A stretch of DNA of 56,684 nucleotides, taken from positions 1-56,684 of the IMG/VR virus record IMGVR_UViG_3300026518_000013. One strand, 5' to 3'. This DNA is from a virus. Under the pieces are notes generated by a model. The model searched no databases, was not told the DNA's origin, and saw only the letters and a program-made list of their open reading frames with translations. Made by a program: the position numbers and the translations under genes. Position 1 is the stretch's first letter. Each line of letters starts with the position of its first letter. Below are positions 1-56,684 of this stretch, piece by piece.

Positions 1-78
1 AAAATTTTCATGCAATAATTGTGATAAATCATTTTCTAATACAGGAAAATATTTAAGTTCTAATTCAGCTTTTAACAT
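1..78 (-). CDS. 5' fragment of the 119-aa terminal gene, cut by the window edge
   Basis: The start codon lies at 78-76 on the minus strand and the frame runs off base 1. It is the same sequence as the start of the complete gene at 56266-56625, within the terminal repeat. In the circular map there is only one such gene. Confidence 0.8.
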   Translation of the reverse strand, partial: MLKAELELKYFPVLENDLSQLLHENF

Positions 79-135
79 CTTTTCAAAATTAAAAATTATA
101 AGTTTGGTTAACTTAATCCCCCCCCCTTCAAAAAA
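1..135. repeat. Left copy of the terminal redundancy
   Basis: Bases 1-135 reappear at 56548-56684. The only difference I see is the C run, 9 C here (118-126) and 11 C in the right copy. This is what a circular or terminally redundant genome gives when linearised. The segment carries the first 78 bases of the gene that starts at 56625 and the spacer before it. The sequence alone cannot separate an assembly overlap from a physical direct terminal repeat. Confidence 0.95.
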
Positions 136-408
136 CTAACTACTTAATTGCCCAATGATATCATTGATATCACTGATAATTGTTTGTTGTTCAGTTGTTG
201 TCAAAATCTGATTAAAATTCAAAGAAAATTGATTATTGGCATATTTACCAAAATTACCAATTTGAGTTGAATTTTTACTAACTGAACCATCAATTCTCTT
301 TACAGTTGTTCCTTCTTTTTGAACAGAAATTGAATACATAAAATCTCCGTCATTAGTGGTATATAACGTTGTACTCGTTACATTACCTTTTTTTAGAACT
401 AAACTCAT
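136..408 (-). CDS. Small hypothetical protein, 90 aa
   Basis: I do not recognise a family. The protein is hydrophilic, Ser/Thr/Asn-rich, with no membrane segment or cysteine. The start is well supported: AAAGGAG at 421-415 lies six bases before the ATG, and this site is inside the end of the upstream 49-aa gene. It stops with TAG immediately before the terminal repeat. Its place between the tail-appendage gene and the lysis-like genes suggests a late product, possibly a minor virion or lysis accessory protein, but that is inference. Confidence 0.7.
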   Translation of the reverse strand: MSLVLKKGNVTSTTLYTTNDGDFMYSISVQKEGTTVKRIDGSVSKNSTQIGNFGKYANNQFSLNFNQILTTTEQQTIISDINDIIGQLSS

Positions 409-411
409 AAC

Positions 412-561
412 TTACTCCTTTCTTTTTGTTTGGGGTGAACCACCACCCACAGATTTAACATCATTTTCAATCTTTTTTCCTGTTTTGAAAATTTTCTTCC
501 AATTTCCAAGGACAATGCCAATTACAAAACCGACAATCAATCCAATAATCAAACTTTCCAT
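412..561 (-). CDS. Single-pass membrane protein, 49 aa
   Basis: ATG at 561-559, TAA at 414-412. The N-terminus reads MESLIIGLIVGFVIGIVLG, a hydrophobic glycine-spaced helix of about 17 residues, followed by a lysine-rich cytoplasmic-type tail (WKKIFKTGKKIENDV) and a Gly/Ser/Lys end. It fills an otherwise empty 185-base gap, and its last codons contain the Shine-Dalgarno site of the next gene, so the two are probably translated together. Size, topology and location fit a small holin or antiholin-like protein, but there is no family evidence. It has no obvious ribosome-binding site of its own. Confidence 0.65.
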   Translation of the reverse strand: MESLIIGLIVGFVIGIVLGNWKKIFKTGKKIENDVKSVGGGSPQTKRKE

Positions 562-593
562 AATACTTTAATTTTTAGTTAAACAATTAATTA

Positions 594-1742
594 CTAACTA
601 TTTGGAAACGTATGGTCAAGTATAATATAACTTGTTCCACTTGTTCCCGCTCTCATACTTACTACTATTCTTCTATTTGTTGTTGAACCAATTCCACAGG
701 CACCTAAACCTTTGTTATCAATTGTTGTTGAAGCATCATTATCTAACGTTACTAAATCAGCCCAATCACCAAGCTGGGAATCATTTGTTCCATCAGAATT
801 AGTCCAATAAGTATCAACTTTCATTTGAAAATCTGTACTATCACCAGCAGAATTATTTTGAACATAAACATCACCAGAAACAAAATTATTACTATCAATA
901 CTAAGGTTACTAATACTTGCATTGAATATTGGAGGAACATAAGGAATATCAACACTTAAAAATTGATTTGTTGGAATATTCACCCAGGTACTACCATCTG
1001 CCGACATAGCTCCTTTCACAGTATATGTTTGACTTGTATATACATTCACAGAAATATTAATATAATCATATGTTTGGGTACTCAAATCCTTCTGTACATA
1101 TGTAACTATATTTCCTGCACTATCTTCAATCCAAATTTTACTATACTGAAAACTTGTTCCTGATAACGCTTTGAATGCCTTACTTGCAACAGCTTGTACT
1201 ACCGCTGTAGATGTAGAACTTCCATCAGGTTGCCCGTATACCTCTCCACTACTTTCATCTTTCAACACCAATCCACATGGTGATGAATGAGCGTACCAGC
1301 GAAACTCACCCATTTGATATGGAGCAGCACCATCAGGACAAAATTGTGCACAAAAATTAACAGTTGAAACCAATTCCAAATCCCCTTCTTTTCTAAGATT
1401 ACTTCCGATAGCATTTCCTATCAATGTCATATCTATATGGTCACCCCCCAATGAATGATATACAATTGCCGAAACAGTTGCTGTCCCAGAAATACTTCCA
1501 TTTGCATCATGTGCTGTCCAAGCCACCGGAAAACTACAAGTGCTATCAGAAGCTGGATTGTCAGGCAACAGTGAAAGCGTTCCATCTTTAGAGCAACCAA
1601 CATAGACATTTGTAGAATCCGGGTCTGGCAAACTAATAGAATCTATTGTATAACCGGAATCAACATAGAACATAGTTGCATCAATTACAAATGCCACACC
1701 ACCTGTTGAAATTATATCCCCTATTTTTCTTAATGTTGCCAT
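594..1742 (-). CDS. Putative tail appendage / receptor-binding protein, 382 aa
   Basis: I recognise no conserved domain. The protein is rich in Ser, Thr, Asp, Asn and Gly with beta-like periodicity, has cysteines spread through the N-terminal half and no signal peptide, as in virion surface proteins. It begins MATL, like the tail fibre gene just upstream, and starts two bases after that gene's stop, so they are probably cotranslated. Being the last large gene after tape measure, tail tip and fibre makes an adhesin or fibre-attached protein the best guess. Confidence 0.6.
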   Translation of the reverse strand: MATLRKIGDIISTGGVAFVIDATMFYVDSGYTIDSISLPDPDSTNVYVGCSKDGTLSLLPDNPASDSTCSFPVAWTAHDANGSISGTATVSAIVYHSLGGDHIDMTLIGNAIGSNLRKEGDLELVSTVNFCAQFCPDGAAPYQMGEFRWYAHSSPCGLVLKDESSGEVYGQPDGSSTSTAVVQAVASKAFKALSGTSFQYSKIWIEDSAGNIVTYVQKDLSTQTYDYINISVNVYTSQTYTVKGAMSADGSTWVNIPTNQFLSVDIPYVPPIFNASISNLSIDSNNFVSGDVYVQNNSAGDSTDFQMKVDTYWTNSDGTNDSQLGDWADLVTLDNDASTTIDNKGLGACGIGSTTNRRIVVSMRAGTSGTSYIILDHTFPNS

Positions 1743-1744
1743 GA

Positions 1745-4561
1745 TTAATTTTTATATTTTTTCAATTCATTTTCCAATTCACTTATCCTTTGTTCCAATT
1801 GTTTTATTTTCGCTTCATGTTCCTGTTCACCAGCTATCAGCAGCGGCACAAACGAAACATAATCAATGCTCAAATAATCATCATATAGCGGATGAACAAA
1901 CTCAGGTGCAATTGCCTGTACTTCCTGTGCTATCAAACCATAATTCAATCGGTTATCTTTTGCCGGGTTAAGTTCTTTTGCCAGACCATTCCAGTAATGC
2001 GTTACCGGTCTGAATTGGCCTATAAGTTGATTTGCATTTGTGATAGTTTGAACATTTTCTTTTAGGCGAATATCGGAGGCCGTCCATGCCGTTACTTCAC
2101 CTGTTGCTGTTACATTCCCTGCAAAGTACCCATTTCCATTAACAGCAAGTTTGTTTCCTGATGTTGGGTCGGAGGTGTAACCAAGAAAAGTGTTACCATC
2201 TATTATAGCCCCACCTTCCGTTCTTAATATCCCCGCAGAATTGCGATATAAGAATGTATCAGATGAAGCATTATTATTTGTAACAGAGGAAAATGAAAAC
2301 TTATAATCAGACGGAACCCTTATTTCTTTTACGGCATCCGATATATTTAATCCGATAACTCCTGATTCCCAAAATGAAAAATTTGTATCATTAGCACTAA
2401 AACCAGTGTCCGAATAAGAAGTAAAAGCAATCCCCGGCCCATCAGTAGCTATCACGCTACCATTCGGAAACCGAACTTGAGTAGGAAATGCACCCGCAAT
2501 ATCCAACAAGGCTGCCGGCGTCGTCCCAATCCCTACTTTAACCCCATCCGTATAAACAGGACTATTAACCAGACTTCCAGAAGATTTGTAAGGTAAGTAG
2601 CCTGTTGTTAAGTTTGTTGGGGTTATTGAACCAGTAGTGATTGAAGTAGCCCCCGTAATTGAGCCAGCGAGTGTTAAGTTTTTGGCTGACCAATCGACTG
2701 TTGTGAGATTAGATGTTCCAGAAGTATATATTTCTGTCCAGTCTGACCAACCCTGACAACAATCTCTTAAACTTCTTACATACAAAGGAGTTTTGTTTGT
2801 ATTACTCCAATTTGCAGCAATTTCAAATGCTTTTCCTGAATTATTAACAGATAATGTTATATCATATTTAGTTGGTCTTATAGAATCCGGATTATTATAA
2901 CCCGTATAAATTGCGATTCCTTTATAAATTTTTTGTGTTCTATCTCCACTACTTGTTGGGTCTGATGGTACATACAAAACATCGCTGCCTAAAATAGATA
3001 CTGGTTGGTCAGAAAGACTATTATAACTAACGCCCAAACCATTAACATAAGATTGTGTTACTTTTGCTGCAACCCTCGCATCAGTATAGTACAAATTTGT
3101 TGAACCTTCAGATACCTCATCAGTTGTATAACTTGGTTTTGTTGCAGCCTTAGCCCAAGCATATACATCCGATGCTGGTAATGTAGTAGGATAAGCTGGT
3201 AATCCATAACCACTTGTTGTTGTTGGATGTGCATCATATCCCCACACCTGACCCGTTGCTGTTCCAAAATCCTTGTTGAAAGCAGTGTTTTTCGTGAAAG
3301 CTGGTTCTTTCCCATTCAGTGCTGTTTGTAAGTCTGTCTGGTCTGATAATGTTCCCGTTATATTTCCCCAAATAGCAGCCGTTCCCCCTCCGGCAGTGGT
3401 TACCGACACAACACCATTCGCATCTACTGACAATCCAGAACCAATTTGCATGATACCTGTTGAAGTGGTTGTGGCAATTGGAAGTGCATCTAACAAGCTT
3501 GCCGGCAATCCAGAGCCATCATCAGCCCATGCCTGAATCTCACCGGTAGCGTATAAGTTACCAGTTACTTTTATGTTTCCATTAGCATCAACGGAAATAG
3601 GGCTATTAACAAGACTTCCATTCATGTAAGGTAAGTAGCCCGTTGATAGGTTTGTTGGGGTGATTGAACCTGTTGTAATTGAAGTTGCCCCCGTAATTGT
3701 TCCTGCAAGGGTTAGGTTTTGAGCTGCCCAATCAACAGAGGTGAGATTAGCGTTTCCAGAGTGATAGGCATAATACATTGCCCCGCCTGTCCCGTGTTCA
3801 AATTGTAAAAATAAATTAGGCGACCGACTCGCATCTACTGTCAATACCATCCCAGTACCAGATTGCTTTCTTAGATAATTATCAGAAAAAAATTGAATAC
3901 CCAAAGAATCAACTGAAAAAGTCAAATTACCTGTCATCGTATCCCCCGTAACATTCACAAACCTTGAATCTGCATCTGTTTTTGTGTAAGAATCTGTAAT
4001 ACCGTAACCAGACAATGTAGTATGATGCCAATCACCCCAGCCATAAGCAGTATTCCAATTATCTGAATTATCAGTTATTGACGTTCCCCATCCTGTACCT
4101 GTACTGACAGGAATGCCGGCAGCAGGAAAAACCATACCACCACCAGCCCCCGAGACAAGTGTTACAAGTCCATTTGCATCCACGGCAAAGTTAGATGCAC
4201 TGAATTGTGCAATACCGGTGCTGGTTGTACTTGCAATTGGCAACGCATCTAATAACGAGGCAGGTAAGCCAGTCCCATCATCACTCCATGCCTGAATTTC
4301 TTTTGTTGCGGCAAAATTACCGTCAAAAAGTAGAGTTCCAGCTGTTGGTATTGAGAAACCAAATTGGTCTAATATTTCCAATACATTTTTCTGTATAGTA
4401 TTAACATATAATCTATCTAACAAATTACCTTCAGGTATATTATCAGTTGTATAAGTTTGAGGATTCGTACTAACAACTTGATATACATTAGTAGGGTCAA
4501 AAGCCTTATAATAGTTTACATTACGAAATGATTTTTCTATTGTAACACCTAATGTAGCCAT
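1745..4561 (-). CDS. Tail fibre with C-terminal S74 intramolecular chaperone, 938 aa
   Basis: Long, repetitive, Gly/Ser/Thr-rich fibre. The last 110 residues are a Peptidase_S74 chaperone: SDIRLKENV at about 829-837, then YGLIAQEVQAIAPEFV, and a closing coiled coil (EHEAKIKQLEQRISELENEL). In this family the chaperone trimerises the fibre and cuts itself off at the Ser of the SDxRxK motif. Internal modules recur: IQAW.DDG.GLPASLLDALPIA twice, and ITGATSITTGSITPTNL at least twice. Base composition is visibly more GC-rich than in the replication genes, as expected for a frequently exchanged host-range gene. The ATG lies just past the stop of the tail-tip gene. Confidence 0.88.
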   Translation of the reverse strand: MATLGVTIEKSFRNVNYYKAFDPTNVYQVVSTNPQTYTTDNIPEGNLLDRLYVNTIQKNVLEILDQFGFSIPTAGTLLFDGNFAATKEIQAWSDDGTGLPASLLDALPIASTTSTGIAQFSASNFAVDANGLVTLVSGAGGGMVFPAAGIPVSTGTGWGTSITDNSDNWNTAYGWGDWHHTTLSGYGITDSYTKTDADSRFVNVTGDTMTGNLTFSVDSLGIQFFSDNYLRKQSGTGMVLTVDASRSPNLFLQFEHGTGGAMYYAYHSGNANLTSVDWAAQNLTLAGTITGATSITTGSITPTNLSTGYLPYMNGSLVNSPISVDANGNIKVTGNLYATGEIQAWADDGSGLPASLLDALPIATTTSTGIMQIGSGLSVDANGVVSVTTAGGGTAAIWGNITGTLSDQTDLQTALNGKEPAFTKNTAFNKDFGTATGQVWGYDAHPTTTSGYGLPAYPTTLPASDVYAWAKAATKPSYTTDEVSEGSTNLYYTDARVAAKVTQSYVNGLGVSYNSLSDQPVSILGSDVLYVPSDPTSSGDRTQKIYKGIAIYTGYNNPDSIRPTKYDITLSVNNSGKAFEIAANWSNTNKTPLYVRSLRDCCQGWSDWTEIYTSGTSNLTTVDWSAKNLTLAGSITGATSITTGSITPTNLTTGYLPYKSSGSLVNSPVYTDGVKVGIGTTPAALLDIAGAFPTQVRFPNGSVIATDGPGIAFTSYSDTGFSANDTNFSFWESGVIGLNISDAVKEIRVPSDYKFSFSSVTNNNASSDTFLYRNSAGILRTEGGAIIDGNTFLGYTSDPTSGNKLAVNGNGYFAGNVTATGEVTAWTASDIRLKENVQTITNANQLIGQFRPVTHYWNGLAKELNPAKDNRLNYGLIAQEVQAIAPEFVHPLYDDYLSIDYVSFVPLLIAGEQEHEAKIKQLEQRISELENELKKYKN

Positions 4562-4567
4562 AATTTA

Positions 4568-6583
4568 TTAACTCCCTGATTCAATCAAATATACTTGAGT
4601 ATCTGCATCATATTCTTCCAATATAATAGAATACTCATCCATCAAAGGATAGTGATTATATCCAGTTAATAAAAACTTTTTATCATCCTGTTTACTGTCA
4701 ATCCATTTATCAAAAATTTGAATTCTTTGTATTTCATTTTTTGGAATAATAACATCCGCTGTTATTTTTTGTCTTGGTTGATAATACAGTCTAAATTTTG
4801 CAAAAATAAACCATGTAACTATATCACGGACTATTGAACCACCATTAGTCCACTGTGTAGTTCTATCTTGTAAGTAAGAACCAGTTAAAATACCGTTTGA
4901 ATAATTAATATTTGAAACATCAACAACAGTTAAATCATATTTCTTAACATTATGTACCGAAGAATTAATAAGTGCATTAAAATGATTATCAATATTCTTA
5001 ACTGGTTGATTTGCCGTAATTAAGACATCACCATATAATTCAGAATAAAAAGTACCAAGTGCACCAGGAACTAACGGAACTTTGTTACTGTCATAAACTT
5101 CTGTAATACCTATTCCAAACACCAAATCTTGAATAGTACCAACAACACTTGAGCCTGCCTTACCTATACCTATGTTAATATTCAAAGTATAAGTACCATT
5201 TTTCAAATCAAAATCTTTACCTTCAACATGCACCGTATTATAAACAGGTGAACCAGCATCTACCTCCACCAATTCATATTCTCCACTACTTTCATTCTTG
5301 ATGAAATACATATAACTATTCCAATACTGGCGTAAAGACCAATGAAAATCAAAACTATGTTGTTTAAGAAAATCTGAAGTCCATTGACTATCATTTGTTC
5401 CAGTTAAAGGTGCGTATTTCCAAGTAATAGAAATAGTTGTATTCTCATCATTAACAAAAACTTTGAAAGCCGTCCAAAGCCCAATAGAATACCAATCTTT
5501 ATTCCCATTACAACCAACATCATTCTTCCAAATAGTATTAGTTATGTTATTGAAAGAAGGATAGTTAAGCCATGTAAATAATCCATCTTTTACCCATTCC
5601 CGAATATTAGGAATTGGTACACCACTACTTGCAACATCAGGAATATTATCAACATCAAATTTTGGGTCAATTAAATTAAGAAACAAATGATTAGCTGTAT
5701 CTACATCCACTTTTATATTTGAAACAGCTTTATTCATTCTCAATGTTTGACTTTGTCTTAGAAAAACAAAATCATGTAAATCTATTTGTTCCCGGTTTAT
5801 GGTAACAATATCAGCTTTTATTTGCCCATCATATATAACACCTGTTGTATATTCAACATAAGAAACAGTATCTTTCCAAAGGTCATCAAATTGTTCAATA
5901 TACCAGTAACCTTCCTTCCAGTATAAATAACAATTGAAACTTTTTAGAATTTCTTTCAAAATTTCATCATTATGTTTTCTTTTTACATTATCTTCCCAAA
6001 ATAATTCTGTATTAATTCCATTAACATCGAATAATGTATGCCCAGCTGTAACACTACCGTCTGATAACGAACAATTAACCCTAATATTATAAGAATCTAT
6101 TTCACTTAATATTGCATCAATCAAGTTAATAAAGCGAATATCTTGTTTTTGATTAATTAGTCCAATAGTCCAATTTTTAAGTTTTGAAAGTTGAGTAGAT
6201 GCTGTCAAATGTATTACACTATTTTTCAACATTTTTTGTGTAGTAGGAACCTGGTCAATATAACCAGTAAAGATATTACGTTCCATACCACTTGGACCTT
6301 CAATATCTAATCGTACCCTGTGAACAGCACCCACTTCAGTCATCAAAGGCAGCAAAGTATAAAAGTCAGAAAAATTATTAATTATTTGAAAAGATAAAGT
6401 CTTTCCAAGTATATATGAATCCCAACTATCCCAATGTTGAACTATTTGAAGAGCATTTCTTGATTTAGAAAGTTTAAGATTTGTAACACCCCCTGAATAA
6501 TATGCTTCATCAATGTATAGATGCCCATATAATCCTTGTCTTGAACCCCACTCAGCCTGATATTTCAAAGCAAATTCACTCAT
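4568..6583 (-). CDS. Tail tip / baseplate protein, 671 aa
   Basis: Follows the tape measure with a one-base gap and precedes the fibre, the position of distal-tail and tail-lysin/hub proteins. N-terminal residues are beta-rich. A middle block (about 205-245: HNDEILKEILKSFNCYLYWKEGYWYIEQFD) resembles the hub-type domain of siphovirus tail-tip proteins. I see no peptidase or lysozyme motif. A GGAG lies ten bases before the start. The role is inferred from order and general character. Confidence 0.65.
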   Translation of the reverse strand: MSEFALKYQAEWGSRQGLYGHLYIDEAYYSGGVTNLKLSKSRNALQIVQHWDSWDSYILGKTLSFQIINNFSDFYTLLPLMTEVGAVHRVRLDIEGPSGMERNIFTGYIDQVPTTQKMLKNSVIHLTASTQLSKLKNWTIGLINQKQDIRFINLIDAILSEIDSYNIRVNCSLSDGSVTAGHTLFDVNGINTELFWEDNVKRKHNDEILKEILKSFNCYLYWKEGYWYIEQFDDLWKDTVSYVEYTTGVIYDGQIKADIVTINREQIDLHDFVFLRQSQTLRMNKAVSNIKVDVDTANHLFLNLIDPKFDVDNIPDVASSGVPIPNIREWVKDGLFTWLNYPSFNNITNTIWKNDVGCNGNKDWYSIGLWTAFKVFVNDENTTISITWKYAPLTGTNDSQWTSDFLKQHSFDFHWSLRQYWNSYMYFIKNESSGEYELVEVDAGSPVYNTVHVEGKDFDLKNGTYTLNINIGIGKAGSSVVGTIQDLVFGIGITEVYDSNKVPLVPGALGTFYSELYGDVLITANQPVKNIDNHFNALINSSVHNVKKYDLTVVDVSNINYSNGILTGSYLQDRTTQWTNGGSIVRDIVTWFIFAKFRLYYQPRQKITADVIIPKNEIQRIQIFDKWIDSKQDDKKFLLTGYNHYPLMDEYSIILEEYDADTQVYLIESGS

Positions 6584-6584
6584 A

Positions 6585-9500
6585 CTAAAAATTCTCCATA
6601 AATAAATCTTCTTCTTTCAAAACTCCTACTAATTCTCTTCCTTGTATATGTAATACAACTTCTTTAGTTCCTGTATTTTTGTTAAGATTCAATAATTCCG
6701 GTAATTTTTTTAAAGGTATAACTACCTCCCTACTTTGTAACATTGCAGGAAATGAATCATTTGAAAAACCATCAGGAACGATCCCTCCATTTGCCATACG
6801 TGCTTTTGCCTTAGCCTTTGGAATTGACGATAAGGCGGCAATAACAGCGGCTACACCCATTACAATAGCGATTAAGTTCATAGGAAACGGTTGTCCTGCC
6901 CCTGACTTCACTGCCTTTGAAACAGCAGCACCAGAATCCGCAGCACTTTGTACATTTGCACTTGCAGCGTTTGCGATATTAGCCGCTGTATTACCCATTG
7001 TGGCCGCTGTATGTAAGGTTGTTTGTAATGCAGCGGCTTTATGCATCAATCCAAGTAATTTAATCATTCTAATAATTACCGGTAATTTATTCAACACATT
7101 AGCTATCCATTGTAACCAACTACCAGCCATACCACCTATTGATGCACCCAAACTATTAAAAGCAGAAGACATTTGATTAATCATTGCTGTTGTTTGATTA
7201 TATTGCTTCATGGTACCTTGTAACTGACTTAATTTTTCTGAATATTGCTTAATAAGTGTAATTTGTTGTGGCGTAAATATGCCTTTATAATTTTCTAATT
7301 GTTGTAAAGCATTACTATATATTTGAATTTGTGCATTAACAAAATTAAATGAATTACCAAATAACTTAACATTTCTTTTGGCAAGTTTAAGTTGTTCAGG
7401 GATGTTTGCAAATATTTTTCCTATATCTTGACTTTGTAATTGAGCTTGTAGTTGTTTTATTTGTTCTTTCAAATACTTATAAGAAGCAGCTGTTAACTGC
7501 CCTGTTTTTATCCCTTGTTCTAAAGCGTTATTGAATAACTGTAATTTCAACTGAGTTGAATCAAAACCTTTTCCAAGTAAAATTGATATAGCATTGATAT
7601 GAGCCAATTGAATAGATAAAACATTTAATGGACTTGTTGATTCTTCATATTGTTTAATTAGTTGTTTTTGTTTTGAGATTAATTCTTGCAAAATTCTATT
7701 ATTAGGTTCAATACCAGACTGTAATAAACTACCTATTGCATCTTTATACGCGTTAATTCTTTGTTTTGTTAAATTAACCTGATTTCCATAGGCTTTTTCA
7801 GTATTAGTTAAGATTTTAAGTTTTTGTTGTAATTGGTCATATATTTTACCTTGGGCAACATCTAATACTGCACCATGAATAGTTATTGTTTTTGGTGTTT
7901 TATGAAAATCTTTTAATCTTTCATCTACTTTCTTAAGAAAATCTTGTAATTCTTTTATTCTTTGATTATAAGTTTTTATTTCTATTTGTTTTTGTTTATT
8001 ACTTGTTTCTTGTTGTGTTTTAACTACTTGTTTTTGTATTTTGTCTGTTGTATAAACAATACGATTATACCTTTCAGAATCTAATTTTTTCTCATAATCA
8101 GCAACTTTTTGTAAAGCTTCTTTTCTAACAGCTAATTCTTTTATATGTAAATTAGTTTCTTTTTTAATTTGTGTAACAATTTTATTTTTTAGTGCAAGTA
8201 TCTGCTCTTTATTCATACTTGACAGGACATTAACATAAGATTTCAAACTATTAGTAGCCTCAGTTAGATTCTTAGCTCTTTCAAATTCATCATTCAAACT
8301 CTTTTGTGCTATACTTGCTTTTTTAGTATTATTCCAAAAAGTATAAATAACAGTAGCGGCAATACCAGCAACAGCAATCCAAGCAGTTAACGGGTCAGTT
8401 AATATGGCAAGTTTAAGTGCATCAAACATTTTTACTAACTTACTGCCAATCATTAATAAACCAGGTAATACGCTTGTAGTCAAAAACCCTAAAACAGTTA
8501 AGATAGGACCTAAAACTGCCGTAATTCCTACCGCAATTATAATGAAATGTTGTGTTGAAGCGGATAAACCAGTAAACCAATTAGCAATAGATTGTATTAA
8601 TTTTGAAAATTTAGTAATGATTGGAATCAAAGCCTTTGACGTAACTTGCCCAAGTTTTGTTAACGCTGTTTGCATTCCTGCAACTGCTACATTCCACTTA
8701 TGTTGTACTGTATTAGCAACAGCCGCAAAAGCCCTGTCTAAAGTACCTGTATTATCAGACATCCTCTTGAAAATACCAATTGTATTTTGAAGATTGGAAC
8801 CAACTAAACTTAAAACACCGGTAAGGGCACGTATATTAGGAAATACTTTAGACATTATTGTTGTTCCATATTTTTCACTTAGTTTTCTTAATTCAAGTAA
8901 TGCAGCAAGTAATCCTTTATCTTTAATAACCTCCCGAAAATGTTCGGCAGAGGTACCCATTTCTTTGAATCCATTTTGTACTTTTGCAAACGAAGTACCC
9001 ATAGATTCCAATACTTGTTCACTTTTAGTGGTAGGTTTCAAAAATGCAGCCAAAATTTGACGTAATTCCATAGCTGCAGTAGAAGCATGCGTACCGGTCC
9101 TGGTCATGGCAGCCATTGCAGCCCCTACCTGATTAAATTTCACACCCATAGCAGAAGCAATAGGTAGTACCATACCCATACTTGCCGCTAACTCTTGCGG
9201 TTCAGCCTTACCTTCCCTAACTGTAGCTACTAATGTACTTACAGCCTGTTTTGCCTTTAGATTTGCAGCACCATAAGCATTCATAGCAGAAGTAGCCAAA
9301 TCAGCAACTGTCTTTACATCACCTAAACCAGCTTGTGCGGCTTCAGCCGAGTATTTTAGAACATTCATAGCATGTTGACCACGTAAACCAGCAGACGTGA
9401 TAAAAAACATTGCTTTAGCCAATTTTGTTGGACCTTCACCAACAACTGGACCTAACTTGAGAATTTGTTTTTCCCAAACATCTACTTTATCTTTTGCAAC

Positions 9501-9770
9501 ACCAACTAAACCATTGATTTTTGCAAGTTCATACTCAAACTTTTTGAATGTTATGAAAGAACCAGCTCCTAAAGCAACAATAGGTAATGTAACATATCTA
9601 TTAAGATTAGAACCAATTGTTTTGAAACTTGCCCCTAACCTTTTTGAAGAAGCTTCAATACGCGTAAAAGTAGCATTAGCAGTAGCTTCAAACTCCTGCA
9701 TTTTCTTTTCTGCCTGATATAGTCCAACTGTATTAACACCTAACGTAGCAATTAATGAACCTATATTCAT
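6585..9770 (-). CDS. Tail tape measure protein, 1061 aa
   Basis: The largest gene, directly after the tail chaperones. The N-terminal 300 residues carry the TP901-type tape-measure signature, with alternating Ala-rich helices around VADLATSAMNAYGA and EPQELAASMGMVLPIASAMG. Two hydrophobic stretches follow (about 400-480 and 960-1000), and the middle is a long Gln/Lys-rich helical part. Family knowledge: it sets tail length and passes into the tail for DNA ejection. At about 1.5 Angstrom per residue this length predicts a tail of roughly 150 nm. The start overlaps the end of the T chaperone by four bases. Confidence 0.93.
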   Translation of the reverse strand: MNIGSLIATLGVNTVGLYQAEKKMQEFEATANATFTRIEASSKRLGASFKTIGSNLNRYVTLPIVALGAGSFITFKKFEYELAKINGLVGVAKDKVDVWEKQILKLGPVVGEGPTKLAKAMFFITSAGLRGQHAMNVLKYSAEAAQAGLGDVKTVADLATSAMNAYGAANLKAKQAVSTLVATVREGKAEPQELAASMGMVLPIASAMGVKFNQVGAAMAAMTRTGTHASTAAMELRQILAAFLKPTTKSEQVLESMGTSFAKVQNGFKEMGTSAEHFREVIKDKGLLAALLELRKLSEKYGTTIMSKVFPNIRALTGVLSLVGSNLQNTIGIFKRMSDNTGTLDRAFAAVANTVQHKWNVAVAGMQTALTKLGQVTSKALIPIITKFSKLIQSIANWFTGLSASTQHFIIIAVGITAVLGPILTVLGFLTTSVLPGLLMIGSKLVKMFDALKLAILTDPLTAWIAVAGIAATVIYTFWNNTKKASIAQKSLNDEFERAKNLTEATNSLKSYVNVLSSMNKEQILALKNKIVTQIKKETNLHIKELAVRKEALQKVADYEKKLDSERYNRIVYTTDKIQKQVVKTQQETSNKQKQIEIKTYNQRIKELQDFLKKVDERLKDFHKTPKTITIHGAVLDVAQGKIYDQLQQKLKILTNTEKAYGNQVNLTKQRINAYKDAIGSLLQSGIEPNNRILQELISKQKQLIKQYEESTSPLNVLSIQLAHINAISILLGKGFDSTQLKLQLFNNALEQGIKTGQLTAASYKYLKEQIKQLQAQLQSQDIGKIFANIPEQLKLAKRNVKLFGNSFNFVNAQIQIYSNALQQLENYKGIFTPQQITLIKQYSEKLSQLQGTMKQYNQTTAMINQMSSAFNSLGASIGGMAGSWLQWIANVLNKLPVIIRMIKLLGLMHKAAALQTTLHTAATMGNTAANIANAASANVQSAADSGAAVSKAVKSGAGQPFPMNLIAIVMGVAAVIAALSSIPKAKAKARMANGGIVPDGFSNDSFPAMLQSREVVIPLKKLPELLNLNKNTGTKEVVLHIQGRELVGVLKEEDLFMENF

Positions 9771-10159
9771 TTATTTTTTTCCTTATTTTTCTTTTGCTTT
9801 TGATTAACATTCGCAAGCCCCAACAAAATAGCTTTCATTTCTTCAACTGATTGCGGTTGTTCTTTTTGTTTTTCAATCATTTTTTGTTGTTCTTTACTCC
9901 AAATCAATAGAAAATCTCTTGGAGTAGTCAATTTTGTTTCCTTTTTTCCATAAACTTGAATAAACAAATTAGTTATATGTGAAAGTATAACAGATATTCT
10001 GTAATCATCCCTCCATTCACCAACTGGGTCTATTTCATCGTATGCAAGTAATTCAGTTAATTGAGTACTGGTTAACTGTTTTAACATTATATCAGGATGA
10101 ATATAACCAAGTTTTCTTGCCAACCGAAAATAAAATTGTCTTTCCGGCCGGCTAATTAG
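9767..10159 (-). CDS. Tail assembly chaperone, frameshift-extended part (gpT-like)
   Basis: The only codon in this frame that could begin a free protein near its N-terminus is a TTG at 10123. The frame stays open upstream to the slippery site at 10165-10159 and encodes LISRPERQFYFRLARKLGYI, a typical start of a lambda T-like extension (FYFRLAR). It is therefore best read as the C-terminal half of a G-T fusion made by -1 frameshifting. Family role: the fusion binds tape measure and recruits tail tube subunits during tail assembly. The C-terminus is Lys/Gln-rich. Confidence 0.85.
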   Translation of the reverse strand, partial: LISRPERQFYFRLARKLGYIHPDIMLKQLTSTQLTELLAYDEIDPVGEWRDDYRISVILSHITNLFIQVYGKKETKLTTPRDFLLIWSKEQQKMIEKQKEQPQSVEEMKAILLGLANVNQKQKKNKEKNK

Positions 10160-10527
10160 TTTTTTACCATTTTTTCTTTGACCTGTTCATCCATAGCATT
10201 CAATCGCTGGGCTACTTCAATCACCTTTTCCAATTTTGCGGCAGACATCGAATTACTAAGTAATTCAATATCATTTGGTTTCAAAATCAAATTACCTTTT
10301 TCATCACAAATAGTTTGCACAGCAAGTTTTGCCCTAAAATCTTTAACGGAACGTTTATACTCCACCACCCCGTTAGGATGTTCAATTTCTTTTAGAAGAG
10401 ATTGTTCAAAACTATCTCTTTCATGTCCTGTCATTTGCCGAACAAATACAAAATCACCATTTCCCAAGTCTACTTTTTCAATACTTAGGTCATCCCTTTT
10501 CAATAATTTTTCCCTGGTTAATAACAT
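10156..10527 (-). CDS. Tail assembly chaperone (gpG-like), 123 aa
   Basis: Small soluble protein between the tail tube and tape-measure genes. It has the usual early sequence VFVRQMTGHERDSFEQSLL and a helical C-terminus. It ends within a slippery A AAA AAC TAA, so a fraction of ribosomes should produce the longer G-T protein. The start lies after the tail-tube terminator hairpin, so it may be made mainly from read-through transcripts. Confidence 0.87.
   Translation of the reverse strand: MLLTREKLLKRDDLSIEKVDLGNGDFVFVRQMTGHERDSFEQSLLKEIEHPNGVVEYKRSVKDFRAKLAVQTICDEKGNLILKPNDIELLSNSMSAAKLEKVIEVAQRLNAMDEQVKEKMVKN
10159..10165 (-). promoter_or_regulatory. -1 ribosomal frameshift site A AAA AAC
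   Basis: On the minus strand the last sense codons of the G chaperone read GTA AAA AAC TAA. The heptamer A AAA AAC is in the correct frame, immediately before the stop. A -1 slip continues as CTA ATT AGC CGG and enters the open T frame. A GC-rich block (CCGGCCGG) lies a few bases downstream and could stimulate the slip. Confidence 0.85.
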
Positions 10528-10540
10528 AATTTTTTACTTT

Positions 10541-10564
10541 TTCAAAAAAACACTTGATTAGTGT
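10541..10564 (-). terminator. Hairpin terminator after the tail tube gene
   Basis: On the minus strand ACACT-AATCA-AGTGT is followed by a run of seven T (plus-strand A run 10544-10550). It sits between the tail tube stop (10576) and the next start (10527). Stem and loop are the same as after the major capsid gene. With a short AT-rich stem it is probably partial. Confidence 0.75.
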
Positions 10565-10575
10565 GTTAATTAGAT

Positions 10576-11007
10576 TTAGGCGGGACTTGCAGAACCACCT
10601 GAAGAAACAGCAATATTACCTGTAATCTTAATTTTTACTTCCATTGTAATTGCTTCTGTACCCGTTATATTCAACGGACATTCCGTAACTAATCCTTCAA
10701 ATTCAACTGCAGTTTGGTCAACATCAGGTAAAACAATTTCATAGTTTTGTGTATCATCACTTTCAAAATCGGCTTTAAACATATCATACCCTTGACGGGT
10801 AAAATTCATATTCAAAGTCAAAGTACCACCATCTCGAAAACCAGCTATGAATCGTTTATACCCATCTACAGCATCCAAAGAAGTAGTTTCAATCACTTCC
10901 CTTGTAGGTTGAGGTCCTTGAATTGTTTTTACTTCTGCTATATCAGTCCAAGCGGAATTAACCCACTTTTTGAACTTTGTACCTACACCTGTTACTACAT
11001 CGCTCAT
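10576..11007 (-). CDS. Major tail tube protein, 143 aa
   Basis: Matches the TP901/lambda-V type tail tube protein: N-terminal GVGTKFKKW...WTDIAEVKTIQGP, then REVIETTSLDAVDGYKRFIAGFRDGGTLTLNMNF, the typical tube core, and a Ser/Ala-rich end. Polymerises around the tape measure. An AAGGAG precedes the start. It lies between the tail terminator and the tail chaperones, and a hairpin terminator follows, as expected for a protein needed in many copies. Confidence 0.92.
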   Translation of the reverse strand: MSDVVTGVGTKFKKWVNSAWTDIAEVKTIQGPQPTREVIETTSLDAVDGYKRFIAGFRDGGTLTLNMNFTRQGYDMFKADFESDDTQNYEIVLPDVDQTAVEFEGLVTECPLNITGTEAITMEVKIKITGNIAVSSGGSASPA

Positions 11008-11010
11008 AGT

Positions 11011-11403
11011 TTACTCCTTGTTTATACTTATTATTTCATAATTTACAACAAATACAACTCTATTGTTTTGATCCCATTCCAAAAGAAACGGAAGACTTGT
11101 AGCCCGAATAGAATTGTACATCACACCGTTAACTTCAATATTCATTATTTTTGTTAACGTAAAAGAAATCGCCATTGCCAATTGATATCCCTCCAAATAC
11201 TTGTTATTTCTAACTTGTATTTGTATAGCAGGGGATTGAAAATCAGACTGGTTTAGCGTATAGTCCAGTTTACCCGGTGTATCAAAAATAGTTACGCAAT
11301 TATCAGGATGAACCGGGGTTCTACCAATAAACAAATTATTAGCAAAACTTAACCCCAAACTGGACTCATTAACCAACATATCTTTTATATCTTCACTTGT
11401 CAT
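11011..11403 (-). CDS. Tail terminator / tail completion protein, 130 aa
   Basis: Contains the block VTIFDTPGKLDYTLNQSDFQSPAIQIQVRNNKYLEGYQLA, characteristic of siphovirus tail-terminator (minor capsid) proteins. Family role: caps the growing tail tube and forms the joining surface to the head. Gene order (gp10-like, terminator, tube) is canonical. Starts three bases after the upstream stop. Confidence 0.82.
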   Translation of the reverse strand: MTSEDIKDMLVNESSLGLSFANNLFIGRTPVHPDNCVTIFDTPGKLDYTLNQSDFQSPAIQIQVRNNKYLEGYQLAMAISFTLTKIMNIEVNGVMYNSIRATSLPFLLEWDQNNRVVFVVNYEIISINKE

Positions 11404-11406
11404 TTT

Positions 11407-11775
11407 CTATATTTTTGCATCTTTCTCAATTATTTTTAACATTTTATTGTGATTTCTTTTCAAAGCAGCTTCAAACCATTTTGCACCTGCACCAGGACGC
11501 CGAAAATGAGCACCAACCATTTCATGAACATATACAGCATAATTAGCGGAAAAACCCATCACCAATCCTGGTCCTTTAGGCGTTTTAAAAGAACTTACAA
11601 ACCAACTTGCTCTTAATTTTCCGGTTTTACCTACTGGTATAAGGGGAGGTGTTTTATCCATATCATAACGAATTATACGGGCAGTTTCTTGCATAGCAGT
11701 AATAGATTTGAATTCTAACCCTTGTAAAGCGGCATGTAAATTTACATTTACTTCATCAATTCCTTTCAATTGCAT
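11407..11775 (-). CDS. HK97 gp10-like head-tail joining protein, 122 aa
   Basis: Shows the gp10-like pattern: an N-terminal helix, TPPLIPVGKTGKLRASWFV, then ANYAVYVHEMVGAHFRRPGAGAKWFEAAL. The closing VHE...GAKWFE...L block is typical. The protein forms part of the neck. Translation start is supported by a near-perfect AGGAGGT before the ATG. Confidence 0.87.
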   Translation of the reverse strand: MQLKGIDEVNVNLHAALQGLEFKSITAMQETARIIRYDMDKTPPLIPVGKTGKLRASWFVSSFKTPKGPGLVMGFSANYAVYVHEMVGAHFRRPGAGAKWFEAALKRNHNKMLKIIEKDAKI

Positions 11776-11784
11776 AATTACCTC

Positions 11785-12162
11785 CTATACATATACATAC
11801 TTAACAAAAGCATTAGTAGCTTTGAATAATGGCGTTTTTTCAATGTTAATTATCCTGAAAGCATTTTCAACCTGTTTGGGGTCTTGCCAATTACTATTCA
11901 TAGCCTGTAAATCTGCCAATGAACCTAACCACAACCAACCACCTAAATCTAAATCATCCATAACTAAGATTTTGGCTTTACTTGTAACTTGTTCAGCATC
12001 TTTATTAACAACAATCTCCATTTTATCTTCCCAACGACAATTTATTTGTTTAATAATTGAAAATACTTCTCCACCATACCCATCCTTCATACCATCACCC
12101 CAGTAAACTGCAGATTGTACACAAATACTATTCAAAAACTTTAATATACCTGTTGTAGCCAT
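11785..12162 (-). CDS. Head closure / neck protein, 125 aa
   Basis: Lies between the gp6-like connector and the gp10-like protein, the usual place of the head-closure protein. Sequence features: CRWEDKMEIVVNKDAEQVTSKAKILVMDDLDLGGWLWLG, beta-rich and similar in style to closure proteins that stopper the portal. Its start overlaps the connector gene by 35 bases. Assignment rests on position plus general sequence character. Confidence 0.7.
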   Translation of the reverse strand: MATTGILKFLNSICVQSAVYWGDGMKDGYGGEVFSIIKQINCRWEDKMEIVVNKDAEQVTSKAKILVMDDLDLGGWLWLGSLADLQAMNSNWQDPKQVENAFRIINIEKTPLFKATNAFVKYVYV

Positions 12163-12547
12163 AATTCAATCCATAATTAGGTGTTTTTATTGCCTTAGAA
12201 ATCAATCTTTTACCTTCTAATGTTCTCAAAATACCAGTTGTATCAATAACAAGTGCCATTTGTCCGTAAGGAGTTGAATCAAATCCTTTTCCCGATATAC
12301 CCATATAAGTTATTTCAGCACCGCCAGCACCTTCTTTTTGTGCCATCCTTTCCCGTAAAGATGCTAACAAATGAGCAGCAACATATTTTTCAACTTCTTC
12401 TTGAACTGTAATATCAACTGTTACATTAGCTTTAGCATAAGCATTAGTAACCAAAGTAGTAGCTGTATCAATAAAAGATTGAATACTTTTATCACTTGTT
12501 GTAATTGAGGAATCAAACAATAATCTTATATCATCCGGTGTAATCAT
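12128..12547 (-). CDS. Head-tail connector (gp6-like), 139 aa
   Basis: N-terminal ITPDDIRLLFDSS...SFIDTATTLVTNAYA is the helical start of gp6-like adaptors, followed by EEVEKYVAAHLLASLRER. Binds the portal to form the neck. An AAAGGAG lies eight bases before the ATG. It begins right after the sulfotransferase stop, so the modification cassette is embedded in the morphogenesis operon. Confidence 0.82.
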   Translation of the reverse strand: MITPDDIRLLFDSSITTSDKSIQSFIDTATTLVTNAYAKANVTVDITVQEEVEKYVAAHLLASLRERMAQKEGAGGAEITYMGISGKGFDSTPYGQMALVIDTTGILRTLEGKRLISKAIKTPNYGLNYGYNRYIKVFE

Positions 12548-13204
12548 TTACTTTTCTCCTTTCCTGACTAACGGGTCAATAACATTGACAATATCCAAAT
12601 TCCATTTTAATCCTAACCAATTTAACATTTGATTAACTTGAGAATAATCACCTTCAACCATTCTTTCAGGCCAAACTATTTTTATATCTAAACCAGCCTG
12701 AATCATTTCTACCCAATCTTTTTCATACTGATGAACCAACCATAACCACCCTTCAGCTTCATTTTTCAGATTTAATCTTTCCAAATTTTCTTTATTTTTG
12801 AAAAGTTTCATATATCCCGTTTTTATACAGGAATTAATTATATCAGAAGTTTTACGTCTAACAATTACCCATTGAGCACTGGGGTACAATTGATTCCAAA
12901 TTTTCCAAGTAGGTGTTAATAATGAACTTTTTAGAAAAAGTTTTGATTTGTAATGACGTAAAAAACTAAAGTTATTTTCAACATTAATTGGAATAACGTT
13001 CAACTGAGGATACAATGTATTCTTTGAGTATTGACTAATCAAACCATTTAAAATATCATGAATTGCTTTACTTTCCAAAAGATTGTTAACTGGTTCTACC
13101 GTTTTTACCCCTACAATAGAAAAAATTCTTGCAATAAGGGCAACCCCGCTTCTTTCAGCCCCAGTTAATAAAATCGGTGTACTATTTTTTGTTTTTATGT
13201 TCAT
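12548..13204 (-). CDS. Sulfotransferase-like protein, 218 aa
   Basis: Sulfotransferase signatures: the 5'-phosphosulfate loop PILLTGAERSGVALIARIF near residues 10-28, and a 3'-phosphate-binding block WVIVRRKTSDIINSC near 112-126. C-terminal WLWLVHQYEKDWVEMI and GDYSQVNQMLNWLG fit the family. Predicted to move sulfate from PAPS onto a sugar or protein hydroxyl. It overlaps the GT2 gene by four bases and is followed at once by the connector gene, so a virion glycan is a plausible acceptor; that part is inference. Confidence 0.8.
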   Translation of the reverse strand: MNIKTKNSTPILLTGAERSGVALIARIFSIVGVKTVEPVNNLLESKAIHDILNGLISQYSKNTLYPQLNVIPINVENNFSFLRHYKSKLFLKSSLLTPTWKIWNQLYPSAQWVIVRRKTSDIINSCIKTGYMKLFKNKENLERLNLKNEAEGWLWLVHQYEKDWVEMIQAGLDIKIVWPERMVEGDYSQVNQMLNWLGLKWNLDIVNVIDPLVRKGEK

Positions 13205-13920
13205 AATACTTTATTCTGTTCAAAATATCTAAAATCTTGACCAACAATAGTTCTAAAATACTGCAAATTAGAATCAGGCATTCTACAGCCATCTCTATGC
13301 CCAATACCAATACCAGGGCGTCCAGGTAATCCTTTTATCCCAACTGAAAGAGGATGTCCATTAGTATAGAATAACTTTTTACTTGTATTCAACCCTTTCC
13401 ATATATTCATATCAATGAAACCAGTTGATTTTTCAACTAATTTCCTAATTTCTGATAATAATGTTATATCAAAGGCTGTTTGGAAAAGACTTGAATGTTT
13501 TGAATTAACATTCAATCTATACTTTCTTTGAGGTATGTTATAATACACCGTATTTGCCTCGCCAACCATCTTGTATTTTTTTAAATAATCCAGCATCTTT
13601 TCCAAATAAATTGATGAATAATAATCATCATCCTCAACTATGAATACTTTATCAATAACAAACAAACTAATTATGTCAAACGCCAATAACAAGTTTCTTT
13701 TTTGTGTATTCATTCCCGGCTTCCATTCAGGAACCGGATGACGTTTAACCACAATCCAATTCTTACCAAATGGTTCTTCAATAATATTTGAAGTTATTGG
13801 TATACAATCATCCACAATAATCCAAAGAACTTTTCCTCGATATGTTTGATTAAGCATCCATTGTTTGCATAACTTCAATTGTTTTGCTCTTCCACCCGTC
13901 AATGTAATTATCCCTACCAT
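13201..13920 (-). CDS. GT2-type glycosyltransferase, 239 aa
   Basis: GT-A fold glycosyltransferase: start MVGIITLTGGRAKQLKLCKQ, then VLWIIVDDCIP near residue 33, and the metal-binding acidic motif VFIVEDDDYYSSIYLEKML at about 92-110. No membrane segment. Its first 71 bases overlap the end of the upstream gene in another frame, yet its N-terminus is typical of the family, so the overlap is real. Donor and acceptor are unknown. Confidence 0.83.
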   Translation of the reverse strand: MVGIITLTGGRAKQLKLCKQWMLNQTYRGKVLWIIVDDCIPITSNIIEEPFGKNWIVVKRHPVPEWKPGMNTQKRNLLLAFDIISLFVIDKVFIVEDDDYYSSIYLEKMLDYLKKYKMVGEANTVYYNIPQRKYRLNVNSKHSSLFQTAFDITLLSEIRKLVEKSTGFIDMNIWKGLNTSKKLFYTNGHPLSVGIKGLPGRPGIGIGHRDGCRMPDSNLQYFRTIVGQDFRYFEQNKVL

Positions 13921-14626
13921 TTTTCCTTGTACTTAACTCATACATACGCTTAAAATCAATTTTTTCAAACACATTAATATTACTATAAGGATTAACGTTG
14001 TAAACGCTTACATCGCTTAATTTTGCTTCATCAGCAATCTTTTGAAAAGGCTTGATATGGATATTAAAAGGTAACACCCTTCTTGCCACTTGTTCATCAT
14101 GTTCCCTGCGATAAGCATTATGCCAATGTTGATGGTTCTGCTCATCTAAATTCATATCAAAACCTAAAAGAAAAATACGTTTTGCTCCCAAATGAACAGC
14201 TAAATCAATCGCGGCCGCACCAGAACTATTATTCCAACAAATCTTTGCAGGATTTGGTGAAATACCTGTAACATGATTTCTATCTTTATCGATATAAATA
14301 AAGTTATCATCCTTTGCAACAGTTGAACTACAAGTCATCACATAGTTTGGAAATGCTTCCAATTCTTTTCTGTATTTCAAACCAAAAGTCCTGTCGCCGA
14401 AAAACACAATATCAATCCAATTACCAAGTTTAAAAGCAATATTAACACCAATTACATTTTTGTTTCTAAGAAATGACATATATTCCGAAAAAATTGACAT
14501 TGGTTTTTGATAATTCCTTACAGCCAGTACAACCTCCTTTGGAATATCAAAAATTTTATTAATTGATGAACCACCACCAATAATCCAAACATCTTCACCT
14601 TGCCATATTTTCGGGATATATGTCAT
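13850..14626 (-). CDS. DUF115 / MptE-like protein, 258 aa
   Basis: Rossmann-type protein. N-terminal WQGEDVWIIGGGSSINKIFD is a nucleotide-binding Gly motif, and SSGAAAIDLAVHLGAKRIFLLGFDM around 145-170 is the hallmark of the DUF115/MptE-like group, which includes Maf-type sugar transferases acting on flagellin. In a phage capsid operon, beside a GT2 enzyme and a sulfotransferase, transfer or preparation of a sugar is likely. A pterin pyrophosphokinase role, as in MptE, is less likely here but cannot be excluded. Confidence 0.75.
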   Translation of the reverse strand: MTYIPKIWQGEDVWIIGGGSSINKIFDIPKEVVLAVRNYQKPMSIFSEYMSFLRNKNVIGVNIAFKLGNWIDIVFFGDRTFGLKYRKELEAFPNYVMTCSSTVAKDDNFIYIDKDRNHVTGISPNPAKICWNNSSGAAAIDLAVHLGAKRIFLLGFDMNLDEQNHQHWHNAYRREHDEQVARRVLPFNIHIKPFQKIADEAKLSDVSVYNVNPYSNINVFEKIDFKRMYELSTRKNGRDNYIDGWKSKTIEVMQTMDA

Positions 14627-14646
14627 TACTTTCCCTTTTGAATTTA

Positions 14647-15066
14647 TTAGTTGTTGTTTAATTTTTTTTTATTCAAAATTTCGGCTAATGTTGAATTAGC
14701 TTCATCTTCCGGTAAAGCTTGTTTGTTTAAAACATTACCTTTAGAATCAACAATATCATACAAAATAGTGGAACTGGTTGAACTTTCCTCATTCTTAACT
14801 ATTTTGTATGTAACATCTTCTTTTTGTGTAACTTTTCCTTGGTCTTTTTTACCGGTGATATCTTTTTCAATTTTTTCAAATTCTTTCTTTACCGGTTCTT
14901 CAATCAATTCAAACAAATCACGAAAAGCTTCAGGAATTTTTTCAATATCTAACCAAAGGGTTTCTCCTGGCTTAATAATTTTGTTAGGTAAATGAAGACT
15001 CCCTCCACCTATTTTACGCCATTTCTTTTCACCAGGTTTTGGTTTATAAGTTTTTGTCCTTTCCAT
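14647..15066 (-). CDS. Hypothetical protein downstream of the capsid gene, 139 aa
   Basis: I do not recognise it. Lys/Glu-rich throughout: N-terminus TKTYKPKPGEKKWRKIGGGSLHLPNKIIKPGETLW, which looks like a small beta domain, then a charged middle (about 60-85) and a mixed C-terminus. It starts just after the capsid terminator hairpin. A minor capsid or head-completion protein is possible. Confidence 0.65.
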   Translation of the reverse strand: MERTKTYKPKPGEKKWRKIGGGSLHLPNKIIKPGETLWLDIEKIPEAFRDLFELIEEPVKKEFEKIEKDITGKKDQGKVTQKEDVTYKIVKNEESSTSSTILYDIVDSKGNVLNKQALPEDEANSTLAEILNKKKLNNN

Positions 15067-15080
15067 TTTTTTTTCAGATT

Positions 15081-15106
15081 AAAAATAAAACACTTGATTA
15101 GTGTTT
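15081..15106 (-). terminator. Hairpin terminator after the major capsid gene
   Basis: On the minus strand AAACACT-AATCA-AGTGTTT is a perfect 7-bp stem with a 5-base loop, followed by TTTTATTTTT (plus 15081-15090; the stem A-T pairs share part of it). It sits in the 61-base gap between capsid stop and next start. Likely attenuates transcription so that capsid mRNA exceeds downstream genes. Confidence 0.82.
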
Positions 15107-15127
15107 CAACGTTATGAGAAAAATTAA

Positions 15128-16237
15128 TTAAGCCAAATGAACAATTCCAGTTTTTCCACTCTGATCAGAACGAATCTGCGGAACTTGAATGGTAATAACT
15201 TTGAAATGATTAACAAACTTGCCTTCAGTCTGCCATTGAATATTCTGAATAGGTAAACCACGTACCAAACGAACCACATCACTGGTCATCTGAACAAGTA
15301 ACACATTGTTTGCCGGCAAAGTATCAATAACTTTGATTCCTTTGATTCCAGAAATCTTTAAAATCCTTTCACGAATGGTCATGTTATTTGCCCCGGTTAC
15401 TGAATAATCTTCATCAATAATAGTTTCATATGCAGTAGGGATATATAACATCCAAGGACCATAATGCCAAGCATCAATACTTTTTTGTTTCATTTTCCGC
15501 ACATCTTCTACAATCTGTGCCGGCGTTTTACCTGACTCATCCCAAGCAACAGTCAATGGTACAGGTAATCTATCAGGATAATTAATATATGAAAAAATAG
15601 TATTTCTTCCTTTACTATCTTTTGCACCAAAGGAATACTTAGTATCAGTGAATAGCATTTGTTCAAGTTTTACCAAAACTTTACGTCCTGCCCTTTCCAC
15701 CATTGTAGTATCCAAAGGATTACCAAGTGCCCGACTGGCAGCCAAAACCCTTGCATTGATTTCATAATCTGCATGAATTATTGGAATTGGCAAATAATTG
15801 TGTGTATAAACCACCCGGTCATTTTTACCACGTGAAATACCATCCATGGTCAACTCGGCTTCCAAGGCATCACTAACATCATGCCATTCCAATACAGTGG
15901 TTCCCATTGCATTTCCAAGGTTATACACCAAACCATTTGCCACCAAATCAGCAACACCACCCAAACGGATTGTTGAAATTTGCTGCAAAGCCCGGTCTAA
16001 AGCAACCCATTCAAACCTTTCCAAAGTTGCCCCACCATCATGTACAATCAACTTGTAATGTTTTGGATTACTGGGGTCAGTACCTGTGAAAACAGAAATA
16101 TAAGATTTCCCTGTTTTCGGGTCATAGAAAGGACGCATCCTTTCAGGAGCAAGTTGTCCATTTGCAGAAAGCATTTGAGCCACTTCCCCATTTACACCAT
16201 TTCTTGTTATAACATCAACATTTACATTATGTTCCAT
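15128..16237 (-). CDS. Major capsid protein, 369 aa
   Basis: HK97-fold, encapsulin-like capsid protein (resembling the DUF6260/linocin group): N-arm up to about 70, then LERFEWVALDRALQQIS, ISRGKNDRVVYTHNYLPIPIIHADYEINARVLAASRALG, VERAGRKVLVKLEQMLF and a beta-rich C-terminus. It follows the protease/scaffold and decoration genes, the standard order, and is followed by a terminator. The start has AAAGGAG seven bases before the ATG, one of the strongest ribosome-binding sites in the window. Confidence 0.92.
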   Translation of the reverse strand: MEHNVNVDVITRNGVNGEVAQMLSANGQLAPERMRPFYDPKTGKSYISVFTGTDPSNPKHYKLIVHDGGATLERFEWVALDRALQQISTIRLGGVADLVANGLVYNLGNAMGTTVLEWHDVSDALEAELTMDGISRGKNDRVVYTHNYLPIPIIHADYEINARVLAASRALGNPLDTTMVERAGRKVLVKLEQMLFTDTKYSFGAKDSKGRNTIFSYINYPDRLPVPLTVAWDESGKTPAQIVEDVRKMKQKSIDAWHYGPWMLYIPTAYETIIDEDYSVTGANNMTIRERILKISGIKGIKVIDTLPANNVLLVQMTSDVVRLVRGLPIQNIQWQTEGKFVNHFKVITIQVPQIRSDQSGKTGIVHLA

Positions 16238-16258
16238 TTTTCTTCTCCTTTCTTTTTT

Positions 16259-16684
16259 TTAGATTACGCGAATTTGAATACGTCCTGAATTAGATTCACC
16301 GGAAAGGTCAACATTTTCCATTGCCTGTCCAATAATCCAACCACCTGCACTTGCATTATATTTTTTCAAAGTACCATCTCCGGCACTAACCAAAAAATCA
16401 CCAACAACAACATTTTCACCTGATGCTAAAAATGCGTATACCATATCACCACGTGTAGGTAACCAAACTTGGGCAACATCATCAACAACATATTGGTCAT
16501 CAATGCCACCTCCCTGTAACTCATCTTCCAAGGCAAACATTAAACCTGCAGGACCACCTTCTACTGTATGCGGTTTAAGCTTGGCATTGGAATCAAATTC
16601 CAATAACATACCCGGTATAAAAGCAGTCCCTACCGTATGTTCTTCTTGTACACTCAAATAATCTTTAATTTTTACTGTATTCAT
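16259..16684 (-). CDS. Capsid decoration / cement protein, 141 aa
   Basis: Compact beta-rich protein with the DUF2190/decoration-like pattern: HTVGTAFIPGMLLEFDSNAKLKPHT, then GENVVVGDFLVSAGDGTLKKYNA and IGQAMENVDLSG. Family members bind the capsid surface after expansion. It lies directly upstream of the major capsid gene. GGAAGG precedes the ATG. Confidence 0.8.
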   Translation of the reverse strand: MNTVKIKDYLSVQEEHTVGTAFIPGMLLEFDSNAKLKPHTVEGGPAGLMFALEDELQGGGIDDQYVVDDVAQVWLPTRGDMVYAFLASGENVVVGDFLVSAGDGTLKKYNASAGGWIIGQAMENVDLSGESNSGRIQIRVI

Positions 16685-16721
16685 AATTTATTCCTTCCTT
16701 CATTTTTAATTGTTAATCATT

Positions 16722-17252
16722 TTATTTTTCATCTTTCTTATCAAAAGAATAACCCACTAACGGAAGTGGTTCTACTTCGGGTTCCTGATTAACTTCAGGT
16801 TCAGCAACATTATTGCCCAACAACGAAAAATCCAAACCTTCTCTTTTCTTATTAACAGAAATTGATTTCTGAAGTTTCTGCAATGTTTCAAAAGGCATGT
16901 TTTCTAATTCTTCTTTTGACCAAACATTTTCAGTATCAGCCAAAATAGAATTAACAGCCAAAGCTCTTTGAGACTTGTATAATCCCAATCCAAAACGCAT
17001 TTGTTCTTCAAATTCTTTGGGATTGCTTATACCCAAAGCTTTGTAAGCCTGTTCTTTTGAAATATTCACCTGCATAGGTTTTTTTTCAGGTTCCGGTTTC
17101 GGTTTAGGGTCCGGATTTTTCTTTTGAACAACAGGTTGTAGTTTTTCCAATGTTTCAACCTCTAATCCCATCAACCAATCTTTTTCAGCGTCTGTAAATT
17201 GAGTAAATTTATTGGCAATCAAACTACTAACCAATTCATCTTTGTTTTTCAT
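16722..17252 (-). CDS. Internal-start product 2: free scaffold protein
   Basis: In-frame ATG at 17252-17250 (codon 436). AAAGGAG at 17267-17261 is eight bases upstream, as good as the capsid gene's site. The 176-aa product consists of the helical, acidic C-terminal part with a Pro/Lys hinge. This matches the lambda C/Nu3 scheme, in which scaffold is translated from inside the protease gene. Confidence 0.68.
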   Translation of the reverse strand: MKNKDELVSSLIANKFTQFTDAEKDWLMGLEVETLEKLQPVVQKKNPDPKPKPEPEKKPMQVNISKEQAYKALGISNPKEFEEQMRFGLGLYKSQRALAVNSILADTENVWSKEELENMPFETLQKLQKSISVNKKREGLDFSLLGNNVAEPEVNQEPEVEPLPLVGYSFDKKDEK

Positions 17253-17984
17253 ACTTTTTTCTCCTTTCGTACTTTTGTTATTAATAATCCCTGATTTCTG
17301 CGTAACTATCGGGGTATATGTTACATTTCTTTTTACTTGTACCGGTGTCCCATCTAATACTATCTGAACATTATCATCATCTCCTTCAACATTGTATTTT
17401 TGGGAATAAAATTTACTTCCACCTGTTTCAGCATTTCTATTTTCATATATATACTCGTTTGGATACACTTCCAATAACAAATATATCTCATTTTCTGTAT
17501 CTAACGCATTAACTTTCGTTCTAATAGCATTAACAATATCCATATAATCTTTTTGAGCATTGATTTGTACTGTTGCGTAACCATCAATATTCATTAATTT
17601 TGCTTCTTCCAAAACTGTTGGAATTTTAAGTTTTGCATTGAATTCACTATTCAACAATCGATAAGCCCTTCTTCTTGCAGCACTTCTTTGTTCAGCACTT
17701 ATACCAGTTACCTGGGCACCACGTCCACTAATTACAGCCCTCAATGCATGTTCATTCAATTTACCTGTTTTGGGATTGACAACTGGTAACTTCAAATCAC
17801 CAAATGTTGGAGCAGTAGAAGACCCAACTAAGAAATGTGAAGCAATTCTTGCCTTTTCTGTTCTGTTTAATTGGTTCCAATTACCATTTACACCAAAATC
17901 AGACAAAGTTGGACTTCTCCAAACATCGCTTTCTTTGCCATTGTATTTCAATGCGTTAATAACTAAACTAACATTAACATTCAT
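16722..17984 (-). CDS. Internal-start product 1: middle domain plus scaffold
   Basis: In-frame ATG at 17984-17982 (codon 192 of the 611-codon gene). AAAGGAG at 17996-17990 is five bases upstream. The start falls exactly at the end of the protease domain (after the KKGEN linker). This would give a 420-aa protein without protease. Predicted from the ribosome-binding site and the domain boundary only. Confidence 0.6.
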   Translation of the reverse strand: MNVNVSLVINALKYNGKESDVWRSPTLSDFGVNGNWNQLNRTEKARIASHFLVGSSTAPTFGDLKLPVVNPKTGKLNEHALRAVISGRGAQVTGISAEQRSAARRRAYRLLNSEFNAKLKIPTVLEEAKLMNIDGYATVQINAQKDYMDIVNAIRTKVNALDTENEIYLLLEVYPNEYIYENRNAETGGSKFYSQKYNVEGDDDNVQIVLDGTPVQVKRNVTYTPIVTQKSGIINNKSTKGEKSMKNKDELVSSLIANKFTQFTDAEKDWLMGLEVETLEKLQPVVQKKNPDPKPKPEPEKKPMQVNISKEQAYKALGISNPKEFEEQMRFGLGLYKSQRALAVNSILADTENVWSKEELENMPFETLQKLQKSISVNKKREGLDFSLLGNNVAEPEVNQEPEVEPLPLVGYSFDKKDEK

Positions 17985-18557
17985 ATTTTCTCCTTTCTTG
18001 TTTACCCGGATACCACAACCGTCTTCAATAGAACAAGCTCCTTTATCTTTCGATAACAAAGCCAAATGGTCCGGGCGATGATTTGTTGCAATTGCCGTAT
18101 AATGTTCACCATTCCAATCACCTTCTTGTGGTATTTCATCTGAAAAAACACCAACAGAAACTTCAATTATTTCACCAGCCCTAATCTTTGTTAATAATTC
18201 ATTATCAACATTAGAAAGTTTATCAGGATTTATCCAGGCTTCCGCTTTCAACTTATTATCAACAAATTGAGTATTAAAAACAAAACCAACTGCATTATCT
18301 TCCAATACTTCAGGAATATTTGCCGAAATATAGTTACCAAACGCATCTTTAGGATGATTAACCACTACTGGTCGGCCATCCCAACTTGCAGGAATCTTGC
18401 CCAACTCCTGGGCTGTGTGTAATAATGGTCCATGAGAACCATTATGAACACCTTCAACCATCATAACAACAGGAACAACAATGTAATCTTTTTCTTCAAA
18501 TTGTTTATTAATTCCCTGATAACTGGTAGTATTTCTATAAATATTTAGATTTTTCAT
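16722..18557 (-). CDS. Prohead protease - middle domain - scaffold polyprotein, 611 aa
   Basis: Three parts. Residues 1-190 are a DUF2213-type prohead protease: VPVVMMVEGVHNGSHGPLLH, the conserved WDGRPVVVNHP (candidate His68) and IIEVSVGV (candidate Ser134). Residues 192-430 resemble DUF6582-type domains, with HALRAVISGRGAQVTGIS and an Arg/Ala-rich helix near 291-300. Residues 436-611 are acidic/helical with a proline-lysine hinge (PDPKPKPEPEKKP), scaffold-like. Two internal Met codons, 192 and 436, each have their own AAAGGAG, so shorter in-frame products are expected. The upstream start has only a weak ribosome-binding site. Confidence 0.85.
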   Translation of the reverse strand: MKNLNIYRNTTSYQGINKQFEEKDYIVVPVVMMVEGVHNGSHGPLLHTAQELGKIPASWDGRPVVVNHPKDAFGNYISANIPEVLEDNAVGFVFNTQFVDNKLKAEAWINPDKLSNVDNELLTKIRAGEIIEVSVGVFSDEIPQEGDWNGEHYTAIATNHRPDHLALLSKDKGACSIEDGCGIRVNKKGENMNVNVSLVINALKYNGKESDVWRSPTLSDFGVNGNWNQLNRTEKARIASHFLVGSSTAPTFGDLKLPVVNPKTGKLNEHALRAVISGRGAQVTGISAEQRSAARRRAYRLLNSEFNAKLKIPTVLEEAKLMNIDGYATVQINAQKDYMDIVNAIRTKVNALDTENEIYLLLEVYPNEYIYENRNAETGGSKFYSQKYNVEGDDDNVQIVLDGTPVQVKRNVTYTPIVTQKSGIINNKSTKGEKSMKNKDELVSSLIANKFTQFTDAEKDWLMGLEVETLEKLQPVVQKKNPDPKPKPEPEKKPMQVNISKEQAYKALGISNPKEFEEQMRFGLGLYKSQRALAVNSILADTENVWSKEELENMPFETLQKLQKSISVNKKREGLDFSLLGNNVAEPEVNQEPEVEPLPLVGYSFDKKDEK

Positions 18558-18569
18558 TATAACTCATTT

Positions 18570-18595
18570 AATTTACCGCAAATTTGCGGTAAATT
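18570..18595. repeat. Perfect 26-bp palindrome before the protease gene
   Basis: Two 13-base half-sites, AATTTACCGCAAA and its exact complement, with no spacer. It lies 13 bases upstream of the protease start. It lacks a loop and a T run on the minus strand, so it is a poor terminator. A protein-binding operator or an RNA hairpin near the translation start are the better options. Confidence 0.8.
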
Positions 18596-18662
18596 TGATT
18601 ACAATACACCATTGTTTTTATACAAACTAACTTAATATTGAAAAACAAAAACAATTTTAACT

Positions 18663-18872
18663 TTATTTTTTCTTTAATCGATACATAGGTATATGAGCCA
18701 TTTTTCGAGCTTCTTTTAATTTACCAGCCTTTATTAATCTACCATAAACAAAAGGGTCAGCACTGGCCAAATCAGCTCCAATGTTAAATACCATTTTTCC
18801 TGAAGAATCTTGTTCTTCTACAGGTACTTTTTCATATTGTACCTTTTTCTCTGGTTGTTTTGTTCGTTGCAT
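18663..18872 (-). CDS. Small basic protein between MuF and protease, 69 aa
   Basis: Family not recognised. Lys/Glu-rich N-terminus, then GADLASADPFVYGRLIKAGKLKEARKMAHIPMYRLKKK, a short helical basic tail. Its place between the MuF-ART protein and the prohead protease suggests a small head component or a partner of one of them. No membrane segment or cysteines. Confidence 0.6.
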   Translation of the reverse strand: MQRTKQPEKKVQYEKVPVEEQDSSGKMVFNIGADLASADPFVYGRLIKAGKLKEARKMAHIPMYRLKKK

Positions 18873-18890
18873 AATTTCTTAAATTTATTT

Positions 18891-20891
18891 TTATAATACA
18901 GTTTGTCTAAAACCAGACGACCCTATTTTTGATTCCCAGCTTTCTAATATAACGCCACCATCTTCTTTTGAAAAAATAGTTAATACTGTACGTAAATCTT
19001 TTAAATTGTAGACCCCTGTTTCTCCTATAACTATATACTCACGTTCTTTTATAAATCGACGGGTTAACCAGGAAAATAATTGAGTCGGTGCAAACACTTG
19101 ATTTATTGGTATTTCTTTTTTAACAACTAATTCGTAATTTAACAATCTTTTTTTTCCTTTATATAGTATAACACCTTTTGACGCCCCAAAATCATCAGCA
19201 ATTAAATAATTTGAAGAATACCCAACCAAGGTCATATCTTTATAATGCAATAAAGTTCTTGCCATATTACCATTAATTATTTTTAACACATTCTTAGATA
19301 TTTCCGTACCAACATCTCCACTAATACCTCGATAAAGTGTTATTTTACCAGCCGGAAAAACTCGTTCCAAATATGCTTGTGAAAATGCCCTAAATCTCAA
19401 ATAAACTTGTTGCATTTCTTCTTCATTTTTAAATTGTTTTTGAACATATTTTTCAACCCATGCAATTCCTTTTCTTTTTGGGTCACTAAATACCATATCT
19501 GGTAAATCTTTTTCATATTTTTTAGCCATATAACGAATTAATTGGCCTCCTTTTGATTGAGTGGTTTGACCCCATTGCCCTAACCAATCTTTCCACATAC
19601 CCTTATCAGGATATATTTCACGAATTTTATATGAAAAATCTTTCAAAGAATGTTCACCATCAATAAAATTATATGGATTATCTTGTTCATTATCAAAAAA
19701 AGCTTTTCTAATTAATTGCCAATCTTTTTCATCAGAAATAGAATCAATTTTTGAAGAAAAATCATCATAATACTTCAAAAATTGTTTAGCATTTTGTTCA
19801 TTAACAAATGAATTATATACTTTTTGAATTGCATCAGGATAATTTGACAAATCAATTTCTGGTCTATTCAATTTTATATTTACTTTTTCTTTTAACTTAA
19901 CTTGTTGACCTTCAGGTTTCTGTAATACCTTTTTCGTTGGAATTGCCACACATCTACATAATGGATGAGCAGGTATCATATTTTGTATTTGGTTCAAAGT
20001 CCAAACACTACCTTCCATACTTGAACATATATCACATACATGAATATCACCAGCTGTTGCCCACTCAGCCTTAACAATAACATTATTTGCCTTCCAATTT
20101 TTGTATTCTTGAACCATAGCAATATGATGGGCACGCATTACTTCCGTACGGGCAAGTAATTCAGCCCTTCTTTGTGCCGGAATAAATCTTCCTAAAGTAT
20201 CTTTAATTGCCAACGTACCCATACCTGTACCATCAATAACAGCAACCAATTTTTTCGCAAGTAAAGTTGTTCCATCGCCATCTATCATTCCTTGTGAAAG
20301 CACCTGGGATATTTGATTACTCATTGCACTGGTTATTCCTTTTAATCCTTCAAATGTTCTTGTATACAATACACCCACTACATCCATGTTAAAAGGTGTT
20401 GACATAGATGCTTCAACACCACCTGTTTCATTCATACCAGGAACATTATAACCAGCCTTCTTTAATTCATATCGTGCCCTTAACAAACCCCGTTTATAAC
20501 TATCAGCTATCCATCTATCAGTCCAAGCTTGATTTATACTACCACCAATTCTTTGCATTGTTTTAACCTGTAACAAATCATCATCAATTTGTTTATTCAA
20601 CCAATTCATGAAATTCTCTACTTTCTGTTGACTGGTAGCAAAATCAAAAGCATGCCAACCCGGGCTACCCGGTAAAACAATAGCCTGTGCAATTAACTGT
20701 TTTTTCAAACCAAAAACATCATCCTGAATAATTGCCTTTCGTATAGATGCCTTTAACTTGTAAAACTTTGCATTCATAGCCTTTACAAACGCATTCTGCA
20801 AAGGTAAAGTCTTTGAAGGGTCAACGCGTCCATAATAAGTTCTACTTTGTTTAGAAGCATTAATAATCGGTATATCAATAACTTTTTCCAT
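18891..20891 (-). CDS. MuF head morphogenesis protein fused to an ADP-ribosyltransferase-like domain, 666 aa
   Basis: Residues about 100-320 are a MuF/SPP1 gp7-type minor head protein: helical, ending in ELLARTEVMRAHHIAMVQEY (245-263), then WATAGDIHVCDICSSMEG and IPAHPLCRC (277-314), the classical Cys/His end of PF04233. After a Lys-rich linker (320-345) comes a separate region whose end has the three ART landmarks: Arg521 in LYRG, Ser-Ser in GYSSN (559-560) and an ExE-type EREY (616-619). Known MuF proteins sit inside the head next to the portal, and some carry toxin domains. The ART call rests on motif spacing by eye. Confidence 0.82.
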   Translation of the reverse strand: MEKVIDIPIINASKQSRTYYGRVDPSKTLPLQNAFVKAMNAKFYKLKASIRKAIIQDDVFGLKKQLIAQAIVLPGSPGWHAFDFATSQQKVENFMNWLNKQIDDDLLQVKTMQRIGGSINQAWTDRWIADSYKRGLLRARYELKKAGYNVPGMNETGGVEASMSTPFNMDVVGVLYTRTFEGLKGITSAMSNQISQVLSQGMIDGDGTTLLAKKLVAVIDGTGMGTLAIKDTLGRFIPAQRRAELLARTEVMRAHHIAMVQEYKNWKANNVIVKAEWATAGDIHVCDICSSMEGSVWTLNQIQNMIPAHPLCRCVAIPTKKVLQKPEGQQVKLKEKVNIKLNRPEIDLSNYPDAIQKVYNSFVNEQNAKQFLKYYDDFSSKIDSISDEKDWQLIRKAFFDNEQDNPYNFIDGEHSLKDFSYKIREIYPDKGMWKDWLGQWGQTTQSKGGQLIRYMAKKYEKDLPDMVFSDPKRKGIAWVEKYVQKQFKNEEEMQQVYLRFRAFSQAYLERVFPAGKITLYRGISGDVGTEISKNVLKIINGNMARTLLHYKDMTLVGYSSNYLIADDFGASKGVILYKGKKRLLNYELVVKKEIPINQVFAPTQLFSWLTRRFIKEREYIVIGETGVYNLKDLRTVLTIFSKEDGGVILESWESKIGSSGFRQTVL

Positions 20892-20895
20892 TTTA

Positions 20896-22266
20896 TTATT
20901 CTTCTTGTATATTCGGTGGACTTTGTAAACCTGTACCTTGCATCTGTGTAATCTGACTCAATTGTTCTTCTGATAAACCAAGGAAAAACTTCAAAAATGC
21001 CTCAGGCGAAACAATACCTTCCGACATTGGTTGTGAAGTATAATCTTTTAATGCAGTAGCCCTTTGAACACCAATGTCAACCCTATCTTTTTCTGACAAC
21101 AAAAACAAATCTTCCCAAACAATTTCATAACCATTTTTAGGTTCCGGCAAAATACCAAATTTTATCAATCTGTCTAAGAATGGTCGCAAAATCATTTCTG
21201 TTGCATAAGTATTTCTCCTGTTTTGAATCAATTCTTTCCATTCTTGTGTATCCTGTGTACTGGCCAATTTAGCCCTTTCACTACCTATCAAAATTCTTTT
21301 TGGTATACCTGTTTCTGCACTAATAAGTTGTAATTGTATATCAATATGATTAATTGGGTCTGCCACTTGTTGTGCAAGTGCCTTGTATTCAATACCTTCA
21401 TTAACTAAAAAACGTCTCAAGTTATGTTCATACTCATCCAATTGTTTTTCCAAATCATCAATCATTTCATCTGTTAATTGGTAATCTTTATCAACATTTC
21501 CAGTATAACCAGGACGGGCACCACGCCAAAACATTTCAGCGTCACCCCCACTAATCTTTTCAATGTCCATTAATCGATTATATACAGCTTTTAATCTTGG
21601 TATTCCTTCTAACTCATTGTCTAACACTTCATCAACCACATGAATAACCCGAGTCCAATGAATTGGTATATCTTTACCCCCAATTAGGTAATTCAAAGGT
21701 AACCCAAAACGTGGGTCTTTTGGGTCTGTTATTGTTTTATTCACCTGTGCATTGTTTTCATTGTATGGTTTGATGAATATTAACTTTAGATTTTTACTTT
21801 TTTGAATTGGTTTAGACCAACTATCTTGTGTAACTAAATCATTAGTCCCCAACAATAGAACAGCATATTTACCAATTCCAACCATTTTATCTAATCGTGT
21901 AAAAACAGAACGAAGCTTAAACTGTTTTTTCAATTCATCCACTGCAAGTTCAAACTGTGTTTTTTCATTCCCTTCTTTTTCTAAAATTTCCTGTACATTC
22001 CAACCTTGCCCCTGCCATGTTGCCTTAACTGGCTTATCAATTATTGCTTTCGCTATTTCTTGACGCGAATAACGATTATAATAATCCCTATACCTAATAA
22101 TCTGCGGATAACCAAGTGCATTGAATAGATTTCGAGCTCCATTGTAATTATCCCAACCAAACTTATTGAAAAAATCTAAACGCCCTGCCAAAGCCGACAT
22201 AATTTGCAACCTACTAAATCTTTCCAAAACATTTATTTGTCTTGTTTTGTCATTTGTTTTTTCCAT
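20896..22266 (-). CDS. Portal protein (DUF1073-like), 456 aa
   Basis: Portal of the DUF1073/Acb1-N-like type: YSRQEIAKAIIDKPVKATWQGQGW near the N-terminus, then KMVGIGKYAVLLLGTND, the PLNYLI...IPIHWTRVIHV block, and LISAETGIPKRILIGSERAKLAST in the last third, typical of portal stem and wing. Its stop and the MuF start are close, and it begins where the terminase ends, the usual packaging order. GGAGGAT precedes the ATG. Confidence 0.88.
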   Translation of the reverse strand: MEKTNDKTRQINVLERFSRLQIMSALAGRLDFFNKFGWDNYNGARNLFNALGYPQIIRYRDYYNRYSRQEIAKAIIDKPVKATWQGQGWNVQEILEKEGNEKTQFELAVDELKKQFKLRSVFTRLDKMVGIGKYAVLLLGTNDLVTQDSWSKPIQKSKNLKLIFIKPYNENNAQVNKTITDPKDPRFGLPLNYLIGGKDIPIHWTRVIHVVDEVLDNELEGIPRLKAVYNRLMDIEKISGGDAEMFWRGARPGYTGNVDKDYQLTDEMIDDLEKQLDEYEHNLRRFLVNEGIEYKALAQQVADPINHIDIQLQLISAETGIPKRILIGSERAKLASTQDTQEWKELIQNRRNTYATEMILRPFLDRLIKFGILPEPKNGYEIVWEDLFLLSEKDRVDIGVQRATALKDYTSQPMSEGIVSPEAFLKFFLGLSEEQLSQITQMQGTGLQSPPNIQEE

Positions 22267-23831
22267 TATCGTATCCTCCTAACTTGTTTTTTTCTAACTA
22301 ACGCATGAAAAGCACCTGAGGAAGCATCCACCTGGTCTTTATATGTACCATTTGGAAAATATTTCAATTCATCAATATAATCTTTATTCCAAGGTGCTTG
22401 CATCAAATATACATTACCTACTTCAACTTGTACTGAATAAGGGTCAGCCCTATATACTTTATCTCCTGATGGTCTTTCTGCATATACACGAAAACCAGCT
22501 AAATTTCGTATTGTATTTTCTGCACTTTCTTTTCCACCACTTCCAGGTTCTTGTTCAATCCAAATCTCAACATGAACACCATCAGCCTCTGCAGTTGCTC
22601 TTATAATTCGTTCACGTTCCCCTGTTGACCATTGACCACGCTTAACATCCTCAACAATAAATTTTCCATTACGCAATTTGGACATCTTAACACCAACCGT
22701 ATAAGCACCACCATCTTTTGTCCCTGCCTTATCCCAGTATCTAACTGTTTGTACATAGTTAACTTCTGCAAATGGATGAGTTATATATTGAAACATATCT
22801 ACTTTAAACATTCCCCCTGTTAATGGAACCGGATTTTGCCCTATTTGACCAGCATAACCATATTGACCTAACTTTTTTCGCATATTTTCCAAAACCAAAA
22901 AAGGTAACCGATTTGGGTCTAATAAACCATTCTTATAATTAATTTTTAAATATGCAGGTTTTAACACTTTTTCATAATTAACAATTTCACCTGGTAAACA
23001 AATATGTTTTACCGGTGTTCCTTGTTTTAGTATATGACCTGTTGGGTCATCCTGGTTTAATCTTTGCATAATTAATATCATAACAGAAACCTTTTTATCA
23101 ATTAGCCGTGTTGATAATGTTTGATCAAGCCAATTATTAACTGTTTTTAACATTGTTTCTGACATCGCTTGTTTTGGGTTAATCGGATCATCAACCAATA
23201 ACAAATCACCATGAAATCCAGTTAACGTTCCACCCACCGATGTAGTGTATCTACTACCACCATTTTTTATACTGTAAGCTTTGCCTTTGTTAGTCCGTAA
23301 CTTCCTGATAACCTGAAAGTTGGATTTTGTATCTTTATCCACACGAATCATCAATTCCGGATACATCTCCCTAAATTTATCGCTATCAAGTAAATCCCGT
23401 ACCTTATCACTAACTTCCATAGACAAAGACGAAGAATAAGAAGCACTGGCAAATTTTAACTTAAAATATTTAGTCCATGCCCATGCATTCAGCATAATAT
23501 TAACAATAGTGGTTTTAGTAGTTCCAGGAGGTACATTAATTATTAAATCATATAATTTTGGTTTTCCTGCCGCTACCCTTTCTACTACTTTTTGTAATTC
23601 ATCACATAAATATTCTATATGCCAATTATCCTGTAATGATGTAGTGGAAACTTCATCCCAAAAATATCTAAAAAAATGATAAAACCTTTTATTATTTAAA
23701 TTTCTTTGGATGGTTAATGGATTTAATAAAGCCTGTTTTACCCTTTCCCTTTGGGGAGGTTTTGTACGAATCATAGTTCCCACTGTAATAGGAACTTGTT
23801 CAGGAAGTAATATATCAGCTTGTGGTAACAT
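22266..23831 (-). CDS. Terminase large subunit, 521 aa
   Basis: ATPase-nuclease packaging motor. ATPase: P-loop INVPPGTTKTTIVNI at about 98-112, where the usual Gly before Lys is Thr, Walker B DLLLVDDP near 208-215, and the coupling segment after it. Nuclease: VRYWDKAGTKDGGAYTVGV near 365, with RNase H-like acidic residues, and VEIWIEQEPGSGGK downstream. Overlaps the small subunit by 17 bases and abuts the portal. Confidence 0.93.
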   Translation of the reverse strand: MLPQADILLPEQVPITVGTMIRTKPPQRERVKQALLNPLTIQRNLNNKRFYHFFRYFWDEVSTTSLQDNWHIEYLCDELQKVVERVAAGKPKLYDLIINVPPGTTKTTIVNIMLNAWAWTKYFKLKFASASYSSSLSMEVSDKVRDLLDSDKFREMYPELMIRVDKDTKSNFQVIRKLRTNKGKAYSIKNGGSRYTTSVGGTLTGFHGDLLLVDDPINPKQAMSETMLKTVNNWLDQTLSTRLIDKKVSVMILIMQRLNQDDPTGHILKQGTPVKHICLPGEIVNYEKVLKPAYLKINYKNGLLDPNRLPFLVLENMRKKLGQYGYAGQIGQNPVPLTGGMFKVDMFQYITHPFAEVNYVQTVRYWDKAGTKDGGAYTVGVKMSKLRNGKFIVEDVKRGQWSTGERERIIRATAEADGVHVEIWIEQEPGSGGKESAENTIRNLAGFRVYAERPSGDKVYRADPYSVQVEVGNVYLMQAPWNKDYIDELKYFPNGTYKDQVDASSGAFHALVRKKQVRRIR

Positions 23832-24471
23832 GATTTTCTTCTTCTTTTTGATATTGTGTTATATTATCATTGGAATCTATTTCTTCTGCTTCCTGAACAT
23901 CCTGATTTTCCGGTATTTGAACTAATTTTTTATTGGTTCCAATTTTCCCTGTCAATTTTTGAAGCAAAAGCAATTCTTTTTCCGATAAATCGGATAAATC
24001 CAATGTAGCAAGGTCTAATGCCTGTTTTTCCTGCCATTCCAATGAAAAATCCACACGATCAGACCAGGTAAATTCATTCATTCTGGTCCTATTTTTTAAC
24101 CAAAATATGGCAGCCTGTGTATCAGGGGGAAAATATTTCATCATTTGCACAATTTCTGATTGTTTATTTTTGGAAATAATGACCTCCACCGGTTGATAAA
24201 ATCCGGTTGCTTTCCGATATATAGCACGTGCCACATTGGCATCTGCAATACGTTGACCCTCCCGTAATGATTCCAATAATTCAGAATGTTGCATTATCCA
24301 TTTTTCAAAACTATCCACCCGAATATGAAAAGCTGCTGCAATTTCCCGTCTGGTCAACCCAAGTAAAGCCAAACGATGTGCCATTTTTGGATGAAAATTC
24401 GGATCATATTTACTTTTTGGACCAGTTTTTCCCGTTATTGGTTGTAATTTTGGTTTTCTTGTTCTAATCAT
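23815..24471 (-). CDS. Terminase small subunit, 218 aa
   Basis: N-terminal helix-turn-helix (LALLGLTRREIAAAFHIRVDSFEKWI, about 34-60), then LREGQRIADANVARAIYRKATG, and the KYFPPDTQAAIFWLKNR block that is standard for small terminases. The acidic C-terminus overlaps the large subunit. Binds the packaging site on concatemeric DNA. First gene of the structural operon, downstream of the candidate promoter at 24512-24541. Confidence 0.9.
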   Translation of the reverse strand: MIRTRKPKLQPITGKTGPKSKYDPNFHPKMAHRLALLGLTRREIAAAFHIRVDSFEKWIMQHSELLESLREGQRIADANVARAIYRKATGFYQPVEVIISKNKQSEIVQMMKYFPPDTQAAIFWLKNRTRMNEFTWSDRVDFSLEWQEKQALDLATLDLSDLSEKELLLLQKLTGKIGTNKKLVQIPENQDVQEAEEIDSNDNITQYQKEEENHVTTS

Positions 24472-24511
24472 TTTTCCATTTTTTGGTTAACCCTTAAAAA
24501 TTTTGGTTAGC

Positions 24512-24541
24512 CAAAAATAAAAATTTCATAAAAAATAGCAA
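24512..24541 (-). promoter_or_regulatory. Candidate late promoter for the packaging operon
   Basis: On the minus strand TTG (24541-24539), 19 bases, then TATTTTTG (24519-24512), matching the Bacteroidota TTG-N19-21-TAnnTTTG pattern. It is 40 bases before the terminase start. Two TTTTGGTTA-type repeats overlap and follow the -7 element and could bind a regulator. The wider gap 24542-24703 shows only AT-rich sequence and one small GGAAAT/ATTTCC hairpin (24674-24689). Confidence 0.55.
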
Positions 24542-24703
24542 CCTGAATTTTTATTTTAGTTTAAAAATAAAGCCTATTTTGAACATATTTTTAATTAACA
24601 AAGCAAAATAAAGCGATTTAAACAATTGATATAGCTTTTCAATATAAACTATTGACCTAATAATAAAAATGCCGGAAATCGCTATTTCCTCGCATCAAGG
24701 CAT

Positions 24704-24730
24704 AAAAAAAGCCGGCTTATAAATGCCGGC
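24704..24730 (-). terminator. Rho-independent terminator
   Basis: GCCGGC stem halves at 24725-24730 and 24711-24716 with an 8-base loop, followed on the minus strand by seven T (24710-24704). It follows the stop of the gene at 24752 and ends the early region before the packaging operon. The most GC-rich stem-loop in the intergenic DNA. Confidence 0.88.
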
Positions 24731-24751
24731 ATTTATAATAAAACAAATAAA

Positions 24752-25051
24752 TTAATCTTCCAAATGTAACACCCTTATAAAATTTCCAGTTTTACCTCCA
24801 CGTGGAGCATCATTTCCAAATACATATTTAACATTAAGCAAATCCAATAACCTACGAACATCATATGTATAATCCAAAATACGGGTAAATCTTCCGGTAC
24901 CGGAAACAATAGCCGGCCAAATTGTATTTGCATGAACCTGTCCGAAAATAGTTTGACCATCAGCAATTGCCTTTACTAATTGGTATGCCTTAGCATTTTT
25001 ACTACCGGTATACCTTTTTTCCAACCTTTTTTTAATTGTAATGCGTTTCAT
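24752..25051 (-). CDS. Hypothetical early protein, 99 aa
   Basis: No family recognised. Basic N-terminus (MKRITIKKRLEKRYTGSKNAKAYQLVKAIADGQ), then LDYTYDVRRLLDLLNVKYVFGNDAPRGGKTGNFIRVLHL. It has its own promoter (25082-25113) and its own terminator, so it is a one-gene unit placed just before the late operon. The short leader is a duplicate of that at 50.6 kb. A host-takeover or regulatory protein is a reasonable guess. Confidence 0.75.
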   Translation of the reverse strand: MKRITIKKRLEKRYTGSKNAKAYQLVKAIADGQTIFGQVHANTIWPAIVSGTGRFTRILDYTYDVRRLLDLLNVKYVFGNDAPRGGKTGNFIRVLHLED

Positions 25052-25081
25052 GACTTTTTGTTTTTTGGTTAATTACTAATG

Positions 25082-25113
25082 CAAATATACTATCATTTGT
25101 TACCAGAAATCAA
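25082..25113 (-). promoter_or_regulatory. Early promoter A1
   Basis: TTG (25113-25111), 21 bases, TATATTTG (25089-25082) on the minus strand. The -7 element and the following leader to the ATG at 25051 are identical over about 50 bases to the promoter at 50652. Drives the 99-aa gene. Confidence 0.82.
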
Positions 25114-25146
25114 GTTTTTTGATACTTTTTTTCATCATTTTTGTTA

Positions 25147-25165
25147 ATTTATACTTATTCTAAGT
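25147..25165. promoter_or_regulatory. Degenerate operator-like dyad of promoter A1
   Basis: ATTTATACTTATTCTAAGT, the weakest copy of a dyad found upstream of all four early promoters. It begins 34 bases beyond the -33 TTG, the same distance as at the 50.7-kb promoter. Confidence 0.45.
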
Positions 25166-25341
25166 AACTAACAAAAAAACCTATCATAAAATTAACAAAT
25201 CTTTTTCACTAAATAACTAAGTACACTAAATACTAATAAATAAACTAAAAACAATCAATTTACTATTACATAAAATAACTATACTACCCTTTTATTAATT
25301 ATCCCACTACCAACTACATATAAACGTAATATTATATGCAA
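25166..25341. other. AT-rich non-coding stretch
   Basis: Part of a 290-base gap without a gene. It is almost only A, T and short ACTAA-like words. I see no open frame with a start, no stable hairpin and no tRNA-like fold. Confidence 0.5.
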
Positions 25342-25509
25342 TTAAGAATTAATCAACGCAAAAGCATCTTCGTTAGATATAGGCATTAAATTGCTATATC
25401 CATCTTGAAAATTTAATCTGAAGAATTTACCATTCTTTACTTGAACTAACATAATGTACCCGGTTAGATTTAACGGGTCTGATACTACAAATTGTTTTAT
25501 TATTTCCAT
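25342..25509 (-). CDS. Small hypothetical protein, 55 aa
   Basis: ATG at 25509, TAA at 25344. The product starts MEIIKQFVVSDPLNLTGYIM and continues LVQVKNGKFFRLNFQDGYSN, then PISNEDAFALINS, a plausible compact beta-alpha protein. It has the same AT-rich base use as its neighbours and fills an otherwise empty gap. Function unknown. Confidence 0.6.
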   Translation of the reverse strand: MEIIKQFVVSDPLNLTGYIMLVQVKNGKFFRLNFQDGYSNLMPISNEDAFALINS

Positions 25510-25586
25510 AATTCAAAAATTTATTGTTAATCATTTAATATCTTTTAAGCATACACTAAACTTATATATATTAATTATGTGTAATA

Positions 25587-25793
25587 TTAAATTCTATCGC
25601 CTGCATCATCGTGAAATAAATCATAACCAGGTTCTGCTTCATCATTAATTTTTGCTTCTATTAAAATATCATCGGGTATATCAACAGAATTAACATTTTC
25701 ATTCAACCATAAAATATATGAAACGTCTTCATAATCAATTAATATTTCTCTAAATGTTTTTCCCTTATATTTTCCAAATGTTAATTTTTCCAT
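25587..25793 (-). CDS. Exodeoxyribonuclease X C-terminal-like small protein, 68 aa
   Basis: The N-terminal 35 residues, LTFGKYKGKTFREILIDYEDVSYILWLNEN, match the small domain at the C-terminus of exonuclease X and in DUF3820-type proteins (FGKYKG...DPSYLLWL). The rest is acidic. There is no nuclease domain here, so it is probably a binding or adaptor module. Its partner is unknown. Confidence 0.7.
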   Translation of the reverse strand: MEKLTFGKYKGKTFREILIDYEDVSYILWLNENVNSVDIPDDILIEAKINDEAEPGYDLFHDDAGDRI

Positions 25794-25806
25794 ATAATTA
25801 AATTTA

Positions 25807-25956
25807 TTAGTTAATAATCACATTCCTCAAACAACACCATACACGGATTGTTAATATACAATAAGGCACCCTCCTCAAAGTACTGCTATTTGCTTCCGAA
25901 TAGGACGCCACCGCTTGCCCTTCTGCAGTAAACTGACAACCAACTCCAGATATAGT
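25807..25956 (-). pseudogene. Possible decayed, GC-richer coding remnant
   Basis: This 150-base stretch is clearly less AT-rich than its surroundings. One frame directly after the stop at 25957 reads GVGCQFTAEGQAVASYSEAN, and a second frame reads QYFEEGALLYINNPCMVLF and ends at TAA. A single -1 shift near 25879-25888 would join them into one protein-like sequence without an intact start. In the second frame the part upstream of the shift holds an in-frame TAG. It could be the remnant of an imported gene. Low certainty. Confidence 0.3.
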
Positions 25957-26166
25957 TCATGGGTTGCTATTTGTTATTTTAAAAGGCTTAGAATCTAATT
26001 GCCCCTGATGATAAATAAATATAGCCCCAACAGCCATAATTACACATTTTAATAAATAATCCCAACCAGAAAGATTATTAGCAAAAAATTTATCAGCAAA
26101 AACTATAATTAAAATACCTAACATAAGTGGACTAAATAATTTTCTAACAATGTATTTCATATTCAT
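25957..26166 (-). CDS. Small membrane protein, 69 aa
   Basis: Two hydrophobic segments: FSPLMLGILIIVFADKFFA (about 11-29) and LLKCVIMAVGAIFIYH (about 38-53), with basic residues between and around. The start overlaps the end of the exported-protein gene. No family recognised. It may act at the envelope together with that neighbour. Confidence 0.7.
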   Translation of the reverse strand: MNMKYIVRKLFSPLMLGILIIVFADKFFANNLSGWDYLLKCVIMAVGAIFIYHQGQLDSKPFKITNSNP

Positions 26167-26549
26167 AGATTTTTAATTATTTTGTTTAATTTACTTTTTT
26201 TTACTAACAAATAACGAACAACTGCAGTAGCCGGCAAAGGACTGGGAACCCACCTTGAATAAAGATAATAACCATACTTAGCAAAATAATTTAATACAGT
26301 TATTTGATTACAAAATTTAGCACCATGAACCTTACCCCTTTTATTATATACTGGTTTAACCCAATAATTATAACAACTTCCTACATTCATAGTTACTTCT
26401 ATTCCTCTATATGGACCACCAGAACTTAAACTTGTTACATACATCGTAATAGAAATATACTTAACATTCAAAGTTTGCAAATTTACCGATTCCTGACCAA
26501 TAACAAAAATTGGTAAAACCAAAAATAAAAAAATAACTAACTTTTTCAT
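26163..26549 (-). CDS. Exported protein with Sec signal peptide, 128 aa
   Basis: The frame is open from 26594, but the ATG at 26549 is the better start: it gives MKKLVIFLFLVLPIFVIGQ, a clean signal peptide ending at GQ/ES, and avoids overlap with the upstream gene. The mature part is beta-rich with two cysteines (VGSCYNYW, AKFCNQ) that could form a disulfide. A phage protein sent to the periplasm could serve superinfection exclusion or envelope modification. Inference only. Confidence 0.72.
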   Translation of the reverse strand: MKKLVIFLFLVLPIFVIGQESVNLQTLNVKYISITMYVTSLSSGGPYRGIEVTMNVGSCYNYWVKPVYNKRGKVHGAKFCNQITVLNYFAKYGYYLYSRWVPSPLPATAVVRYLLVKKSKLNKIIKNL

Positions 26550-26553
26550 ATTC

Positions 26554-26790
26554 TTATCGTTTATTTTTTCGATTATCTTGTTTAACACTATCAACAGTCA
26601 TACCAACAACCTCAAACAATTCTGGATAATTGAAACTTTTTAAATACCTCTCGGCATCTTTTTTATGAAAAAACCAATAACCTACATATACTTTTTCATC
26701 ATCAAAAAAAGTTATTACATCTTCAGGAACCAAATTGTCTTTTTGAGTAGCACCTTTCCTTTTTATTGTATACAAACGTAGTTTTGCCAT
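26554..26790 (-). CDS. Hypothetical protein, 78 aa
   Basis: No family recognised. Contains EDVITFFDDEKVYVGYWFFHKKDAERYLKSF, a beta-beta-helix pattern common in small phage accessory proteins. A TGTATAAT sequence lies 36 bases upstream of the start. Member of the small-gene block 25-29 kb. Confidence 0.7.
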   Translation of the reverse strand: MAKLRLYTIKRKGATQKDNLVPEDVITFFDDEKVYVGYWFFHKKDAERYLKSFNYPELFEVVGMTVDSVKQDNRKNKR

Positions 26791-26827
26791 ATCATTTATT
26801 TTTTAGATTATTAATATTTTCATTTTA

Positions 26828-27124
26828 TTATACATTTCTAAACCGTAAATCACAAAATTGCAAAATATAATAAATAGCTGCAATCCAAGCCTTATACTCA
26901 CTGTTATAAAACGCAGATGAACAAGCATATACACAATAACGTCTTTCCCTTACATCAAAAACATAGTATAACCAATTTTGAGACGTTTTACGCACATTTA
27001 AACGATAGCCATATATATTTATAAGCCACTTCCGAATATCTTCGATTGTAGCCTCTTTATAAGCCTTTGTATAGCCAAAACGTTTAATAAAATTAAACAA
27101 ACGTAAATCACCAAGTTTCAACAT
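26828..27124 (-). CDS. Hypothetical protein, 98 aa
   Basis: Open from an ATG at 27169, but the ATG at 27124 is preferred because it follows the upstream stop by four bases instead of overlapping it by 41. Contains TIEDIRKWLINIYGYRLNVRK and an aromatic, Cys-containing C-terminus (YCVYACSSAFYNSEYKAWIAAIYYIL). Function unknown. Confidence 0.65.
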   Translation of the reverse strand: MLKLGDLRLFNFIKRFGYTKAYKEATIEDIRKWLINIYGYRLNVRKTSQNWLYYVFDVRERRYCVYACSSAFYNSEYKAWIAAIYYILQFCDLRFRNV

Positions 27125-27128
27125 CTTC

Positions 27129-27386
27129 TTAATAAAATTGAAGATAAATAACAGGGAATCCTTTTTCAATAGTTATATAACTATTGTACATTGTATTCAC
27201 CCTTTCCTTACAAAATTCTTTGGCTGTATCAATCAATTCTTCAATATTCACAATATCTAAATTACTACTATTTGAAATGATACGTAACCACTCAGAATTA
27301 TCATTTCTAAGAAATCTAAAACTACTTAAATTAACTGAATGAAAAAATTCAATATTCAATCTAATTACATTTGCCTTTGTTTTCAT
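27129..27386 (-). CDS. Hypothetical protein, 85 aa
   Basis: Not recognised. Short protein with IEELIDTAKEFCKERVNTMYNSY in the middle and a hydrophobic end. The start shares the AAAGTCATGAAA-type context of the neighbouring early genes. Probably cotranscribed from the promoter at 27703. Confidence 0.65.
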   Translation of the reverse strand: MKTKANVIRLNIEFFHSVNLSSFRFLRNDNSEWLRIISNSSNLDIVNIEELIDTAKEFCKERVNTMYNSYITIEKGFPVIYLQFY

Positions 27387-27398
27387 GACTTTATGTTA

Positions 27399-27647
27399 CT
27401 ATAAGGATTTAAAAAATCTATCATAATTTTCAAACTGAGTTGAATAATAAAAATACCATTTATTATCCTTTGGAAGTTCAATTTCCGATTCATAAAAACC
27501 ATAAATAATACCAGTTATTCCTGCAACCTTAATTTGATGAATAAGGCGTTCTTCATTAGTTTTGATTTCACTTGCTTGATTAAAAAGACTTACTTGCTTT
27601 TCTAATGCCTTTTCAATTTGTTCAATTTGTTTTTTTGTTGCTTTCAT
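27399..27647 (-). CDS. Hypothetical early protein, 82 aa
   Basis: Mostly helical: MKATKKQIEQIEKALEKQVSLF, then TNEERLIHQIKVAGITGIIYGFYESEIEL. First gene behind promoter B1, with a leader nearly identical to that of the 96-aa gene at 54308. Function unknown. Confidence 0.72.
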   Translation of the reverse strand: MKATKKQIEQIEKALEKQVSLFNQASEIKTNEERLIHQIKVAGITGIIYGFYESEIELPKDNKWYFYYSTQFENYDRFFKSL

Positions 27648-27672
27648 GACTTTTTATTTTTAAATTATAATG

Positions 27673-27703
27673 CAAATATACTATGATATTTTACAAAAAG
27701 CAA
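27673..27703 (-). promoter_or_regulatory. Early promoter B1
   Basis: TTG (27703-27701), 20 bases, TATATTTG (27680-27673) on the minus strand. From the start codon through the dyad, about 90 bases, it is nearly identical to the promoter at 54334. Only a few positions differ, mostly within the dyad. Confidence 0.85.
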
Positions 27704-27715
27704 GTATTTTTTAAA

Positions 27716-27734
27716 ATTTATAATCATTTTAAAT
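27716..27734. promoter_or_regulatory. Operator-like dyad of promoter B1
   Basis: ATTTATAATCATTTTAAAT, an imperfect dyad beginning 13 bases beyond the -33 TTG. The corresponding site at 54377 is a perfect dyad. Confidence 0.55.
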
Positions 27735-27753
27735 AAGAAAACAGATAAATAGT

Positions 27754-28056
27754 CTAAAGAATAGAATAATACCATTTACCAACTTTACGTGATTTTGTAC
27801 ATTGTCTTTCCATATACTCAATATCATTCAATTTAGTTATAAAGCTTTCTTCTTTTCGTGGAATATTAAACAAGGTAATTTCGTAATAATTAACATTATT
27901 AGAAACATAATTTTGTTCCTTTACATTTTCAGGAATCATAAAATAAGCAAGGCGACGAAAAAGAAAAAACCCTTTTATGACACGTTCATTATTAATAATA
28001 TGAACCAATCGGTATACTGGAAAACCAGAAACAACAGGAATATTTTTTCTTTGCAT
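27754..28056 (-). CDS. Hypothetical protein, 100 aa
   Basis: No recognised domain. Basic and aromatic: VYRLVHIINNERVIKGFFLFRRLAYFMI, then NYYEITLFNIPRKEESFITKL. Last gene of the run transcribed from the recombination region. Promoter B1 begins just beyond its stop. Confidence 0.65.
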   Translation of the reverse strand: MQRKNIPVVSGFPVYRLVHIINNERVIKGFFLFRRLAYFMIPENVKEQNYVSNNVNYYEITLFNIPRKEESFITKLNDIEYMERQCTKSRKVGKWYYSIL

Positions 28057-28059
28057 AAA

Positions 28060-28482
28060 TCAAATCTTTGACATTATCAACTTTGGTTGAGCAAATGTAT
28101 ATTTAACATACTTTATCTTCTTCTTCTCTAACTCTAAACCAACATTATACACCAATTCATCAATTTCTACCCTTACTTGTTCATTAACTTGATATTGCAT
28201 GGCAAGTATTTCAAAAGCTCTTTGTATTGCATGGTAACTATGATTAGTTGTTAATTCACCCACGTATTTCAAACTTACACCCGTAAACCAATACAAAACA
28301 TACCACCAATAACGCCTTAATTTGATAGCCTCATAATTATTTTGAATATTTAGAAAAGAAAAATTTTTTGAATATGTTTTTAAAATTACATTCTTTATAA
28401 CATAGGCTATTTTATATGTTTTAATTGTTGGTACTAAATAACCCCCAAAAATGTTTAATTTTTGTAAACTTTCTAAACTCAT
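28060..28482 (-). CDS. Hypothetical protein, 140 aa
   Basis: No family recognised. Contains LRRYWWYVLYWFTGVSLKYVGELTTNHSYHAIQRAFEIL, where the TNHSYHAIQRA helix looks like a DnaA domain IV-type or replication-terminus-type DNA-contact helix. This is only a resemblance. Start overlaps the preceding stop (ATGA). Confidence 0.6.
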   Translation of the reverse strand: MSLESLQKLNIFGGYLVPTIKTYKIAYVIKNVILKTYSKNFSFLNIQNNYEAIKLRRYWWYVLYWFTGVSLKYVGELTTNHSYHAIQRAFEILAMQYQVNEQVRVEIDELVYNVGLELEKKKIKYVKYTFAQPKLIMSKI

Positions 28483-28673
28483 CTTTGCCCTATCTTTTTT
28501 CTATTCAAAGAAACAAAACGTAATCGTACATAAAAACTACGAAGTTCTGTAACCTTAACAAAAATTTTTGCATGATTAAGTTGTTTAAATTTTAACGCTA
28601 TATTTTTATCTTTTGTAACATCCAATTTTTTATTCTTCAACCATATACCTTTTTCCAACTCAATGATATACAT
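28479..28673 (-). CDS. Hypothetical protein, 64 aa
   Basis: Short basic protein: MYIIELEKGIWLKNKKLDVT then NIALKFKQLNHAKIFVKV, a beta-helix-beta pattern like the 78-aa protein at 26554. Sits directly behind the SbcC C-half gene. Function unknown. Confidence 0.62.
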   Translation of the reverse strand: MYIIELEKGIWLKNKKLDVTKDKNIALKFKQLNHAKIFVKVTELRSFYVRLRFVSLNRKKIGQR

Positions 28674-28679
28674 AACAAA

Positions 28680-29333
28680 TTATTTTAATTCAACATAACT
28701 TTGCCCATTTCTTTGACGTACAACAAATAATCTATCTGCCGCTTCAGTCAATTCCTCTTCATGAGTAACAATAATAAATTGAATATCTAACTGATTAGAT
28801 AACTCACTAATAATTAATGATGCTTTTTCTTGTAAATCTTTACTTAAAAACCGTAATGGTTCATCTAATATGATTACATTTCTCAATTTTGGCCTTTTCA
28901 TAGACCAAACAGCAACCCTCAAAGCAAAAGAAGCTAAATCAACAACACCACCCCCACTTGCTTCCATAGGAGAAAATTTCTTACCATCCCTAACAAAATA
29001 TAAATCACATTCCGTCTTATTACGCCGTTCCACAAATTCAATTTGCAATTCATAAGAATCCTCTCCAAAAACTGCTTTTAATGCGTTAGTAACCACATGA
29101 GAAATATGATACTGCAAACTTTTTTGAGTTTCCAAACCAACTACACGAGCAATTTGTAATGCTTCATCTATATCATTTTGTTGAATAGATAAATTTTGCA
29201 ATCTTTTCCGGGATTGTTTTATCAAATTAATTACTTTATTTTGTTGTCCTTTTAAATGATTGACTTTGGCAATTAATTTAGTAATCGAGATATTTGCCGT
29301 ATTGTTCCATAATAGTGTCATAATCTTTTCCAA
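28680..29333 (-). CDS. SbcC/Rad50-like ATPase, C-terminal half, 217 aa
   Basis: Carries only the second half of an SMC-like ATPase: a short coiled coil (about 20-65), the ABC signature SGGGVVDLASFALRVAVW (about 125-142), Walker B VIILDEPLRFLSKD and the H-loop VTHEEEL. It has no P-loop; that lies in the separate 352-aa protein at 31064. Family role: with SbcD/Mre11 it opens and resects DNA ends. The start overlaps the small coiled-coil gene by 56 bases. Confidence 0.87.
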   Translation of the reverse strand: MEKIMTLLWNNTANISITKLIAKVNHLKGQQNKVINLIKQSRKRLQNLSIQQNDIDEALQIARVVGLETQKSLQYHISHVVTNALKAVFGEDSYELQIEFVERRNKTECDLYFVRDGKKFSPMEASGGGVVDLASFALRVAVWSMKRPKLRNVIILDEPLRFLSKDLQEKASLIISELSNQLDIQFIIVTHEEELTEAADRLFVVRQRNGQSYVELK

Positions 29334-29523
29334 TTTGATTTTCCAAAATTTGTAAATCTTTTTGCATAGACTTTAATTCCTTTTCCGCTGCACCAATAGA
29401 ATCAATTCCAAATTCATCTTTTAACGTTTTTAACAACTGCTTCTTTTCCCCTTCTAATTGTGCCAATTGTTGTTCTGCATCTTTAATTTTTTCTTGTAAT
29501 TGCAAAAGCTTATTTGTATCCAT
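29278..29523 (-). CDS. Small coiled-coil protein beside SbcC C-half, 81 aa
   Basis: Nearly all coiled coil (QEKIKDAEQQLAQLEGEKKQLLKTL, then AAEKELKSMQKDLQILENQI). It overlaps the SbcC C-half gene in a different frame and follows the nuclease gene by eight bases. A structural partner of the split Rad50, perhaps supplying missing coil, is a natural inference. Confidence 0.72.
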   Translation of the reverse strand: MDTNKLLQLQEKIKDAEQQLAQLEGEKKQLLKTLKDEFGIDSIGAAEKELKSMQKDLQILENQIGKDYDTIMEQYGKYLDY

Positions 29524-29531
29524 AATTATAA

Positions 29532-30386
29532 CTAATTAAATGTTTTCCAAATATAATCCTGAACCCTCTTTGGTATTTTATTTGCTGCAAAATACACCCG
29601 TAAATTATTTGCATAATCCAAATCAGACTTAAATTCCCCTTGTAAACCCGAAATAAACGCTTGTACGTCCATATCTTGCTTTATTGGATGCCTTATATCC
29701 TGCACCCATACATCTTGCCGTATAGGCAAAGGAATTAATTCAATTTCTTTAGTTTCCAAATCATATAAAAATACCTGTGGTTGAAAATCTTTTTGTTGAC
29801 TGGTTAATCGCATCATACTACCAGGATTAACCAATAATTTATCCCCAAATTTAACAAAAAAAGATTGGTGATTATCCCCCGTCACAATAACATCAGCTAA
29901 ATCTTTATACTTACGCAAAATACGCACGGCATTTGTACCTATATCAGCTTGCCAAGTTTCTACCTTTCCAGGCTTATATACAAATTTATGCCAAACCAAA
30001 AACCGGGTATTACCAAAAACAATAATATCTTGTTCATTTGGTTCCCTGTCCCAATGACATCCAGATAATACCTTCAAAACACCAGCTTGTTGTAAGGTAT
30101 AAATACCAGTCATTTCTTTCAATTCTAAATTATGTTGAGGTAAATCATGATTACCATACAAAGTATAAAATTGGTCTGGTAAATACCCAATTGTATAAGA
30201 CAATAATCGAGGAGAAGGTTTCCAATGATCAAATAAATCGCCAGCATGAATAACTGAACAATTATACTTTTTTTGCAATTTAGAAATAAAATGTACCTTT
30301 TCCCACATATCATTCCAAAAAGACCCTGTACGAGATATCGGGGTCTTTTCACGTAAATGCCAATCACTGGTTAAAATCACCTTCAT
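29532..30386 (-). CDS. SbcD/Mre11-like DNA repair nuclease, 284 aa
   Basis: Calcineurin-like phosphoesterase with all metal motifs in order: SDWH (7-10), HAGDLFDHW (about 46-54), LYGNHDLP (about 77-84), LVWHKF and VTGDNHQS. The nuclease partner of the split Rad50 pair at 28680 and 31064, equivalent to T4 gp47. Starts within the last 23 bases of the upstream gene. Confidence 0.9.
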   Translation of the reverse strand: MKVILTSDWHLREKTPISRTGSFWNDMWEKVHFISKLQKKYNCSVIHAGDLFDHWKPSPRLLSYTIGYLPDQFYTLYGNHDLPQHNLELKEMTGIYTLQQAGVLKVLSGCHWDREPNEQDIIVFGNTRFLVWHKFVYKPGKVETWQADIGTNAVRILRKYKDLADVIVTGDNHQSFFVKFGDKLLVNPGSMMRLTSQQKDFQPQVFLYDLETKEIELIPLPIRQDVWVQDIRHPIKQDMDVQAFISGLQGEFKSDLDYANNLRVYFAANKIPKRVQDYIWKTFN

Positions 30387-30735
30387 CTTTCATGTTTATT
30401 TTGATTGAATTATTCATAAGTAACTCTTTTCCCATCAACCTTATACCAGCTTCTACTATCTCTTCTGGTTTTGGATTTACCTGACGATGTAAACTAATCA
30501 AAAGATCAATTAACATTTCCCGAGAAACTTTTCCAACAATTCTTTGAATTTCTTTATTTTTCCCGTCACCCCTCACATACAAAAACGCAGTAAAATTCAT
30601 TTCTTGCAATTCTTGTTCCGATATACTATCAGTAAAATCAGGTAACAACTTTTTATACAAATCCAAAGTTTCCATTAACCTTTTCATCAAAAATTTACCC
30701 TCTATATCTATATCTTTGTAATTTTTATTTTCCAT
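30364..30735 (-). CDS. Hypothetical protein in the recombination cluster, 123 aa
   Basis: Helical, no recognised family. Features: MKRLMETLDLYKKLLPDFTD, EMNFTAFLYVRGDGKNKEIQRIVGKVSREMLIDLLISL, and VNPKPEEIVEAGIRLMG. Overlaps the nuclease gene by 23 bases, so it is probably made with it. May be an accessory of the resection complex. Confidence 0.65.
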   Translation of the reverse strand: MENKNYKDIDIEGKFLMKRLMETLDLYKKLLPDFTDSISEQELQEMNFTAFLYVRGDGKNKEIQRIVGKVSREMLIDLLISLHRQVNPKPEEIVEAGIRLMGKELLMNNSIKINMKDEGDFNQ

Positions 30736-30740
30736 AATTA

Positions 30741-31013
30741 CTATTTGAAATGTTCCATCAAAGCTTGTAACATATGCAAAGCATCTTTCTTACCCATTCG
30801 GGCTACCTTTCGTAAGGCTACCGGTTTTTTCCCAATTCTTTCAACAACCATAACCATAACAGCCAAATTATCAACTCCCTGATGAACAGAATCTTTATAC
30901 TTTTCAATCAAAGGTAAATCATTCTCAACATCATCAATTGGACAAATTTTATCTACGAAATCTTCAATATCTTTTTGTAAGATATCATTAGTTAATTCTA
31001 ATTCTTGCATCAT
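30741..31013 (-). CDS. Hypothetical protein, 90 aa
   Basis: Acidic N-terminal half, then LAVMVMVVERIGKKPVALRKVARMGKKDALHMLQALMEHF, a basic helical end. Between the two parts of the Rad50-like system. A TGTATAAT sequence lies about 26 bases upstream. Function unknown. Confidence 0.65.
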   Translation of the reverse strand: MMQELELTNDILQKDIEDFVDKICPIDDVENDLPLIEKYKDSVHQGVDNLAVMVMVVERIGKKPVALRKVARMGKKDALHMLQALMEHFK

Positions 31014-31063
31014 TTTTAATTTTTTAATTTATATAATATATTATACAAAACAAATCTATTTAC

Positions 31064-32122
31064 TTAATGAGTACATTTAGAAACTTGACAACCACATAAC
31101 GGACAAATATCAGGAAATTCCCTGTTAAATAGTTGTTTAAGTTGATTATGAGTAGTATACTGTATTCTCCAAACTGAAATATTATCTTTCAATTGTAAAA
31201 TTAATTTTTGCAATTTCTTAACTTTTGTTTGCAAATTAACATATTGATTCCAATTTTCATTTAATAAAATAATCTTATTTTTAGCAGAAAGCAAATCTTG
31301 ATATCCGGATATTTCTTGTTCCAAATTCCAGAAATCATTCTTTATACGATACAATTTTTGTTTACGAGTAATTAATTTTTCCCAATCTTGTCGTTTCTTT
31401 ATTAATTTTTTAACCTGCGGACTTATCTTTAATATTTTTTGCTGTACAACATAATTTCCTTCGATTTCCCGGACTTTATTAATTAATACGACCAAAGTAT
31501 TAATATTGCGTTTTAATTCGTCTAATCGCTTTAATTTAGCTTGTAAATTTTTTACCTCTTTTTCCAACCCTGGTAAAAAAGAATATTGCTTCCGCTGTTC
31601 CCGATATTCTTGTAATTTTGCTTTTTCAAATTTATATTCTTGGTTTACTTCAAATAACTGATGATTTAATGACTTTAATGTAGTATGAATTTGCTCCAAA
31701 TGAGCTACTCGATTAAAAAATAAAGCAACCTCGCCGGGTGTATTAGAAAATAAAAAAGAATTATCCATTTGATGTTGAATATTTACTTTATCCAAATTCA
31801 ATAATTCTTTAACAGAATCCGGCACATCAATTTTTAATGCTTTTAATAATAAATTATCATTAATAATATATTCATTTTCATTTTTGGTTCTTTTTCTTTC
31901 AATTTTTCCATTATCTAAATCTAAAATAACCCGAGTATCACCACCCCAATAACTCCTAAATTCATCTCCTGATGGACGATTAAAAACAAGCCAACGAATA
32001 GCCCGTATAATAGCAGTTTTTCCTGAATCACTTGAACCCAAAATAATATTAACACCAGGATGAAAATCAAGTTCAGTTTCTTTATGACTTTGAAAATTTT
32101 TTATTCTAATACTTTTAATCAT
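31064..32122 (-). CDS. SbcC/Rad50-like ATPase, N-terminal half with zinc hook, 352 aa
   Basis: N-terminal SMC lobe: IRIKNFQSHKETELDFHPGVNIILGSSDSGKTAIIRAI (P-loop about 29-36), Q-loop and INT..HQMDNSFLFSNTPGEV, then a long coiled coil (about 145-335). The protein ends just after a zinc-hook motif CPLCG (about 342-346), with more cysteines in the tail. Signature and Walker B are missing; they are in the separate 217-aa protein at 28680. So the molecule is divided at the hook. Confidence 0.88.
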   Translation of the reverse strand: MIKSIRIKNFQSHKETELDFHPGVNIILGSSDSGKTAIIRAIRWLVFNRPSGDEFRSYWGGDTRVILDLDNGKIERKRTKNENEYIINDNLLLKALKIDVPDSVKELLNLDKVNIQHQMDNSFLFSNTPGEVALFFNRVAHLEQIHTTLKSLNHQLFEVNQEYKFEKAKLQEYREQRKQYSFLPGLEKEVKNLQAKLKRLDELKRNINTLVVLINKVREIEGNYVVQQKILKISPQVKKLIKKRQDWEKLITRKQKLYRIKNDFWNLEQEISGYQDLLSAKNKIILLNENWNQYVNLQTKVKKLQKLILQLKDNISVWRIQYTTHNQLKQLFNREFPDICPLCGCQVSKCTH

Positions 32123-32589
32123 TTTGTTCTTTTTAACAATTTTGTATGATACAACGTTTTCTCTGTCAAATGAAGTAAATGTAAAGCATCAGCCTCGTTA
32201 TCATCATTACCCAAATAATTATACAGTTTCTTGGCAGCTTCAATCATTGCAAGTTTACCACAATTACCTTTTCCCGTAGCGAATTTTTTTATTTCAGACG
32301 CAGAAAAAGCTATATATTCCAATTCATAATCAATAACAACACTTTCAATAATCCCGATTATTTTAGATTGTGTAATAATTGCCCTCGTATTACGCCCCGC
32401 CGGACGTTCATAAGCAATCACTTTTATTTCCGGATAAGCTTCTAATATTTCAGTTAATTTACTTCGAAAACGAATCAATTTCATACCCCAACTTTCATCC
32501 GTCCTGGTATGTAGATTCCATGTACCGTAAATTTCCTTACTCAAAGCCCAACCACTTATTGTTGCAGGATCAATCGCCAGTATTCTCAT
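32119..32589 (-). CDS. RuvC-like Holliday junction resolvase, 156 aa
   Basis: RNase H-fold resolvase: MRILAIDPATISGWA with catalytic Asp7, VIAYERPAGRN with Glu near 61, and the C-terminal GNDDNEADALHLL acidic pair. KFATGKGNCGKLAMIEAAK is typical of RuvC. Resolves recombination and replication intermediates before packaging. Overlaps the Rad50 N-half gene by four bases. Confidence 0.88.
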   Translation of the reverse strand: MRILAIDPATISGWALSKEIYGTWNLHTRTDESWGMKLIRFRSKLTEILEAYPEIKVIAYERPAGRNTRAIITQSKIIGIIESVVIDYELEYIAFSASEIKKFATGKGNCGKLAMIEAAKKLYNYLGNDDNEADALHLLHLTEKTLYHTKLLKRTK

Positions 32590-32592
32590 TTT

Positions 32593-32913
32593 TTAATTAT
32601 TTTCTTTATTTTTATACATGTTAATCAAACCAGCTATCCATTCTGATTGATTAATTAATTTTTCAACTTGTTGATAAGTAATTCTTTCACTTCTTGCTTC
32701 TTGCATTAACAAAACCTTCTGTAAAGCTAATGTTAATGTTCCTTGCAATTTTTTAAGCTGTATACCATACTTCTTAGATATATCCTTTTCTTCATCAAAT
32801 CTTTCAAAAGCCAAATCAATAGCCACTACAAAATAATGCAAAGGATACTTAACAAGCATTCTTTGAACCCTACTATCTTTCTTTTTTTCTTCCACTTGCA
32901 AATTTTTTTTCAA
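32593..32913 (-). CDS. Helical hypothetical protein after RecA, 106 aa
   Basis: Basic N-terminus (MKKNLQVEEKKKDSRVQRML), then helices KKLQGTLTLALQKVLLMQEARSERITYQQVEKLINQ. Starts inside the end of the recombinase gene (41-base overlap). Possibly a recombinase accessory factor; no family recognised. Confidence 0.65.
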   Translation of the reverse strand: MKKNLQVEEKKKDSRVQRMLVKYPLHYFVVAIDLAFERFDEEKDISKKYGIQLKKLQGTLTLALQKVLLMQEARSERITYQQVEKLINQSEWIAGLINMYKNKENN

Positions 32914-33913
32914 TTAATTCCCACAAATCAATTACCTGTTCCCGTAAATCTTTTTCCCATCCATTCTCTTCAATAATTTGAATAGATTTTTCCAAACTTC
33001 GATCCAAATTCTCACCATTAAATGTATATACTGACGAACCATTATATTGTTTAATAAACTTTAAATTCTCCCTAATATCATCAATTCCATAATCAAATAA
33101 AATAGTTAAATCTGCTTCCCTATATGGTGCCCAAACAGAATTTTTAAACACTTGTATTCTTGATGTAACACCTATTACTTTTTTAATTTGTTTTCCTTTT
33201 ATTGTAACTACTTTTTTAATTTTTTCCAACAAATTTACTTTCAATCGAACAGACGAATAAAAACCAATCGCTTCACCACCCGGAGAAACATATTTCTGAC
33301 CAAACATGCCGGCATTTGCATTAATCCTAACTTGATTGGAAGCTACTAATAAATAATTTTTTTGCTTCAAAATACGAGCAGTTTTACGTAATTCCTCAGA
33401 AAATTCTTTTGCCCGACGCATTCCCATCTTATCCCCCTCTTGATTATCCATTTCCAAATTAGTAGATAATGCAGCTAATGAATCGGCCATAATCCCATTA
33501 ATTTTTGTAGGGTCATTTGGTTGCCAATTACGAATTGAGGAAAAAACTTCCGGAATAGTATCAGGAGTAGTATAATCCATTTCATCAATTTGCAAATCAA
33601 ATAAACGAGCAAAAGTAGTATTCAATCTTGCTTCCGGGTCATGAAAGAGAATACCCCCACCTAATCGTTGAATATTACCGGCAATTTCACACAACATAAC
33701 AGTCTTTCCAGAACCAGATGGACCGAATATTTCCACCATAATACCACCCAGTAAACCACCCCCACGAATACGACCACCAGAAATCGCCAAATCTAATAAA
33801 GTAGAACCAGTTGAAATAACTTGTGAAATATTTCCATCATATTGAAAATTTTTATCATTAATTTGGGAAATACTATTACTTATTTTTTCTGCTAAATTTG
33901 TACGTCGTATCAT
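32873..33913 (-). CDS. RecA/UvsX-like recombinase, 346 aa
   Basis: RecA core: STGSTLLDLAISGG, P-loop EIFGPSGSGKTVM at about 62-74, ILFHDPEARLN, Walker B-like NGIMADSLAAL near 140, and LLVASNQVRINANAG...SPGGEAIGFYSSVRL as loop 2 and following strand. The short C-terminus fits phage UvsX types. Works with the SSB at 34272 in strand invasion and recombination-dependent replication. Overlaps the upstream gene by four bases. Confidence 0.9.
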   Translation of the reverse strand: MIRRTNLAEKISNSISQINDKNFQYDGNISQVISTGSTLLDLAISGGRIRGGGLLGGIMVEIFGPSGSGKTVMLCEIAGNIQRLGGGILFHDPEARLNTTFARLFDLQIDEMDYTTPDTIPEVFSSIRNWQPNDPTKINGIMADSLAALSTNLEMDNQEGDKMGMRRAKEFSEELRKTARILKQKNYLLVASNQVRINANAGMFGQKYVSPGGEAIGFYSSVRLKVNLLEKIKKVVTIKGKQIKKVIGVTSRIQVFKNSVWAPYREADLTILFDYGIDDIRENLKFIKQYNGSSVYTFNGENLDRSLEKSIQIIEENGWEKDLREQVIDLWELIEKKFASGRKKER

Positions 33914-34260
33914 TTAATTATATGGTTTAAAATATAATCTTCATCTTGTTTAGTTAATCGCAAAATAGATAAATCAATTTTTACACTCTCTAAAAAATCA
34001 TTAAATTCAACATCAATTAAATTAATTTTTCCTTGTTCAATTAAAGAATTTCTCTTTTTAGCCCAATTTGATGAATAATTTTGGGTAATAGCTATTCGAG
34101 CTTCCTGTAACTTATTAGAATAATCACTAAAATAAGTATGAAGAACTACCCGAATCAAAGCTGACCGGGTAGTTCCTGAAGCTCTTTTCAAAAGATTCAA
34201 ACGATAAACATCCTCTTTTGAAAGATAAACACCAATAAAATCAAAATTTTTTATTTTCAT
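33910..34260 (-). CDS. Ribbon-helix-helix-like regulator, about 116 aa
   Basis: Two starts are possible. ATG at 34275 would put GGAGG inside the gene; ATG at 34260 uses that GGAGG as ribosome-binding site and is preferred. Residues FIGVYLSKEDVYRLNLLKRASGTTRSALIRVVLHTYF form a beta-helix-helix typical of Arc/CopG-like DNA-binding proteins. The C-terminal half is helical. It may regulate early transcription or the RecA operon. No target is visible from sequence alone. Confidence 0.72.
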   Translation of the reverse strand: MKIKNFDFIGVYLSKEDVYRLNLLKRASGTTRSALIRVVLHTYFSDYSNKLQEARIAITQNYSSNWAKKRNSLIEQGKINLIDVEFNDFLESVKIDLSILRLTKQDEDYILNHIIK

Positions 34261-34271
34261 TTTTTCCTCCA

Positions 34272-35375
34272 TCAATTAGCTTCTTTTTTTTCAATACAAC
34301 TATCCCAAATTTCACAAGTATCACATTCTTCAAATTTATCGGTATCTATTCCAAATTTATGACCATATGGACAAATATGTTCATTAACTTGCATTTGTGA
34401 TTCTTCCATTTTTTCCGGTTCCTCTACTTGCTTTTCAACTACCAATTTTTTACGTCTAATCGGTTTCTCTTCTTTCGGTTGCAATTCCTTCTCCTGATGA
34501 ATAATTTTTTTCCGGCGTCTGACCAATTTTTCTTCTTCCGGTTCCTCTATTTCCTCTTTAATTACTGATTTCCGGCGTCTGACCAATTTTTCTTCTTCCG
34601 GTTCTTCCTGTTCTTCTTTTAATTGTTTAACATCATCATCATCCAATTCAAAGAAAAGTTTTGTTAATTCATCATAAGATATTTCATGCAAAATTTCATC
34701 CAACTTAGGAACTTTACTTAAAATATCATCTTCATACACCGCATCCCTCTCCAAAAAATCAATACGACTTGCTTTTGCAAAAGGTTTTCCCCCTCCAAAT
34801 GAATCACTATCAAAACGAATTTTCAATGTATATCCTTCCTCCAAATCCGGAAAAGCAGCCATATCCGGATCTTCATTTAATTCATCATCCAGTAAATCCT
34901 GAAACAAATAATGAGACATATCCCAAATATGAATTTTTTCATCAAAATCTTTATTCCCAATAGGAATAATAACATAAAGTATACGTTTAGAAGTTTTTAA
35001 AACATCAGTTTCCGACTTTTCAGCTCCTTCCCGAAATAATTTTGCCCGATATTCACAAATTGGACATTTTTTACCAAAACTTGTAGGACAAATAACTGTA
35101 CTCTTTTCCGGTCCAATATTACGATGAATCTTAAAAGGACGCCTATACCAATAAGTACCCGGAACAGCAATTTCATTTTCATCATCACGATCAGGATGTT
35201 TCTCAACAGTTACCTGATATGGTAAAATATCTATTAATACCCTACTACCAGGTTTTGGGGAAAAAATAGGAATACCATGAGGTAAATCCAAATACCCAAA
35301 TCCTGTTGTTTCATTTTTTGCTTTTTCTGCAGTTTTCCGAATTTTATCACGGAAACCCATTCTTTTTTTTGCCAT
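34272..35375 (-). CDS. gp32-like single-stranded DNA-binding protein, 367 aa
   Basis: The middle carries the T4 gp32-type zinc and OB region: VICPTSFGKKCPICEYRAKLF around 95-115. Acidic stretch LFFELDDDDVKQLKEEQEEPEEE around 240-262. Then three imperfect repeats of EEPEEEKLVRRRK (about 258-330), encoded by DNA repeats. It ends with a second Cys cluster (HICPYGHKFG...ECDTCEIWDSC), seen in related phage SSBs. Coats unwound DNA and binds replisome partners through its tail. Confidence 0.82.
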   Translation of the reverse strand: MAKKRMGFRDKIRKTAEKAKNETTGFGYLDLPHGIPIFSPKPGSRVLIDILPYQVTVEKHPDRDDENEIAVPGTYWYRRPFKIHRNIGPEKSTVICPTSFGKKCPICEYRAKLFREGAEKSETDVLKTSKRILYVIIPIGNKDFDEKIHIWDMSHYLFQDLLDDELNEDPDMAAFPDLEEGYTLKIRFDSDSFGGGKPFAKASRIDFLERDAVYEDDILSKVPKLDEILHEISYDELTKLFFELDDDDVKQLKEEQEEPEEEKLVRRRKSVIKEEIEEPEEEKLVRRRKKIIHQEKELQPKEEKPIRRKKLVVEKQVEEPEKMEESQMQVNEHICPYGHKFGIDTDKFEECDTCEIWDSCIEKKEAN

Positions 35376-35401
35376 TTTAATTTAATTTTTAGTTATACAA
35401 T

Positions 35402-35902
35402 CTATTTTTTACGTTGCATCATTCTTGAAGCAATCACTTCATTTACTCTTTTTTCCTTTGCTTTTTTCTCCCATTCCCGATTTATATTATTAGGAATTGA
35501 AGGACCAGCAAAATACTGTTGACCAAATAATCGTACCAAATTTTCCAAAGCACTTTTCCTATGGTCCATTGCATCAACTGCAGCTTGTGCCACATTTTGT
35601 TCATATTTAGAATTAATTACATCTAAATTTGCCTCAATATAATTCGGTTGTTTTAATATAGTATTAAAAATAACTGTTTCAGTCAATTTAGTATTTATTT
35701 CAAAACTTTCCGGATTTTCTCGAATTTCCCGATCTAATTGTGCTTTTACTAATTCTAACTGTGTCTTTGCTTTTTCAACTCGCCTCTTCCAAAAAGCCAA
35801 ATTCTTGGCATATTTCAACATCAACATAGGTTGCTCTAACCATTCCAAATCTAACGCATCCTGGTCAATTTCAATGTCATGTTCATAATCTAAATTTTCC
35901 AT
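35402..35902 (-). CDS. Hypothetical helical protein next to SSB, 166 aa
   Basis: Acidic start (DYEHDIEIDQDALDLEWLEQP), a long helix KNLAFWKRRVEKAKTQLELVKAQLDREI and a basic C-terminus (EWEKKAKEKRVNEVIASRMMQRKK). Position beside SSB and RecA suggests a recombination mediator of UvsY type; there is no sequence proof. A TGTATAAC lies before the next gene (SSB). Confidence 0.68.
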   Translation of the reverse strand: MENLDYEHDIEIDQDALDLEWLEQPMLMLKYAKNLAFWKRRVEKAKTQLELVKAQLDREIRENPESFEINTKLTETVIFNTILKQPNYIEANLDVINSKYEQNVAQAAVDAMDHRKSALENLVRLFGQQYFAGPSIPNNINREWEKKAKEKRVNEVIASRMMQRKK

Positions 35903-35904
35903 AT

Positions 35905-36120
35905 CTAATCAAAATTAAATTTAAAACGTTCTTCATTTTTTTGCATACATAAAACAGCATATTCATTTAACACTGACTTAGGTAATTCCCGCCAATCAAA
36001 CTGAGCCTCTTCCATAGCATAGAAAAGTAATTCTTTACCTACTTTTGCTGTTGAAGGAAAAGCCGAATCCGCAGGATAAAGTTTTTCAATTACATCAATT
36101 AATTCCTGTTTTGTCTTCAT
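35905..36120 (-). CDS. Small hypothetical protein, 71 aa
   Basis: Helical: TKQELIDVIEKLYPADSAFPSTAKVGKELLFYAMEE. Ends two bases before the 166-aa gene. Not recognised. It overlaps the start-side neighbour by 26 bases. Confidence 0.62.
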   Translation of the reverse strand: MKTKQELIDVIEKLYPADSAFPSTAKVGKELLFYAMEEAQFDWRELPKSVLNEYAVLCMQKNEERFKFNFD

Positions 36121-36298
36121 TTCTACATTTATTATATAAAGTTAACAATCTATCAGAATATATTCCCATACTAAATTGCCTACCTAATACACCACAATTC
36201 TTACATTTATATACCCAAACATTTTGTCCATGTTTATCAATTTTTTCTTTTATTTTTTGCCAATCATGTACACCATTATGTAATCTATCAATAAACAT
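36095..36298 (-). CDS. Small Cys-containing protein, 67 aa
   Basis: Contains VYKCKNCGVLG, half of a zinc-ribbon, and a later single Cys (YNKCRNE), so a metal site is possible but incomplete. Lies between clamp loader and SSB genes. Function unknown. Confidence 0.62.
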   Translation of the reverse strand: MFIDRLHNGVHDWQKIKEKIDKHGQNVWVYKCKNCGVLGRQFSMGIYSDRLLTLYNKCRNEDKTGIN

Positions 36299-36301
36299 TA
36301 A

Positions 36302-37207
36302 TTAACTTTTCACTACCGTATAACAAGCTAAAATCAATCGAGCAAATCCACCAGAATAAAAATAATCAGAAAATTCATCAATAACAATTGCAGCCCGATC
36401 ACTTGTTTTATTAAGTAGCACACTTTGGGAATAACCTAAAACATGCCGGCGAATACTTTCCGGGTCTTCATCTTTTAATCCTTTCAAAATATTAGAAACC
36501 TTTTTCCAAGGACTACCATCAATAAGTGCCCGACACAATTCAATACTTTGTGATTGTGCTTCCGCTGTTTGTTTTGCTATTTGCAATCGTTGGTCTTCCG
36601 GAGAAGCCAATACTTTTTCCAAAATTTGCAAAGCATTACGCGGATGACCAAAACTATCCTGAATTATTTGCTCATATACCAATTTTTGCAAATTTTCCCC
36701 CTCTTGCCGGACCACTCGACGAAGCAAATGCATCATTTCATTATCATTGAAAACCTTCACTTCAAAAATAGTAGTCCTACCTTTTATTGTAGAAATCAAT
36801 TTTTGAGGGTCAGTAGTAGCCAAAATAAAATAAACATGTTTTGGGGTATCCTCCAATATTTTTAACATTGCATTTTGAGCATCATTACTTAATTTATGAC
36901 ATTCATCCAAAAGAAATACCCGACATTTACCATTCATTGGAGCATATTGCGCCCGTTTCCGGATTTCACGAATAGTATCAATCCCCCTAAAATCAGCACT
37001 ATCAATTTCAACAAAATCACCTCCCGCACCCAATTCATCAGCTATAATACGAGCAAGCGTAGTTTTGCCACAACCTGTTGGTCCAGTCAATAAAGAAGAA
37101 TGAGGAAATTTACCAGTTTTCAATAAACTTTTAATAGTATAAACAACCGCTTTATTTCCAATAACTTCATCAAAATTTTTTGGTCGATATTTCAAATATA
37201 AACTCAT
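36302..37207 (-). CDS. Clamp loader subunit (DnaX/RFC-like), 301 aa
   Basis: AAA+ ATPase: YRPKNFDEVIGNKAVV start, P-loop LLTGPTGCGKTTLARI near 40-55, DEXH-type VFLLDECHKLSNDAQNAMLKILEDTP around 99-125 with SRC-like region altered to STIKGRTTIFEV, and sensor 2 GHPRNALQILEK. Loads the sliding clamp encoded at 39852. A TGTATAAT sequence is 15 bases upstream of the ATG. Confidence 0.9.
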   Translation of the reverse strand: MSLYLKYRPKNFDEVIGNKAVVYTIKSLLKTGKFPHSSLLTGPTGCGKTTLARIIADELGAGGDFVEIDSADFRGIDTIREIRKRAQYAPMNGKCRVFLLDECHKLSNDAQNAMLKILEDTPKHVYFILATTDPQKLISTIKGRTTIFEVKVFNDNEMMHLLRRVVRQEGENLQKLVYEQIIQDSFGHPRNALQILEKVLASPEDQRLQIAKQTAEAQSQSIELCRALIDGSPWKKVSNILKGLKDEDPESIRRHVLGYSQSVLLNKTSDRAAIVIDEFSDYFYSGGFARLILACYTVVKS

Positions 37208-37249
37208 AATCTTATTTTTATTATTATACAGTAAATTTAATGATTCATT

Positions 37250-38638
37250 TTAAACTTCATACTCATATTTATCAGCCCAAGGTTTATCCACGTCTGTTAT
37301 TTCAAAAGAAATGTCTAACGGGACAATAATCCAATCCCAAGTAGCAGGTAATTGTTGAGTAGTGATTTCCCTTATTTTTTGATAAACTTTTTGCAATTCA
37401 TTCGGGTTAACATCCAAAACCATAGCATCATGAATCTGACCAATTAATTTAGTATCCATATTATTTTCAAACAACCACTTATCCATCTGAATAAAACTCC
37501 AAAGTAAACAATGAAATGCAGCGCCTTGTACCGGATAATTGATAACTTGATTGCGTCTATAAATCCCCCTATAACGAAAACCAGTCAATGAATCAAAATA
37601 ACCTTTTCTTTGATAAGCTGCTAACCACCGGTCTTTCCATTGTTGATATACCTTAAACCGACGATTCCAGAAATCATCTTCAACTTGCTTTATATGATTT
37701 TCAAACTGGTTATAATTTTTTATACCCTGGTTAATTAAATGTGAAGAAATAGGAATACCATTTGGTAAAGTCACTCCTTCTTTACCACTAAAACGGGAAT
37801 GTGGTAACTTAGTCCATTTAGCCAAACTATCCGCACATCCAACATAATAATCACCATAAAATTGCGGAAAAACAAAACCATTTTTTGCCGCAGAACGTAA
37901 ATACCCGTATTCTGGAATATGCCGGTCAAAATCATCAATCTTAAATAATTGTGCAGCTAAATCCCTGTGCATATCATTATGCTCACTGGTTAAATATTTT
38001 AACATTGTTGGGTCTTTATGATAACAAGCAGCGATAGATACTTCTAATTTTGAAAAGTCAGCTTCCATCAATAAATGTCCCGGACGAGCATAAATAGCCC
38101 TACGAACTGCTTTCATTGCTTCTTTATCCCGTTTTGGTATATTCTGAAAATTTGGCCTATCACTACTACTACGAAAAGTTATAACATTATGTAAATTAAA
38201 AAACGGGTGAATATATCCATCAACTTGTTCGCGTTCAAAATTCTCCAAATAAGTATCCCGAATTTTTTGTAATTTACGTATTTTCAAAATTAAATCTAAT
38301 CCCAATACATCTATTTGTGATAATGTCTCATCATCAGTCTTTCCAAATCCTGCGGCCGTAGTATTAATTGGTTTTAATTTATACTTGTTATATAAAATGT
38401 CACGTAACTGTAAAGAAGAATTGATATTTATTTTTGCACCAAAATACTTTTCCCAATCTTTATATAATTTTGTCTGATGTAATTCCCGTTCTAAATGTTT
38501 AACTTTAAATGTAATACGCTTTTTTTCCTTATGTAAATAATTCAAATCAATACGCATTCCTACCTGCTCCGCCTTAGATAAAGCAAGTACCCCCTCATGA
38601 AATAACTCATACGCGTCTTTTTGAGTTAACTTACTCAT
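37250..38638 (-). CDS. DNA polymerase I-type polymerase domain, 462 aa
   Basis: Family A polymerase without an exonuclease part. Motif A MEADFSKLEVSIAA (Asp194, Glu199), motif B RSAAKNGFVFPQFYG (Arg248, Lys252, Tyr261), NYPVQGAAFH near 368-376 and motif C QIHDAMVLDV (Asp404). In most relatives motif C is HDE; here the Glu is Ala405. N-terminal helices 1-130 form the thumb. It overlaps the exonuclease gene by eight bases, so the two proteins are surely made together and probably form one enzyme. Confidence 0.9.
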   Translation of the reverse strand: MSKLTQKDAYELFHEGVLALSKAEQVGMRIDLNYLHKEKKRITFKVKHLERELHQTKLYKDWEKYFGAKININSSLQLRDILYNKYKLKPINTTAAGFGKTDDETLSQIDVLGLDLILKIRKLQKIRDTYLENFEREQVDGYIHPFFNLHNVITFRSSSDRPNFQNIPKRDKEAMKAVRRAIYARPGHLLMEADFSKLEVSIAACYHKDPTMLKYLTSEHNDMHRDLAAQLFKIDDFDRHIPEYGYLRSAAKNGFVFPQFYGDYYVGCADSLAKWTKLPHSRFSGKEGVTLPNGIPISSHLINQGIKNYNQFENHIKQVEDDFWNRRFKVYQQWKDRWLAAYQRKGYFDSLTGFRYRGIYRRNQVINYPVQGAAFHCLLWSFIQMDKWLFENNMDTKLIGQIHDAMVLDVNPNELQKVYQKIREITTQQLPATWDWIIVPLDISFEITDVDKPWADKYEYEV

Positions 38639-39851
38639 ACCCCAACTCCTTTCGTTGTTTTTGCATTAATTTAAAAGTAAATAAAGAATCCAACCCACAA
38701 TACAACATCATTTTATGTCGGTTAATAGGATTAGAAATGATTTGTCTTATTTGATTTAATGCATTTGAGTCTTTTTCATCTTTCGATTTTAACCAATCTT
38801 CAATATCAGAATCATAATCATATACCCCAAAATTAACAAAAGTTTGAAATTTCAAACCAACCGTACCCGGAATATTATTAAGTAAATGAGCAGCCTGCAT
38901 AGAATCCCAAAACCAACCTTTAACTTGAATACCAACAATTTGTCTCATCCAAAGATTTTCATATTTCATATTATGAGCAACCTTTTTTATTATTGGTTTT
39001 TCCATAATTCTACGCAATAACTTTAAATTCTTTATATCATTTGGAAAAGGGATAACAAAAGCCTGGTTAGGTGAAATAGCAAAAGAAATAATTTCAATAG
39101 AATGCCCTGGTTTATATGGTTTCAAACCAGTTGTTTCCAAATCAAAAGCAATTATTTCCTGTTTAAGTAAATGTAATAATAATTTTCGGACCGGTTGCAC
39201 CCCTTCAATAATCTTAATCTTGCTTGTATAATCAATTTTATATAGTTGTAAAGCATTTTCTTTTGCCTTGCCTATATAATACTTAACTAATACCTCAATC
39301 TCTTTATACTTGCGGAAATTAAATAAATAATCCCTCCCCCAAATAGGTAATACAAAAGTTTGCAAATCAAAATCAGGTATCAAATAACCAACCCACCGGT
39401 CCAAAAACCCCAATCCTTTTTGCCAACGATTTTCATATAATACTTTTAATGGTAAATCACCAAAAGTAATAATAAGCCGTGGTTTTAATTTTTTAATCAA
39501 TGAAATTAACTTAATCTGACAACTTTGAATAACTTTTGTAATTTTTGATTTCTTTGAAATATGACAAAAAACCGCAGAAGCAATAACTATTTCCTCTTCT
39601 AATAAACCAACTTTTTTCAAAAATTGCTTAAAAAAAGCACCTTGTGAACCTGACAATAATTTACCCCGCAAATCTTCTTTTTCAGTAGGGGAATCAATTA
39701 AAACCAAAATTTTACCGGACCCGGAACCAATAATTGGTATTTGTGGGGTCTTGCAATACTTAGATAATCCACAAGTCACGCAATTATTATATCCAACAAA
39801 TCCAAAAGAAGCCCGTGATTCCTTTTTTGAAAATAATTCCATATCATTCAA
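38631..39851 (-). CDS. UDG-like domain fused to DnaQ-type 3'-5' exonuclease, 406 aa
   Basis: Residues 20-190 resemble family 4 uracil-DNA glycosylase: four cysteines placed as for an Fe-S cluster (C24, C27, C96, C111), LRGKLLSGSQGAFFKQFL and RLIITFGDLPLKVL. The catalytic GEAPGxxED motif is reduced to LIDSPTEKED, so activity is doubtful. Residues 215-400 are a Pol I-type proofreading exonuclease: AFDLETTGL (Asp237, Glu239), VAHNMKYENLWM, and YCGLDSL (Tyr384, Asp388). It supplies proofreading to the polymerase next door. Confidence 0.83.
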   Translation of the reverse strand: MNDMELFSKKESRASFGFVGYNNCVTCGLSKYCKTPQIPIIGSGSGKILVLIDSPTEKEDLRGKLLSGSQGAFFKQFLKKVGLLEEEIVIASAVFCHISKKSKITKVIQSCQIKLISLIKKLKPRLIITFGDLPLKVLYENRWQKGLGFLDRWVGYLIPDFDLQTFVLPIWGRDYLFNFRKYKEIEVLVKYYIGKAKENALQLYKIDYTSKIKIIEGVQPVRKLLLHLLKQEIIAFDLETTGLKPYKPGHSIEIISFAISPNQAFVIPFPNDIKNLKLLRRIMEKPIIKKVAHNMKYENLWMRQIVGIQVKGWFWDSMQAAHLLNNIPGTVGLKFQTFVNFGVYDYDSDIEDWLKSKDEKDSNALNQIRQIISNPINRHKMMLYCGLDSLFTFKLMQKQRKELGYE

Positions 39852-40865
39852 CTATTCAATAAGTGCAGCCGAACCATAATACCAATGATCTGTTTTAAAA
39901 GAAATGAAATTATTACCAATAACCATTATATTGACTTCTTGTAAAACAGCCATCAAAAAATTAGGATTAATTTGCATTTCCAACGGGTCAAAATTATACT
40001 TAACATTCAATTCTTCCTGAAACCAACCATTGTCAGTTTCGATTGAAACTTTAAGACGATTATTGTTAAAATACAAATTAACAAGCGGGTCAAATTTCAA
40101 AGTTTTAGAAAAAACCATTGCCTTTTCCAAAGTCACCGTCAAACTGGATGGAATCTTAACTTTGGGTCCTTCATTATTCAAAAAAGGAGTAAAATCAACA
40201 AACTCCGCATCGTATAATTTAACTGATAAAATTGCATTATCTGCAGTCTTAAAATATGCCCATTCTTTAACCACATAAATATGAGTCAATTCCAATACCA
40301 ACAACCGGTCTAAAATATCCGCCGTAATAAGAAAATCAAAATCAGCTAACTTCTGACCAATATTAGCCTGAAATAAACGAAAACCATCAGTAGCCTGAAT
40401 AACACCATCTGATTTAAAATTAACTGCTCGCAAATTCATCCGGGTCATATCCCGGGAACAATTTTCTTTTGCTTTTAAAAGTAAAGAAATAAACTTATCC
40501 CCTAATTTAATCCAATCAAAATCAATATCTTCAAACCGATCATATAATTCTAAGGCCAACGCAGAAACCGGAAAACCAGCCCTTGTTCTTTTTTGCTTAC
40601 AAAGCAATTCATTTTCTTTTATTTTCATTTCCAATGGTATATCATTTTTTAATTTGCTTAAAAATGATTCAAAAATTACACCATCTGTCATTGCTTCAAA
40701 ATCAAATTGCATAGGATACCTTGCAATCATCATTTCATTAAAAGCAATCAAATATTTTTTTGTAAACGCTATTTGACTGGCGTCTCCTAATATATTACTG
40801 GTTGAAATAGCGCTTTTACAAACGCTCATTGCGTCTCTTAATCGTTGCACCTCTTTTATTTCCAT
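39852..40865 (-). CDS. Sliding clamp (DnaN-like), 337 aa
   Basis: Beta-clamp pattern: MNLRAVNFKSDGVIQATDGFRLFQAN in the middle (the L..V.F...G...ATDG.RL signature), then repeated ITADILDRLLVLELTHIYV and a C-terminal third domain ending in a hydrophobic strand. Shorter than bacterial DnaN. Its stop is directly before the exonuclease start. With clamp loader and polymerase it forms a phage replisome core. Confidence 0.85.
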   Translation of the reverse strand: MEIKEVQRLRDAMSVCKSAISTSNILGDASQIAFTKKYLIAFNEMMIARYPMQFDFEAMTDGVIFESFLSKLKNDIPLEMKIKENELLCKQKRTRAGFPVSALALELYDRFEDIDFDWIKLGDKFISLLLKAKENCSRDMTRMNLRAVNFKSDGVIQATDGFRLFQANIGQKLADFDFLITADILDRLLVLELTHIYVVKEWAYFKTADNAILSVKLYDAEFVDFTPFLNNEGPKVKIPSSLTVTLEKAMVFSKTLKFDPLVNLYFNNNRLKVSIETDNGWFQEELNVKYNFDPLEMQINPNFLMAVLQEVNIMVIGNNFISFKTDHWYYGSAALIE

Positions 40866-41001
40866 TTTTTTTATTTTTAATCATTTGTAATTGCTTATGA
40901 TGAATGTTATCCTTTATTATATTGTAATAACTTAATAATCCGTGAGAATACTCAAAATCTAATAATTCTTTAATGTCAAATGTCCCTAAATAAATTTTCA
41001 T
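40816..41001 (-). CDS. Small hypothetical protein, 61 aa
   Basis: Residues 1-40 (KIYLGTFDIKELLDFEYSHGLLSYYNII) look like a normal small protein. The last 17, basic, overlap the clamp start in another frame. The start is two bases after the transglycosylase stop. It may be real and translationally coupled. Not recognised. Confidence 0.5.
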   Translation of the reverse strand: MKIYLGTFDIKELLDFEYSHGLLSYYNIIKDNIHHKQLQMIKNKKNGNKRGATIKRRNERL

Positions 41002-41003
41002 AA

Positions 41004-42047
41004 CTAAAAAAGCATATTTAATCCAGTAAATTTAAACCGCGTTGGATATTCCGGCATATGAGAAATTAAATCCTCATAATACTTAACATTGAATAAATCC
41101 CGTTGTGGATAATTATTAGAAACACCAGATTCTTTAATAAATTCCGCTAAACGCTTTTCCCTTTTACTTTTTGGTTTTCTTTCCGCCCAACGTATATTTT
41201 GACCATCTACTTTTGTGTCTTGTGAAATTTTACGAAAATAAGATTTTCCAACTTTGAACCCCATTTGATTGATATAATCAATCAAAAACTTCTTTTCTTT
41301 ATCCGGTAAAGTAAATAAATGTTTTGCCAATTGTTTAACCTTTGGACTACGTGATGACACCCCAATAACCATAGCATCATGATAATCAAAAGACCCATTT
41401 ACATATTTTGGAACTATAAGATTCCCCATACGAGCCTGTAATACCCAACTGGTTGAATCCACAGAATACCAAGGATAACGCCACATTAAATTTATACGCG
41501 TCATACCAAATCCATGAACTTTAATTTTTGGATAACCCTTTTCATCACAAATATAGTTAGTAAATAAATAATCCAAAAAATTAGTCACATTAGGAACCCT
41601 GACCATTCCACCAATACCAATAAAATCATACTTTTCAACCAATGGTTTCAAATATTTATCCGGATTTTCACCATAATGAAATACAGGTAACGGGTGTAAT
41701 CCGGCTTCCTCCATAATTTGTAAATTTTTTAAAGAATTATCCGGATTATCAATATCATCTAAATTTGCATAGACATCAATTTTATCTTCATACTGCTTAA
41801 TAAAATCAATGTAATCATAAATATCAATTGACACCCCCCGTGTTTTTGCGGAAAAAGCCCCAGAATCCAAAAAAAGTTGAATATTTTTCTCCATAACTTC
41901 AATGTAAAAAAGGTGTTGCACTAAACCACCAGGCTGCGCATAAAAATAACTAATCAATCGTGGTTTATTTTCAAAAACATTAATAAGTGGGTAATACTTT
42001 TGACTAATATTACCCACTACATAATTGCCTGATTGATAAAGTATCAT
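41004..42047 (-). CDS. dpdA: DpdA-like DNA 7-deazaguanine transglycosylase, 347 aa
   Basis: TGT-superfamily TIM barrel in the short phage form: LFLDSGAFSAKTRG with Asp61, VYANLDDID, PVFHYGENP, FIGIGGMVR, HGFGMTR and YSVDSTSW with Asp197. Family knowledge: DpdA swaps guanine in DNA for a 7-deazaguanine base made by the Fol/Que enzymes. Here it stands next to FolE, QueC, QueE and QueD, so the substrate is probably preQ0. The gene starts one base after the FolE stop. Confidence 0.85.
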   Translation of the reverse strand: MILYQSGNYVVGNISQKYYPLINVFENKPRLISYFYAQPGGLVQHLFYIEVMEKNIQLFLDSGAFSAKTRGVSIDIYDYIDFIKQYEDKIDVYANLDDIDNPDNSLKNLQIMEEAGLHPLPVFHYGENPDKYLKPLVEKYDFIGIGGMVRVPNVTNFLDYLFTNYICDEKGYPKIKVHGFGMTRINLMWRYPWYSVDSTSWVLQARMGNLIVPKYVNGSFDYHDAMVIGVSSRSPKVKQLAKHLFTLPDKEKKFLIDYINQMGFKVGKSYFRKISQDTKVDGQNIRWAERKPKSKREKRLAEFIKESGVSNNYPQRDLFNVKYYEDLISHMPEYPTRFKFTGLNMLF

Positions 42048-42048
42048 G

Positions 42049-42603
42049 TTACTTGTTTATTAAACGCATCAATTCCTGCCGTGCTGCAAGGTCAGAACGA
42101 AAAACACCTTGCATAGATGAAGTAACCATTGTTGAATTTTGTTTTTGAACCCCACGCATTCGCATACACATATGTTGTGCTTCAATAATACAAGCTGCAC
42201 CTTTTGGTTGCAAAAACTGCATCAAAGCAGTTGTAACTTGGTCACCAATACGTTCCTGTATTTGAAGACGTCGAGAATAAATTTCAACCAATCGAGCAAG
42301 CTTGGAAATACCAATAACCCGTTTATTAGGAATATAAGCAACATGAGCTTTACCTACAAAAGGTAACATATGATGTTCACACATTGAATACAATTCAATG
42401 TCTTTCAAAAGAACAATTTGGTCATACCCATCTGCAGCAAAAGTAGTCAGAATATCTTCCGGTTTTTTATTATATCCTGAAAATATTTCATCAAACATTT
42501 TAACAACCCGATGTGGTGTTTTTAATAAACCTTCCCGGTCAGAATTTTCCCCAATAATTTGCAATAATTGTTTAATAACTACTTCTTTTTCTTCTTTTTT
42601 CAT
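42049..42603 (-). CDS. folE: GTP cyclohydrolase I, 184 aa
   Basis: Complete FolE: zinc and active-site block [22 protein letters not shown] (about 73-94), [20 protein letters not shown] and [25 protein letters not shown]. Makes dihydroneopterin triphosphate from GTP, the first step toward preQ0. The size is normal and all key residues are present. Confidence 0.94.
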
Positions 42604-42609
42604 AACTAA

Positions 42610-43287
42610 TTAATTTTCATATTCAATTGGGTCTTTTAAACCATTTAATTCAAATGCTTCCAAACGCTCCACACAACTACCACACTTACCACAAGCAATA
42701 GCTTGGTCTTTATAGCAAGTCCGGGTGTATTCATAAGGAACTTGTAATGAATGTCCAATAGCTACCAAATCTGCTTTACTTTTTTGCAAAAAAGGAGCAC
42801 GTAACATAATTTTTTGGTCTGTAGAATACCAAATTGCTTGTTGTGCAGCATTAATAAATTCCGGACGACAATCTGGATAAATATGATGATCACCAGAATG
42901 TACCCCTATATAAATGTCATAAGCACCAATAGATTCCGCAATAGAAGCCATAATAGAAATAAAAAGCATATTACGCCCCGGAACTACTGTTTTTTTCATA
43001 ATTTCTGCTTCATAATGACCCTCCGGAATTTCCCCTCCTGAAAGTAATAAATCAGAAGAAACATGTTGAAAAATATTCTGCAAATCAATTTTATGTAATA
43101 CCAATTTATGATTTTGAGAGTAATATTTCACTAACTTAGTAATAGCAATTTGTTCATACTTATTTTGTTTGCTACCATAAAAAAAATTACATATATGTAA
43201 TTCAATTGATGGCACGTCGTTTAAAATACGTGCCATCAAAGTAGCGGAATCCAATCCACCGGATAAAGAAATAACAGCTTTTTTCAT
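42610..43287 (-). CDS. queC: preQ0 synthase (7-cyano-7-deazaguanine synthase), 225 aa
   Basis: ATP-pyrophosphatase loop SLSGGLDSATLMA (8-20), IKKTVVPGRNMLFISIMAS-type core, SGDHHIYPDCRPEF, and a C-terminal zinc site with Cys191, Cys199, Cys202 and Cys205. Standard QueC length, with no fused amidotransferase domain as in archaeosine-making phage variants. Converts carboxy-deazaguanine to preQ0. It forms the direct supplier for DpdA. Confidence 0.93.
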   Translation of the reverse strand: MKKAVISLSGGLDSATLMARILNDVPSIELHICNFFYGSKQNKYEQIAITKLVKYYSQNHKLVLHKIDLQNIFQHVSSDLLLSGGEIPEGHYEAEIMKKTVVPGRNMLFISIMASIAESIGAYDIYIGVHSGDHHIYPDCRPEFINAAQQAIWYSTDQKIMLRAPFLQKSKADLVAIGHSLQVPYEYTRTCYKDQAIACGKCGSCVERLEAFELNGLKDPIEYEN

Positions 43288-43289
43288 AA

Positions 43290-43802
43290 TTAAGCTTTTA
43301 CAAATTTACCATTTTCCAATTTTTTGACTTCAAATTTTTCCTTTGAAATCCGACCCGGTACTTGTACATTCACAGTTTTACGCATTGATTCCGGGTCACG
43401 TTCCGGAAAATTTTTCACCAACAAAGCATGAATCTCATCTTTGGAAATGCCTTCTTCATCAGCATCTTCAATTGCCTTAACAATAGTAGCAATAACTCCT
43501 ACTTTTTTAACCAATTTTTCCTTTTTAACCGATTTTTCTTTCTTAGCCGATTTTTGTGCAGTAGCAATCTTTTCCTTTTTAGCCGGTGTCTCTTCTACTT
43601 CAACTTTTTCAGCAATTTCATACCAACCTTTTTCAGTCAAATAAGCAATAGTTGCATCAGACAAATTATCTTCCGGAACAATCATTTCAGCAGCTTCCTG
43701 AATTTTAGCTTCCACTTCTTTTTGAGGTGCTTTAATATCAATTGCCGGTTCAATTCCTAATACCTGATTTAGCTCTTTAGCTACTTCTTGATACTTTTTC
43801 AT
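43290..43802 (-). CDS. Lys/Glu-rich protein inside the Que cluster, 170 aa
   Basis: N-terminal helical part, a central linker with repeated Lys-Lys-Glu-Lys blocks (about 75-100), and a C-terminal domain GVIATIVKAIEDADEEGISKDEIHALLVKNFPERDPESMRKTV that looks like a winged helix. Placed between queC and queE, it may bind DNA or link modification to replication. A 104-base AT-rich gap with a TGTATAAT lies upstream, so it may start its own transcript. Confidence 0.7.
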   Translation of the reverse strand: MKKYQEVAKELNQVLGIEPAIDIKAPQKEVEAKIQEAAEMIVPEDNLSDATIAYLTEKGWYEIAEKVEVEETPAKKEKIATAQKSAKKEKSVKKEKLVKKVGVIATIVKAIEDADEEGISKDEIHALLVKNFPERDPESMRKTVNVQVPGRISKEKFEVKKLENGKFVKA

Positions 43803-43906
43803 TTGTTTAAAATTTTAAAAAATTAATAAATACTTTTTTGATTAAATCGCTTAATCTTTGATATATTATACATAAAAAAATGATTTACGTTAACAAAAAA
43901 TTAACA

Positions 43907-44677
43907 TTATACCGATTTTTTATTATTCCACAAAACAACCTGTAATCGGTCTGTATACTTAAAACCAAAACGAATAGCTAATCTAACTACTTTCTCCCGA
44001 ACATTTCTTAATTCTTCCCGCGTAGCACCCTCAGGCATTAACCAAACATTTTTTCTCGAAATTATTCCAGTTTCAATGTATCGAACCTGAATACCCATAA
44101 CATCATCCAAATTACGTACAACAAACTTAAAAATAGAATTTGATAAATCATTCATATGAGACAAAACATCCTCCTTACAAATAGAAAGAAATGAATTACC
44201 AGAATTGATTAACTTTGGACTATTATTCCAAGCATCCACTAATAATTCTAACTCTTTTTCAGGCATCAATACAGCTTCATTTTCAACTTCAATAAAAGGT
44301 AAAAATAAAAGTTTTGCTTCTAACACACGTAAAAATTTAATTAAATTTTTTTGTTGTAACAAAGGACTACCACCAGTAATAACAAAATGAACACCATCTC
44401 GAAATAATTCAAAAATTTTAGTTTTTGACATTATATCAACTAATTCATCAACCCCAATAAAAAATCCATTTTTCCATATATCCTTTGTATCACACCAAGT
44501 ACAATTCAAAGTACAACCAGCCAATCTTAAAAAAACAGCCGGATAACCGGCATACGGTCCTTCACCCTGAATTGTATCATAGAATAACTCTGAAACATTC
44601 AATTTTGGACCAACTATTTTTTGATTACGAGCAATTATACGCTCATACTCATTGGCATTAAAAACAACCTTACTCAT
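43907..44677 (-). CDS. queE: 7-carboxy-7-deazaguanine synthase, radical SAM, 256 aa
   Basis: VSELFYDTIQGEGPYAGYPAVFLRLAGCTLNCTWCDT carries the QueE signature with Fe-S cysteines Cys55, Cys59 and Cys62, and HFVITGGSPLLQQKNL is the SAM-binding GGxP strand. Makes the deazapurine ring. Overlaps queD by four bases. Confidence 0.92.
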   Translation of the reverse strand: MSKVVFNANEYERIIARNQKIVGPKLNVSELFYDTIQGEGPYAGYPAVFLRLAGCTLNCTWCDTKDIWKNGFFIGVDELVDIMSKTKIFELFRDGVHFVITGGSPLLQQKNLIKFLRVLEAKLLFLPFIEVENEAVLMPEKELELLVDAWNNSPKLINSGNSFLSICKEDVLSHMNDLSNSIFKFVVRNLDDVMGIQVRYIETGIISRKNVWLMPEGATREELRNVREKVVRLAIRFGFKYTDRLQVVLWNNKKSV

Positions 44678-45036
44678 AATTCAAAGTATTTTGCACTGGT
44701 TTTAGGTGTTTCCTTGACTTCAATAGAATAAAGTTCCGGATACTTATCACGCCAAACATCAAAAATAAATTTCGCAATATTCTCAGCACTGGGATTCATA
44801 CCTATCGGTAAACGCTCATTTAAGTACCTATGGTCAAACAGGTCATCCAACCATTGTTTAAATTCAGACAAATCTCTATAATCTCGAATAAATCCAGCTT
44901 CATTCAAATTTTCACCACGTAATGTAATTGTAACATGATAATCATGTCCATGTAAACGCGTACAAGGATGAGTACTCGGCAAATGTTCTAACGAATGGGC
45001 AGCCGAAAACATAAATTGCTTTGAAATTTCATACAT
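44674..45036 (-). CDS. queD: 6-carboxytetrahydropterin synthase, 120 aa
   Basis: Short QueD: zinc ligands His14, His29 and His31 in AAHSL and LHGHDYH, catalytic Cys25 in HPCTRLHG, and FDHRYLNE. Second step after FolE. Its end overlaps queE. A full FolE-QueD-QueE-QueC route is thus present in the window. Confidence 0.92.
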   Translation of the reverse strand: MYEISKQFMFSAAHSLEHLPSTHPCTRLHGHDYHVTITLRGENLNEAGFIRDYRDLSEFKQWLDDLFDHRYLNERLPIGMNPSAENIAKFIFDVWRDKYPELYSIEVKETPKTSAKYFEL

Positions 45037-45052
45037 ATCAATAAATTTTAAG

Positions 45053-45262
45053 TTAACTATTTCTTTTTAAAATCTTTATATCTTTATACATATAATAAAC
45101 TATGTAAAAACAACCAAATGTAATAACAAACAAAAGGGTGACGGCAAAAATCGGAGGCTTGTTAGAAACAGCCAAACGGTAAGTCATGAAAGCAAAGCCG
45201 CCACCCAAAATTGTAAGAATACACAAAAATAACCAATCAAAGAAAACAATAAAATTTTTCAT
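45053..45262 (-). CDS. Two-segment membrane protein, 69 aa
   Basis: Hydrophobic helices IVFFDWLFLCILTILGGGFAFM (about 4-25) and IFAVTLLFVITFGCFYIVYYM (about 38-58), with a lysine-rich end. No family recognised. Overlaps the start-side neighbour by four bases. Confidence 0.7.
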   Translation of the reverse strand: MKNFIVFFDWLFLCILTILGGGFAFMTYRLAVSNKPPIFAVTLLFVITFGCFYIVYYMYKDIKILKRNS

Positions 45263-45453
45263 TTCACCAATTCTTTTAATTCCCTTTCTAAAGTTGTTAC
45301 TTTTCTACGCAAATTACTAATAAGTTGGTCTTTTTCAATATCCAAGTTATTCTTTTCTGCGTATTTAAGATTGGCTTTCAAAACAGCCATTGTACTTTCC
45401 CAAAGTTTATACAACTTAACTATTTTATTAATTTTTTTGATAACTTCCTTCAT
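45259..45453 (-). CDS. Small coiled-coil protein, 64 aa
   Basis: Entirely helical and charged (IKKINKIVKLYKLWESTMAVLKANLKYAEKN, LISNLRRKVTTLERELKELV). It is coupled to the membrane protein that follows. A TGTATAAT lies 20 bases before the start. Function unknown. Confidence 0.65.
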   Translation of the reverse strand: MKEVIKKINKIVKLYKLWESTMAVLKANLKYAEKNNLDIEKDQLISNLRRKVTTLERELKELVK

Positions 45454-45498
45454 AACACAAATATTTTCTAATTATTATACAAATTAATTTAACTTCCT

Positions 45499-47079
45499 TC
45501 AAAAATAACTGGTAATAACTGGGCGTCCACGTTTTAAATCTTGTAAAACATATACCATTTTATGAGTTAAACCCCCCTCCCTAACCAATAATTCATTTAT
45601 ACGCAAAACACCTAATTTCTTTTCCCGGCCACTTTTATCCTGACTCATTCCATACATTGCTGTTACATGGGCGTATTTACGTTTATCCTCCGAATAATTA
45701 CTTAAACTTATAGTGTCAGAATCATATGCTTTCGCGTCTGTTTGAGTCGCTGTGATTAATAAACAATTATATTTTTGTGACAATCCACGTAATTGTTTCC
45801 ATATTTCATTCTGAGACTGTCTAAAATCCCGATATTTATTACACACCAACAAATCAGCATAATCAATTATAATAATATCCGGTACATAATTATTTTCTAA
45901 TTTCCATTGCTTTATTTGTTGGTCTATCAAAGAAACTGTTAATGTTCCATTAGAGTAAGTTAATAACTTAAATTGATGCTTATTTTTAATAAAAAATTTA
46001 CGATACTTTATTTTTGCTTGTTTTAATGTTAATGGATTACCCAAATCAATTGGTTTTAATAACACTGTTCCCCAATTACTACTTTTAAATTGCTTACAAT
46101 TATAACAAGCCTTGTATTCTGGTTGTTCTTTTATTGCCTCTATCAAATCCTCATATGTTACTTTTACCCGTAAATCTTGTGGCATGTAATTAGCATCTAA
46201 AAATAATCCAAAATTACATTCTCTTTCTGAACGATTACATTGGTCCAGTTGATTATATATACAATCCTTTACAGGAGTATATTGTTTACCTACAAATTCA
46301 GACATCGAACTTTTTCTTGCTAAATAAGTAGCAATACGGATTAATTGTTGATTTTGACTCATATCTCCGGCCTGTATAAATAATACCTTACGATGTTGAT
46401 GCAAAGCAAGCATCCCCAAATGCAATAACATAAAAGTCTTTCCCCGCTTTTCTGGTGCCATTAATCCAACAAAAGCACCTCGAACCATTTGATTATTCCA
46501 TAATTCTCCCAATGCCCCAGATGACTTAATTAAATTTTGTCGATCAGTTGTAAATGCTTCCACTAAATTTTTAATTGAATTAGAATTACTTAAATCTAAT
46601 TCTTGTACCAAATCATCATCTTTTTGGACCTGTGACAAATACTCTAATATAGACTTATCTGCTTGTTGTATATCATTTTTTTCGAGATACTCCTGTAATT
46701 TCTCCTGTAATAACTCTAATTTACGCCTTTGAATAAATTGATCTGTGACCTGTTCCAAGTAATCCCGGGAAATTAATAAACCTTCAATAAATTTTTGTAA
46801 GTCCTCAAAAATATCTTGTTCAATTTCAGAGGCTATAACTTCCGGAATAGCATCTAACTTTACCTGTTGGTAATACCAAACTTGAAAATCATTACCAAAT
46901 ACTTGCCCAGTTTGTAAATAGTGTTTTCTAACAACACTAAATAAAAAACGAGCGGTATCAACTTGAAAAAAATCCTTTTGAAGAATATCAATATATTTTT
47001 TTATGTACTCTAAACTCCCTACCAGTCCCAAAATAACATATTTTTCAATTGAAACCGGTTCATCATTTTGCTTCTTCAT
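45499..47079 (-). CDS. DnaB-like replicative helicase, 526 aa
   Basis: N-terminal helical domain (1-170), then RecA-type ATPase: GLMAPEKRGKTFMLLHLGML (P-loop about 207-215), Walker B DIIIIDYADLLV and ITATQTDAKA. Unusual insertion of about 100 residues after the P-loop domain strand contains Cys clusters (DCIYNQLDQCNRSERECNF and YKACYNCKQF), likely binding zinc. Unwinds the fork. Overlaps the loader gene by 17 bases. Confidence 0.87.
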   Translation of the reverse strand: MKKQNDEPVSIEKYVILGLVGSLEYIKKYIDILQKDFFQVDTARFLFSVVRKHYLQTGQVFGNDFQVWYYQQVKLDAIPEVIASEIEQDIFEDLQKFIEGLLISRDYLEQVTDQFIQRRKLELLQEKLQEYLEKNDIQQADKSILEYLSQVQKDDDLVQELDLSNSNSIKNLVEAFTTDRQNLIKSSGALGELWNNQMVRGAFVGLMAPEKRGKTFMLLHLGMLALHQHRKVLFIQAGDMSQNQQLIRIATYLARKSSMSEFVGKQYTPVKDCIYNQLDQCNRSERECNFGLFLDANYMPQDLRVKVTYEDLIEAIKEQPEYKACYNCKQFKSSNWGTVLLKPIDLGNPLTLKQAKIKYRKFFIKNKHQFKLLTYSNGTLTVSLIDQQIKQWKLENNYVPDIIIIDYADLLVCNKYRDFRQSQNEIWKQLRGLSQKYNCLLITATQTDAKAYDSDTISLSNYSEDKRKYAHVTAMYGMSQDKSGREKKLGVLRINELLVREGGLTHKMVYVLQDLKRGRPVITSYF

Positions 47080-47704
47080 AATGCCTCAAATCTTCATTTT
47101 CTAAACTAACCAATAAACAAGTCTCTTTTATACGACTGGTAATACGCCGGTCATTCAAATGTTTTACCAAATCCGGTAAAGTATAATTACTGGTAATGAT
47201 GATTGGTTTCATATTTTCATATCTATTATTAATTATCAAATATAAAACTTGATATACCCATTGACTAACTTTCTCCACACCCAAATCATCCAAAACCAAT
47301 AAATTCAATTGAGAATACTTTTCAATCAATTGTTTTTCACTTAACTCCTGACCATCTTCAAAACTGGAACGTATATCTAAAAATAAATCAGGGACAGATA
47401 TAAAAGCCCAAGTTAAATTTAACCCAGTGTCAACATAAGCATTTTTAAGCGTTGTAAGCAATATTTTGGCCGCTAATATAGTTTTACCTGACCCAACAGG
47501 TCCAAATAAAAAGTAACCCTGTTTCCTCGCGTCATACATAGTGTTTTCGTATTGACCAATAATAGACTTAATGCGTGGGGTTAATTTATCCAATAATTTT
47601 GGATAAATTAACTTTTCCCACTTATTGCTACGATTACAAAATTCACAATATTGCCGGAAATACTCTCGACCACATACCTGACATATTTTTGATTTTACCA
47701 TCAT
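47063..47704 (-). CDS. DnaC-like helicase loader with N-terminal zinc finger, 213 aa
   Basis: N-terminal CQVCGREYFRQYCEFC (about 8-23) is a four-Cys zinc finger. AAA+ core follows: YFLFGPVGSGKTILAAKIL, LLVLDDLGVEK, IIITSNYT and the arginine-finger region RITSRIKE. Brings the DnaB-like helicase to the initiator-bound origin. Gene order initiator-loader-helicase supports this. Confidence 0.88.
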   Translation of the reverse strand: MMVKSKICQVCGREYFRQYCEFCNRSNKWEKLIYPKLLDKLTPRIKSIIGQYENTMYDARKQGYFLFGPVGSGKTILAAKILLTTLKNAYVDTGLNLTWAFISVPDLFLDIRSSFEDGQELSEKQLIEKYSQLNLLVLDDLGVEKVSQWVYQVLYLIINNRYENMKPIIITSNYTLPDLVKHLNDRRITSRIKETCLLVSLENEDLRHYEEAK

Positions 47705-47710
47705 ATTTTT

Positions 47711-48529
47711 TTATTTTTGAATTTTTGTTGTAATTACTTTGGCTCCATTCATTATACCCTCAATTTCATTATCATCCAAATTATCCCAACCGGAAGAGTA
47801 ATCATTTAACCAACCATAATTATTTAACCAAGTGGTCGGATGTGGTATATATTTTTCATTTTGCCATTGTTTAGTTTTTTTCTGTCGTTCTAATGCATTT
47901 CTAATTTGGTCAAATGTTGGTTTATCTTTTTTATTACATAATTTTTCCCAACTTTTAAGTGCTTTACCTTTATTAATTTTTCTTGGATATATTTCCCAAA
48001 ATTTATCAAATATTTTATTTGTTATTTTTGGTAATTGACGTTTAAGTTTTTGGGAATTTTTGTTATTTTGACCAATAAAAAATTTATTATTATTATTTTT
48101 ATTATTATTATAATAGGTCAGTTCCGCGATTCCCACGGGACCAGTTCCGTGATTTTCACGGGTCTTGACCTTTGAATTTCGCGGAACTGACGGTTCCCGT
48201 AATATCGATAAGGTTTCTAAAATTTTATCTTCATTAATTTTGTAATAATTTTTTGCTGGTACACCTTGTTTTTTAATAAGAAGAAATCCACTTTTTTGTA
48301 AATTATTAATTAGTAACCGGAGTTTATATTCACCAATATCTAATTGTTGTTGTAGTTCCTGCTGTAAATTAAAAAAATAACCATCGTCGGTTAACATATT
48401 TTTTTTCTTAAAATATTCCTGCTTACTTATTAGGTCGGCTAATAAAATTGTTTCCATTAGCCCAATTTTTTTGGCTAACTTTTTATTTACTGTCCAATAA
48501 GCATCGGACGATAAAATATGGTATAACAT
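47711..48529 (-). CDS. Replication initiator / replisome organizer, 272 aa
   Basis: N-terminal winged-helix half (1-105: MLYHILSSDAYWTVNKKLAKKIG, LDIGEYKLRLLINNLQKSGFLLIKKQG), a linker with an Asn run (about 138-150), and a C-terminal FDKFWEIYPRKINKGKALKSWEKL...HPTTWLNNYGW block found in phage replication proteins. As in lambda O, the linker DNA contains repeated, GC-rich sites followed by an AT-only tract, so the gene probably holds the origin. Precedes the loader gene by six bases. Confidence 0.85.
   Translation of the reverse strand: MLYHILSSDAYWTVNKKLAKKIGLMETILLADLISKQEYFKKKNMLTDDGYFFNLQQELQQQLDIGEYKLRLLINNLQKSGFLLIKKQGVPAKNYYKINEDKILETLSILREPSVPRNSKVKTRENHGTGPVGIAELTYYNNNKNNNNKFFIGQNNKNSQKLKRQLPKITNKIFDKFWEIYPRKINKGKALKSWEKLCNKKDKPTFDQIRNALERQKKTKQWQNEKYIPHPTTWLNNYGWLNDYSSGWDNLDDNEIEGIMNGAKVITTKIQK
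48080..48200. other. Candidate replication origin: iterons plus AT-rich tract
   Basis: Two adjacent 23-base direct repeats (48117-48139, 48140-48162) share CAGTTCCGYGATT and end ACGGG, agreeing at 18 of 23 positions. A third, inverted, CAGTTCCGCGA lies at 48189-48179. Beside them 48083-48115 is pure A/T (ATTATT repeats). In transcript direction the order is sites then AT tract, the same as in lambda oriL inside gene O. Confidence 0.72.
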
Positions 48530-48595
48530 ATGTTTAAAAATTTGATTTTAACTCATAATATATATTACCGTTAATTTTTCTTTCCTTATTTAACA

Positions 48596-49516
48596 TTATA
48601 TAACTAATTGACCGGCATATTGATTTAAAATTTCATTAACTATTTTTTGAGCCTGTAAATTGGTTAATTCGCCGGGGTCTTTTGCCGGTACCCTATATCT
48701 AAAAGCATTAACACCGGCAAATTTTAATTTAGCAATCAATTGTTGTGCTTTTGCTTCCGCTTGTGGTTCATTGTCATACATAACCACAATAGTATCAAAA
48801 TACTTAACCATTTGCCTAACTTGTTCCCGGGTAAACTCAATACCAAAAGTAGCAAATGATAAAGGACCAATTTTCCAAACGTCAGTTACCCCTTCAACAC
48901 AAATTCCAAAACGCAACCAATGACTTTGTTTGCCATATAAAATATGTTTATGATGAATTTTTTCATAATTTTCCGGACATACTAAATAACGATAACTGGT
49001 TTTACCTGTAAAATCACGGGCAACAAACGACACATTTTCTCCTTCCCATTCAATTGGAATTATTAACCGGTTTGCATAATTATGTGTACCTAACATAGAA
49101 ACTGGTCCGGAAGCTTTAACCCCCCAAAATTGTTTAATATAGATAGGATCAAATCCTCTATTATGCAAATATTTTCTATGTGTTTTTAAAAAATAAGGAA
49201 ATAAATTTGATGGGAATTTAAAATCATTTTTAGTTATCTTTTTTTGAATTACCTTATTTTTGCCACCATATTCATTAATAATATCCCTTGCTTCTAAATA
49301 AGGAATATTCAAAAGAGCGGAAATAGTTTTGATAACCGGATGAAAACCACAGCGCCAACAATAAAAATAATTGTGACGCAAATTATACCCTAAATGATAA
49401 CCCGGATTTCCAGTACAAAAGGGACATTCCACATTAACCCATCCAGGCCTACAATGTTTATGTCCCTCCGTTTTGTAATCCAGGTTATAATCCTGATATA
49501 AATCAATTATTTTCAT
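48596..49516 (-). CDS. DNA primase (CHC2 zinc finger + TOPRIM), 306 aa
   Basis: N-terminal zinc-binding HCRPGWVNVECPFCTG...YFYCWRCGFHP (about 20-60), then the RNA polymerase basic part and TOPRIM motifs ICVEGVTDVWKIG (Glu) and VVMYDNEPQA (Asp-x-Glu). C-terminal helicase domain absent, so it is a stand-alone primase working with the DnaB-like helicase. Overlaps the sigma-like gene by 14 bases. Confidence 0.88.
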   Translation of the reverse strand: MKIIDLYQDYNLDYKTEGHKHCRPGWVNVECPFCTGNPGYHLGYNLRHNYFYCWRCGFHPVIKTISALLNIPYLEARDIINEYGGKNKVIQKKITKNDFKFPSNLFPYFLKTHRKYLHNRGFDPIYIKQFWGVKASGPVSMLGTHNYANRLIIPIEWEGENVSFVARDFTGKTSYRYLVCPENYEKIHHKHILYGKQSHWLRFGICVEGVTDVWKIGPLSFATFGIEFTREQVRQMVKYFDTIVVMYDNEPQAEAKAQQLIAKLKFAGVNAFRYRVPAKDPGELTNLQAQKIVNEILNQYAGQLVI

Positions 49517-50009
49517 ATAATACCTGTTTCATGTCTCGAAATGCACTGTAAATTCGTGGCCAAGTCCAACCTTTTTCTCTCAATTCTTTTTTTAATTGTC
49601 CCCGAATATATTTTGGAGGTTTTCCAATATATTGATGAGGATTAGTGATAATCATATTAGCTATGATTTTTGCATCTTTTGAAAATTGGTCTTCCAATTC
49701 CCAATAATACCCAACTTTCGTGCTTTGATTGACCTGATTTAATTCTACTTGAACCGGCATTTTTTCCTGATGTGCAAAATTAATAAGGGCACTTTTTATG
49801 CGAATATAAGCCCAAGTTGAAAATTTGGTTTTAGATTCCGGTTCATACGTATTTATTGCTTCGGCGTAGGCTAACATTGCTTCGGCGTATAATTCGTCAT
49901 ATTCAATTCCAGTGGTAGAATTAAATGACCAAGCAAGTTGTCGGGCAATACCTAAATCTTTTAATTGAACTTTTGATTTTGATTGAGGAAATTTTGTACG
50001 TTTCATCAT
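49503..50009 (-). CDS. Sigma-70 region 2-like protein, 168 aa
   Basis: Residues about 20-85 (IARQLAWSFN...IEYDELYAEAMLAYAEAINTYEPESKTKFSTWAYIRIKSALINFAHQ) match region 2 of sigma-70: YDELYAEA for core binding and FSTWAYIRI for -10 recognition and melting. The C-terminal part (KYIRGQLKKELREKGWTWPRIYSAFRDM) is helix-turn-helix-like and could take the place of region 4. Probably redirects host RNA polymerase to later phage promoters. Confidence 0.78.
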   Translation of the reverse strand: MMKRTKFPQSKSKVQLKDLGIARQLAWSFNSTTGIEYDELYAEAMLAYAEAINTYEPESKTKFSTWAYIRIKSALINFAHQEKMPVQVELNQVNQSTKVGYYWELEDQFSKDAKIIANMIITNPHQYIGKPPKYIRGQLKKELREKGWTWPRIYSAFRDMKQVLYENN

Positions 50010-50010
50010 T

Positions 50011-50229
50011 TTAATACTTTATTTCAAAAACATCTAAAATCTCATACCCTTGTTCTACAAGGGTATCTTTCCCCTCCAATGAATTGAAGAGGAATAATTC
50101 AGCCCCTTCCCAGGAATCTGGATGATGGGCTATAATGGCAAACTTCTCAGAATGCCCCACTATTTCATCCCCAAAGGGGGTAAGTGGGGTTTCTTTTTCA
50201 AAAATGTCATTATAATTTATTTTTTTCAT
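50011..50229 (-). CDS. Small acidic protein, 72 aa
   Basis: Unknown family: YNDIFEKETPLTPFGDEIVGHSEKFAIIAHHPDSW, then GAELFLFNSLEGKDTLVEQGYEILDVFEI. Its 3' part contains a perfect 10-bp hairpin (50044-50066). The gene starts near the end of the 42-aa gene and stops one base before the sigma-like gene. Confidence 0.65.
   Translation of the reverse strand: MKKINYNDIFEKETPLTPFGDEIVGHSEKFAIIAHHPDSWEGAELFLFNSLEGKDTLVEQGYEILDVFEIKY
50044..50066 (-). repeat. Perfect inverted repeat inside a coding region
   Basis: ATACCCTTGT-TCT-ACAAGGGTAT: 10-bp stem, 3-base loop. It lies near the 3' end of the 72-aa gene, about 35 bases before the sigma-like gene starts, with no T run after it. It may control mRNA stability or translation of the next gene. 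Confidence 0.6.
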
Positions 50230-50249
50230 GATTTTTTTGTTTTTGATTA

Positions 50250-50378
50250 TTAAAATTTTATTTGCGAAGGTTTACAATCAAAATAAATAACAATTCCTGG
50301 GAAATTTAAACTTTTAGAATAATAACCCACTTGAATAACATGTGGAAGCTTACGAATTGGTGATTTTTGCGTTTTCAT
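50250..50378 (-). CDS. Very small protein, 42 aa
   Basis: ATG at 50378-50376, TAA at 50252-50250. It begins MKTQKSPIRKLPHVIQVGYY and ends GIVIYFDCKPSQIKF. The start has the same AAAAAGYCATGAAA context as other early genes here, which is the main support. It fills the space between the 76-aa and 72-aa genes. Function unknown. Confidence 0.55.
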   Translation of the reverse strand: MKTQKSPIRKLPHVIQVGYYSKSLNFPGIVIYFDCKPSQIKF

Positions 50379-50390
50379 GGCTTTTTGTTT

Positions 50391-50621
50391 TTATAATTCA
50401 TTAACTATTTTTACTAAGTCTACTTTATGTAATGTATAATTTTTTGGAAGTTGTACAACTTCCTGATTAGCCAATTTAATAGCTTTAAATTCATTATCTG
50501 AATAATTACCTAAAAACATATAAATTGTATCACTATAAAGAGTGTGTTTTGCATCAATATAAAACAGGTCTTTTAATTTTAAAGTTTCCCAATTTTTGAA
50601 GTTTGATTTTTGTGCTTTCAT
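50391..50621 (-). CDS. MKAQ-family early protein, 76 aa
   Basis: Related to the C-terminal half of the 156-aa protein at 53199: WETLKLKDLFYID.../IYMFLGNYSDNEFKAIKL.../LPKNYTLHKVDLVKI aligns with WNKLKPGDLFYVE.../TYMFLGDRSPAYFKAIDI.../LAKNFSIYKIDYIQL. Both begin MKAQ. First gene after promoter A2. Looks like a small beta domain; function unknown. Confidence 0.75.
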   Translation of the reverse strand: MKAQKSNFKNWETLKLKDLFYIDAKHTLYSDTIYMFLGNYSDNEFKAIKLANQEVVQLPKNYTLHKVDLVKIVNEL

Positions 50622-50651
50622 GACTTTTTGTTTTTTGGTTAATTACTAATG

Positions 50652-50683
50652 CAAATATACTATCATTTTTATATAAAAAGCAA
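50652..50683 (-). promoter_or_regulatory. Early promoter A2
   Basis: TTG (50683-50681), 21 bases, TATATTTG (50659-50652) on the minus strand. Its -7 element and leader share about 50 identical bases with promoter A1. It should transcribe the sigma-like, primase, initiator, loader and helicase genes. Confidence 0.85.
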
Positions 50684-50716
50684 GTCATTTGGTTAAAAAT
50701 TTAGTTAAAAAGTAAA

Positions 50717-50735
50717 ATTTATAATAATTCTAAAT
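50717..50735. promoter_or_regulatory. Operator-like dyad of promoter A2
   Basis: ATTTATAATAATTCTAAAT, beginning 34 bases beyond the -33 TTG. Same motif as at the other early promoters, with a spacing 21 bases longer than in the B pair. Confidence 0.55.
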
Positions 50736-50739
50736 AACA

Positions 50740-52368
50740 TCAACTAATTAACTTATCAACCAACAAATTGAACAAATTATTTTCATCAATACCTTTGCCA
50801 TCCACCACACTATTTATAACTTTCTTTTTTTCAGCTAACAATTGGGCAAGTGTTTGATCAATGGTTCCTTTTGCTAATAAATAATGTATCATTACCGGAT
50901 TTTTCTGACCAATACGATGACATCTATTCTCAGCCTGCTCCAATTCACCTGGTGTCCAAGGTAATTCTACAAAAGCAATATTTGAAGCTGCAGTTAAAGT
51001 AATTCCCACACCAGCCGCTTGTATATTTCCAATGAATAATTTAATACCAGGTTCATTTTGAAAAATATCTACCAAATCTTGTTTTTTACGACTATTAATA
51101 TTTCCATTTACTTTAACACTAATATTAGAAAATTTTTTATTTATAGTATTTAGTAATTCCTGATGAATGCCAAATACTACTAATTTTTGATCTGAATCTT
51201 CTAAAAAATTAGAAATCCAATTAATAACATTTTTTTGTTTACCTTTTGCTGCCAAAGACCGTAAGTAAGTTATTTTAACTAATGTTTCAGCATTAACAGC
51301 TTTTTGTGCAGCTTTTTGACTTTTAGTATGTTTCAACCAATTAACTAAATCATATTCTGCAGTTTTATATTCTTGAAAATTATCTATTTCTAAAGGAATA
51401 TAATTCCAATTTTTTTCAGGCAATTGTTTTAATACTTGCTGTTTAGTATGTCGTATCATTAAAATACCATTGATCATTTGATGTAATTCTTTTGTATGAG
51501 AAGCCCCAGAAAAATCCCAACCATAACCATTATGTTTTGCATTACAATAACGCATTGCATATTGAAATCGATTTGGAAATAGATTCGGTTTTAAAATTTT
51601 CAATAAATTATAAAATTCGATAGGACGAGAAGTGATAGGGGTACCAGTCAACGCAATAAAATGAGAAGTATTTTTAGCAAGTATTTTTATTGCTTTAGTT
51701 CGTTTAGTATTATTATTTTTATAATAATGTGCTTCATCAGTAATTATAATTTGAAAATTTTTTTGTTTTAAAATTGATACCCAATCAAATAAAATATCAT
51801 AATTTATAATATAATAATCTGCTTTAGGTAATAAACCAGGGGTCCTGCTCGATATTATATATGTTTCCTTTTTTATTGGGAACCATTTATTAATTTCATT
51901 TTCCCAATTATATTTTACAACAGCCGGACATATTATGAGAACCGGCATCAATTCCGGATGCATATATGACCAAGCGAGTGCCTGAATAGTTTTTCCCAAT
52001 CCCATTTCATCAGCAATTAAAGCCCGTCCTTTTCTTTTTTCTAAAAAAAGAATTCCACTTTTTTGATAAGGATATAATTCAAAATTAAATTTTGGAATTT
52101 GAGCAAAACTATATTTTTTAATTTCTTTTTTATTTTTTAAATACCAATTATTTAAATCAATTGAAAAATTAAAACCTAATTCTTTTAAAACCATTAAATT
52201 TTCAATATTTAAAGGGGCTTCCCAATTTTTAGTTAAAGAATTAAAACTACGTCCCTTAATTTCAGCTTTTATAAATGCAATTATTTGATAATCAAAAGAA
52301 AATTTAATTTCAATTAAATTTTTTTCTTTATTATAACTAACAAATTTACCAGAATATGTAATACTCAT
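50740..52368 (-). CDS. SNF2-family helicase, SMARCAL1-like, 542 aa
   Basis: Short N-terminal HARP-like part (FSFDYQIIAFIKAEIKGRSFNSLTKNWEAPL), then SF2 motifs: ADEMGLGKTIQALAW (I), IITDEAH (II), ALTGTPI (III), and C-terminal FIGNIQAAGVGITLTAAS and QAENRCHRIGQ (VI). SMARCAL1-like enzymes anneal or regress forks. In this phage it may promote fork remodelling or help recombination-dependent replication. Overlaps the preceding gene by four bases. Confidence 0.9.
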   Translation of the reverse strand: MSITYSGKFVSYNKEKNLIEIKFSFDYQIIAFIKAEIKGRSFNSLTKNWEAPLNIENLMVLKELGFNFSIDLNNWYLKNKKEIKKYSFAQIPKFNFELYPYQKSGILFLEKRKGRALIADEMGLGKTIQALAWSYMHPELMPVLIICPAVVKYNWENEINKWFPIKKETYIISSRTPGLLPKADYYIINYDILFDWVSILKQKNFQIIITDEAHYYKNNNTKRTKAIKILAKNTSHFIALTGTPITSRPIEFYNLLKILKPNLFPNRFQYAMRYCNAKHNGYGWDFSGASHTKELHQMINGILMIRHTKQQVLKQLPEKNWNYIPLEIDNFQEYKTAEYDLVNWLKHTKSQKAAQKAVNAETLVKITYLRSLAAKGKQKNVINWISNFLEDSDQKLVVFGIHQELLNTINKKFSNISVKVNGNINSRKKQDLVDIFQNEPGIKLFIGNIQAAGVGITLTAASNIAFVELPWTPGELEQAENRCHRIGQKNPVMIHYLLAKGTIDQTLAQLLAEKKKVINSVVDGKGIDENNLFNLLVDKLIS

Positions 52369-52664
52369 TTTAATTGATTATTTAAATAATATTTTTTTAT
52401 TTGTTTTTCAAAATTTTTTCTTTTTCGATATACTTGTTGAGGATGATAAAGTAAAATATGTCTACCATGCCATTTTTGTATTGCATTTTTAGAAATCATT
52501 GCGTAATTTGCAATATAATAACGACATATTTGTTGAACTTGTTTCAATTTTTGTTGACATTGCAAAAATTTAATATGTTCCTGCCTATACTTATAATTTT
52601 GTTGTATAGCGGCAGCAAAAACAATGAATATAATTAACCAAACTGTAATACTAATTTTTTTCAT
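52365..52664 (-). CDS. Membrane-anchored basic protein, 99 aa
   Basis: N-terminal hydrophobic anchor ISITVWLIIFIVFAAAI (about 4-20), then a strongly basic, Gln/Tyr-rich tail (QQKLKQVQQICRYYIANYAMISKNA). Overlaps its neighbours by four bases on each side, so translationally coupled. Function unknown. Confidence 0.68.
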   Translation of the reverse strand: MKKISITVWLIIFIVFAAAIQQNYKYRQEHIKFLQCQQKLKQVQQICRYYIANYAMISKNAIQKWHGRHILLYHPQQVYRKRKNFEKQIKKYYLNNQLK

Positions 52665-52936
52665 AGAGCGTAATATTTGAAACCATTCTTAAAAATAGTT
52701 TTATGTTTTATCTTCAATAACGCATAAAATTGTTCTGCATTAGCCCTTGCCATTGCAGTTGAATAGTCACCACTAAGAACAGCTTTCCAAAACCAACTAT
52801 TTGTTTCAATGTATTGATTTTTGGCAAGTTTTCTTAAAAACATTTTTGCGGTATAACTTGATTTTTTAGTCTTTACTAAAACATGTAACATTTGATGTTT
52901 TAATTTTTGTTTGTTAGCAGGTTTTGTACGTATCAT
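52661..52936 (-). CDS. Basic hypothetical protein, 91 aa
   Basis: Helical and basic: KQKLKHQMLHVLVKTKKSSYTAKMFLRKLAKN, then AMARANAEQFYALLKIKH. No known family. Overlaps both neighbours by four bases. Confidence 0.65.
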   Translation of the reverse strand: MIRTKPANKQKLKHQMLHVLVKTKKSSYTAKMFLRKLAKNQYIETNSWFWKAVLSGDYSTAMARANAEQFYALLKIKHKTIFKNGFKYYAL

Positions 52937-53190
52937 AATTCAATAATAACTTTTACATTTTTATAAATAAAACCATTTTTTATCAAAAAAATCTGCGTTG
53001 GAAATTCCCTTTTTAATTGTATATAAGTTTTACGCAATATTTTACGCGTAATATGTAAAGAAGGAAAATATACTTTATATGTATCCGCTATTTTTTCAAA
53101 CATACCAAAAATGTCAACCCGGAGTACAATATCAAATTGTACTTCCGGATTTATTTTTGCATTATTTAATATAATTATATTTGTTCTCAT
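52933..53190 (-). CDS. Hypothetical protein, 85 aa
   Basis: Beta-rich start (NIIILNNAKINPEVQFDIVLRVDIFGMFEKIAD) followed by HITRKILRKTYIQLKREFP. Not recognised. Coupled to the 91-aa gene. Confidence 0.65.
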   Translation of the reverse strand: MRTNIIILNNAKINPEVQFDIVLRVDIFGMFEKIADTYKVYFPSLHITRKILRKTYIQLKREFPTQIFLIKNGFIYKNVKVIIEL

Positions 53191-53198
53191 TTTTATTT

Positions 53199-53669
53199 TT
53201 ATTTTGTTCGCATTAAAGTAGTTATACCAAATTTACGTCTTAATTGAATATAATCAATTTTATAAATAGAAAAATTCTTTGCTAAACCAATAGCACTCTG
53301 AGTATTAATATCAATTGCTTTAAAATAAGCCGGCGACCGATCCCCTAAAAACATATAAGTACTTTTGAAATTCTCTACATAAAACAAATCACCTGGTTTT
53401 AATTTATTCCATTCAATAGACTTTTTATTAAAATTTTCATCAAATCCAACAATTGCCACAATATATGGTTTTGAATTAATAGGATTACGATAAACAGGAA
53501 CCCGAATTGAATCTCCATTTTCCCGAATCGCTATAAAACGGGAACGATTCATTTTAACAAAAGTAACAATTTCACCATCAATTAATTTAACGCAAGTACC
53601 AGTTTTAATGTCCTTAAATTGAACTTTACCTTGTATCCCTACTGGTAATAAATAAGTTTGTGCTTTCAT
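53199..53669 (-). CDS. MKAQ-family early protein, two-part, 156 aa
   Basis: C-terminal half (about 88-150) is a paralogue of the 76-aa protein at 50391. The N-terminal half (VQFKDIKTGTCVKLIDGEIVTFVKM, RENGDSIRVPVYRN) reads like another copy of a similar small beta domain. No enzymatic motif. Part of the early cluster behind promoter B2. Confidence 0.72.
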   Translation of the reverse strand: MKAQTYLLPVGIQGKVQFKDIKTGTCVKLIDGEIVTFVKMNRSRFIAIRENGDSIRVPVYRNPINSKPYIVAIVGFDENFNKKSIEWNKLKPGDLFYVENFKSTYMFLGDRSPAYFKAIDINTQSAIGLAKNFSIYKIDYIQLRRKFGITTLMRTK

Positions 53670-53685
53670 GATTTTAAATTTTTAT

Positions 53686-54009
53686 TTATTTTCTCATTGT
53701 TATAAATTCCTGAATGCTATATTTTTTGTAATTTTTGAAGGGGTACATTTCTTTTTGGAATTCTCTATAATATTTTGATTTTTCCGTAGCACCAGCCCAA
53801 GTTGGCAAGGAATAAATATATTGGAATTGATTAAGACCACTATCATAAAAATAATAATGATAAATATTACCCCAATTTCCACCAGGAGCAGACTTAATTA
53901 CAACTGCAGATGGATAAACCCATCCGTTTTTAACATTTTCAACAACCCGGTCCATATAAGAACCTGTGTTTGCAATTTTGCGATTTTCTTTTTTAATTTG
54001 TGATTTCAT
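53686..54009 (-). CDS. Hypothetical early protein, 107 aa
   Basis: Basic start (MKSQIKKENRKIANTGSYMDRVVENVKNGW), aromatic middle (NWGNIYHYYFYDSGLNQFQYIYS), basic end. No family recognised. The ATG has the AAAGTCATGAAA context of this gene set. Confidence 0.65.
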   Translation of the reverse strand: MKSQIKKENRKIANTGSYMDRVVENVKNGWVYPSAVVIKSAPGGNWGNIYHYYFYDSGLNQFQYIYSLPTWAGATEKSKYYREFQKEMYPFKNYKKYSIQEFITMRK

Positions 54010-54017
54010 GACTTTTT

Positions 54018-54308
54018 TTATTTATGGTAAATCTTTTTGATTGCTTGCTTAAACATAACATTGAGTGATTCTGCATAAGTCTTACGTTGACTTTCAGGAC
54101 TAACATAACTTAAACTTTTAAGCCAGTTAGAAACTGGTAAATCGGCAGGAAATAAAATAACTTCCAATCCATTATCGGTAAATAAATATACTTTAGAAGG
54201 ATTGAGACCGTTACGTAATCCGGTCACAATCTTAAATTTTTTACCATTAAACTCAACGATTTCCCGGAGCTCTTTTCCATTCCATTGTTTTTCTAATAAT
54301 GTTTTCAT
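54018..54308 (-). CDS. Hypothetical early protein, 96 aa
   Basis: First gene after promoter B2. Contains LREIVEFNGKKFKIVTGLRNGLNPSKVYLFTDNGLEVILF, small beta-rich, then a helical end (SQRKTYAESLNVMFKQAIKK). Leader nearly identical to the 82-aa gene at 27647, although the proteins are unrelated beyond the first residues. Function unknown. Confidence 0.7.
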   Translation of the reverse strand: MKTLLEKQWNGKELREIVEFNGKKFKIVTGLRNGLNPSKVYLFTDNGLEVILFPADLPVSNWLKSLSYVSPESQRKTYAESLNVMFKQAIKKIYHK

Positions 54309-54333
54309 GACTTTTTATTTTTAAATTCTAATG

Positions 54334-54364
54334 CAAATATACTATGATATTTTACAAAAAGCAA
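54334..54364 (-). promoter_or_regulatory. Early promoter B2
   Basis: TTG (54364-54362), 20 bases, TATATTTG (54341-54334) on the minus strand. Near-duplicate of promoter B1 over about 90 bases. The rest of the 214-base gap (54396-54522) is AT-rich; I see only a possible 18-codon hydrophobic frame. Confidence 0.86.
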
Positions 54365-54376
54365 GTATTTTTTAAA

Positions 54377-54395
54377 ATTTAGAATGATTCTAAAT
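54377..54395. promoter_or_regulatory. Perfect operator-like dyad of promoter B2
   Basis: ATTTAGAATGATTCTAAAT, a perfect 9+1+9 dyad, beginning 13 bases beyond the -33 TTG. The best copy of the four early-promoter dyads. Confidence 0.65.
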
Positions 54396-54522
54396 AAAAT
54401 AAATAACATAAAAAAATGACAAACTTAAAATAAAACGATTTGCCATATTGATACCTTATTTTAATATAAAATATTAACCCTAATAAAAAATTTTAATACA
54501 ACGCCTAAAAATTAGTTTACAT

Positions 54523-55200
54523 TTAATTTTTAAATATATTTACTTGCGTAGCCTTAATCAAACTTTTAGGATTATTTGATTTTATATGAACTTGTATTTT
54601 CCAACGTGGAACAAACCATCTTGCAAGGAAAAATCTTTTTTTTCCTTTTTTAGTTTTCATATCCCTTTTTTTGATAGTCCATACATATACTTTTTCTTTA
54701 TACAAGTAATTCCAATGTATACTATCATTCATTAACCAAGTAGCATGAAAAAACAAATAACCATCACTAACTTTGAATGAATGTTTACGTAATGAATCAA
54801 TTATTGTGTCATGAATAACTGACACCCCTGAATTGTTACTTGAAATATTAGCAGAAATAAATTTTTTAAGATGTCTTATTTTTATTCTGGATGCCTGTAT
54901 TTCTTTCAAATACTTATGCAAAATAGTATTTTTGTTCTCTAATTGTTGTTTAAACTGACGAGTCGTAAATTGTAATTGTTTTATAATATATTGTTTTCTC
55001 CCAAGCAAATCTAAACTACTATCTACTTTACTTTGTGTTGTTTGAAAATTTGCCTTCCATTGTTTTGCTTGTTTTCTTTGATGAACATATAAAACATGAT
55101 TAGTATAACCATAACCAACGAGAATAATAAAAACTAAAATGATCCAAGTCCATTTGTTTTTGAAAATTTTCAGTAACCATTCAAATAAGAAACCATACAT
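54523..55200 (-). CDS. Membrane-anchored coiled-coil protein, spanin-like, 225 aa
   Basis: N-terminal transmembrane segment WTWIILVFIILVGYGYTNHVL (about 18-38), then a periplasmic coiled coil (FQTTQSKVDSSLDLL to KYLKEIQASRIKIRHLKKF, about 50-115) and a basic C-terminal part. Architecture and place after the DUF5675 gene fit an inner-membrane spanin. There is no lipoprotein partner, so the role is inferred. Confidence 0.62.
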   Translation of the reverse strand: MYGFLFEWLLKIFKNKWTWIILVFIILVGYGYTNHVLYVHQRKQAKQWKANFQTTQSKVDSSLDLLGRKQYIIKQLQFTTRQFKQQLENKNTILHKYLKEIQASRIKIRHLKKFISANISSNNSGVSVIHDTIIDSLRKHSFKVSDGYLFFHATWLMNDSIHWNYLYKEKVYVWTIKKRDMKTKKGKKRFFLARWFVPRWKIQVHIKSNNPKSLIKATQVNIFKN

Positions 55201-55204
55201 TTTT

Positions 55205-55645
55205 TTAAATTTTTGTTTTTATATTTTTTGAATTAAGTATATGAATAACACCCTTCCCTGGTAAAACAGACATTAATTCATCAAAAGCACGTTTACTCTT
55301 AGTAACATCAATTAATCCATTATGATTAATATCAGCCATTCCAATCCCAATAGCAATACAACCAAGTAATTCTTGTACATAATTTGCAACATGTATTTCT
55401 ATACCTTCCCTACCAGGAACATTTTCAAGTAAAACAACTTCATAACCATGATCAGGTGATAGATATTTATGCCAATGATATGTACCTGTTGGAATACAAC
55501 TTATATTATTTTTGTTTCCTTTCCATGGTAATTCTAACGAATCATATATATAACTACGCAAACCATTGAAAAAAGATAATTTTCCAAGTGTTTCTTTGTT
55601 AGTTCCTATTAATCGGTATATAAATATTTCATTGTAATTATTCAT
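55205..55645 (-). CDS. DUF5675-family protein, candidate lysis enzyme, 146 aa
   Basis: DUF5675 pattern: DSLELPWKGNKNNISCIPTGTYHWHKYLS, then NVPGREGIEIHVANYVQELLGCIAIG. The arrangement of Ser/His/Cys (IPTGTYHW, IEIHVAN, LLGCIAIG) is reminiscent of L,D-transpeptidase-type folds. Family members are common in the lysis regions of Bacteroidota phages. It is the only candidate peptidoglycan enzyme I find in the window. Activity unproven. Confidence 0.78.
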   Translation of the reverse strand: MNNYNEIFIYRLIGTNKETLGKLSFFNGLRSYIYDSLELPWKGNKNNISCIPTGTYHWHKYLSPDHGYEVVLLENVPGREGIEIHVANYVQELLGCIAIGIGMADINHNGLIDVTKSKRAFDELMSVLPGKGVIHILNSKNIKTKI

Positions 55646-55657
55646 TATTTTTGATTT

Positions 55658-56002
55658 TTAGTATATTCCAATTACTTTTTTGATTTTCTGTAAATCAATA
55701 GAATCTTTTTTACTTCTAATTGTATTAGGATGAATTTCAGCTTGATAAATTCTATCAATTTTTTTATCAGACTGTTTAGTTTTTTTCAGTATTTGTTGAA
55801 CTGTATTATAAGTTTGCACCCTGAAATCATACGACCTTTCAGCATAATAATTAATAGAAAGTAATACTTTCAAAGTCACAACAAATACAGCTATTAGAAT
55901 AGTCAGGAGAACTTTATTGACCAATCCTATATTTTTCATTTGCTTTTTCATTTGTTCATGTTCAAGTTTATTTGTTTTTCTTAATTCTTCAATCTCACTC
56001 AT
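55658..56002 (-). CDS. Single-pass membrane protein in lysis block, 114 aa
   Basis: Cytoplasmic-type charged start (SEIEELRKTNKLEHEQMKKQ), one hydrophobic helix VNKVLLTILIAVFVVTLKVLL (about 28-48), then a basic helical outside part. AAAGGAGG precedes the ATG, the strong late-gene signal. Could be a holin accessory or a spanin component. Confidence 0.68.
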   Translation of the reverse strand: MSEIEELRKTNKLEHEQMKKQMKNIGLVNKVLLTILIAVFVVTLKVLLSINYYAERSYDFRVQTYNTVQQILKKTKQSDKKIDRIYQAEIHPNTIRSKKDSIDLQKIKKVIGIY

Positions 56003-56016
56003 TTCTACCTCCTTTC

Positions 56017-56259
56017 CTATTCAAGTTGTTTTTGTTTAATTTTTCCAAAAACAGCTACCCCATACATAGTTGATAATGAAGTAATGAAAGCAGCGGCACC
56101 CAACCAATCAGGATGCCGTCCCAATATTACCATATATACTGATAATGCCATGATTATAAACATAGAAAACAAAATCATCAAAATAATAGAAATCATTCCA
56201 AAACGAATTGAACTTTCTTTTGTATCTAAACGAATAAGTTTACTAATGTATTGAAACAT
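56017..56259 (-). CDS. Holin-like protein, 80 aa
   Basis: Two transmembrane segments, FGMISIILMILFSMFIIMALSVYMVI (about 20-45) and WLGAAAFITSLSTMYGVAVFG (about 52-72), with a charged KQKQLE end. Size and HPDWLGAAAF motif fit small phage holins. Next to the other lysis-type genes. Confidence 0.68.
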   Translation of the reverse strand: MFQYISKLIRLDTKESSIRFGMISIILMILFSMFIIMALSVYMVILGRHPDWLGAAAFITSLSTMYGVAVFGKIKQKQLE

Positions 56260-56265
56260 AATTCT

Positions 56266-56625
56266 CTATTTTACAAAAATTTTCAATAAAACATAATAAG
56301 GATAACTTGACTTTATATCTTCAATTTCTTTCCATGAAATAGAACTTATTATAACTTTTTCTTTTTTATTTTGAAATTCTTCTAACTCCTTTTTTAACTC
56401 ATCAGAAAGATCTGAAGGCAAAATATACTGTCCATTTTTTTCTGTACCATGTTTTTCATAAAATTCTCTTTGGAATTTTTGAAACATTTCTACTTTAGGT
56501 TTAATTTTTTGAATATCTTTGTAAATATCCCCCTTTTTTTTCAACTTAAAATTTTCATGCAATAATTGTGATAAATCATTTTCTAATACAGGAAAATATT
56601 TAAGTTCTAATTCAGCTTTTAACAT
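56266..56625 (-). CDS. Helical hypothetical protein, 119 aa, start inside terminal repeat
   Basis: Charged, helical: ENDLSQLLHENFKLKKKGDIYKDIQKIKPKVEMFQKFQREFY, then PSDLSDELKKELEEFQNKK. No recognised domain, no membrane segment. The first 26 codons lie in the terminal repeat. In the circular map it follows the 90-aa gene across the poly-C tract. Ends in the region of the holin-like gene. Confidence 0.7.
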   Translation of the reverse strand: MLKAELELKYFPVLENDLSQLLHENFKLKKKGDIYKDIQKIKPKVEMFQKFQREFYEKHGTEKNGQYILPSDLSDELKKELEEFQNKKEKVIISSISWKEIEDIKSSYPYYVLLKIFVK

Positions 56626-56684
56626 CTTTTCAAAATTAAAAATTATAAGTTTGGTTAACTTAATCCCCCCCCCCCTTCAAAAAA
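56548..56684. repeat. Right copy of the terminal redundancy
   Basis: Same sequence as 1-135 apart from two extra C in the C run (11 instead of 9). Contains the start region of the 119-aa gene and its upstream spacer. Confidence 0.95.

Follow-up and report, generated by a model that had tools for sequence, protein, structure and literature searches.

The interval between the major capsid gene and the DUF4054 gene of this virus record holds a small form of a conserved yet variable gene island. It consists of a Maf/GT42-like glycosyltransferase, a GT2-like glycosyltransferase and a sulfotransferase, preceded by a small protein that we term dec139 (Table 1). A conserved variable island with a dedicated small protein is a stronger finding than the three enzymes alone, and on balance we believe that the island serves to attach a glycan, usually a sulfated one, to a virion protein.

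The window analyzed here is the whole 56.7-kb virus record; no end repeats were found, and a DNA megablast in phages gave no match. The late operon is siphophage-like, with genes for terminase, portal, protease, decoration and capsid proteins, tail terminator and a lambda-like tail tube. The gene at 1745-4561 (minus strand) encodes a tail protein whose C terminus carries a Peptidase_S74 chaperone domain. A sequence-only reading of this DNA had described three enzyme genes with overlapping frames between the major capsid and connector genes, and this arrangement was borne out. The three ORFs are intact and the run from the capsid gene to the DUF4054 gene is tightly packed: the Maf-like (DUF115) and GT2 ORFs overlap by 71 nt, the GT2 and sulfotransferase ORFs by 4 nt, and the DUF4054 gene begins at the base directly after the sulfotransferase end. 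Since homologs with 30-49% identity are found at the same position in dozens of viral contigs, the trio does not represent chance ORFs. Signals for promoters and terminators in the region were no higher than in shuffled sequence.

Table 1. Genes of the island in the window and the genes that flank it.
Feature	Position	Strand	Basis or role
DUF4054 connector-region protein	12128-12547	-	Pfam 1.8e-7; downstream border of the slot
Sulfotransferase, Sulfotransfer_3 family, final island gene	12548-13204	-	Pfam match in 25/25 relatives; 218 aa
GT2-like (GT-A) glycosyltransferase, middle gene	13201-13920	-	Glycos_transf_2 in 8/11 relatives; 239 aa
Maf/GT42-like glycosyltransferase, first island enzyme	13850-14626	-	Fold and PHROG_4603; 258 aa
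Two-domain small protein dec139, 139 aa	14647-15066	-	Candidate acceptor of the glycan, or adaptor for the enzymes
Major capsid protein, DUF6260 / phrog_771	15128-16237	-	Upstream border of the slot
Head decoration-like protein	16259-16684	-	phrog_766

A search with the capsid protein yielded 67 related loci. We counted the 60 loci that contain the entire interval downstream of the capsid gene, ending at DUF4054 or, failing that, at the connector gene after it; this set had passed a crude duplicate filter and retains a few near-copies (e.g. L063/L066 and L097/L102). The length of the slot ranges from approximately 0 to 7.5 kb, the shortest being 4 bp. Enzymes occupy 52 of the 60 slots: a Maf-like gene is present in 49 and a sulfotransferase in 47, and the two occur together in 44. 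Six sites (L063, L066, L068, L071, L077 and L084) are empty. The typical order is capsid, dec139, Maf-like gene, variable genes, sulfotransferase and DUF4054, and all 580 island ORFs are on one strand. Among loci selected by their enzyme (80 of 257 sulfotransferase relatives), the sulfotransferase is directly before DUF4054 in 71 of 80 and one gene away in four more. The capsid tree is poorly resolved and did not separate gain from loss of the island; that its empty sites fall in just a few branches counts against the interpretation preferred here. Nine capsid relatives were located in genome contigs, all of them metagenome bins of mixed phyla (Bacillota, Bacteroidota, Balneolales and Marinimicrobia) that are not trustworthy as hosts.

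The enzyme classes given in the sequence-only reading (DUF115/MptE-like, GT2, sulfotransferase) proved correct at the family level, by Pfam and PHROG matches among relatives. As modeled by AlphaFold (pLDDT 90), the first island enzyme has the fold of a Maf/GT42-type catalytic domain. Its closest fold match is the flagellin glycosyltransferase Maf (5mu5; Z 15.1, 211 residues aligned, Maf residues 262-533), followed by CstII (Z 11.3), CstI (approximately 11) and archaeal MptE (10.4); matches beyond the sialyltransferase/pyrophosphokinase-like group have Z below 5. PHROG_4603, labeled sialyltransferase, matches the gene at 1.6e-28. The window copy alone falls below threshold for the MptE/DUF115 Pfam model, which matches 34 of 41 relatives, and it deviates at the near-invariant positions Y3, N57 and I110. 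At least 491 relatives of this enzyme were identified, and the loci of 80 were fetched. The window GT2 ORF alone has no Pfam match, but most of its relatives match Glycos_transf_2 (Table 1); the family has an invariant EDDD motif, as in a GT-A family with DxD, and its profile matches GT2 enzymes among solved structures (E 3e-4 to 3e-3).

The last island gene is a sulfotransferase at the family level, and its activity is predicted to be PAPS-dependent. All aligned relatives match Sulfotransfer_3 (PF13469; best E 1.6e-10), and the window protein by itself reaches 22.1 bits, short of the 27 required. An RSG P-loop and an RRxTxDI..SC motif are invariant in the family, including R116, R117, D121 and S125 (n=25). 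The window P-loop, RSGVA, is degenerate, which weighs against the sulfation proposed below: it lacks both hydroxyl residues at its end, whereas each of these two positions is Ser or Thr in 21 of 25 sequences. A viral scan with the single sequence found no relatives; an alignment-based search found 257. A tblastn search of 50,697 phage records with the sulfotransferase gave no match, and no cultured member was found. The function of phage sulfotransferases has been called unclear (PMC10580990). Seven islands (L022, L024, L123, L142, L152, L153 and L233) carry two sulfotransferases each, of approximately 213-220 and 232-264 aa, and one sulfotransferase (L056:12983-13680) is interrupted by in-frame stops and scores as two pieces.

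The middle of the island is where relatives differ. We scanned 130 variable ORFs and identified matches to GT2, GT11, GT7C-like and other transferases, GDP-mannose-dehydratase-like and RmlD-like proteins, and methyltransferases. In 23 long records, many of which were fetched via an enzyme, a sulfotransferase was present in 22 and GDP-mannose-dehydratase-like genes in 10. Transmembrane prediction gave fewer than two segments for every one of 199 variable island ORFs, while the E. coli controls Wzx and Wzy gave 9 and 6. This absence of multi-pass membrane ORFs favors cytoplasmic modification of a soluble acceptor, and argues against an exported host surface polymer. APS-kinase-like genes lie inside the islands of 2 of the 23 long records (L251:11595-12089 and L252:6236-6703), one of them directly preceding the sulfotransferase; they are divergent, at 64-68 bits against the curated equivalog cut-off of 138.7, and no ATP sulfurylase was found in the 23 records. 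These genes give indirect support to the predicted PAPS-dependent sulfation. Other occupants of the slot include homing-endonuclease-like ORFs (GIY-YIG by eye) directly 3' of the capsid gene (L251:2054-2890 and L039:9148-9936), a further homing-endonuclease-like ORF in L052, and a 145-aa ORF between dec139 and the Maf-like gene that by eye is similar to S-adenosylmethionine decarboxylase (L251:3243-3680 and L074:9687-10124).

The sequence-only reading had missed both this variability, of which the trio is one version, and the fourth linked gene, dec139. The small protein is present in 52 of 52 enzyme-bearing slots compared with 2 of 8 enzyme-free slots (Fisher 6e-7, kinship ignored). It is absent from all six truly empty sites and, in the case of L071, from the entire 59-kb record; the two enzyme-free loci that retain it are L082, with a 63-aa form comprising the N-terminal domain only, and L083, with a full-length copy on a 3.8-kb fragment. 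In 77 of 78 enzyme-selected loci, a sample of a larger listing, dec139 is directly upstream of the Maf-like gene. Among 117 non-redundant pairs of the two genes, the overlap is 4 nt in 52 and 1 nt in 26 (78 in total). Several islands contain tandem copies, and in L134 (6692-8809) the N-terminal domain is fused to an approximately 640-aa homolog of gp11 of Pseudomonas phage PAJU2 (29% over 284 residues, 5e-25). Minimal loci pair dec139 with one enzyme: the Maf-like protein in L147, the sulfotransferase in L079, and a Maf-like/GT2 fusion in L047. Together, the co-occurrence and these minimal loci favor dec139 as acceptor or adaptor. It is probably the best candidate for either role, with the capsid protein second as acceptor, and the "capsid, decoration or tail" acceptor of the sequence-only reading is thereby narrowed, from linkage, to one decoration-protein candidate.

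AlphaFold predicts two confident domains in dec139, joined by a low-confidence, flexible linker. A fold search gave no confident match (best E 0.025 in BFVD, best Z 5.5 in PDB), and no usable Pfam or PHROG family was found. Alignment identified no fully conserved Ser or Thr (the best position, S23, is S/T in 76%) and no strictly conserved tyrosine (Y87 is Y in 80% and F in 18%). A generally Ser/Thr-rich acceptor was considered and rejected: S/T content is mostly 4-14%, and the SSTSST run of the window copy is not conserved. A relationship of dec139 to gene 89 of Thermus phage P74-26, or to the small post-capsid genes of MaInes and Hardycor1, was likewise rejected, with profile scores of 0.8-1.6 bits.

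We propose that the Maf/GT42-like enzyme would add the first sugar to a head protein in the cytoplasm, with dec139 the favored acceptor, and that the GT2-like enzyme would lengthen the glycan in the window phage. In larger islands, other transferases, sugar dehydratases or epimerases and methyltransferases would take the glycan-building role. The sulfotransferase would then move sulfate from host PAPS, most likely onto the glycan, and phage heads would end up bearing a charged glycan that varies among relatives. The fixed location and order, the lack of membrane transport genes and the co-occurrence with dec139 point to a cytoplasmic glycan for a virion protein, and the APS-kinase-like genes of two islands suggest that the glycan is linked to sulfation. 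For the island product we infer donor sugars, an acceptor, sulfation, assembly into virions and a benefit, which may lie in masking, adhesion or stability.

Glycosyltransferases for serotype conversion are frequent in phages (PMC12619734), and the islands, with their dehydratases and methyltransferases, resemble small O-antigen clusters. The glycan might thus be meant for the host surface rather than the virion, converting LPS, capsule or teichoic acid during lysogeny or infection. We consider this unlikely, as virtually every relative has the island within its late head operon, in strict linkage to a head-operon protein, dec139, and as a scan by a method that detects Wzx and Wzy revealed no flippase, polymerase or other multi-pass protein among the 199 island ORFs. 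The sulfotransferase could instead sulfate tyrosines of a virion protein directly, the glycosyltransferases having a separate job. Tyrosylprotein sulfotransferases are the sole solved-structure matches of its profile up to E 0.1. The L079 locus, which has a sulfotransferase and no other island enzyme beside dec139, fits direct protein sulfation and counts against sulfation of a glycan; a search of its MAG found no Maf-like gene. However, the structure matches are weak (best E 0.002), 46 of the 47 slots with a sulfotransferase hold at least one additional island gene, and dec139 offers no invariant tyrosine, leaving only a small chance for this alternative.

Sugar and sulfate might also be destined for hypermodified phage DNA bases, since phage systems for glycosylating and sulfating bases have been put forward, as cited in PMC10829341, and the window phage has a QueC-type 7-deazaguanine pathway (42049-45036, minus strand; QueC at 42646-43281). 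In the window, approximately 28 kb separate QueC from the island; QueC occurs in 10 of 24 records, and a thymidylate synthase/hydroxymethylase-type gene (PF00303) in 1 of 23. The island genes are grouped with head genes, not replication genes, and the predicted Maf/GT42 fold of the first enzyme also argues against a DNA substrate. A role of the island in base modification is therefore very improbable, and the QueC-type pathway is probably a separate DNA modification. The unannotated ORFs, scanned as one set, also include a GTP cyclohydrolase I, a 6-pyruvoyl-tetrahydropterin synthase and a radical SAM protein. Alternatively, the slot might be an insertion hot spot in which the enzymes travel as passengers, or they might act on host small molecules; in neither case would they serve the virion. 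Gene content of the slot is hypervariable and includes homing-endonuclease-like ORFs in L039 and L052, and the Maf-like homologs pmgO and pmgP of phage P1 are dispensable (PMC10695390). Yet fixed first and last enzymes, conserved motifs, a constant strand, start/stop overlaps and co-occurrence with dec139 would not be expected of random cargo, and we give this possibility little credence. The modification of a virion protein is the reading that we prefer.

Virion glycosylation is already known in phages. In mycobacteriophages Che8, Corndog and Myrna, glycosyltransferases that the phage encodes add sugars to proteins of the capsid and the tail tube (Freeman 2023, as summarized in PMC12363180 and PMC12619734). 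Phage-encoded transferases are the point of likeness, the island genes being located in the head operon of virus records; the mycobacteriophage glycans, as these summaries describe them, have been demonstrated experimentally, whereas the island is known from its genes. Neither summary speaks of a sulfotransferase, a Maf-like starter, an island or a small partner protein dedicated to the system. Maf enzymes O-glycosylate Ser/Thr of flagellin (PMC11339370), and the likeness to them is in the fold of the first island enzyme and in the cytoplasmic O-glycosylation of a protein that later builds a large assembly, which is similar to our proposal. Maf proper is a 632-aa protein with flanking domains, compared with the catalytic-domain size of the window enzyme, and it uses flagellin and CMP-nonulosonate donors, neither of which is indicated for the phage island. 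A CMP-sugar synthetase (PF02348) was found in 1 of 23 long records and was absent from the other 22, so a Maf-type donor would need to be supplied by the host.

Homologs of the first enzyme also occur in cultured phages. In P7, the Maf-like profile finds hdmB (1.1e-21) and hdmC (2.8e-6), whose neighbors in the morphogenesis operon include an annotated glycosyltransferase; they belong to the P1/P7 head-morphogenesis set of pmgO and pmgP or hdmB, hdmC and hdmD. The hdm genes tested include no sulfotransferase and no dec139 relative, and in the stretch viewed the capsid gene is not adjacent. In PAJU2, gp10-gp12 comprise a Maf-like gene (1.2e-27), gp11, which is homologous to part of the L134 fusion protein, and a methyltransferase, between head closure and tail terminator genes; this position differs from that of the island, and the stretch viewed contains no sulfotransferase. 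Homologs of the first enzyme thus already occupy head or connector regions of cultured phages, and the cassette is not peculiar to the window phage: the relatives' loci place it in a large variable-island family. The virion-protein glycan linked to sulfation that the sequence-only reading suggested gained comparative support. Bacterial O-antigen and capsule clusters combine glycosyltransferases with sugar dehydratases, epimerases and methyltransferases much as the islands do, but the islands have no flippase- or polymerase-like membrane protein. By transmembrane prediction, no island ORF resembles the membrane flippase or membrane glycosyltransferase of Gtr-type serotype-conversion cassettes (0 of 199). 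A full-text literature search, which covered few subscription journals, found no description of a phage head operon carrying a glycan island with a sulfotransferase at its end; such an exchangeable island appears to be undescribed.

A broader picture is more tentative. These phages may represent a widespread tailed-phage lineage with a swappable module, comprising a head acceptor or adaptor, a Maf-like starter, a variable middle and usually a terminal sulfotransferase, such that virions differ in their sulfated glycans. The fixed site, the fixed first enzyme and the adjacent candidate substrate make the question open to direct testing in vitro. If true, these would be the first sulfated phage virions and a phage counterpart of bacterial O-antigen variation, with variable, negatively charged sugar coats made on particles without host polysaccharide machinery. 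This would bear on phage persistence, adsorption and recognition, and on the decoration of HK97-fold heads.
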